Part shown: piece by piece, positions 1-26,303 of the stretch | Position numbering within the stretch: the stretch's first letter is position 1 | Layout: every line of letters begins with the position of its first letter | Origin: a virus | Strand: one strand, 5' to 3' | Length of the DNA: 26,303 nt | Virus record (IMG/VR): IMGVR_UViG_3300044995_000049 | Span: 1-26,303 of that record | The notes under the pieces: model-generated | The model's database searches: none | What the model saw: only the letters and a program-made list of their open reading frames with translations | What the model was told of the DNA's origin: nothing | Program-made: the position numbers and the translations under genes

Positions 1-150
1 TACAAGAATAGTCAAAAGAGTATCTAACCAATTTTTTTCAAGCCAATAAGTAATAGAAAAATCTTTTTTCTTAGAACTAGCTTGGTATTTAATAAAGGCA
101 TTGATTACTATTGCCAAAATTGATAAAGTTATACAAGTAGGTGTAAACAT
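1..150 (-). CDS. Partial small membrane protein, holin candidate
   Basis: The gene starts at the ATG at 148-150 and runs off the window edge, so only its first 50 residues are visible. Residues about 5-20 are hydrophobic (CITLSILAIVINAFI). A basic stretch with SSKKK follows, and a second hydrophobic segment begins near residue 42 (DTLLTILV). This looks like a small protein with two or more membrane segments. It lies directly downstream of the endolysin gene with an 19-base gap, a usual place for a holin. The holin role is inferred from topology and position, since holins share little sequence. The true length and the number of membrane spans cannot be judged from the window. Confidence 0.55.
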   Translation of the reverse strand, partial: MFTPTCITLSILAIVINAFIKYQASSKKKDFSITYWLEKNWLDTLLTILV

Positions 151-169
151 ATTATTTGTTTTTTAGTTA

Positions 170-634
170 TTAATCTTTTACTTCAAAGTGCATCCAATCA
201 TAATTCTTTTCTCTACCAAGAGATATAAAACCATGTTTATAAAAAATATCAATCATTGGTTTATATTCTGGTCTTGCAAATTTAGCAGTTTTACTTGTAG
301 CTTTTAAGGGGTTATTAGCAGGGTCCAAATCGATAGCAATACCCCAAGCGTGTTTAGACCAATCAGTACCTCCTCGTTGTGCTCTAAAATTAAAACAGCC
401 ACCAAATAAATCAATACCAAGTCTTTGTATTTCAGGGAGACCGTAGTATGCAAGAATATCTTTAAAAATAGCAGTTAATTTATCAGAAACTAATTTATGA
501 CAACGAATCTTAGTTATTGTTTGTTTAGTGTCCCAAGCAATACGCATAGGATAAGGTAAATTAATAGTAACTAAGTAACTTCCTCTTTCGTCAGGAATAC
601 CATATTTTTCTATAGCTTTTTTAGTTGTTAACAT
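170..634 (-). CDS. Endolysin, M15-family (VanY/D-Ala-D-Ala carboxypeptidase-like) peptidase
   Basis: This 154-aa protein is predicted to be a zinc peptidase that cuts the peptide cross-links of host peptidoglycan for lysis. The M15 motifs are visible: [13 protein letters not shown] places the zinc ligands at H95 and D102, and the C-terminal DWMHFE supplies the third ligand, H149. The upstream [12 protein letters not shown] (about 78-89) also matches the family. There is no signal peptide, so release would depend on a holin, and membrane proteins are encoded on both sides. The length is normal for a single-domain M15 endolysin without a cell-wall-binding domain. The ATG follows an A/T-rich leader with no Shine-Dalgarno sequence. 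Confidence 0.85.
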
Positions 635-646
635 AAATTATAAAAA

Positions 647-1009
647 TTAATTTATTTTTTTAAGAATTGTCTTTTGTTCGTATGATATATTCAATAGAAG
701 ACTATACATTTCTTTTTGTGTTTCCTCAATAGAGTTAACTTTATCTTTCAAGTTTTTAAAATCTACTTCTGTAATCCCCTCTTTAACGGATAATTTATAT
801 AGTTTTTCAGCATGCTCAATAGTTACTTTCTCTAATCGTTTCTGGTCGTCAGATAATTTTTCAATAGAAGCAGAAGTCTTATAGTAGAAACTGAAACCTG
901 TTATTAAAGCTACTAATATACCACTAACAACAGAACCTACAACTGTCTTTATCAGGTGTGTCTGCAAACTTTGCATTGATAATTCTTCTTTTATTTTTGT
1001 TACTTCCAT
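647..1009 (-). CDS. Membrane-anchored coiled-coil protein in the lysis module
   Basis: This 120-aa protein has a short N-terminal arm, one clear transmembrane segment at about residues 22-44 (VVGSVVSGILVALITGF), and a long charged heptad-like helix from about 48 to 115. That layout predicts an N-terminal membrane anchor with a C-terminal coiled coil. It lies between the last fibre gene and the endolysin, so a role in lysis (holin or spanin-like) is reasonable. The order of segments is the reverse of XhlA-type proteins, which carry the membrane segment at the C-terminus. A virion or tail role cannot be excluded. The gene starts 21 bases after the fibre gene ends. Confidence 0.6.
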   Translation of the reverse strand: MEVTKIKEELSMQSLQTHLIKTVVGSVVSGILVALITGFSFYYKTSASIEKLSDDQKRLEKVTIEHAEKLYKLSVKEGITEVDFKNLKDKVNSIEETQKEMYSLLLNISYEQKTILKKIN

Positions 1010-1030
1010 GTTCCAAATATAGTGAAAAAA

Positions 1031-3529
1031 TTAAAAAATCATATACTCATAAGAAAATTGCCATACAAAAGGGTCAGCCTCACCAAAAAATCTTATATTT
1101 AAAACGTCATCAGGAGCATTATCAGAAGTACCTACTATCTGTGGTTGAATAGAAAGATTATAACCATCAGAAGTAAATACATCTGTTTGATTCCAACTAA
1201 ATGAAGAACCATTCCAAAGAACGTGAACAAATATTAACTTGCATACAGAAACACTACTACTTTGACTTTGCACTTTACCATGAGCTGTTATTCTCAAAAA
1301 AGCAGAGCCTCTATTTCCTTGAACCATTTTAGTATGGTCAAATAACCTTACAGTAATATTCGTACTTGCAGGTACACGTACAGATTTTATTTTTCTCCTA
1401 TTTAAACCTATTATACCGTCCGAATTACTAATATATTGTTCAACAAAACCATCCATACCACCTAAAAAAGCAAAAAGTTCTGAATTTGTACTAGAACCAA
1501 CCTTAAATACAGCAACTTTGCTATCTATTGTTACAAAGTCGTTTTCAACAATTATACTAGAATAATCTGCGTCTTGGAACTTTATATTTAAGTAATTATC
1601 AGCAAAAGTAAGTGTTGTTTTTCCATTAGAAGATACTATCTTATTATCACTATTAATTACTAAATCTGGGTATAAGGATGTGTTAGGATTTATTTTAGCG
1701 ACCAAGTTATTATTCACATCATATTCCCACAAATCATTAATAAAAGTACCTATTTGAGCAAAAGTAATTTGTGTAGTTCCTAAAATAATTGGTGATACAT
1801 TTACAGCATAAACAAAATTTGCTTCTGTACCACCTTCCCTAACTCTATAAGTAGCGGCGAGTAATTTAGAAGAAGTATTTGAGTCGTCAGCACGCCTTAA
1901 AACCCATGAAGATGTTGGACTACCAACATCTTCTACAACATAACAACCGTTATTAACCCTATTTGCACCGACTTCATTTTTTACTAATATTCTATCACCT
2001 ACCTGTAGTGTTACACCATCAATAGCCGGTAATCCTACACCATTAGCATCAGTAAGAACTTGGTTTCCTCCTGATACAATATAGGGAGGTAAAGCAGTTG
2101 TAGTAGATACTCTAACAGAATGTTTCCAAGAAAGTCCTTGAGCAATACTATCTACATAGTCTTTAGTTGCAGCGTGTAATCCATTAATAGGAGGACCTAC
2201 TAAAGACAAATAACCTGTCATAGTATCTCCTGACTTATTAACTTTACTATTTATTTGTGTTTGTGCATTTGCTGATAAACCACTTATAAAAAGTAGCTCC
2301 GAAGTAGTAACACTACTACTAACTAATCGTTTTAAATTATCAAATACAGCCACCCTTTCAGCAGTTGCAGAATTAATATATAAATTACTAGTAGCTTGAC
2401 CGATAGATATATTGTTAGACCCCGTAGTACCTATATTTATAGCATTACTAGCAATTATATTTACGTTAGAACTTCCATTAGTACTAACAGTATTACCAAC
2501 TATACTTAATACTGTGGCAGTTATAGTAGTGTTTCTATCATTACGTCCTATTGATATATTACCATTATTAAATGTAGTGCCTATATTCAATGTTCCACCA
2601 TCAAATATAGCTGTACTATCATGTCTTACTTCAACTGTAGAACCTGTAAAATCAATACGTTTTGAAGAACCGTTATTTACGAGGAACTTACTAGAATTAA
2701 TAATAAAACCTGTTATCGTATTAAGATTGTATATAAAACTATTAGCAGAAGCAGTAAATGAACCTGTAGTAATATCAATAGCTACATTATGATTAATATT
2801 TAAAATAGTAGGGTTTAATCTAATACGTTTATTAGCGTCAGTTAAATAAAACTCTACTTCGTTACTTACTCTGAATAGCGTGTTAAAAGAAGTAGTTATC
2901 TGAACGTAATTGTCAGCATTAATAGCGATATTAGATGTGTGGTAAATATTAATACTACTAGGGCTAATATCAATAAGAGAGCCTCCTATATTATTTAAGC
3001 GAATATTATTTGTAGTAATCTTTAACCACGTTTCATTAGATGCTATACTACCTCCATTAGTAGAAACTACAAAACTCTCGTTACCTAAAGTACCAAAGTT
3101 TACTCTTATCTTATCAACGTCCCAAGAAGAAAGTGAACTACCTGAAACGACACGTATGCAAGAAGTATTGTTATCAATAGCAAGCAAACCATCTACAATA
3201 GTTGTGGTATTAGAAGCCACAGGTATATACCCAGCAGTTAAACCACTTCCGTTTACACTAATACCTTCTGCATCTTGCCAAGTACCGTCATCACGTAAAA
3301 ATTGTCCGGTAGGTACATCTTTTCTAATAAAAGAAATATCAACTTTACCATTATTATCAATAGACAAGTAACCATTAGGCTGGTTTCTGTGAGTTTGAAT
3401 ATTTAAGTAACTATCATTAAAATCGGATAAAAGAGGGCGTAAAATATTAGCAGTAATATATCTATTACCGTTGGATATAATACTTGTATTAATATCAGAT
3501 AATAACTGCGATTTATCTTTTTGCGACAT
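1031..3529 (-). CDS. Tail fibre / receptor-binding protein with KDYVD module
   Basis: This 832-aa protein is rich in Asn, Ser, Thr, Ile and Val, as expected for a beta-helical or beta-prism fibre. Residues 1-45 form an N-terminal module that also occurs in the other fibre protein of this window (INT at 13-15, NGxR at 20-23, D36, D39). A long repetitive middle follows with many short strands. Next come the common phage-fibre segments SGLSANAQTQINSKV and SGDTMTGYLSL, and then ATKDYVDSIAQGLSWK (about residue 450) opening a module of roughly 130 residues that includes GVTLQVGDRILVKNE. The C-terminal 200 residues have no recognised family and are the likely host-contact part. It is followed at once by the lysis genes. 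The fibre class is well supported; the receptor is unknown. Confidence 0.8.
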   Translation of the reverse strand: MSQKDKSQLLSDINTSIISNGNRYITANILRPLLSDFNDSYLNIQTHRNQPNGYLSIDNNGKVDISFIRKDVPTGQFLRDDGTWQDAEGISVNGSGLTAGYIPVASNTTTIVDGLLAIDNNTSCIRVVSGSSLSSWDVDKIRVNFGTLGNESFVVSTNGGSIASNETWLKITTNNIRLNNIGGSLIDISPSSINIYHTSNIAINADNYVQITTSFNTLFRVSNEVEFYLTDANKRIRLNPTILNINHNVAIDITTGSFTASANSFIYNLNTITGFIINSSKFLVNNGSSKRIDFTGSTVEVRHDSTAIFDGGTLNIGTTFNNGNISIGRNDRNTTITATVLSIVGNTVSTNGSSNVNIIASNAINIGTTGSNNISIGQATSNLYINSATAERVAVFDNLKRLVSSSVTTSELLFISGLSANAQTQINSKVNKSGDTMTGYLSLVGPPINGLHAATKDYVDSIAQGLSWKHSVRVSTTTALPPYIVSGGNQVLTDANGVGLPAIDGVTLQVGDRILVKNEVGANRVNNGCYVVEDVGSPTSSWVLRRADDSNTSSKLLAATYRVREGGTEANFVYAVNVSPIILGTTQITFAQIGTFINDLWEYDVNNNLVAKINPNTSLYPDLVINSDNKIVSSNGKTTLTFADNYLNIKFQDADYSSIIVENDFVTIDSKVAVFKVGSSTNSELFAFLGGMDGFVEQYISNSDGIIGLNRRKIKSVRVPASTNITVRLFDHTKMVQGNRGSAFLRITAHGKVQSQSSSVSVCKLIFVHVLWNGSSFSWNQTDVFTSDGYNLSIQPQIVGTSDNAPDDVLNIRFFGEADPFVWQFSYEYMIF

Positions 3530-3538
3530 TAAAAAATG

Positions 3539-3721
3539 TTATTTAATTTTTACTTCATTGTTTATTATTTCAACTTCTAAAGCAAATATAGCTTCATAAT
3601 CTAATTCACCTTCTTCTGTACGAGGTAAAATATTTTCATCTATATCAAAAACCTCGTTTTTACAATTATCTTTTAAATCACCTATTGCTACTATTTTATT
3701 ATTGATTATTTGTACTTTCAT
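3539..3721 (-). CDS. Small acidic protein between the two fibre genes
   Basis: This 60-aa protein is not recognised. It is acidic and opens and closes with similar short strands (VQIINNKIVAI near the N-terminus, VEIINNEVKIK at the C-terminus), suggesting a small beta-rich fold. It lies between the two large fibre genes with gaps of 9 and 14 bases, so it is co-transcribed with them. Small proteins in this position are sometimes fibre accessory or XkdX-like proteins, but no diagnostic motif is present. The ATG is preceded by an A-rich leader. Confidence 0.6.
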   Translation of the reverse strand: MKVQIINNKIVAIGDLKDNCKNEVFDIDENILPRTEEGELDYEAIFALEVEIINNEVKIK

Positions 3722-3735
3722 AACATTTTAATTTT

Positions 3736-6351
3736 TTATCTAAAATCATATCTAAATATTTGTCGAACCGTTCCAGCTCCAGAAGACCCAATATAAAAAT
3801 AATATTCAAGTTGTTTATTAAAGTATCTAAATTGAGAAAGCGTAGTGTTTGGTATATTAATAGGTACAGATTCACCTGTTAAAACATTGACAAAATGAGC
3901 AACACCCAATATGTTATTATTAGACACAAACAAAGCCCAGTCAGGGTTACTTGAATCATATAAAACTTGCCAAGCATTATTGGGTGTAGGCATCACATTA
4001 CCTATTCTAAATTTAAGAGTTGGCGATCCGTTTGATGGGTTTATTTCAAAAACACCCATTCCAGTTACATTCTGACCAAGAAGGACATAAGTTTTTCCAT
4101 CACTTGCATAAATAGGACTGTTGATGTTTGCATTAGAAGTTAAAATTGGTACATTATACGTACCAATCAATGTGTATGTATTAATATTATACACTCTAAA
4201 ACTATTACCAGCATTTGTACTTGTACATATAAACCCGTTTACTTCATCAAACCACCAAACCATATATGTAAATCCTGATGATGTAGTTTGATTTATTAAC
4301 AACGTTGTTGTAAAAGTAATGGGATTTATTTCATATAGCCTAAAAAAAGAAACTGTTGATTGTGCTGTTGCATAATATAGTTTATTATCTCTAACTATAT
4401 ATCCTCCAGATATAGTACCACTATATGTACTTGTAAATGTTTCAATAATAGTATTAGTAACAGCATTTATTCTTGTTATAGTTAAAGTACCAGCTACGTT
4501 ATCATTTATAGCCCAATATTCATTATTAATATAAACCACTCTCATTACATCATGTCCACAGTTAATATTAGTTATAGTTGAATATATTTCATTAGCATTA
4601 GGTCTTGTAAATATTAATACATTATCACTAGTTGATCCACCAGCTATCACATATTTATCGTTTATTCCATCGTATAACCAATTTTGTAGTCCTAAAAAAC
4701 CATTAGCATTAACACCACCACCACCAGAATGTGTGGTCATATACTGCAAAGAAAAAGTATTAAATGGATTTATTTTATCCACTTTCTCAGGATTAGTAAA
4801 TGGTGTTTCACCCGCATTCAATGTAAATCCGTTTCTAACCACATAAGTTCTCCAATCATTAGTCGCCGCTTGCCATATAAATTTCTGCCCTTCTGTAAAT
4901 GTGGAAGTGGGTGTCCAAGTGTGTAAAATGTTATTTGCAATAGGTTTATTAATCCATAAACCATTTTCTCTTATAAGTCCATCACCATTTGCTACGGAAG
5001 TAATAAGAACATCGGTTAGTTCCTCTAAATCGTAACCGCTTTTTATTTCTACGTGTATAATACCATCTGTTGCGTGTTGGTAAACTACTTTTCCTAACGA
5101 CACTAAGTATGCCGGAGAAACAGTAGGAGTATTAGTAATATCACCATTAGTTGATAAGTAAAGAATTGTACCCGGTGTATAAGAAGCTGTGTTAACACCT
5201 CTTAAAATACCTTCTGTTATTACATATCCGTTATCATTGTTAGCTATATCAGTAGCAGTTAGTCCAATAGTAGTGGAACTAGTAGATTTATTAGAATTAT
5301 CAGCTAAAGATATTAAAGGTCTATTACCGTTTCCACCACTAATGTAAACTACTTTACCTTTATTAATAAAACTACCTGTCTGATTACGTACACGTATAAT
5401 TGTCTGATGTCCTAATTCAATAGAAAAATTATTAACGTCTGTTTGAACACTAATAGTTTTAGTGTCATCTAACCAATAAACCTTTCCTTCTGCATGAGGA
5501 GGTGTAGGTATATTAGTTATAAAGTTTATGTAGTGAACATCATTTATAGATCCACTATTTAAAAAAATGTTCTCTAAGTCAAGATCCCGTGTATATAGAG
5601 TGTTGCTTTTAGTGGCAGTTATTCCGGAAGAAGCAATAATTACGGAGTTTATTACGCCTGCATTTATTGTACTATTACCAGAACCTATAATAACAGCTTT
5701 TTTATTAGAACTATTAGTTGATATAGAATTAGAGCTATTATTTCCTATTAATATTTCATCACCCGAAAAATTAGCTTCAATACCAATTTGTATTTTTCTA
5801 ACAGTATTAATAGTAATATCTCTTACAGAGCGTAAATTAATATCGTTGTTATAATTTGTAGAATTTGTACGAATAAGAATATCTCCATCTGATGAATATA
5901 AAGCGAGTATAGGTGTTGAAAATCCTTGTTCGTATAAAGTTATACCTTTTGTGTTTGTATAAATACCAATACGAGTATTTATATCATAACTACTTAACTC
6001 TACATAAGTACGTTCCATGTATAACTGACTCTCATTATTAAACTGACCATTATCGGTAGATAGAAGTATTGTACTTGGAGAACCATAAGCATCTAAAGAT
6101 AACTCACCACCACCATTACCAGATCTAATAACTTGCGAACCACTTATAACTATATCATGCGGACCCGTAATGTTACCAATAGCTAGTACGTCTTCTAAAG
6201 AATTACCGCTACCATTAACAAAAGATACAAGCGTATCAATGGTGTCTATTAATATACTGTTTAAGTTACCGCCCTCATTAGCTCTTACACCGTTAGCCGT
6301 TACTTGTGTGTTAATTCTATTTTTTAAAATACTAATATTAACTATCGGCAT
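3736..6351 (-). CDS. Tail fibre / receptor-binding protein with predicted beta-propeller C-terminus
   Basis: This 871-aa protein is a second large fibre. Residues 1-45 match the N-terminus of the other fibre in exact register (INT at 13-15, NGxR at 20-23, L30, L34, D36, D39). Then comes LEDVLAIGNITG, a motif common in fibres of Bacteroidota phages, and a beta-rich stalk. About residues 320-460 form a widespread phage module (KGKVVYISGGNGNRP, then PGTILYLSTNGDIT). From about residue 550 to the end, repeated blade-like units with aromatic strands and small-residue turns resemble a beta-propeller, for example VVYINNEYWAIND and VRDNKLYYATAQ. The propeller call is by eye. The likely role is host attachment, perhaps to surface glycans. 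Confidence 0.78.
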   Translation of the reverse strand: MPIVNISILKNRINTQVTANGVRANEGGNLNSILIDTIDTLVSFVNGSGNSLEDVLAIGNITGPHDIVISGSQVIRSGNGGGELSLDAYGSPSTILLSTDNGQFNNESQLYMERTYVELSSYDINTRIGIYTNTKGITLYEQGFSTPILALYSSDGDILIRTNSTNYNNDINLRSVRDITINTVRKIQIGIEANFSGDEILIGNNSSNSISTNSSNKKAVIIGSGNSTINAGVINSVIIASSGITATKSNTLYTRDLDLENIFLNSGSINDVHYINFITNIPTPPHAEGKVYWLDDTKTISVQTDVNNFSIELGHQTIIRVRNQTGSFINKGKVVYISGGNGNRPLISLADNSNKSTSSTTIGLTATDIANNDNGYVITEGILRGVNTASYTPGTILYLSTNGDITNTPTVSPAYLVSLGKVVYQHATDGIIHVEIKSGYDLEELTDVLITSVANGDGLIRENGLWINKPIANNILHTWTPTSTFTEGQKFIWQAATNDWRTYVVRNGFTLNAGETPFTNPEKVDKINPFNTFSLQYMTTHSGGGGVNANGFLGLQNWLYDGINDKYVIAGGSTSDNVLIFTRPNANEIYSTITNINCGHDVMRVVYINNEYWAINDNVAGTLTITRINAVTNTIIETFTSTYSGTISGGYIVRDNKLYYATAQSTVSFFRLYEINPITFTTTLLINQTTSSGFTYMVWWFDEVNGFICTSTNAGNSFRVYNINTYTLIGTYNVPILTSNANINSPIYASDGKTYVLLGQNVTGMGVFEINPSNGSPTLKFRIGNVMPTPNNAWQVLYDSSNPDWALFVSNNNILGVAHFVNVLTGESVPINIPNTTLSQFRYFNKQLEYYFYIGSSGAGTVRQIFRYDFR

Positions 6352-6369
6352 AGTATCTTATTTAAAAAA

Positions 6370-6798
6370 CTAATAGAAGTCATCATTAAAGTCATCATTA
6401 AAGTCGCCCACTAAGTACCAGCGAATAAGGTAGCGTTCACGTATCAATTCTCTTATAGCTGTAAAAACTTCCGGAGAATTATAGTTTATATCACTATCTA
6501 GTATATACTCACCTGTAAGTTTAGTAGTGTAAACTATTTTACCGTTAATAAAATTAGTTGGTACTTCTAATTTATTTCCGGAAATATTAATCAAAAAATC
6601 AGTTGTAAAATCAATGCCGGTAACAGAAAAAGAATGTCCGGTTAGTGTTTCGTTATGAAAACTTTTAGAATAAAATATAAAATTAGGTATCTGTAACGCA
6701 CGAATAATACTTTCTCTTGGCATTATTAAATTTCGAGAAATGAAATTAATTGCGTCCTCAAGAATAGTAATATTAGATATGGTTACAGCGTAAATCAA
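6370..6798 (-). CDS. Putative structural (neck/tail) protein of unknown family, TTG start
   Basis: This 142-aa protein sits between the neck genes and the fibre genes and is not recognised. The N-terminal 30 residues look helical and the middle is beta-rich. The extreme C-terminus carries a near-duplicated acidic tail (DFNDDFNDDFY). The reading frame begins at a TTG (6796-6798) preceded by an AAAAGAAA leader. The next in-frame ATG is about 27 residues inside and would remove an apparent helix, so the TTG start is preferred. The gene ends in TAG, one of few here. A role in connecting or decorating the tail is inferred from position only. Confidence 0.6.
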   Translation of the reverse strand: MIYAVTISNITILEDAINFISRNLIMPRESIIRALQIPNFIFYSKSFHNETLTGHSFSVTGIDFTTDFLINISGNKLEVPTNFINGKIVYTTKLTGEYILDSDINYNSPEVFTAIRELIRERYLIRWYLVGDFNDDFNDDFY

Positions 6799-6812
6799 TT
6801 TCTTTTATACTT

Positions 6813-7040
6813 TTACAACTTAGTCCAAATACCAACAACAGTATCGTTAAACACTTCTTCATAAATATTTGGGAAAGTTACTTCTTCTCCATTTAATACA
6901 ATATAATTTTTATTACCGAGTTGAAACTCTTGCTTTTGACCCGAATTATTTTTATACGTTACAGTAGGAATACTATCATTTTTAACAGCATGATCTGTTA
7001 ATTCTATTTCGTAATCCTTTTTACTTTTTTTGTTTGACAT
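6813..7040 (-). CDS. Small protein in the neck/tail block, unknown
   Basis: This 75-aa protein is not recognised. It has a lysine-rich N-terminus (SNKKSKKDYE) followed by a compact beta-rich region in which YKNNSGQKQEFQLGNKNYIVLNGEEVTFP reads as alternating strands and turns. Similar small beta domains appear among phage head-completion and decoration proteins, but there is no diagnostic motif. It lies 14 bases from both neighbours in the same operon. An A-rich leader without Shine-Dalgarno precedes the ATG. Confidence 0.6.
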   Translation of the reverse strand: MSNKKSKKDYEIELTDHAVKNDSIPTVTYKNNSGQKQEFQLGNKNYIVLNGEEVTFPNIYEEVFNDTVVGIWTKL

Positions 7041-7055
7041 AAGAGTTATTTTTAG

Positions 7056-7376
7056 TTACCATTTTACTTTATTAGCCCAATAAGCAGCAGACATTTTTCC
7101 TTTTTTAATATTTTTTGAGTGCCTCGCTTTAAAACTTTCTCTACGTTTTCTATAACTTTCAGTTTCACCATCTTTTTTAGGAGATCCTTTTACACCTTGT
7201 TGCCCAAAGCGAATAAATTTTACTAATTTACCATCCTTAGCTAAAACAGCGTGGGATTTAGTAGGGTGGTTAGGGGTAGCTTTTGGTTTATTATATCCAG
7301 AAAAAGTAACACCGCCTCTACGAAAATGAGCTTTAACAACTTTACCTTTTCTTTTATGTGATTTTACTTGAGGCAT
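7056..7376 (-). CDS. Conserved basic phage protein (SFKARH...AAYWANKVKW family)
   Basis: This 106-aa protein is strongly basic. It carries the signature of a widespread phage family: HAVLAKDGKLVKFIRFGQQG (about 43-62), then GSPKKDGE, then ESFKARHSKNIKKGKMSAAY ending in WANKVKW at the C-terminus. I recognise the pattern from many aquatic and gut phage genomes, where it is carried as a DUF and its function is not settled. Its charge and its place among neck genes suggest a virion component that contacts DNA, which is inference. The family match is confident; the function is not. Confidence 0.7.
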   Translation of the reverse strand: MPQVKSHKRKGKVVKAHFRRGGVTFSGYNKPKATPNHPTKSHAVLAKDGKLVKFIRFGQQGVKGSPKKDGETESYRKRRESFKARHSKNIKKGKMSAAYWANKVKW

Positions 7377-7420
7377 TATATATGTAATCTAATAATCAAA
7401 TATATTGTTTTTTTCATACA

Positions 7421-8035
7421 TTAAATATTTATATTATTGACAAAAATATTAAAGTTTTGTATTAAATCAAATTCTTCCGGTTCTTTTATAGCAACCATTA
7501 TTTTAGAAGTAAATTCAAAGTTAGTTTCAAACACACCATCACTTCTTTCATTTTCTGTTATAGCTACTGTGTAATTAACAACATCACCAACTTCCTCTCC
7601 ATCAGGAAGTACTATTTTATTTAATATAAAAGTACCACGAGTATTAAATTTTTTAAGTACAAAATCTAATAAAGTGTACTTGTGCATTGGGTTATTAACA
7701 AAAAATGTATAATCAAATCTAAATATTAAACGTATAGGGTCCTCAACCATAAACGCTTTAGTAGGATTACCATTGTTATCGTATGCGTGATAACCTGTAA
7801 CGTGTTGTTGAAAATTACGAGTCCATTCAGTATCTATTATAGGTGAGTAATCATAAATAGATATAAGAGGATATTGTTCTTTTGGTTTTTCCGCAAGTGT
7901 TTGAGCAGAAGCTCTAGCAAAAGTGTATGGAACAGTTAATAAACCTTCTGGAGAATTAATAGTAGCATTAGCTTGACCGTTTTCGACCAAGCACTTCATA
8001 AATTCTCCTTGTACGTTTCTTAAACTAGTTAACAT
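7421..8035 (-). CDS. Putative tail-terminator/neck protein
   Basis: This 204-aa protein has an N-terminal helix followed by a beta-rich core (YPLISIYDYSPIIDTEWTRN, then IRLIFRFDYTFFVNN), a helix (KYTLLDFVLKKF) and more strands. This mix of strands around one helix is the general shape of tail-terminator or head-tail joining proteins, and its place after connector-like genes fits. No motif is diagnostic, so the call rests on fold impression and synteny. The ATG at 8035 overlaps the last codons of the preceding gene by 7 bases, which indicates tight co-translation. Confidence 0.5.
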   Translation of the reverse strand: MLTSLRNVQGEFMKCLVENGQANATINSPEGLLTVPYTFARASAQTLAEKPKEQYPLISIYDYSPIIDTEWTRNFQQHVTGYHAYDNNGNPTKAFMVEDPIRLIFRFDYTFFVNNPMHKYTLLDFVLKKFNTRGTFILNKIVLPDGEEVGDVVNYTVAITENERSDGVFETNFEFTSKIMVAIKEPEEFDLIQNFNIFVNNINI

Positions 8036-8274
8036 TTTTTATTTTTTCTTTTTTTATACGCATCAATATCTTTTTTACTAAAATGTTTATTTACAGCATC
8101 TACCAACTCCTGATGTTTATAGGGAACACTTTTTGCCTTAAACATAGCTTCTAACTGTTTGTTAGCATAAGCTACATCTATACCACCTATATTCTTACTT
8201 TTTCTTGTTACCATTTCAGTTACTTTTTTTCCTGATTTGGTCCTCCTTGTTCTTTTAAATCTTTTTATACGCAT
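8029..8274 (-). CDS. Small basic protein in the neck block
   Basis: This 81-aa protein starts at the ATG at 8272-8274, which follows an A-rich leader. A longer reading frame reaching 8313 would overlap the previous gene and has a poorer leader. It is very basic: the first 25 residues are dominated by Lys and Arg (MRIKRFKRTRRTKSGKK), and the C-terminus is KKRKNKKC. The middle (GGIDVAYANKQLEAMFKAK) looks helical. No family is recognised. It is one of three neighbouring strongly basic small proteins, which suggests nucleic-acid contact inside the virion or during packaging. Confidence 0.6.
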   Translation of the reverse strand: MRIKRFKRTRRTKSGKKVTEMVTRKSKNIGGIDVAYANKQLEAMFKAKSVPYKHQELVDAVNKHFSKKDIDAYKKRKNKKC

Positions 8275-8285
8275 TTTTATAAATT

Positions 8286-8555
8286 TTATTTTTTTCTTTT
8301 TAACTCTTTCCAAGCCTTATGAAAAGTGCCCTCTCGCATTAGTTTTGTTTCGTAAGGAGAGTAAGCACCATTATCGGCTAATTTATCAAAATAATCGTCA
8401 TTATACAATCTATCGTAATCTTTTTTACTAAGTGAGCGGACTTTATAATTTTTAGATTTTTTCTTTTTTTCAACGATACGTATTTTACGTATATGAGCAG
8501 CTCTACCGTTTTTACTACGTCTAACTTTTACAATCCTGTATTGGTACTTTTTCAT
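8286..8555 (-). CDS. Small basic protein in the neck block
   Basis: This 89-aa protein is not recognised. It is highly basic at the N-terminus (YRIVKVRRSKNGRAAHIRK, then KKKKSKNYKVR) and has a more mixed, aromatic C-terminal half (KKDYDRLYNDDYFDKLAD). It has no membrane segment. It is separated from its neighbours by 2 and 11 bases, so it belongs to the same transcription unit as the connector genes. The charge suggests DNA or RNA binding, which is inference. Confidence 0.6.
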   Translation of the reverse strand: MKKYQYRIVKVRRSKNGRAAHIRKIRIVEKKKKSKNYKVRSLSKKDYDRLYNDDYFDKLADNGAYSPYETKLMREGTFHKAWKELKRKK

Positions 8556-8557
8556 TA

Positions 8558-8959
8558 TTAAAATAATTTACCTTTTAAAAACAACATGAAACGTTTACGA
8601 TAAATAGGTCTATATTCTTCAAAAGCTATTCTTATAACCGATTGAGGCATTATATTTTTATCTTTTCTACCGTACTCAAGTATTGTTAAAAGTTCTTTAT
8701 ACGTGAAGTCTTTTACAAACTTACCGTCTTTTACAAAGGCAACTCCTTTTTCTGCAATAAAACTATCTTTAATGTCATCCTTTGTAATAGGATTTCTTAT
8801 TATCTCTTGTTCAATTAATTTAAAATTGTATTTTTTATTGTCAATTTTATCTTTTACAAACTTAACAAAATCTTCGGCAGTTTTTTCTTTAAAAACATTT
8901 AGTCCTGAAACAAAATGTTTTTCATTAAAAGGTGTTCTTTTTAGTAAATTTTTAGCCAC
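8558..8959 (-). CDS. HK97-gp10-like tail-completion protein candidate, GTG start
   Basis: This 133-aa protein begins at a GTG (8957-8959) inside the stop region of the preceding gene (8-base overlap). An N-terminal helical half is followed by GVAFVKDGKFVKDFTYKELL and then ILEYGRKDKNIMPQSVIRIA with EEYRPIYRKRF. That C-terminal arrangement of an E-Y-G turn, a short proline-containing stretch and a long helix resembles HK97-gp10-like proteins, which complete the neck in long-tailed phages. The match is by pattern only. Its place after the connector candidates agrees with this order in other phages. Confidence 0.5.
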   Translation of the reverse strand: MAKNLLKRTPFNEKHFVSGLNVFKEKTAEDFVKFVKDKIDNKKYNFKLIEQEIIRNPITKDDIKDSFIAEKGVAFVKDGKFVKDFTYKELLTILEYGRKDKNIMPQSVIRIAFEEYRPIYRKRFMLFLKGKLF

Positions 8960-9383
8960 GTAATTTATCTTTTAACATTAATTCAATAGCAATACAACTA
9001 CCGTAAAGTGGTTCTAAATATTGAACTCGATCCAATATAAATTCATGCCCAGATTTACGTACTAATGTCTTATTTCTATCAATAATGTGTGTTCCGAATA
9101 ATGGTATTAACTGTAAAGGGGAGATATAAATTGCTCCTGACTGTATTTCAGTAAGACCATATTTTTCTCTTGAAAAGTTTTCTATATTAGTTTCGTATAA
9201 TGCCGGTAACGAATACCAAGTAATAGAACGTTGATTTGAACCTGTAAAATTAGTTAAGAAATCATTTGACGGAGCATTTACTAATTCCTCAATACCAAGC
9301 TCAATAATCATATCAGATAACTGAACATGGTTAAAAAAAATATTTTGATACTTAATAAAACGAGAATTAGTAACTAAACCCAT
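8952..9383 (-). CDS. Putative head-tail connector (stopper-like) protein
   Basis: This 143-aa protein has an N-terminal helical part and a beta-rich C-terminal part in which SGAIYISPLQLIPLFGTHII and HEFILDRVQYLEPLYGSCIA read as strands of a small barrel. Head-closure or stopper proteins often have such a barrel and sit between the adaptor and the tail-completion gene, as here. No specific family is recognised. It starts 3 bases after the stop of the preceding gene and overlaps the next one. Confidence 0.5.
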   Translation of the reverse strand: MGLVTNSRFIKYQNIFFNHVQLSDMIIELGIEELVNAPSNDFLTNFTGSNQRSITWYSLPALYETNIENFSREKYGLTEIQSGAIYISPLQLIPLFGTHIIDRNKTLVRKSGHEFILDRVQYLEPLYGSCIAIELMLKDKLRG

Positions 9384-9386
9384 AAA

Positions 9387-10295
9387 CTACGTAATTATAT
9401 TTCTTGACAACGGAGAGAAAGTATATGGGTAACTATCAAAGTACGATAAATAATTAGAATCTTTTGTAAGACGTATATTACCAAATATAACGTTGTCATC
9501 TCTAAAATAGAAATCCTGATATTCGGATTCTAATTTTTTTCGGAGCCACAAAAATATTTTGAACCAAAAACTGTTTTTATCGCCTAGTACATTATCACTA
9601 CCAACACGATTAAAATCTTCACTAAAATACTGAGCTGTCATTGTATTGTCATCTTGAATTGAAAATACACTTCCCACATTAACCGTTATACTTTCGGGAT
9701 TGAATGGTGTTATTCCCCCTACGTTTAAACCTTGCCCATCCGTAAAGTTTAAAGATGTCGCTAACACTCCAACTTCTGAAACACGTCTTTTTTCTATTGC
9801 TTGAATTGATACCCATAATACCAAATGTTTAGTAGAATATTCGTCTAGTGTTGTAACACTTGTTAATAAACTGTTATAGTCTTCATCAGGCATACGAAGA
9901 ACTATCCTGTAATAGTCAATGATAATATCTAAAATTTCTTCGTCATGCAGAAAAAATCTTCTTAAAAACGTAAGATTTGTACTAAGAGGTGCATTTGTAA
10001 ACTTTATAATATTTTTTACAATCTCATTAGGTTTATAATAACCTGTAAATGCAACAGGATAACCACCATTAATTAAAGCGGTAAGTAGATTGTCAATCTT
10101 ATCTGTATTTTCGTTAGGAGAATACGTATAGGTAAAATCAGGAGTGTTAGAATTAGGTGCCGGTAATACTTTAAACTCAGAACTATTGTTAGTAACAAAT
10201 TTACCCGTCTTAGCTTTAAGCAAAAAAACAGGAATAGGGTATCTGTCATAAGTTAGTTCTCTGACAGATACCAATATTTCTGTTAGTGTAGCCAT
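9387..10295 (-). CDS. Putative connector/virion structural protein
   Basis: This 302-aa protein follows the capsid gene and its small companion and is not recognised at family level. The N-terminal 120 residues contain strands and a helix (NTDKIDNLLTALINGGYPV). A helical core follows (HDEEILDIIIDYYRIVLRMP, then TKHLVLWVSIQAIEKRR). The last 100 residues are beta-rich and aromatic. A helical core early after the capsid gene fits an adaptor or neck role, which is inference. The gene ends in TAG, 3 bases before the next start. Confidence 0.55.
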   Translation of the reverse strand: MATLTEILVSVRELTYDRYPIPVFLLKAKTGKFVTNNSSEFKVLPAPNSNTPDFTYTYSPNENTDKIDNLLTALINGGYPVAFTGYYKPNEIVKNIIKFTNAPLSTNLTFLRRFFLHDEEILDIIIDYYRIVLRMPDEDYNSLLTSVTTLDEYSTKHLVLWVSIQAIEKRRVSEVGVLATSLNFTDGQGLNVGGITPFNPESITVNVGSVFSIQDDNTMTAQYFSEDFNRVGSDNVLGDKNSFWFKIFLWLRKKLESEYQDFYFRDDNVIFGNIRLTKDSNYLSYFDSYPYTFSPLSRNIIT

Positions 10296-10338
10296 TAATG
10301 TAGTTTAAATAAAATAAGAAAAAGCAAATCACAATCAA

Positions 10339-10587
10339 TTAGCCCATTTGTATAACTACTTGGGCTCTAGCAAGAATAATACTTACATGAACAGGTAATT
10401 TATATTCCTTGTTTTTAGTAAGATTATATTTAACTCCACCAATAGTACACTCGTGGTCTTTTATGGCTCTACAAGTAATCATTCGTTCTTTAACAATATC
10501 TACTGTTTCAGTAGTTTCTACTATTTCTTTTGTTTCAGTAGTTTCTACTACCTCGATTTCTTCTTTTTTGTTTTTAGCTTTTGACAT
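10339..10587 (-). CDS. Small protein after the capsid gene
   Basis: This 82-aa protein has a repetitive, disordered, charged N-terminal half made of two copies of a VETTET-type stretch separated by KEIV. A compact C-terminal half follows (TIGGVKYNLTKNKEYKLPVH, then VSIILARAQVVIQMG). Small proteins with this kind of C-terminus occur next to capsid genes in many phages, possibly as minor head proteins. It lies just downstream of a hairpin terminator, so it is likely expressed at a lower level than the capsid protein. Confidence 0.6.
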   Translation of the reverse strand: MSKAKNKKEEIEVVETTETKEIVETTETVDIVKERMITCRAIKDHECTIGGVKYNLTKNKEYKLPVHVSIILARAQVVIQMG

Positions 10588-10614
10588 GTTCTTTTATATG
10601 ATTAGTTAAACAAT

Positions 10615-10646
10615 AAAAGGGAGAGGTCTTTAACCAACTCCCTTTT
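10615..10646 (-). terminator. Intrinsic terminator after the capsid gene
   Basis: A perfect 9-bp inverted repeat (AAAAGGGAG at 10615-10623 and CTCCCTTTT at 10638-10646) encloses an inner GGT/ACC pair. Read on the minus strand, the stem is followed by TTTTATTGTTT. It lies between the stop of the capsid gene and the start of the next gene, where partial termination would give more capsid transcript than connector transcript. Confidence 0.75.
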
Positions 10647-10658
10647 GGATTTTATCTA

Positions 10659-11642
10659 TTAAGCAGCGGTTAAAACTCTTATACAGTTCTTTTCTTCAAT
10701 AAGACCTGTACCCCATATACCATACCAACCAATAGTATGCTTACGACCTAACTCAACGATACCGTCATCTCTTAATTCAACGTCAAGAGCAATAGCCCAA
10801 GCGTATGCGTTTTCACCAAAAATAACAGCTTCAACCCCATAATTTGGGGAGTAAGTTCCATATTTAGCAACTACTTCTGCGTTGGTTAAAAGAGGCATAT
10901 TGGTAGTTTCTATGAATATTACACCCTCATACATACCAACTTCACCAACGTATAACTGTCTTCTACCCATATAGGTATTAGCATTAATCCAATTAGGGTC
11001 ATCACGTAATTGTCTTAACTGTTTAGGATGTGCAATACATACATAATATTCGCCCTCAAATTTTGGTGCGTTATTAGTAGCAAGTAATTCCACAGCATCC
11101 TTAACTGTACGACTATTAAATACTGATCCAGAGTTCATAGTAGCAGCGCTAGTAGCACCATTACCATATACAATATTAGTAGTACTAAGAGCAGCATCTC
11201 TAAATTGTTTGTCAAGTACTACTGCTAAGTTATTAGCCAATAGCTTAGAAGCATCACCTAATACGTCAAGTAAAGAAGTACGTAGTAGTATCTCGGTTAA
11301 TTGAATACTATTAGCTTGTTCCATAACAGGAATAACTACTTCTGATGCAGAAATACCTTGTGGTACTAATACTTCATGTTCAGCAATAGCACCACCGCCA
11401 TCTAAGTTGTTATATTTTGTAAAAGTAATAGATTTACCACGAACAGCTTGTAAATCACGTTTTACTTTTGCGAATTGCAAAAATTTACAACGAGGCTGTG
11501 CTTGAAAAATAACTTCTTTAGAATAGAAATCTCGCACAGCTTGTGGGATAGCAGCATAGCCACCTCCCGAAGCATTAGCAGAAGTAATAGTACCAAAACA
11601 CATAGCTACTAATGCTGTAAATAGAATAATAAGAAAATTCAT
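10659..11642 (-). CDS. Major capsid protein, N4-gp56 family, with signal-peptide-like N-terminus
   Basis: This 327-aa protein forms the capsid shell. After residue 29 it reads as an N4-gp56-family capsid protein: AIPQAVRDFYSKEVIFQAQP, KFLQFAKVKRDL, GKSITFTKYNNLDGG, a lysine/glutamate-poor helix with LLANNLAVVLDKQFRDAAL, and later QLRQLRDDPNW and GRRQLYVGEVG. Residues 1-24 are odd: FLIILFTALVAMCFGTIT is hydrophobic and is followed by SANA-SGGG, a good signal-peptidase I site after A24. The first ATG has the A-rich leader typical of this genome, so the leader appears to be translated. The alternative ATG at codon 14 lacks such a leader and would keep half the hydrophobic part. The gene lies after the scaffold candidate and before a terminator. 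Confidence 0.85.
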   Translation of the reverse strand: MNFLIILFTALVAMCFGTITSANASGGGYAAIPQAVRDFYSKEVIFQAQPRCKFLQFAKVKRDLQAVRGKSITFTKYNNLDGGGAIAEHEVLVPQGISASEVVIPVMEQANSIQLTEILLRTSLLDVLGDASKLLANNLAVVLDKQFRDAALSTTNIVYGNGATSAATMNSGSVFNSRTVKDAVELLATNNAPKFEGEYYVCIAHPKQLRQLRDDPNWINANTYMGRRQLYVGEVGMYEGVIFIETTNMPLLTNAEVVAKYGTYSPNYGVEAVIFGENAYAWAIALDVELRDDGIVELGRKHTIGWYGIWGTGLIEEKNCIRVLTAA

Positions 11643-11662
11643 TTTTTTCTAAAATTTAAAGG

Positions 11663-12418
11663 TTAGACATTTATTAGATTAGCTAATTTAGCTTGAAGCT
11701 CTTCTCGTCTTCTAGCAAATTCTTCAATGGACATACCTTTAATGTTTTCGTCAGCAACAGTTGTAACTGCTGGTGGAGTAAAAGGTGGTGCCGAAGGAGC
11801 AGCTTCTTGCACAGGCGTAGTAGCTTGTGTATTAGTTGCAGTGGTTGGCACATTACCAGCAGATGTAGTTGTTGTCTGAGTAACAGGTAAGGCTCCATTA
11901 GGTCCAAGAGGAGTTTCAATTTTACCGTACTTCGCAAAAATACTCATTGAGTTTTTAAGCGAAGCGTCTAATTCTTCTTTAGTTTTACCAACGACAAGTT
12001 CCGGGATACACTTGCCTTGATTCTCAGTAATAAGTTTATTACGGTAATTTTCAATCTCAGCAGCTTGGTCCAATTTTGTTTTTTCAATGATAGGAGATAA
12101 AGCATTGTTCATTAAAACGGTGAACTTTTCTGCCATACCTTCCATTATTTCATTTTTAAGCTTCTCCACATCTATTACAGGTGTTTCTTTTTTTTCATTT
12201 GAAGTTAAAATAGGGGTTTTAGTTAGAATTTCGATTTCTTCCTGTAATGCTTTAATCTGTGAATATAGCTTAGCTTTTTCAGTTTGAGCAACTGTTTTTT
12301 GAATCTCATTAACAAACTGTTTAAGCTCAGGATTGTCTTCAACAGCGTAAGTGATTCCACCCATAGTAAGGGTCTTTGGTAGAGTAGCTTTACCTTCTGT
12401 GTTTTTTGTGTTTGACAT
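11663..12418 (-). CDS. Putative capsid scaffolding protein
   Basis: This 251-aa protein has scaffold-like composition. About residues 25-75 and 85-135 are charged, coiled-coil-like helices (EKAKLYSQIKALQEEIEILT). About 175-225 is a low-complexity linker rich in Thr, Pro, Ala and Gln. The C-terminal 25 residues form another helix (SIEEFARRREELQAKLANL) that could contact the capsid protein. It is immediately upstream of the capsid gene, the usual place for a scaffold. No protease motif is seen in it or nearby. A minor head protein is the main alternative. Confidence 0.65.
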   Translation of the reverse strand: MSNTKNTEGKATLPKTLTMGGITYAVEDNPELKQFVNEIQKTVAQTEKAKLYSQIKALQEEIEILTKTPILTSNEKKETPVIDVEKLKNEIMEGMAEKFTVLMNNALSPIIEKTKLDQAAEIENYRNKLITENQGKCIPELVVGKTKEELDASLKNSMSIFAKYGKIETPLGPNGALPVTQTTTTSAGNVPTTATNTQATTPVQEAAPSAPPFTPPAVTTVADENIKGMSIEEFARRREELQAKLANLINV

Positions 12419-12450
12419 AGTGTTTTACGATTAGATTTATAATTAGGTTT

Positions 12451-12660
12451 TTAATTCTCTACTTTTACACCCCCGTTATCTTTAATTAGATTAGAACGAA
12501 GTGCTTGTGTTCCTTTAGAAGAAACAACAGGGTTTGGTAAATCCTCACGCTTCACAAGTGGAGCATCAGGGGTTCCGGGATTAACGAAAGCCGACTCGGT
12601 TTTCATTTCCTTACCCGCACCTTTTTGGTGCAGACTTTCTGGATTTTCATTTTCTTTCAT
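12451..12660 (-). CDS. Small disordered protein upstream of the scaffold
   Basis: This 69-aa protein is hydrophilic and probably disordered, with many Lys, Glu, Asn, Pro and Gly residues and no hydrophobic core. It is not recognised. It is the first gene after a candidate promoter and stands directly before the scaffold and capsid genes, so it may be a minor head or assembly factor. The ATG follows an A/T-rich leader. Confidence 0.55.
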   Translation of the reverse strand: MKENENPESLHQKGAGKEMKTESAFVNPGTPDAPLVKREDLPNPVVSSKGTQALRSNLIKDNGGVKVEN

Positions 12661-12718
12661 AGTTAGAAAAATTTAAAGTTTAACTTGTTTTATTAATTAT
12701 TTAATTGAACGATGAGTA

Positions 12719-12749
12719 CAAATATCTAAAATTTTTATAAAAAAACAAA
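12719..12749 (-). promoter_or_regulatory. Candidate Bacteroidota-type promoter for the head genes
   Basis: On the minus strand a TTTG at 12746-12749 is separated by exactly 19 bases from GATATTTG at 12719-12726. This fits the Bacteroidota TTTG / TAnnTTTG promoter except for G in place of T at the first -7 base. The predicted start near 12712 leaves a leader of about 50 bases. It lies in the 96-base gap between the portal and the head genes, one of few real gaps in the structural operon. Confidence 0.5.
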
Positions 12750-12756
12750 AAATTTA

Positions 12757-14313
12757 TTAATCTATTTCTTTTTCAATTTGTTCTTCACCTTCTTCACTTT
12801 CTTCTTGATTGGAAATTAAATCACCAAGCATACTTTGTATAATCATATCCTGAACTTTCTCAGCACGTATCTTATTAAGAGCATCAGGAATATTGTTTAT
12901 ACCCAAACGTTTCATTATAGCTTCTCTATGAGTAATACCAAGTTGTTGTTCTACTTGTGCCTCTTGTAATATACTCATTCTATCAGATGGGAAACCGTAT
13001 GAGAATTTAGGATAAATTCTGTAATCACCACTATCCATAAAATCATCTAATTTAAAACCACTCAAACGTTTATTATTCTTATCAAACTTAAATAATATAC
13101 GTAATATCATTTCATTTATTTCTGCAATACCCTCACCATACGTTAAACTTTTTATATCTGCTTGTTGTACAAGTGGTTGATAAGTTAATTGAAGTGCAGC
13201 AGCAGAAGTACCACTAATAGCTTGTAATTTACCTAATACGTTTTCAGGTACATCGGATAACTCGTGCATACCCATTTTTAATTTATCTAAAAAAGCAGTC
13301 ATTGAAGATAAGTCAGCATCTAAACCAAGAGTGAAAACATTAGCTTCTGGTGGTAAACCACTCCATATATTACCAAGACCACGTTTCATATTTTTTATAG
13401 TAGCACCTGTTACAACGGTAGTGGGTGTTGCATAGTAATCAATTATGCCTTTAAGCTCTTGAGTAAGTTCATTATAAACTTTATTAAGTTTTAAAATATC
13501 TTGTGCATCTGATCTACCAAAGTAACTAGCACTATTAGGTTTATTTTTTATATGAACAATAGGAATAAATCCTAAAGGATTAACTGTTTTCTTATATTCA
13601 TGAACATCATTATCAAATTTATTTTTCTCATAGAAATTTACTTTTGGTCTTAGTATTTCAGCACCTGTCTGAAACCATGTTTCAATAGTATCTTTAGTGT
13701 AGTAGGTAACAAACATTCTATAGTCATGTTTACCCGTTCTTTTAATTATATTGTAATCATTTTGTAATACCTGCCTAACTTGAAATCCTACTAACTTATT
13801 AAAATCACCATTTTCAAAAATAGGGAATGATTGCCTACTATCTAGAACGTTAATCTTTACATATCTATTTTCAGCGTCCCATGTAGGCATTACCCAAACA
13901 TCACCACATATACTACCCATTTGTAGTATTTCGTGTATAGTTAATGATAGGTTGTTTTTTCTCCATTGAAAAAGTATTAACTCCTCTAAGGGTACCTTTT
14001 TATCGTCCGGAACATTTTCATTGTATAATGATTCTACATTAAATGAAACACCATTAGTCCCCATTAAGAACGAGATAATTTTATCAATAAATGCTCGAAC
14101 ATAATTAAAAGACAACATGGTATGGTTAAAATCTCTATAATGTTTTCCCTCATAGAATTTCCAATACAAATAATACTGTTCTATTCTATTTAATTCGTGA
14201 TTTGAATTAGATACTACGTTACTTGCTAAAAAAGTACGTAACTCTTGAGTACCATGCTCTAAGTAGTTACGTAATCTCTCGTTTACATTTATTGCCCCGT
14301 TTATATTTGACAT
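12757..14313 (-). CDS. Portal protein
   Basis: This 518-aa protein has length, position and composition typical of SPP1-gp6-like portals, which form the ring at the capsid vertex through which DNA passes. It lies directly after TerL. Visible portal features are the N-terminal helical region with YYLYWKFYEGKH, the RAFIDKIISFLMGTNG segment, a beta-rich wing (GDVWVMPTWDAENRYVKINV), PIVHIKNKPNSASYFGRSDA, and the long stem and crown helices including ALQLTYQPLVQQADIKS. The C-terminus is strongly acidic (EESEEGEEQIEKEID). The start is the ATG 18 bases from the TerL stop codon. Confidence 0.85.
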   Translation of the reverse strand: MSNINGAINVNERLRNYLEHGTQELRTFLASNVVSNSNHELNRIEQYYLYWKFYEGKHYRDFNHTMLSFNYVRAFIDKIISFLMGTNGVSFNVESLYNENVPDDKKVPLEELILFQWRKNNLSLTIHEILQMGSICGDVWVMPTWDAENRYVKINVLDSRQSFPIFENGDFNKLVGFQVRQVLQNDYNIIKRTGKHDYRMFVTYYTKDTIETWFQTGAEILRPKVNFYEKNKFDNDVHEYKKTVNPLGFIPIVHIKNKPNSASYFGRSDAQDILKLNKVYNELTQELKGIIDYYATPTTVVTGATIKNMKRGLGNIWSGLPPEANVFTLGLDADLSSMTAFLDKLKMGMHELSDVPENVLGKLQAISGTSAAALQLTYQPLVQQADIKSLTYGEGIAEINEMILRILFKFDKNNKRLSGFKLDDFMDSGDYRIYPKFSYGFPSDRMSILQEAQVEQQLGITHREAIMKRLGINNIPDALNKIRAEKVQDMIIQSMLGDLISNQEESEEGEEQIEKEID

Positions 14314-14331
14314 AAAACTTTATATATAGGT

Positions 14332-16017
14332 TTACCAACTTTCATCATTTCGCAATTTACGATTAATTAATTGTTCTTCAAACATTGGGTTATAAATTTC
14401 TTCTTCAATTTCTTCTTGTGCTTCAAAATTAGTAGCTAAAAGCATCATACCAAGACTATCTACATAGTCGTCTAAAAAACCGTCTGATTTATGACAAACA
14501 ATATATGGTCCATCATAATATTTTAAACAGTTTTTCATCTGTTCCTCAAAACGTAAAAACTCTTCAGTTCTCCTCGTATTTCTATTGGCAGGTATAATTA
14601 ATCTTTTTTGTTGAATAAAATCAATAAGATTAAACCACATTTCAGATTTACTCTGTTTACTAAATGTAAATGGAGTTATATTTACAGTGTCACCAACTGC
14701 ATACATTAATCTATCTACTACTGCTTTACCAACACCTGTATAATCAGCACACAAATTAACGACATTTTTATTATATAACTCCTCAACAATTAATTGATGT
14801 TGCACCTCATAATCAACATTTCTAATTTCAGTCCAACCACAAATTTCAATTTTTGGAGGCTCTTCTTCATCATTTGGATTCCATACTACTTTACCGAATG
14901 TAAGTACTGTACTAGCGTCTTCTTTACCAATATCAAGTCCTGCAATAATAATGTCATCTTCCTCAATTCGTAATCCTTTTTTGTTATTACATAGTTTTTC
15001 AAATTCTTTATCTGTAATGAGCATACCACTTTCCAAATCCCACTCAAGAGCATAACTAAGGCGGAATGCTTTACTATCACGACCCCATCTTTCCATTTTT
15101 TTAGTAACATCTTTTTCATACTTCAAATGGAATGGATTTCTGTCTTTAAGAAATTGTTCTCTACGTGCTTTAAATATTTTTTTATAATCGTATTCGTAAT
15201 GGTATAAAATACGTGGGTCCTTACAGTACCTATTTTTGTTTTTATTATGTTGTATTTCGTACCAAAAGTTATTTTTTTGAGTTCCTGTTGTTCCACACTT
15301 TATTATAGTACCACCTGTAGCAGAAACCATTGGTTCAATACTCTTTTGAATAATATAATCGTCAATATCTTGAGCTTCCTCACAAATGATTAAATCATAC
15401 GTAGCAGATTCTATTTTAGACTGTTTACTAGCTACTTGTCCTGTTAAAGAACTACCATTAGTTAATTCATATCTTTTTGGAGAAGTTAAACTAATATCTA
15501 AATCAGGGTCTTCCATAACCATAGATGCGTTTTCAGAACTTATACGTAATAAAGCACGATTATAAGTATTCCATACCTGATCTGATTGAGGTGCAAATAA
15601 CCCTATACGAATACCATTTTTAAATTGTTCTAAGTCAGGTATTATTTTAGCAAGAGCCGGTAAAATAGTAGATAATGTATTAATTACAAAAGCTAACGTT
15701 TCAGATTTTCCTGACTGACGAGATAATAACATAGTAATTACTTCATTCTCAAAACTGATAACGTGATGTATGATTGCGTATGCCATCTCTTCCTGATAAG
15801 AATATAAAGGCATACCCGTAAGTATCTTACCAAATTCGACACATTTAGCTGTTACAAAATGTGTATCAAAACTAACCCCCTTTCGTAATTCTTCTTCTAA
15901 TAGTTTATCTAGGTCAATCTCTTTGATAGCTTCCTCAACGGACTTACCTTCCGACTCAAAAATACCCGTAGCATCAATCTTACGGACTTTACCTTGTCTT
16001 ACTGTTTTTTTACTCAT
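14332..16017 (-). CDS. terL: Terminase large subunit (TerL)
   Basis: This 561-aa protein is the DNA-packaging ATPase and nuclease. Walker A is at 99-105 (SRQSGKS) and Walker B at about 207-214 (YDLIICEE, catalytic E214). The coupling motif is at about 240-246 (KCGTTGT). The RNase H-like nuclease domain shows its acidic residues at D362 (GLDIGKED), D425 (LCADYTGVG) and the cluster D516/D517/D520 (DGFLDDYVD). All motifs expected for an active enzyme are present and the length is normal. The portal gene follows directly. A small terminase subunit was not recognised nearby; one of the small upstream genes could supply it. Confidence 0.93.
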   Translation of the reverse strand: MSKKTVRQGKVRKIDATGIFESEGKSVEEAIKEIDLDKLLEEELRKGVSFDTHFVTAKCVEFGKILTGMPLYSYQEEMAYAIIHHVISFENEVITMLLSRQSGKSETLAFVINTLSTILPALAKIIPDLEQFKNGIRIGLFAPQSDQVWNTYNRALLRISSENASMVMEDPDLDISLTSPKRYELTNGSSLTGQVASKQSKIESATYDLIICEEAQDIDDYIIQKSIEPMVSATGGTIIKCGTTGTQKNNFWYEIQHNKNKNRYCKDPRILYHYEYDYKKIFKARREQFLKDRNPFHLKYEKDVTKKMERWGRDSKAFRLSYALEWDLESGMLITDKEFEKLCNNKKGLRIEEDDIIIAGLDIGKEDASTVLTFGKVVWNPNDEEEPPKIEICGWTEIRNVDYEVQHQLIVEELYNKNVVNLCADYTGVGKAVVDRLMYAVGDTVNITPFTFSKQSKSEMWFNLIDFIQQKRLIIPANRNTRRTEEFLRFEEQMKNCLKYYDGPYIVCHKSDGFLDDYVDSLGMMLLATNFEAQEEIEEEIYNPMFEEQLINRKLRNDESW

Positions 16018-16030
16018 TTTTCGATTAAAA

Positions 16031-16060
16031 TTGCTGCTTTTTCCTGAAAAGCTATTGCAA
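16031..16060 (-). other. Hairpin in the TerL leader
   Basis: An imperfect hairpin lies between the upstream stop and the TerL start. Outer TTGC (16031-16034) pairs with GCAA (16057-16060), and inner GCTTTT (16036-16041) pairs with AAAAGC (16047-16052). On the minus strand it is followed by TTTTAATC. It could be a weak terminator or attenuator that lowers TerL expression, or simply an RNA-stability element. Confidence 0.35.
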
Positions 16061-16087
16061 TATGATATACGATATAAAAATGTACTG

Positions 16088-16357
16088 TTACAGTAAAGCG
16101 TTACCTAAAAATTTAAGACGATTTACGGTTCTTTGTAAAGCATTACCACCTGCCCACAAAGAATATTTAGATTGCTCATCTTTAGCAACCAAAGTTATTG
16201 AACTAGCAACACCGTTATTTTCTGTGAAAGAAACAACGTCCCAATTCTGTAATCTAAGGGCAGTTAAATTTTCAGAAGTAGAGCAAACAACTCCTGAAAC
16301 AGTACTAGCGATTACACCGCCTGTACCAACTCTTTTAAAAACGACTCCTTTACTCAT
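16088..16357 (-). CDS. Small unknown protein before TerL
   Basis: This 89-aa protein is not recognised. It has low charge and is rich in Val, Ser, Thr and Gly, with strand-like stretches (GGVIASTVSGVVCSTSE, then DVVSFTENNGVASSITLVAK) and a basic C-terminal helix (LQRTVNRLKFLGNALL). A small beta-rich virion protein would fit this composition. A terminase small subunit would be expected to be helical and more charged, so that role is less likely although the position would suit it. The 70-base gap after it holds a hairpin. Confidence 0.55.
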   Translation of the reverse strand: MSKGVVFKRVGTGGVIASTVSGVVCSTSENLTALRLQNWDVVSFTENNGVASSITLVAKDEQSKYSLWAGGNALQRTVNRLKFLGNALL

Positions 16358-16363
16358 ATTTGT

Positions 16364-16459
16364 TTATTTATAAAATTGAACATATAGTTTTTTGTGTTCC
16401 TTTATTACAGCAACACCGTTTTTAAGTTTTCTCTTATGTTTACTTACTTTTCTTAACAT
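16364..16459 (-). CDS. Tiny basic protein (31 aa)
   Basis: The ATG at 16457-16459 lies inside the end of the DUF6496 gene, and the reading frame gives 31 residues (MLRKVSKHKRKLKNGVAVIK and so on) ending in TAA 6 bases before the next gene. It is very basic in the first half and aromatic at the end (KLYVQFYK). The overlap on one side and exact fit on the other support a real gene, but at this length chance cannot be excluded. Confidence 0.4.
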   Translation of the reverse strand: MLRKVSKHKRKLKNGVAVIKEHKKLYVQFYK

Positions 16460-16559
16460 ACTTTTTACTTTCAGAAATAGCAATAGCAATGGCTTGTTTA
16501 CGATCTGTAACTTTTTTACCACTTGAAGTCTTTAAATCTCCCTTTTTAAATTCACGCAT
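16440..16559 (-). CDS. DUF6496-family small protein
   Basis: This 39-aa protein reads MREFKKGDLKTSSGKKVTDR followed by KQAIAIAISESKK, which I recognise as the DUF6496 pattern (MxEFKxGxLxSxxGKKVTxRKQAIAIAxSE) found in many phages and bacteria. The function of the family is not known. In typical members the conserved block is preceded by K-V, and here the codons just upstream of the ATG read QNKKV in the same frame, up to a stop codon 17 codons further upstream. That suggests the true protein may have begun further upstream, in the frame of the neighbouring small ORF. Confidence 0.65.
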   Translation of the reverse strand: MREFKKGDLKTSSGKKVTDRKQAIAIAISESKKYVKKSK

Positions 16560-16642
16560 AACCTTTTTATTTTGTCTTTGGGTCTGAATTTTCTCATGTG
16601 GGATTTTCTCTTAGCTGTACCTTTTACTTTTATGTATTTCAT
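16532..16642 (-). CDS. Tiny basic ORF, possibly the N-terminal part of the DUF6496 gene
   Basis: An ATG at 16640-16642 opens a 36-aa frame (MKYIKVKGTAKRKSHMRKF and so on) that overlaps the DUF6496 ORF by 28 bases in another frame. The first 18 residues are a plausible basic leader. The remainder (RPKDKIKRLCVNLKREI) runs parallel to a frame encoding QRQNKKV, which is what precedes the conserved block in this family. A single-base indel in the AAAA run at about 16590-16595 would join the two into one protein. Either this is a separate tiny gene or the pair is one frameshifted gene. Confidence 0.4.
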   Translation of the reverse strand: MKYIKVKGTAKRKSHMRKFRPKDKIKRLCVNLKREI

Positions 16643-16662
16643 ACGCAAATATAATCAAATAT

Positions 16663-16959
16663 TTATATCTCAGTATATTTATACTTAAATCTTATATGCT
16701 TATGAAAATACTCACCTTTAGACTTAGCGTTTAGTAAGCGTAAGTAAATAGTTGCTGGAACATCTGCATAGAGGTAAGTTCTATTACCTCTATGAAACGT
16801 TATTTCTAAATCTTTTGTTGCGTTATTATAACGCATACTTTTTATATTAGTAGAGCTAACATAGAATTTTCTTTCTGGAGCTTCCTCAATATTTTTATTT
16901 ACGAAACGATTTTTCTTCTTCTGTTTTACCTTAGTAATACTTTTAATAATCTTTTTCAT
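16663..16959 (-). CDS. KTSC-domain protein
   Basis: This 98-aa protein contains a KTSC domain at about residues 30-98. The visible pattern is VSSTNIKSMRYNNATKDLEI, then TFHRGNRTYLYADVPATIY and LLNAKSKGEYFHKHIR, matching the family signature (SSNIxxxxYdxxtxxLxVxFxxGxxYxYxxVPxxxyxxLxxAxSkGxYFnxxIr). KTSC is a small domain often fused to or encoded beside nucleic-acid enzymes, and its role is not established. The N-terminal 27 residues are a basic, probably flexible extension. It is the first gene after the promoter and leader terminator at 16979-17096, so it opens the structural operon. Confidence 0.82.
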   Translation of the reverse strand: MKKIIKSITKVKQKKKNRFVNKNIEEAPERKFYVSSTNIKSMRYNNATKDLEITFHRGNRTYLYADVPATIYLRLLNAKSKGEYFHKHIRFKYKYTEI

Positions 16960-16978
16960 AAACAGTTCCGATTGTTAC

Positions 16979-17010
16979 AAAAAAAGTGCAGCGTAGAAAA
17001 CTACGTGCAC
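16979..17010 (-). terminator. Intrinsic terminator in the leader of the structural operon
   Basis: On the minus strand a 10-bp GC-containing stem (GTGCACGTAG pairing with CTACG-C-TGCAC, one bulged base, TTTT loop) at 16986-17010 is followed by seven T (16979-16985). This is a textbook rho-independent terminator. It lies about 50-75 bases downstream of the predicted start of the promoter at 17066-17096 and 20 bases before the KTSC gene start, so readthrough would be needed to express the packaging genes from that promoter. Confidence 0.85.
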
Positions 17011-17043
17011 TCCAAAAACCAATTAAAACAACACAAAGCTGAA

Positions 17044-17064
17044 AAAAGCAACGAGTTTGCTTTT
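17044..17064 (-). terminator. Short hairpin with T-run after the HTH-like gene
   Basis: AAAAGCAA (17044-17051) pairs with TTGCTTTT (17057-17064) around a 5-base loop. On the minus strand the stem ends in a run of six T. It sits 11 bases past the stop codon at 17075 and can terminate the upstream operon. The predicted transcription start of the promoter at 17066-17096 falls inside it, so it should not form in transcripts from that promoter. Confidence 0.6.
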
Positions 17065-17065
17065 A

Positions 17066-17096
17066 CAAAGTTATCTATTTTTTCCAATAATACAAA
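17066..17096 (-). promoter_or_regulatory. Bacteroidota-type promoter for the packaging/structural operon
   Basis: On the minus strand TTTG (17093-17096) is followed by exactly 19 bases and then TAACTTTG (17066-17073). This matches the Bacteroidota TTTG-N19-TAnnTTTG consensus fully. The predicted start is near 17059, giving a leader of about 100 bases that contains the terminator at 16979-17010. The promoter overlaps the end of the upstream gene. Confidence 0.65.
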
Positions 17097-17356
17097 TTTT
17101 TACGTTCAATAACTACTTTTCTACCCACTTGAGGTAATCCTAAAACGTGTAAAACTTTATTAATGGCTATCATAGATTTACTAGAAGTTTTACTGTTAGA
17201 TAAAAAAGACTCTAATGATCTTGGTTTAATACCAAGCTCTTTCTCATACTTAACTGCAAAATCTCTAACACTAATCTTTAAGTTATGCTTTATGTGATTA
17301 CGTATAAAAGTAATTACCTCATTAATACTCATGTATTTAATATTCTCCTTTTTCAT
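17075..17356 (-). CDS. Putative helix-turn-helix regulator upstream of the structural operon
   Basis: This 93-aa protein is helical and basic. About residues 26-75 (LKISVRDFAVKYEKELGIKP, then SLESFLSNSK, then MIAINKVLHVLGLP) look like a small HTH-type DNA-binding domain with a final LGL turn, as in XRE/Cro-like proteins. The C-terminus is basic and aromatic (ERKNLYYWKK). The ATG at 17356 overlaps the preceding gene by 20 bases; a second ATG at 17332 starts just after that gene's stop and could be the true start. It is encoded directly before the promoter and leader terminator of the structural operon, so a role in early-to-late control is a reasonable inference. It ends in TAG. Confidence 0.55.
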   Translation of the reverse strand: MKKENIKYMSINEVITFIRNHIKHNLKISVRDFAVKYEKELGIKPRSLESFLSNSKTSSKSMIAINKVLHVLGLPQVGRKVVIERKNLYYWKK

Positions 17357-17774
17357 ATAATTTAGCTGTTAAAAAATGTTCAACTTCTTCAAAATTATCT
17401 GGTTTATTTCGTTCCCAAAAATAATCTATTCTATTTGTTGGTTTATACAATATAGCAGTAACACTATATAATTTATTACAAACCTCAATAGCTATTAAAA
17501 ACTTAATTATAGAATTTGTGGACGAAGATAGTTTCTTTATTACATAATCTTTAAAATAAACTTTATTAGGAGTTTCATCAAAATGGGATATAGTAGTAGA
17601 AAAATTATCTGTTATTATAGGCATACCCTCACTAATTTCTTCTGCTAATTTTTTTACTGCATATTCGGAAGCATCCTTGTACAAAGTATGCTCATCACTA
17701 ATTATTCTTTTTGGTAGCCTGTCAATAGGTACTTCGTAAGTCCTAAAAACTTTTACTATTATACTTTTTCTCAT
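17337..17774 (-). CDS. Hypothetical protein, 145 aa
   Basis: No family is recognised. The protein is mixed alpha/beta, with an N-terminal strand (SIIVKVFRTYEVPIDRLP), a helix with a pair of Glu-rich turns (ASEYAVKKLAEEISEGMP) and a C-terminal acidic helix (NFEEVEHFLTAKLYEKGEY). There is no membrane segment. Its stop overlaps the start of the HTH-like gene, so the two are probably translated together and may act together. The start ATG follows an A-rich leader located next to a 14-bp tandem repeat. Confidence 0.6.
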   Translation of the reverse strand: MRKSIIVKVFRTYEVPIDRLPKRIISDEHTLYKDASEYAVKKLAEEISEGMPIITDNFSTTISHFDETPNKVYFKDYVIKKLSSSTNSIIKFLIAIEVCNKLYSVTAILYKPTNRIDYFWERNKPDNFEEVEHFLTAKLYEKGEY

Positions 17775-17780
17775 AGACTT

Positions 17781-17815
17781 TTTTATTGTGTTATTTTTAT
17801 TGTGTTATTTTTATT
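17781..17815. repeat. 14-bp tandem repeat, 2.5 copies
   Basis: The unit TTTTATTGTGTTAT occurs at 17781-17794 and 17795-17808 and is followed by a partial third copy. It covers the 22-base gap after the 453-aa gene and also encodes that gene's last codons, so the stop lies inside the repeat. It probably arose by slippage; a regulatory role is not evident. Confidence 0.7.
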
Positions 17816-19158
17816 ACTTTTTGAAAGTGGTATAATAATTCTACAGTACCGTCTTCGTAGCGAACTTTAATACCATTATCCAATTTAATTACAGTTGCAT
17901 AGAAAAACGTCTTATAATTATACCAAACTACTTTTACTTTATCATTAATGTTTAAATCTGGTCGCTGATTTTTATAAATAGCGTCTAACGGATTATATAA
18001 TTGGAGTACATACAGTAATTCTTCTAAAAGATTAAATAGCTCTACGTTGTGTTCACCATCCAATAAACGATAATCAAAAATAGTGAAGCGATCTCGTACT
18101 ATTGGTTTTTCTAAAACTTGTTCAGCGGTCAATTCTTTATTAAAGAACTTCATAAGAGCAACATTAACTCTAGTTTCTTCGTGCAGTATGTAATAAGCAA
18201 GGAATTTACTTTTAGTAACTGTGTATTCACCCGTATTATTTCTAAATGTTATGTGAGTATCTGTTACATCTAATAACTCACCAACTGTATAAGCAGGTTT
18301 ACAAATAAATATTCCGGGAGATTTTTTCTTCTCGGCAAATATCTTATCGTCTTTTATTAACTCAATTAACTGTTCTAAGAATTTAGATGCACGAATATCT
18401 CCTTTTTTAAATTTACGCAAAAGTTTACCGTAATACACATTAAACGATCTATGAGGAATGAATCTGTGCATTTTAGCAATAACAGAGGAAACTTTCTTTG
18501 TACGTTTAATCATTAATATTGCCTTCTTTCTTTGTGCAACTAAATCAATTTCTTCTTTAGGTGCTAAGTAAGGAAATTTTCTATGCATATCCTTACTGTA
18601 CTTTTCTTTTACTTCATCAGATATATTTTTATCGGAAATAAACCTCTTATATAATCTCTTTATGGTTTTTTCAGTAGGGAAGTCGTCTTTCTTTCTGATT
18701 AATTTAACTACAGATTGTAAAATCTCATTTACTTTAGCAGCTTCTTCTAACTTTTTCTTTTTAATTGCAAGTTTATCAACACCCCTACTGTTAAGGTATG
18801 CGACTATGTCTTCATACTTGGGGTGAGCACCCAATCCATGACTAACTATTTTACTATAATGTCTTTGGTCTAATATTGTTAAACCTATGTCAGTATAATA
18901 AAGTTTATAATCACGATACAAAACAAAACCGTTCTTATACACAACGTTTTCGGTATGATCTTTCATATACCTGTACAAATCAACTGCTAACTTTTTTGTA
19001 TCAGGTACTAATTTACCTTCAAGGTCTAACTTTTTAATATCCTCGAAAGAAGATACTACTTTTAACTTTTCTGTATTAGTAGTTATGTTTTGTTTTTCTT
19101 TAACCGAAATTAGCATTTTATTGCTATCGGTTTTTTTCGTTGAATTTTTCTGTTTCAT
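17797..19158 (-). CDS. Large basic protein with a Tudor/SH3-like C-terminal domain
   Basis: This 453-aa protein is not recognised as a whole. The first 30 residues are low-complexity and basic. About 40-130 is a mixed region with VLYRDYKLYYTDIGLTILDQ, and about 130-290 is helical and very Lys-rich. About 300-345 includes DTHITFRNNTGEYTVTKSKF. The C-terminal 52 residues (402-453) resemble a Tudor/SH3-type barrel: LNINDKVKVVWYNYKTFFYA, then TVIKLDNGIKVRYEDGTVEL, the usual run of a K/W strand, Y-A-T-V strand, V-R-Y strand and D-G-T turn. Such domains bind modified peptides or nucleic acids. Binding of host chromatin, polymerase or modified phage DNA is speculation. It lies in a block of unknown early-type genes. 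Confidence 0.6.
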   Translation of the reverse strand: MKQKNSTKKTDSNKMLISVKEKQNITTNTEKLKVVSSFEDIKKLDLEGKLVPDTKKLAVDLYRYMKDHTENVVYKNGFVLYRDYKLYYTDIGLTILDQRHYSKIVSHGLGAHPKYEDIVAYLNSRGVDKLAIKKKKLEEAAKVNEILQSVVKLIRKKDDFPTEKTIKRLYKRFISDKNISDEVKEKYSKDMHRKFPYLAPKEEIDLVAQRKKAILMIKRTKKVSSVIAKMHRFIPHRSFNVYYGKLLRKFKKGDIRASKFLEQLIELIKDDKIFAEKKKSPGIFICKPAYTVGELLDVTDTHITFRNNTGEYTVTKSKFLAYYILHEETRVNVALMKFFNKELTAEQVLEKPIVRDRFTIFDYRLLDGEHNVELFNLLEELLYVLQLYNPLDAIYKNQRPDLNINDKVKVVWYNYKTFFYATVIKLDNGIKVRYEDGTVELLYHFQKVIKITQ

Positions 19159-19179
19159 ATCAGCTATTGTTTATGGTTT

Positions 19180-19740
19180 TTAGAATATTTTAGATAATCT
19201 ATTTATAAACCTTTTAATAGGAGAATTATCTACAAACTCATTAATAATTAATTCTTCAATCGCTTTTAACTTTTCAACTTCTACTTTTGGTTGTTCTCCT
19301 CTCCACGTAATATACTTCTTAGTAGGTTTACTTTTAGTATCTATTATATTTATCACGTACAAGTATTTTGATTTTCCATAAGTAATAGACCCACTGTATT
19401 TACTTATAAGTTTGTAAGGAACATTATCATACTCCACTTCAACTACTTCTTCATTTACTACTACAGAATTATCTTTAACACTATAATAAACGTATAACAA
19501 GATATTATCTTTGTCATTGTCAACCTCGTGAAGTATGAGTTCAGTAAAATCTATACATATTTCTTTACGTAAGTCTAATATGAAACTTTTAACACGGTCA
19601 TTGTAATAATATCTCCAATTACTTATTCGTGGTAGTAAGTAAACAAAGCAAGCTCTGTCATCGAAAATCTTTTTAAGAAATTTTGCTTTCTCAAAATGTC
19701 GTTCCACGTAGGAACACAATAAGTTTTCTTCATTTGTCAT
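19180..19740 (-). CDS. Hypothetical protein, 186 aa
   Basis: The start is placed at the ATG at 19738-19740, 4 bases after the stop of the 51-aa membrane-protein gene and preceded by AAAAAATAACTTT, the leader style of this genome. A longer frame to 19785 would overlap that gene. The protein is unrecognised, with aromatic and acidic stretches (RISNWRYYYNDRVKSFILDL), a beta-rich middle (NILLYVYYSVKDNSVVVNEE) and a helical end (KLKAIEELIINEFVD). Translational coupling to the membrane-protein gene suggests a related job. Confidence 0.58.
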   Translation of the reverse strand: MTNEENLLCSYVERHFEKAKFLKKIFDDRACFVYLLPRISNWRYYYNDRVKSFILDLRKEICIDFTELILHEVDNDKDNILLYVYYSVKDNSVVVNEEVVEVEYDNVPYKLISKYSGSITYGKSKYLYVINIIDTKSKPTKKYITWRGEQPKVEVEKLKAIEELIINEFVDNSPIKRFINRLSKIF

Positions 19741-19744
19741 AAAG

Positions 19745-19900
19745 TTATTTTTTACGTTTACGTTTTCCAAATAATATTTCATCACCTCGTCTGGAAACCT
19801 TATTAAAGAATTGAATAAATATTCCGAGAGGTACTAATATTAACCCCAATGGGGGAAATACAAATGTTAGTAATGCTGTAATAATCCAATATATTGTCAT
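19745..19900 (-). CDS. Small membrane protein with basic tail (51 aa)
   Basis: The gap between two larger genes encodes a complete 51-aa frame from ATG 19898-19900 to TAA 19745-19747. It begins MTIYWIITALLTFVFPPLGL and continues ILVPLGIFIQFF, giving one long or two short membrane segments split by PP. It ends in a positively charged tail (FGKRKRKK), which predicts an inner-membrane protein with a cytoplasmic C-terminus. The ATG has an A/T-rich leader, and the next gene starts 4 bases after its stop. Small phage membrane proteins of this kind are often superinfection-exclusion or membrane-targeting factors, but nothing specific supports that here. Confidence 0.65.
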   Translation of the reverse strand: MTIYWIITALLTFVFPPLGLILVPLGIFIQFFNKVSRRGDEILFGKRKRKK

Positions 19901-19918
19901 AGTATTAAATTTTGTTGG

Positions 19919-20239
19919 TTAAACAATGATTGAAAATACCTCGCTTTCGATATATAAGTCTTCATCAGAACTTTTTGTAGAGGCTCTATAATATATATCG
20001 CCATCAGGATATATAATAAGTCTTTCATCAATCTCTCTAAATTCACCACTATCAATAAGTGTTGCAGTTTTTCTGATACTTATATTCAAGTAATTTTCTT
20101 GTTTACAAATAGCGATAGCTTTCTTAATGCGTTCTATTTCTTCATCAGATAATTCTATCTTAATAAGTAGTTTTTCTTCGTCAAATAGCCACTCACAATT
20201 TGAGTAACCGACCTTTAATAAAAATGTGGTTGTTTTCAT
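19919..20239 (-). CDS. Hypothetical protein, 106 aa
   Basis: This acidic 106-aa protein is not recognised. A strand-rich N-terminus (KTTTFLLKVGYSNCEWLFDE) is followed by a charged helix (ELSDEEIERIKKAIAICKQE) and more strands (DERLIIYPDGDIYYRAS). It has no membrane segment or cysteine cluster. It sits between the 318-aa protein and the small membrane protein with short gaps, in the same transcription unit. Confidence 0.6.
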   Translation of the reverse strand: MKTTTFLLKVGYSNCEWLFDEEKLLIKIELSDEEIERIKKAIAICKQENYLNISIRKTATLIDSGEFREIDERLIIYPDGDIYYRASTKSSDEDLYIESEVFSIIV

Positions 20240-20263
20240 CTTATTTAATTATTAGATTAGTAT

Positions 20264-21220
20264 TTATTTCTTAAACTTAATTTGAAAAGGAGCACCAAAG
20301 AATGAATAATCCACGCCGTAGGTTTCTACAATACTATAACCATTTTCACCGTCAATCTCTAAAGCGAAGTTATCAAACTTAGTCTTATTTCTAATAGGTT
20401 TATCAATAGTAACCGTCATAGGTCTTAATAAAGTCATCTCGAAAATACTACCACCACCGTAGTCATCGCTGAACAAACCAACTTTATTACCTTTTGGTAT
20501 TGTTACCACTTTATACATCTTATCAAACTTATCCTGTTTTATATTTATCAAATCAGCAACAGGCAGCTTACCAATAAAACATAGACGCATAGCCCCACAA
20601 CAAGTATTTAAAATCTCAGAAGCAAACTTTTCATAATCTACATACTCTTTACCGTTACGATATTTTAAATCCGGGAAATAACCCATAGTACCTATATTCA
20701 TACGATTAAAAACCTCTTTAACTTTTGCAGGATTAAGGTAAAGTGTATCTAAAATATCTTTAAAGTAATTCTTATAATAAGTATAAGGCTGTTCATAATA
20801 GCAACTATTAATACAGTCATAGTTACTATTAAGAAAAACCATACCCGCTTCCGTAGTGTTATCAGCCAAACGTTTAATACCACTACCTATAAATATGTAA
20901 TCTAATACTGCATCACGAACACTATGCAGGTCTATATTAGCAGGATCCAGATTAGTTAACCTTGAGATAACTTCTTCACAGAATAAAATCTCCAAATCGT
21001 ACACATAACCGTAGTTGTAGTCTATAAGGTCATTCTCTACATCAGAAAGTTGTCCTCTCAATATCAATTTAACCTGTTCCCTTGTGAGTTCTTCTTCTCT
21101 ATCCCAATATATCTCACTTTTAACAATCTGTTTTTTGCAATTAAGCTTAAACGCATTTATAATAGTGCGTCTATCTTTTTTACTTAAATCCTCGTAGGAT
21201 ACTTTTGTTGTTGTTTCCAT
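20264..21220 (-). CDS. Hypothetical protein, 318 aa
   Basis: This 318-aa protein is not recognised. The first 60 residues are charged and helical (SYEDLSKKDRRTIINAFKLN). The middle contains several cysteines and tyrosines (NYDCINSCYYEQPYTYYKNY, then LNTCCGAMRLCFIGKLPVAD). The C-terminal 90 residues are beta-rich (SIFEMTLLRPMTVTIDKPIR). The cysteines do not form a clear zinc-binding pattern. It belongs to the early-type block and is one of its largest genes. The ATG follows a run of A-rich bases without Shine-Dalgarno. Confidence 0.6.
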   Translation of the reverse strand: METTTKVSYEDLSKKDRRTIINAFKLNCKKQIVKSEIYWDREEELTREQVKLILRGQLSDVENDLIDYNYGYVYDLEILFCEEVISRLTNLDPANIDLHSVRDAVLDYIFIGSGIKRLADNTTEAGMVFLNSNYDCINSCYYEQPYTYYKNYFKDILDTLYLNPAKVKEVFNRMNIGTMGYFPDLKYRNGKEYVDYEKFASEILNTCCGAMRLCFIGKLPVADLINIKQDKFDKMYKVVTIPKGNKVGLFSDDYGGGSIFEMTLLRPMTVTIDKPIRNKTKFDNFALEIDGENGYSIVETYGVDYSFFGAPFQIKFKK

Positions 21221-21250
21221 ATTTATTGGTTTTTGGTTTTTTACTAATTA

Positions 21251-21478
21251 TTATTCTTTTTCTAATTTAACAATGAATGGAAAAAAACATCCATCAAAAA
21301 ACTTTCGCATGTATCTTTCACCTTTATACTCAAAAATAAATTCTGCTTCATCCACATACCAGCATCGTATTTTTCCACCCATTGGATGTCTCAATACTTT
21401 TCCAGTATCAGGGTGCAATGTAACAAGACCACGTCTTTCCATTGCTTTTAGTGTTCTTAAATCTTTAACTATTTTCAT
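21251..21478 (-). CDS. Small protein (75 aa) with a perfect Shine-Dalgarno site
   Basis: The start is the ATG at 21476-21478, which lies 5 bases after a perfect AGGAGG; a GTG two codons upstream touches the AGGAGG and is too close to be used. The protein is unrecognised. A helical start (KIVKDLRTLKAMERRG) is followed by a loop with DTGKVLRHPMGGKIRCW and a beta-rich end (AEFIFEYKGERYMRKFFDGC). This could be a small nucleic-acid-binding or inhibitor protein, but no motif decides it. Confidence 0.6.
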   Translation of the reverse strand: MKIVKDLRTLKAMERRGLVTLHPDTGKVLRHPMGGKIRCWYVDEAEFIFEYKGERYMRKFFDGCFFPFIVKLEKE

Positions 21479-21483
21479 GTTCA

Positions 21484-21489
21484 CCTCCT
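21484..21489 (-). promoter_or_regulatory. Shine-Dalgarno AGGAGG for the 75-aa gene
   Basis: A full AGGAGG stands 5 bases upstream of the ATG at 21478 and decides that start over the GTG at 21484. Most genes of this window have no such site. Confidence 0.75.
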
Positions 21490-21548
21490 TTTTAATTGTT
21501 GTGTTTTTTATTGATTTTTTTTAAACCCCTTGTTATATGGGACTTTTA

Positions 21549-21965
21549 TTATTGGTAATCTTTAATAATATCTCTAACCTCATTAATAATTGCATCGAAA
21601 TCTTTTTTACTTAAGTATCTGTCCCATTTATTCATTAATGTTTCGCTCTCCATCAAAATCTCTTCACCTATAATGTAAATAAGCATGTCTAATAGGTGTT
21701 CTGATTCGCTAAAATTAGTGGTTACCTCACCAAAATGAAGTTCTTCATACTCATAGACTGCTCTAATAGCTTCAAATATGCCTATGTTTTTTATTAACCA
21801 TTGTTCAGCTTTCCAACTGCCTATAATGTAATAGTCAGTATTAAAAATCTCATCATGCAAGTCACAACCTAAAATATTAGAACCTTTAAGGTTGTTTAAA
21901 TTTTCAATAGTAAAACCTATTAACTCCTCTTGAGCTTCACGGCTTAATTGATTAAAGTATTTCAT
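21549..21965 (-). CDS. Conserved phage-type hypothetical protein, 138 aa
   Basis: This acidic, helical 138-aa protein contains IGSWKAEQWLIKNIGIFEAI followed by AVYEYEELHFGEVTTNFSES and DMLIYIIGEEIL. The last parts (YExxxFGEVxT and MLxYIxGEEIL) read like a conserved small phage protein family that I have seen without a known function. An AGGAGG lies 5 bases upstream of the ATG and is formed by the last codons and stop of the preceding 52-aa gene, so the two are translationally coupled. It has no catalytic motif that I recognise. Confidence 0.62.
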   Translation of the reverse strand: MKYFNQLSREAQEELIGFTIENLNNLKGSNILGCDLHDEIFNTDYYIIGSWKAEQWLIKNIGIFEAIRAVYEYEELHFGEVTTNFSESEHLLDMLIYIIGEEILMESETLMNKWDRYLSKKDFDAIINEVRDIIKDYQ

Positions 21966-21967
21966 AG

Positions 21968-22126
21968 TTACCTCCTATTTTTTAATTTAATAGTCTTATT
22001 TTTTATTTCGCCATTTAAAGAATAAATTAACCTTATTTCGTTGGCAGTAAATATCAAATCTACTATTTTGCCCCCGTTATCTTTTATTTTTTTAATCATT
22101 AAAGATAAATTTGCTGCTGTTTTCAT
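21968..22126 (-). CDS. Small basic protein (52 aa) with a perfect Shine-Dalgarno site
   Basis: A complete frame runs from ATG 22124-22126 to TAA 21968-21970 and gives 52 residues: MKTAANLSLMIKKIKDNGGK, then IVDLIFTANEIRLIYSLNGE, then a basic tail ending in LKNRR. AGGAGG lies 7 bases upstream of the ATG, and the frame ends 2 bases before the next start. The pattern of helix, two strands and basic tail suggests a small soluble protein. No family is recognised. The Shine-Dalgarno site and exact packing make it a confident gene despite its size. Confidence 0.72.
   Translation of the reverse strand: MKTAANLSLMIKKIKDNGGKIVDLIFTANEIRLIYSLNGEIKNKTIKLKNRR
21971..21976 (-). promoter_or_regulatory. Shine-Dalgarno AGGAGG for the 138-aa gene
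   Basis: A full AGGAGG lies 5 bases before the ATG at 21965. It is also the last two sense codons (AGG AGG) of the 52-aa gene, so the C-terminal Arg-Arg of that protein may exist to provide this site. Confidence 0.75.
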
Positions 22127-22133
22127 TTTTTGT

Positions 22134-22139
22134 CCTCCT
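22134..22139 (-). promoter_or_regulatory. Shine-Dalgarno AGGAGG for the 52-aa gene
   Basis: AGGAGG followed by ACAAAAA places the ATG at 22126 seven bases downstream. It is the main support for this short gene. Confidence 0.75.
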
Positions 22140-22147
22140 AAATTTTA

Positions 22148-22732
22148 TTAATTATAAGTTTTAACATACGGTATATTTAAAGCATCTAATACATCTGGAG
22201 TTATCCATTCAGGTATATCTCTTTTTTTCCAATTAAACAAATGATGCTTCTCATTTAAGTAGTAATTACGATAAGCAACAACGACATCCTTATCTTTATA
22301 CTTATCAGGCATCGCCTGTGCATAAGGAGTTTCTTTTGTTATACTAGGAAATTGCAATTTTAATTTACTTGCTATCAAATCACAATAACGTAATACCTCA
22401 AAACACTTATGCACACGCCCGTATCTATATTCATACTCTCTGCATATTGCATATCCAATATCTAATAATTTTAAATAATTTGCATAACTTTCACCTGCCC
22501 ATATTGTGCATGGGTGCTTTTCATGTGTTGGTTTATACGGTATTGCCTCTTTTAGTTTAGTGTAGTATTTCGTATGGTTCTCCGTATAACTTCTTTTCAA
22601 CTGTACATCTAATATTTTGTGTAATACCGTACACGCCATTTGTGCAGTTTCAAGAGGCATCTTTACTACGTGTTTATCTACATAGTACTGTGCTGACCTC
22701 GTTGGGTTTTTATCTAATATAAATATATTCAT
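22148..22732 (-). CDS. Conserved MNIF/DKHVVKM-family protein, 194 aa
   Basis: This 194-aa protein belongs to a family common in phages and some bacteria. The visible signature is MNIFILDKNP at the N-terminus, YVDKHVVKMPLETAQMACTV (about 17-36), HEKHPCTIWAGESYANYLKL (about 74-93), YEYRYGRVHK, and TPYAQAMPDKYKDKDVVVAY with a C-terminal W-rich part ending in PEWI. The conserved His, Lys, Glu and Cys residues suggest an enzyme active site, probably acting on nucleic acid or nucleotides, but I cannot name the reaction. The length agrees with the family. It stands between a small membrane-protein gene and the Shine-Dalgarno gene cluster. Confidence 0.65.
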   Translation of the reverse strand: MNIFILDKNPTRSAQYYVDKHVVKMPLETAQMACTVLHKILDVQLKRSYTENHTKYYTKLKEAIPYKPTHEKHPCTIWAGESYANYLKLLDIGYAICREYEYRYGRVHKCFEVLRYCDLIASKLKLQFPSITKETPYAQAMPDKYKDKDVVVAYRNYYLNEKHHLFNWKKRDIPEWITPDVLDALNIPYVKTYN

Positions 22733-22764
22733 ACTATCTATTTTTGGTTATTTTTATTTATTAG

Positions 22765-22869
22765 TTATATTAAACTACCTATTATCATTAGTAGTAACAT
22801 TAGCAGTACACCTATTACGAACTGCATCCAATACTCTTTGTGTGTTAGTTTATTTTTTCTGTTATTCAT
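22765..22869 (-). CDS. Very small single-pass membrane protein (34 aa)
   Basis: A complete frame from ATG 22867-22869 to TAA 22765-22767 gives MNNRKNKLTHKEYWMQ followed by FVIGVLLMLLLMIIGSLI. This is a short basic N-terminus and one transmembrane helix that reaches the C-terminus, so the N-terminus should be cytoplasmic. It fills an otherwise empty gap between the structured element at 22907-23040 and the MNIF-family gene. The composition is far from random for such AT-rich DNA, with a clean split between charged and hydrophobic parts, which supports a real gene. Confidence 0.58.
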   Translation of the reverse strand: MNNRKNKLTHKEYWMQFVIGVLLMLLLMIIGSLI

Positions 22870-22906
22870 AGCTTATTTAGTTTAGTTATTTATTACCTAT
22901 TACTTG

Positions 22907-23040
22907 TATATGGTACAATGTATCTTGGTTCTCAGATTTTTCGTTGCCATATATGTTTACTAACCTGACTCCGAAAATCGGCCAAAGTAAATTTTAGGTA
23001 GGGGGTTACACGGACTACCCTTATCTACTTTAGGCCGATT
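22907..23040 (-). ncRNA. Candidate structured RNA element
   Basis: This intergenic stretch is more GC-rich than its surroundings and can fold strongly. AATCGGCC (22976-22983) pairs with GGCCGATT (23033-23040), extended by AAAGTA/TACTTT with one bulge. Inside is GGTAG/CTACC. Nearer the next gene, TATATGG (22907-22913) pairs with CCATATA (22947-22953) and encloses an inner ATCT/AGAT stem. On the minus-strand RNA, CCGAUUUUCGG overlaps the 3' arm of the first stem and could form a competing hairpin, as in switching RNAs. No known riboswitch, tRNA or ribozyme consensus was recognised. A DNA-level role such as an origin or packaging site is also possible. Confidence 0.5.
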
Positions 23041-23064
23041 CTATTTTTATTTTTACTTGTGTAA

Positions 23065-23388
23065 TTACTTATTTAAAACAAATACATTTTGCCTACTGTA
23101 GTGAAACCTACCTTTTTTAAACCGCCCGTATTTTACGGTTACACTACTATCGCCTAATTGTACTTTAAAGAAGGATTTACTTTCAGATTTATCTTTTAAA
23201 TTTACTTCTCTTATTAATACCGCTCCGTTTCTGTCTATATGTAACGGTTCTAATTCACCACTAATCTTTAATAGTGAACGTCTATTTTTAGACAGTTCTT
23301 TTACTGTGTTTATTGCAGTAGTTATAACTTGTAATTTTTCAGTTACTAACTCTAATTTGCTTTTGTTTGTGTTGCTTGTGTTGTTCAT
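23065..23388 (-). CDS. Hypothetical protein, 107 aa
   Basis: This basic 107-aa protein is not recognised. The N-terminus is Asn/Ser/Thr-rich, followed by a helix (KLELVTEKLQVITTAINTVK), then strands around LEPLHIDRNGAVLIREVNL and a basic beta-rich end (SVTVKYGRFKKGRFHYSRQN). Charge and shape are compatible with nucleic-acid binding, but this is not shown. An AAGGAG site lies 8 bases upstream of the ATG. The structured element follows 24 bases after its stop. Confidence 0.6.
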   Translation of the reverse strand: MNNTSNTNKSKLELVTEKLQVITTAINTVKELSKNRRSLLKISGELEPLHIDRNGAVLIREVNLKDKSESKSFFKVQLGDSSVTVKYGRFKKGRFHYSRQNVFVLNK

Positions 23389-23396
23389 GTTGCTTT

Positions 23397-23402
23397 CTCC
23401 TT
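23397..23402 (-). promoter_or_regulatory. Shine-Dalgarno AAGGAG for the 107-aa gene
   Basis: AAGGAG stands 8 bases before the ATG at 23388. It is a weaker match than the AGGAGG sites at 21.5-22.1 kb but still unlike most genes of this window. Confidence 0.55.
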
Positions 23403-23418
23403 ATTAATTGGTTATTTA

Positions 23419-23751
23419 TTATATGTATTTAGTTATTTCTTTTACTACTTGTTCAGCGTTTACTTCTGTAGGTACTGTTATAATACTGTAGTTATCTTCG
23501 CCCAAAATTTTTGTAGCTGGTGTTACAAATATATCTACATAGTCAGTACCACTATCAATAGCACCATGTATAATGTAACCATTTTCTCTGGCGTAAGCAG
23601 CTGTAACTATCTTGAAGTAATCGCTCCAATTTTTACATCTTGGCCATATTACTTCACTCACGCCTTGTTTTAAATTTTGTTTTATCTCATCTACCATTTG
23701 CATATAAAATGCTTTAGTAGTTTCACTGATTTGTTTAATTGCTGTTTTCAT
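23419..23751 (-). CDS. Hypothetical protein, 110 aa
   Basis: This 110-aa protein is not recognised. An amphipathic helix (TTKAFYMQMVDEIKQNLKQG) is followed by a compact mixed region (VIWPRCKNWSDYFKIVTAAY, then ENGYIIHGAIDSGTDYVDIF) and a C-terminal helix. It has no membrane segment or cysteine cluster. It starts 17 bases after the stop of the repeat-protein gene and is probably in the same operon. Confidence 0.6.
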   Translation of the reverse strand: MKTAIKQISETTKAFYMQMVDEIKQNLKQGVSEVIWPRCKNWSDYFKIVTAAYARENGYIIHGAIDSGTDYVDIFVTPATKILGEDNYSIITVPTEVNAEQVVKEITKYI

Positions 23752-23768
23752 AGTTTCTGGTCTTTAAT

Positions 23769-24320
23769 TTAGTTTAAAGTTTTAAAAATAGTTTTTAAAT
23801 GTTTTGCTGCATAATCACAATTTATTATCAACCATCCTATATCACTATAATCAGGGCTTAAAGATTTGTAAAACTCAATCATATCATCTGTTTGAGCAAA
23901 TTCACAACATGCTATTAACCAGCTTACATCTTCATAACTCGGTTCTAACGACTTATAAAACTCAATCATATCTCTTGTTTGTGTAAACTTACAACTATTA
24001 ATAAGGATGCTTACATCATTATATGAAGGCTTTAACGACTTATAAAATTCAAGCATCTCATTTGTTTGTGTATATTTACAATCTTTAATTAGCTGGCTCA
24101 CATATCCATAATAAGGTTTTAAAGATTTAAAGTAATCTAATATTTCCTTTGTCTGAGCTTTTGTACAGTTTGCAATTAACCATGCAAATTCTTGTTCTTT
24201 ATTATCTCTTTTGTTTATCTCTTCTATTATATCAAATTCTTCTTCCGGCAAGTTATAATACCTTGCGTATGTTATTTCTGATAAGTCTGATTTCTTAATG
24301 ATTAATTTTGGTGTCTTCAT
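23769..24320 (-). CDS. Protein with five tandem 29-residue helical repeats
   Basis: This 183-aa protein has a 43-residue N-terminal region and then tandem repeats of 29 residues at 44-72, 73-101, 102-130, 131-159 and a partial copy at 160-183. The consensus is DVSxLIxxCxxxQTxxMxEF followed by YKSLxPSYx. Each unit reads as two helices separated by a short QT loop, so the whole should be an alpha-solenoid used for protein binding. The repeats keep a cysteine at position 9, Gln-Thr at 13-14 and Tyr-Lys-Ser-Leu at 21-24. I do not recognise a named repeat family. The DNA repeats are also similar, suggesting recent duplication. Confidence 0.72.
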   Translation of the reverse strand: MKTPKLIIKKSDLSEITYARYYNLPEEEFDIIEEINKRDNKEQEFAWLIANCTKAQTKEILDYFKSLKPYYGYVSQLIKDCKYTQTNEMLEFYKSLKPSYNDVSILINSCKFTQTRDMIEFYKSLEPSYEDVSWLIACCEFAQTDDMIEFYKSLSPDYSDIGWLIINCDYAAKHLKTIFKTLN

Positions 24321-24331
24321 AACATTAAATT

Positions 24332-25051
24332 TTAAAAGTTAGTAAATAGTAATTCATTTATATAGCTGCGTTTGCATACAGCAGGAGTATTATTTAATTT
24401 CTCGGCTACTTTTTCACATACAGTTTTCACATTTTGCCTATATTGCTTTTTTGTTATTCCCTCCCACTCTAATTCGTTGTAAAAGTTATAAGCGTAAATG
24501 TTAGCACGTAGTGTTCTGAAATCTTTAGGGGTAAATGCTCTACCAACATAGCGTTTAATAAACTTCGTTAGCTGGTAGTCAGTAATTCCGAAAACTTTTT
24601 CATCACAGTTATTTAATATACTAACTACATACTTATTTAATTTATCTGGTACTTTGTAGCTATTCTCAACTTGCTTTTTACCTAGAAAATTAAATGTTAC
24701 TTTACCATTTTTTACTATTACGTGTCGCCTCTCAATAGTAGTTAGCCCGTACGTTTTAACGAATTTAACTTCTTGATTTTTAGCAAATGGGTGCGGTTTG
24801 GTATAATAGCCTTCTGCACTACTCTCGTTACCAACACGTATACCTGTTTCCATTAGTAGTAAGGTTGCAACAGCACACCTAAAATTCTCAGTATTGGAAT
24901 TTTTACCTCGCTCCGCCATGTTCAGTAACTTATCATATAAACTATTATACATAGAAGCTAATTTGTTCACCCGGTTATGTTTGTTTTTATTGCTACCTCT
25001 GACCTTACCATAAAAGGTAACTACTTGTTTACCTATTTTAAACTTTTCCAT
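24332..25051 (-). CDS. DNA topoisomerase IB
   Basis: This 239-aa protein is a type IB topoisomerase of the poxvirus/bacterial class, which relaxes supercoils through a tyrosine 3'-phosphate link. The active-site set is visible: R72 in ETGIRVGNE, K125 in NFLGKKQ, R179 in TPKDFRTLRAN and nucleophile Y230 in VCKRSYI. The segment LNNTPAV has Asn where many relatives have the catalytic His, a known variation in bacterial forms. The N-terminal part (about 1-60) is short compared with poxvirus enzymes. All catalytic residues are present, so it should be active. In a phage it would relieve torsion during replication or transcription. It is the second gene after the promoter at 25407-25437. Confidence 0.88.
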   Translation of the reverse strand: MEKFKIGKQVVTFYGKVRGSNKNKHNRVNKLASMYNSLYDKLLNMAERGKNSNTENFRCAVATLLLMETGIRVGNESSAEGYYTKPHPFAKNQEVKFVKTYGLTTIERRHVIVKNGKVTFNFLGKKQVENSYKVPDKLNKYVVSILNNCDEKVFGITDYQLTKFIKRYVGRAFTPKDFRTLRANIYAYNFYNELEWEGITKKQYRQNVKTVCEKVAEKLNNTPAVCKRSYINELLFTNF

Positions 25052-25055
25052 AATA

Positions 25056-25364
25056 TTAACGTGTTAAGATTAATCCGTTCTTGTACTTACTTGCGTAATT
25101 AACAAAAATGTAATCAATTAATTCCTGCAAGTCTGAATATTCAGCACAATAATATTGGTAAGTAAAATCTCCGTTATTAAGGATATAACATCCGTCTTCA
25201 ACATACAAGGTTAAAGTTCTGTAATATTCACTTCCGAAAACTTCTGCATATAAGTAGAAAACACCATCTTCATACTCATAAATTAATTTATTTTTACGGA
25301 GTAGTTTCTCCGCCTTGCGAATGTACTTTACAAAAGTAACTTCGCCTCTTTGTAATAGAGCCAT
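25056..25364 (-). CDS. Hypothetical protein, 102 aa, first gene of the topoisomerase operon
   Basis: This 102-aa protein is not recognised. A basic N-terminal helix (FVKYIRKAEKLLRKNKLIYE) is followed by aromatic beta strands (GVFYLYAEVFGSEYYRTLTL, then CYILNNGDFTYQYYCAEY) and a final helix. It ends 4 bases before the topoisomerase start, so the pair is co-translated. It is the first gene downstream of the best-formed promoter of the early-type block and may be expressed strongly. Confidence 0.62.
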   Translation of the reverse strand: MALLQRGEVTFVKYIRKAEKLLRKNKLIYEYEDGVFYLYAEVFGSEYYRTLTLYVEDGCYILNNGDFTYQYYCAEYSDLQELIDYIFVNYASKYKNGLILTR

Positions 25365-25406
25365 TTTATTTGTTTTAATTGATTAACTTATTTTAAAGAA
25401 CTTACA

Positions 25407-25437
25407 CAAAAGTAATAAAAATTTACTATATATACAA
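25407..25437 (-). promoter_or_regulatory. Bacteroidota-type promoter for the topoisomerase operon
   Basis: On the minus strand TTG (25435-25437) is followed by 20 bases and then TACTTTTG (25407-25414), a full match to TAnnTTTG. The predicted start near 25400 gives a 35-base leader. Two identical 27-bp repeats lie immediately upstream of the -33 box. Confidence 0.7.
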
Positions 25438-25440
25438 TAG

Positions 25441-25508
25441 ATATTTTGTAACTTATTGATAATCAGAGCAATAAAATAACCATATTTTGTAACTTATTGA
25501 TAATCAGA
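25441..25508. repeat. Perfect 27-bp direct repeat, two copies 41 bp apart
   Basis: Copies at 25441-25467 and 25482-25508 are identical over 27 bases (each begins ATATTTTGTAAC and ends TTGATAATCAGA). The 41-bp period is close to four helical turns, so bound proteins would sit on one face. The first copy ends 3 bases from the -33 box. Likely operators or activator sites; origin iterons are an alternative. Confidence 0.85.
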
Positions 25509-25539
25509 TAGTTATAAAATATAGCATTTACAAGGGGGG

Positions 25540-25581
25540 TTTTTACTTATTTTATAGATAACTAATAAAAATAAGTAAAAA
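25540..25581. repeat. 14-bp perfect inverted repeat
   Basis: TTTTTACTTATTTT (25540-25553) and its complement (25568-25581) enclose a 14-base loop. The stem is A/T only, preceded by a GGGGGG run at 25534-25539. It could end transcripts from the NUMOD4-like gene or be an AT-rich unwinding element. A smaller inverted repeat, TAGGTA/TACCTA, follows at 25606-25622. Otherwise the 314-base gap 25365-25678 holds no gene that I can support. Confidence 0.6.
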
Positions 25582-25678
25582 ACTAATGAAAAAAAGCTCT
25601 AAATATAGGTACTTGTTACCTACATCTGATCCTTTTTAGATTTTGTTTATGTATATTTTTAAAAAATTAATTCATACA

Positions 25679-25912
25679 CTATATTGTTAATTCTATTTCC
25701 CCGCTAAAATTATTTATTAGTAATTTACTAACTGAAAATAATTTTCTAACCCGTTTATTATTCTCAGTAATAGTTAAAAATACATACCTACTATCTCCGT
25801 CTTTTCGCAAAAAAGTTTTAATCTCTTTCCATGTATGCTTTTTATAAACCGATCCTTTATTAGATATTAAATATTCACCAAATAATTCTGCATATAAAAT
25901 TTTATTTCCCAT
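25679..25912 (-). CDS. NUMOD4-like stand-alone DNA-binding protein
   Basis: This 77-aa protein resembles the NUMOD4-type N-terminal segment of phage HNH homing endonucleases: ELFGEYLISNKGSVYKKHTW (about 9-28) matches the Y-x-ISNxGxVxS pattern, and LFSVSKLLINNFSG (about 57-70) matches the K/VHRLVAxxF helix. No HNH motif follows, and the protein ends soon after, so it is either a truncated endonuclease or a regulator built from the DNA-binding part. It is clearly related to the partial protein just upstream. It ends in TAG at the start of the control region. Confidence 0.62.
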   Translation of the reverse strand: MGNKILYAELFGEYLISNKGSVYKKHTWKEIKTFLRKDGDSRYVFLTITENNKRVRKLFSVSKLLINNFSGEIELTI

Positions 25913-25926
25913 AAACTCAATTCTGA

Positions 25927-26045
25927 TTAAGTCAATAAATATTTATACTTATTTATAGTAAATGAATTATTATTCTTGTTCGTCATCATCTCATCTATAT
26001 CAATATAACGTACATTATTTTTTATCTCCTCCGGAGTTTCTTTTT
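25927..26045 (-). other. Open +1-frame extension of the NUMOD4-like gene (frameshift candidate)
   Basis: Removing one base from the run of five A on the minus strand (T run at 26041-26045) joins the upstream frame to one reading KETPEEIKNNVRYIDIDEMM and then TNKNNNSFTINKYKYLLT, ending at TAA 25927-25929. That end lies 14 bases before the next ATG, like the tight spacing elsewhere in this genome. A sequencing or assembly error, a disabling mutation or programmed frameshifting would all give this picture. Confidence 0.5.
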
Positions 26046-26303
26046 ACATTCTCATTAATCTTTTCCGAAAAATTAAATAATGATAAAGCAGTAAAATGTT
26101 CTTTTAATAACTTATCTATTGTTAAATGTTTTCTGCGAGAAATTAATTTACCTCTCCTATTTATAATTTTAACCGTAATAACTACAGAACCATTTCTAAT
26201 TTTTAAAAATTTCCACGTAGATTTTTTAATTATTTCTCCAAAATTAGAAATTAAATAATCATTATTGTAAATTAAATCTGCATAAAATTTTGTAATTTTT
26301 CCC
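26015..26303 (-). CDS. NUMOD4-like protein, paralogue, cut by window edge and probably frameshifted
   Basis: The visible 95 residues begin GKITKFYADLIYNNDYLISN, which aligns with the start of the downstream paralogue, so the ATG is probably one or two codons beyond the window. Shared positions include Y-A-D/E-L, YLISNxG, KKxTWK, and a C-terminal K-LL-xxF helix. After about residue 85 the frame ends at TAA 26015-26017 within an untypical basic tail. The +1 frame continues open for another 88 bases with protein-like content. As with its paralogue there is no HNH motif in the part seen. Confidence 0.6.
   Translation of the reverse strand, partial: GKITKFYADLIYNNDYLISNFGEIIKKSTWKFLKIRNGSVVITVKIINRRGKLISRRKHLTIDKLLKEHFTALSLFNFSEKINENVKRNSGGDKK

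Follow-up and report, generated by a model that had tools for sequence, protein, structure and literature searches.

A membrane-grade hydrophobic segment at the N-terminus of the major capsid protein in a clade of Bacteroidota tailed phages

The shell proteins of tailed phages are generally treated as soluble and cytoplasmic. The major capsid protein (MCP) encoded in the 26,303-base stretch of DNA analysed here (the window), which is the complete virus record IMGVR_UViG_3300044995_000049, begins with a hydrophobic segment, and the question is whether this segment is an export signal, a membrane anchor, or an internal part of the assembling head. The MCP open reading frame starts with the sequence MNFLIILFTALVAMCFGTITSANASGGGYAAIPQAVRDFYSKE. 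The features of the locus are:

10659-11642, minus strand: MCP open reading frame, 327 amino acids, HK97 fold, N4-gp56/Phage_capsid_3 type (profiles, AF2, fold comparison)
11592-11642, minus strand: N-terminal hydrophobic helix, MCP residues 1-17 (MNFLIILFTALVAMCFG), terminating in an invariant F-[G/A] (alignment, composition, hydrophobicity; AF2 helix 2-14)
11559-11591, minus strand: Ser/Thr/Gly/Ala-rich linker TITSANASGGG, MCP residues 18-28 (pLDDT <50 at residues 16-27; alignment)
10662-11558, minus strand: HK97-fold body, MCP residues 29-327 (AF2, VIA-align, Foldseek)
11643-11662, minus strand: A/T-rich leader that separates the MCP start codon from the scaffold-like gene (sequence)
11663-12418, minus strand: scaffold-like protein, 251 amino acids, directly upstream of the MCP, without a hydrophobic segment (position)
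12757-14313, minus strand: portal protein, SPP1_portal (profile)
14332-16017, minus strand: probable terminase large subunit (Terminase_6C, E 3e-4, just under the family cut-off; profile)

The MCP belongs to the N4-gp56 HK97-fold capsid proteins by both profile and fold. The Pfam profile Phage_capsid_3 (PF13252) matches it with 45.1 bits (cut-off 23, E 9e-12), and PHROG 1357, 'major head protein', with an E-value of 1.9e-48. The AF2 model computed from 33 sequences has the HK97 fold and a pLDDT of 86, and superseded an initial model from 11 sequences with a pLDDT of 44. The capsid protein of Ralstonia phage GP4 is the best VIA-align match of the model (Z 20.9), that of N4 reaches a Z of 19.8, and Foldseek relates the model to Pan3 (1.2e-17). 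Residues 2-14 are predicted to form a separate helix, tied to the body via a low-confidence linker in which residues 16-27 are predicted to be disordered. The VIA-align comparison scarcely covers residues below 26 and is uninformative on the helix. The linker region aligns with the natural start region of helix-less MCPs, in agreement with the first-pass annotation of this DNA, which had placed the start of the usual capsid sequence after the segment.

The nearest annotated relative of the MCP, at 70% identity, comes from Bacteroides phage BS162P1, which infects B. salyersiae, and is listed as a hypothetical protein; relatives from IMG/VR and one more gut record are 54-73% identical. A search for relatives in bacterial genomes confirmed none. 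BS162P1 and the export signals of other relatives, which follow the Q-rule described below, point to a gut-type phage of Bacteroidota. Upstream of the MCP lie the scaffold-like gene, a small gene, the SPP1-type portal, and the probable terminase. The position of the scaffold-like gene, and the portal-scaffold-MCP order annotated in Streptomyces phage pSt2308, suggest a scaffold function. The window terminase has 561 residues and no intein domain was seen in it; the gene at the terminase position of BS162P1 (L107:9334-12057) is much longer, with 907 codons, and has an intein (Intein_splicing E 2e-12, LAGLIDADG_3 E 7e-12). It is immediately preceded by a PTPS/QueD-like gene (L107:8805-9341, E 4e-30), which may be part of a 7-deazaguanine DNA-modification route, and a similar-looking short gene lies ahead of the terminase in L098 (90-623). 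Elsewhere on the minus strand of the window, a single-span, holin- or spanin-like membrane protein (647-1009) adjoins an M15 peptidase (170-634; Peptidase_M15_4, E 5e-11), and the two are a probable lysis pair. Two large fibre-like proteins rich in Asn, Ser and Thr (1031-3529 and 3736-6351, minus strand; 832 and 871 residues) are probably receptor-binding or tail-fibre proteins.

Residues 1-17 of the MCP are uncharged and hydrophobic. Among 2,000,000 random 16-mers drawn at the amino-acid frequencies of the remaining window proteins, 896 had no D, E, K or R and a mean Kyte-Doolittle value of at least 2. Only two of the 6,960 real 17-residue windows of those proteins pass, and these overlap and both lie in the holin-like transmembrane protein at 647-1009. 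This rarity in random draws and in real sequence places the segment beyond chance. The hydrophobic N-terminus reported in the first-pass annotation is thus real; its codons 1-24 correspond to positions 11571-11642 on the minus strand, so the boundary given as 11569 was off by two bases, and the hydrophobic stretch lies within this interval, at residues 1-17.

Of 18 distinct close relatives whose N-terminus is complete, a set that includes the window and the isolate BS162P1, 17 have the segment, although relatives were sampled unevenly and the majority of carriers come from one shallow group. This answers the annotation's question of whether the segment is conserved among related Bacteroidota phages: it is conserved clade-wide. 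Among carriers it is 17-22 residues long, and in most it is followed by the motif [E/D]-T-T-[S/A]-[A/Q] and then by a glycine-rich stretch. The sole exception, L032, is 61% identical and starts with MSTTSAFTGGGY; upstream of this start there is just a stop-bounded A/T-rich leader. More distant N4-gp56 MCPs (33-41% identity) have short polar starts, such as MPDNITSAVAAGG or MASAITGTPNITG, and no segment, which bears out the premise that usual capsid proteins lack it. Because L032 and the distant MCPs begin near the TTSA motif that follows the segment in carriers, the segment is best described as an add-on. In a tree of the body, L032 groups with the carriers in a single clade (16 rows) with full support and sits in its unresolved base, which fits a gain after L032 branched off and a loss in L032 equally.

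Two deep lineages, L033 and L035, have K/R ahead of a less hydrophobic core. Such K/R-bearing, more signal-peptide-like MCP starts of two deep relatives (L103:5001-6014 and L100:2939-3967; MRPFKFFRNILAVVLLFPFVAFGA and MLRLIKSFIALFLLPFTAFG) mean that the segment has altered its charge in the course of the clade's history. The scaffold-like protein of L032/L093, whose MCP is without the segment, has a K-rich, short hydrophobic start (L093:3764-4672; MKKQIVSVAALLAAKTIGDN) that is absent from other scaffolds; possibly the element moved, or the likeness is due to chance.

The segment is in all likelihood translated from the first ATG, as the first-pass annotation had supposed. The MCP frame is open for only two codons upstream of this ATG, the leader is A/T-rich, and the segment alignment contains no internal start codon past the hydrophobic core that is conserved among relatives. 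Such an internal start was the finding named in advance as counting against the segment, and the alignment does not support it. The 15 aligned segments share a mean pairwise identity of 27%, compared with 75% for the body, and their final two residues are invariant (F, then G or A). At codon position 2, T makes up 62% in the segment and 29% in the body, and A 2% and 31%; at position 1, T makes up 37% and 17%; position 3 is unchanged. T enrichment at position 1 is expected for F, L and similar residues. Since the enrichment peaks at codon position 2, selection acts on the protein, and alignment and codon usage together indicate that the segment is restricted to the clade and that its hydrophobicity is maintained by selection at the protein level. 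A by-product of T-rich DNA is ruled out by the same distribution, in which the T excess peaks at position 2, with A down to 2% there, and vanishes at position 3. A lipoprotein is likewise ruled out, as there is no lipobox (C15 stands in the context VAMC) and the relatives do not conserve this cysteine. That the annotated start is an artefact, with the true start internal and the segment untranslated, is extremely improbable: an in-frame ATG at codon 14 of the window MCP would allow it, but in most relatives the core is not followed by an internal start, and the bias at codon position 2 is that of coding selection.

Exported proteins of the same phages provide a reference for what an export signal looks like here. 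Nine Sec/SPI-type N-termini were found in a scan of five relatives and the L098 locus, and all nine have a start of the MK[K/R/N] or MKKW type and a Q at position +1 after a small residue, as in a BS162P1 protein with MKRLTFTLAILMFANLAFA before the site and QVRF after it. A Q at +1 of signal peptidase I (SPI) substrates is the Q-rule of Bacteroidetes, for which the predicted Q-values have a cross-species mean of 71% (PMC5837995). Bacteroidota Sec/SPI signals have a hydrophobic core of similar length to the MCP segment; however, the segment lacks two of their features, a positively charged n-region and Q at +1. There is no K/R before the core in 15 of the 17 carriers (the window and 14 of the 16 others, the exceptions being L033 and L035), no MCP segment has a Q after its F-[G/A] end, and residues 1-32 of the window MCP contain no Q at all.

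The h-region of the MCP segment is also more hydrophobic than that of the same-phage signal peptides. We calculated an insertion score as the summed biological hydrophobicity scale, of which only the comparison between groups is meaningful. The score averages -1.7 over all 17 MCP segments (-1.1 to -3.6 in the 15 without K/R), -1.8 over N-terminal transmembrane proteins of the same phages (range +0.4 to -4.1), and +1.8 over their signal peptides (range -0.4 to +3.3); segment-less MCPs average +10. The hydrophobicity of the MCP segment matches that of membrane anchors, not that of signal peptides, apart from L033 and L035, which score within the signal-peptide range.

The SANA sequence, which the first-pass annotation regarded as a good signal-peptidase I site, is not supported as one: besides the absent n-region charge and Q and the anchor-grade hydrophobicity, SANA is unconserved. 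Its A24 occurs in eight of 15 aligned relatives, with V or T in the rest, and similar alanines (TSAVAAGG) are found in segment-less MCPs, so that alanines of this type predate the segment. A true Sec signal peptide cleaved by the host SPI appears highly unlikely. The hydrophobic core, a small residue at -1 of the F-[G/A] site (G or A in all) and the K/R n-regions of L033 and L035 would suit it, and signal peptides have likewise been predicted on the MCPs of Porphyromonas 'Nixviridae' in a 2023 study (PMC10367356). Against it stand the n-region and +1 positions, which set most segments apart from all nine controls, the F at -3 of the F-[G/A] site in six of 15, the lack of conservation of SANA, and the outcome that the shell protein would end up in the periplasm.

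The reading that we tentatively favour, while considering it possible rather than probable, is a transient membrane tether: a reverse-anchor-like helix (N-terminus out, C-terminus in) that would draw the MCP to the inner membrane as heads are assembled. The emerging N-terminal helix would reach the inner membrane and insert in this orientation. With all K/R positioned C-terminal of the helix, the capsid domain would, by the positive-inside rule, remain cytoplasmic. Newly made MCP would be held at the cytoplasmic face, where head assembly would start, and upon closure of the shell the helix would be pulled out, buried or cut off. Membrane-targeting pathways normally capture uncharged, strongly hydrophobic N-termini of 17-22 residues. 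The preference for a tether comes from this capture, from the positive-inside rule, and from the precedent of T4, in which prohead assembly starts from a membrane-attached portal (PMC9958956). It is consistent with a segment that has drifted far in sequence yet stayed hydrophobic across the clade, with the negative insertion scores of all 15 K/R-free segments, like those of same-phage anchors, and with K/R restricted to the C-terminal side in 15 carriers, the window among them. L033 and L035, with K/R before a weaker core, would instead favour the export orientation, and L032 lives without the segment. The main objection is geometric: MCP N-termini are interior in T4 proheads (PMC9958956), so a lasting anchor would be enclosed. 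A release protease was also not found. No match to the S78, S14 and S49 families was detected in the window, BS162P1 and the relatives, where the positive controls worked, nor to S77, for which the search had no positive control; several of the records are fragments. The further claim that every copy of the HK97-fold shell protein is anchored in the host inner membrane (N-out, C-in), with heads built on the membrane surface throughout the clade, is in our judgement unlikely.

The main rival to the tether is an internal assembly helix, a minimal analogue of a delta domain that would point into the procapsid, cluster under the capsomers or bind the scaffold, and later be buried or trimmed; we consider it plausible but doubtful. 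N-terminal extensions of HK97-fold MCPs, such as those of T4 and the delta domains of HK97 and T5, lie in the procapsid interior and have a role in assembly (PMC9958956, PMC3185693), which, like the interior N-termini of T4 proheads, would accord with such a helix. The flexible linker that joins the predicted helix to the body would also suit it, and the invariance of the F-[G/A] junction hints at a specific contact. The 15 segments have a helical periodicity of 95-100 degrees; as proof of a protein interface this is not robust, since it falls short of significance for the deep-lineage set, and a similar trend shows in the signal-peptide controls. The free sequence drift is unlike a packed interface, a separate scaffold-like gene is already present in these phages, and an uncharged hydrophobic N-terminus of this length would not easily escape membrane targeting. 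That the segment is a pro-peptide without a membrane role, which some unrecognised phage protease cuts off in the prohead during maturation, seems distinctly improbable. A cut near F-[G/A] would restore an N-terminus of the segment-less type (MSTTSA in L032, MPDNITSA in L040), and cleavage by a prohead protease was proposed for the 'Nixviridae' MCPs (PMC10367356); nevertheless, none of the four protease families was detected, and a pro-peptide leaves unexplained why hydrophobicity alone is conserved.

Among known systems, the closest in the body are the MCPs of the Streptomyces phage BRock/pSt2308 type (N4-gp56/PHROG 1357), which have a homologous HK97-fold body (38% identity) and the same order of portal, scaffold and MCP; unlike the window MCP, they start with MASAITGTPNITGSPTAYAGG... 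and have no hydrophobic segment. The pro-region of T4 gp23 and the delta domains of HK97 and T5 are likewise N-terminal MCP extensions outside the conserved shell fold. However, they are far longer, with 65 N-terminal residues lost from gp23 (PMC9958956), and gp23's is cut by phage proteases, whereas those of HK97 and T5 are built-in scaffolds; in the window clade the extension consists of 17-22 hydrophobic residues, the scaffold-like gene is separate, and no protease was found. The 'Nixviridae' of Porphyromonas gingivalis are also Bacteroidota phages whose MCPs are reported to have a signal-peptide-like N-terminus, for which cleavage by a prohead protease of the phage is proposed (PMC10367356). 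The major coat protein pVIII of filamentous phages has a transmembrane helix and assembles at the inner membrane (PMC3185693), but its fold and virion are unrelated, an extruded helical filament rather than the head of a tailed phage.

With the 'Nixviridae', there is a precedent for a Bacteroidota phage whose MCP starts like a signal peptide. What appears to be new is a conserved, clade-wide segment of membrane grade that was added before an ancestral-type start and contrasts with the export signals of the same phages. In the openly accessible literature, we found no report in which an N-terminal transmembrane segment is described on an HK97-fold MCP, and no paper on BS162P1; a lead on a signal peptide, PBR31, concerns an esterase, not a capsid protein. 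The prediction of a signal peptide on a phage capsid protein does not amount to export, and here the exported proteins of the same phages argue against it. The isolate pair of BS162P1 and B. salyersiae makes the question directly testable. A selected, membrane-grade helix on the shell protein would either tie capsid assembly to the membrane or represent a new internal assembly helix, and, if every subunit were anchored, the result would be an HK97 capsid made of membrane-anchored subunits.

Follow-up and report, generated by a model that had tools for sequence, protein, structure and literature searches.

A putative operon-boundary element, with terminator and promoter side by side, ahead of the packaging genes in a group of Bacteroidota phages

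How does a phage keep the transcription of its packaging and structural genes apart from that of the genes upstream? This question is raised by one junction in a virus record of 26.3 kb (IMGVR_UViG_3300044995_000049, 26,303 nucleotides), the whole of which is called the window here and in which all identified genes lie on the minus strand. The junction is located between a gene for a 93-aa protein (17356-17075) and a KTSC-domain gene (16959-16663; Pfam PF13619, E 2e-20), and past it the gene order runs from the KTSC gene through a DUF6496 ORF to terminase (large subunit at 14332..16017, minus strand; PHROG 2, E 6e-20), portal and major capsid. The KTSC gene precedes the terminase gene in related phages too (synteny). 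An earlier note on this DNA had proposed a promoter followed by a leader terminator, acting as an antitermination or attenuation switch. In the literature searched, in which subscription journals are incompletely covered, we found neither an experimental account of how structural operons are controlled in these phages nor a description of this junction. We consider it somewhat probable, at roughly 55%, that the junction is a conserved operon-boundary element, at which a terminator blocks read-through from upstream and an adjacent host-type sigma-A promoter starts the structural transcript.

In Bacteroidota sigma-A promoters, a spacer of about 19 bp separates a -33 TTTG from a -7 TAnnTTTG. Exactly this combination is found on the minus strand at 17096-17066, where an exact-consensus TTTG (17093..17096) is followed after N19 by TAACTTTG (17066..17073), so that the full-consensus promoter which the earlier note had placed upstream of the packaging genes does exist as a sequence feature. 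The window contains 6 copies of the pattern TTTG-N17..21-TAnnTTTG, where 1.3 +/- 1.1 would be expected. In Flavobacterium psychrophilum, the sigma-A -7 box spans -12 to -5 (PMC9723704); applied to TAACTTTG, this spacing predicts a start at 17061, 2 bases away from the position near 17059 claimed previously. At +21..+28 from this start lies CAGCTTTG (17034..17041, minus strand), a 5/6 match to a -7 box, which is no more than suggestive; at the corresponding position, five other lineages have TATTTTTG.

Two hairpins lie downstream of the promoter box. The first, hp1 (AAAAGCAA-ACTCG-TTGCTTTT, 17064-17044, 8 bp), starts 1 nt past the -7 box and occupies, with its U run, 17042..17064 on the minus strand. 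It is weak (-5.3 kcal/mol), yet a stem of at least 7 bp with a T-rich end arises at this position in only 43 of 5000 local shuffles and is unlikely to be chance; a second hairpin over the start site, as had been described, is real in this sense, and by its position relative to the promoter it corresponds to the hairpin of related phages described below. The second, hp2 (GAGTGCACGTAG-TTTT-CTACG(C)TGCACTT, 17012-16984), has a stem of 11-12 bp with one bulged C and is directly followed by U7 at 16985-16979, as expected for an intrinsic terminator (16979..17012, minus strand). Its predicted stability of -15.1 kcal/mol is the strongest on the coding strand and was equalled by 1 of 300 local dinucleotide shuffles. 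A simple terminator scan missed it, probably because that scan permits no bulge. The terminator with seven T before the first gene, another element of the earlier description, thus stands, ending 19 nt before the ATG of the 16663-16959 gene. It lies 53 nt past the promoter box and, in this window alone, wholly within the promoter's own predicted transcript. GGTTTTTG, ahead of hp2, was considered as a decayed -7 box; it has neither the TA nor a -33 element and was treated as chance. Another terminator hairpin is present at 10642-10619, directly 3′ of the major capsid gene, and similar hairpins are found 3′ of the capsid gene in Bacteroides phage BS162P1 and in L015, a further relative; such post-capsid hairpins perhaps set capsid dose.

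The stop codon of the 93-aa gene, the last upstream of the junction, is 2 nt before the -7 box, so that hp1 begins 10 nt and hp2, by coordinates, 62 nt past it. In E. coli, ribosomes repress terminators situated just past a stop codon, as for tR2 (PMC4824070). Because a ribosome would be expected to repress hp1 in this way, hp2 is the hairpin placed to end the upstream operon. Reading by eye, no frame beginning with ATG is seen between the promoter and the KTSC gene, in agreement with the previous claim that a leader peptide of this kind is absent; the sole leader frame of note has 16 codons and a TTG start.

Related phages were sought by scanning viral contigs for KTSC, terminase, portal and capsid genes, and some of those recovered are contig fragments. 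About eight lineages, this phage included, have KTSC just before terminase, and a search of genome_contigs for the same order found none. In five related lineages with terminases 57-59% identical ({L003, L005, L008}, L004, L007, L010 or MT835482, and L011 or BS162P1), the -7 box at the KTSC junction directly adjoins a terminator hairpin and T-rich tract, as in TATATTTG-C-GGGGAACATCTTATAGGTGTTCCCC-TATTTTTG of L007 and TATATTTG-C-AGGTGAACATCGGTAAAACGGTGTTCACC-TATTTTTG of BS162P1. TTTG is present at the usual -33 distance in four of the five, MT835482 being the one without it, and the predicted start falls within the 5′ arm of the hairpin. The hairpin begins 35-87 nt past the upstream stop codon, with L005, a cut contig, excluded. 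A sixth lineage, L015, retains the hairpin and U tract with a box degraded to TAAATTAG, so that the hairpin is kept there without the promoter. L012, although similarly close, lacks the element ahead of KTSC and has only a terminator before terminase, which counts against the operon-boundary reading. There (L012:6250-6300), a U7 terminator directly ahead of terminase is followed by a TATATTTA box, which gives a terminator-then-promoter order at the same operon start.

The relatives' hairpin also has compensatory changes. Since MAFFT misaligned the hairpins, we aligned the arms manually and with knowledge of the structure, which is a caveat on the covariation; in this alignment, 96.6% of pairs are standard and double changes occur at 5 of 10 pairs, and the covariation score was reached by 0 of 500 shuffles, with every slid version scoring lower. 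When full promoters and sense terminators were listed for BS162P1 (88.9 kb) and MT835482 (72.7 kb), only the KTSC-junction promoter adjoined a terminator, which makes the abutting arrangement specific to the point where the packaging operon begins. The comparison of related genomes proposed as a check by the earlier note accordingly finds the promoter-terminator pair at the same junction, unlike the other promoters of those genomes. Elsewhere in BS162P1, several terminators sit just upstream of promoters. The -7-like TATTTTTG follows the KTSC-junction hairpin in five lineages and just 3 other terminators among 52 examined, and may serve as U tract, as another -7 box or as a sigma pause element. 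With a degenerate DNA pattern built on the element of the relatives, two contigs were matched, both already known, and a looser pattern yielded no further -33/-7 promoter with hairpin in this gene context, L114 having the box and hairpin alone.

Some other features of these genomes were observed along the way. In BS162P1, one and the same promoter sequence (gtttggttatcttatataaagtaacTATATTTG) occurs twice at a distance of 2.5 kb (L030:784-816 and 3338-3370). The terminase matches of MT835482 (L010:11001-13631) and BS162P1 (L011:9001-11637) are interrupted by roughly 1 kb of additional sequence, which in BS162P1 lies within one annotated 2.7-kb CDS and is possibly an intein or in-frame insert. 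The window encodes the catalytic core of a eukaryotic-type topoisomerase IB at 24332-25051 (Pfam 2e-17), whose homologue in BS162P1 is upstream of the KTSC junction there as well.

As an operon boundary, the junction would combine two functions: the intrinsic terminator would halt transcripts entering from the upstream genes, and the sigma-A promoter beside it would begin a new transcript for the packaging and structural genes. Promoter activity, start site, termination and read-through are here predicted from sequence features, their conservation and compensatory changes. In the relatives, only read-through RNA would carry the whole terminator and stop, whereas promoter-born RNA would carry a shortened, weaker stem. 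With a start 5 nt past the box, folding takes the relatives' hairpins from -13..-19 to -5..-12 kcal/mol, with 3-4 bp of the stem base lost and 2-5 nt left unpaired before the U tract, although an error of 2-3 nt in the predicted start would alter the amount of stem lost. Since the stem is weakened and a gap opens before the U tract, RNA from this promoter should largely escape termination. The residual stem of BS162P1 (-11.6 kcal/mol) might still terminate, which counts against such escape. In the window, the fused hairpin is weak and transcripts from the promoter would meet the full hp2 about 50 nt past their start; partial termination, giving an RNA of about 80 nt, and some read-through into KTSC and terminase are both inferred. 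Since hp2 is part of the promoter's transcripts, expression of KTSC from this promoter would demand a degree of read-through. A pure insulator would not seem to need a strong terminator past the whole promoter, and this arrangement in the window counts against the operon-boundary reading.

A more specific mechanism, which we regard as a tentative proposal and rather improbable as a whole, is a terminator gated by the start site. The hairpin would lie between two -7 boxes with the start in its 5′ arm, so that RNA from upstream stops and promoter-born RNA without the stem base escapes, perhaps after pausing at the second box in a sigma-dependent manner; the phage of the window would then represent a derived form that needs active read-through, its parts having separated. 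If this gating is true, a single element of 60 nt keeps upstream and structural transcription apart in a lineage of Bacteroidota phages, its terminator distinguishing read-through from newly started RNA by start position. The element would also provide a ready insulated promoter for Bacteroides genetics.

The switch claimed by the earlier note fares unevenly against these data. The promoter-terminator pair at the same junction in relatives supports a control point that is specific, conserved and placed ahead of the packaging genes, but not antitermination or attenuation. Because the relatives' hairpin overlaps the predicted start, RNA from their own promoter would carry a broken terminator, which suits an insulator against read-through better. 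In this window a switch is possible, hp2 lying wholly in the predicted transcript of the promoter itself. Processive antitermination under phage control, with early firing, a stop at about +80 and late read-through through a phage factor (lambda Q- or AlpA-like) or a nascent put-like 5′ hairpin, is an unlikely but serious alternative. It agrees with the order of promoter, full terminator and structural genes in the window; moreover, other promoters in these phages share the host type of this one, so that timing would need another control. For Q and AlpA, the initially transcribed region must contain a pause element resembling a -10 box (PMC6606751, PMC9371919). Candidates for one exist in the window's CAGCTTTG (5/6) and in the relatives' TATTTTTG, which in five lineages makes up a second, perfect -7 box, about +18..+34 in RNA started at the promoter, but is also the U tract. 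However, the relatives have no full terminator downstream of the predicted start, and neither a lambda-Q-type protein, a NusG paralog nor above-chance boxA was found. The lambda-Q families PF03589 and PF06530 are absent from the window and 7 relative records, which is weak evidence since several records are fragments and these Pfam families are mostly enterobacterial. The NusG domain (PF02357) is absent from 7 relative records, with Bacteroides ihuae as a positive control, and the window was covered in part, by a Pfam scan of 10 proteins. Matches resembling boxA are at chance level (67 found, 70 expected), unlike what a lambda N/nut system would show. In BS162P1, a gene annotated as hypothetical (L031:26109-26525, BS162P1 75609-76025) matches sigma-70 region 2 and, weakly, region 4; it encodes a sigma factor of the phage's own, from which timing in BS162P1 might also derive.

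The promoter and hp2 may instead bound an independent gene for a small RNA, some 80 nt long (17061 to about 16979), KTSC and terminase being transcribed from elsewhere, for example from the TATATTTG box near 16655-16648; we find this improbable. A start signal with an intrinsic terminator is the usual mark of Bacteroides small RNAs (PMC7366714), and both are present here, with no ATG coding frame between them and a -7 box at +306 from the KTSC ATG. Relatives, however, do not have the interval between promoter and terminator, so that no such RNA is conserved, and there is no Rfam match at the gathering threshold, whether to a small RNA or to a riboswitch or known leader RNA.

Slightly less probable still is a DNA operator, formed by the inverted repeat over the start site, to which a repressor would bind, the 93-aa protein for example. 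The dyad does cover the predicted start in relatives, and the adjacent protein (17075..17356, minus strand) may have a lambda-repressor-like fold: its single-sequence AF2 model is helical (pLDDT 75.8), and Foldseek against the PDB gives lambda-repressor-like matches, none of them significant (best E 0.13). With no Pfam or PHROG match, its earlier description as HTH-like retains the helical model and the type of match in its favor and is otherwise weakly supported. It has no BLASTP similarity to the ORF upstream of the L003/L008 junction. The model of its overlapping 145-aa partner is too poor for use (pLDDT 51), and neither of these two proteins, the candidate regulators of the earlier note, has a detected counterpart at the relatives' junction. 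Moreover, the half-site spacing CATC..GGTG varies among relatives (5, 5, 6, 8 and 10 nt) with further pairs closing the loop, five lineages retain a U-G wobble and a T-rich tract is always next, all of which is RNA-like and not what an operator would show.

Least plausible is an RNA-folding attenuator, riboswitch- or leader-peptide-like, in the window's leader, which can pair with the hp2 5′ arm before the 3′ arm is made (-11.1 kcal/mol, transcript to the loop, hp1 included) but offers no strong competing fold, the best one without the terminator being 11 kcal/mol worse, and which lacks an Rfam match, is absent from relatives and has a TTG-initiated frame as its sole frame of note.

Several known systems resemble the proposed operon boundary in part. 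NusG paralogs of the UpxY and LoaP types carry out antitermination of long operons, UpxY in Bacteroides. They would share with this junction control at the level of the leader and, for UpxY, the Bacteroidota setting, whereas the relatives searched here contain no NusG-family protein. The lambdoid pR′-tR′ unit with Q and the Pseudomonas PalpB-tB unit with AlpA (PMC6606751, PMC9371919) likewise place a host-sigma promoter and then an intrinsic terminator before late or lysis genes, and their -10-like box in the initially transcribed region has a possible counterpart in the -7-like box of the relatives. They differ in that no Q/AlpA-type protein or binding element has been identified here, that the relatives' terminator overlaps the start itself and that the promoter is of the Bacteroidota type. 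The putRNA of HK022 (PMC9378689) is likewise a structure within phage RNA with the potential to influence elongating polymerase, sigma-dependent pausing maybe being involved, but put suppresses termination, whereas the single hairpin with U tract found here looks terminator-like. In Tn916, the T1 terminator with canT antitermination (PMC11658703) would similarly shield element genes from upstream read-through; T1 faces read-through from the host, while the terminator of these phages would face the phage's own upstream genes, with the promoter overlapping or preceding it.
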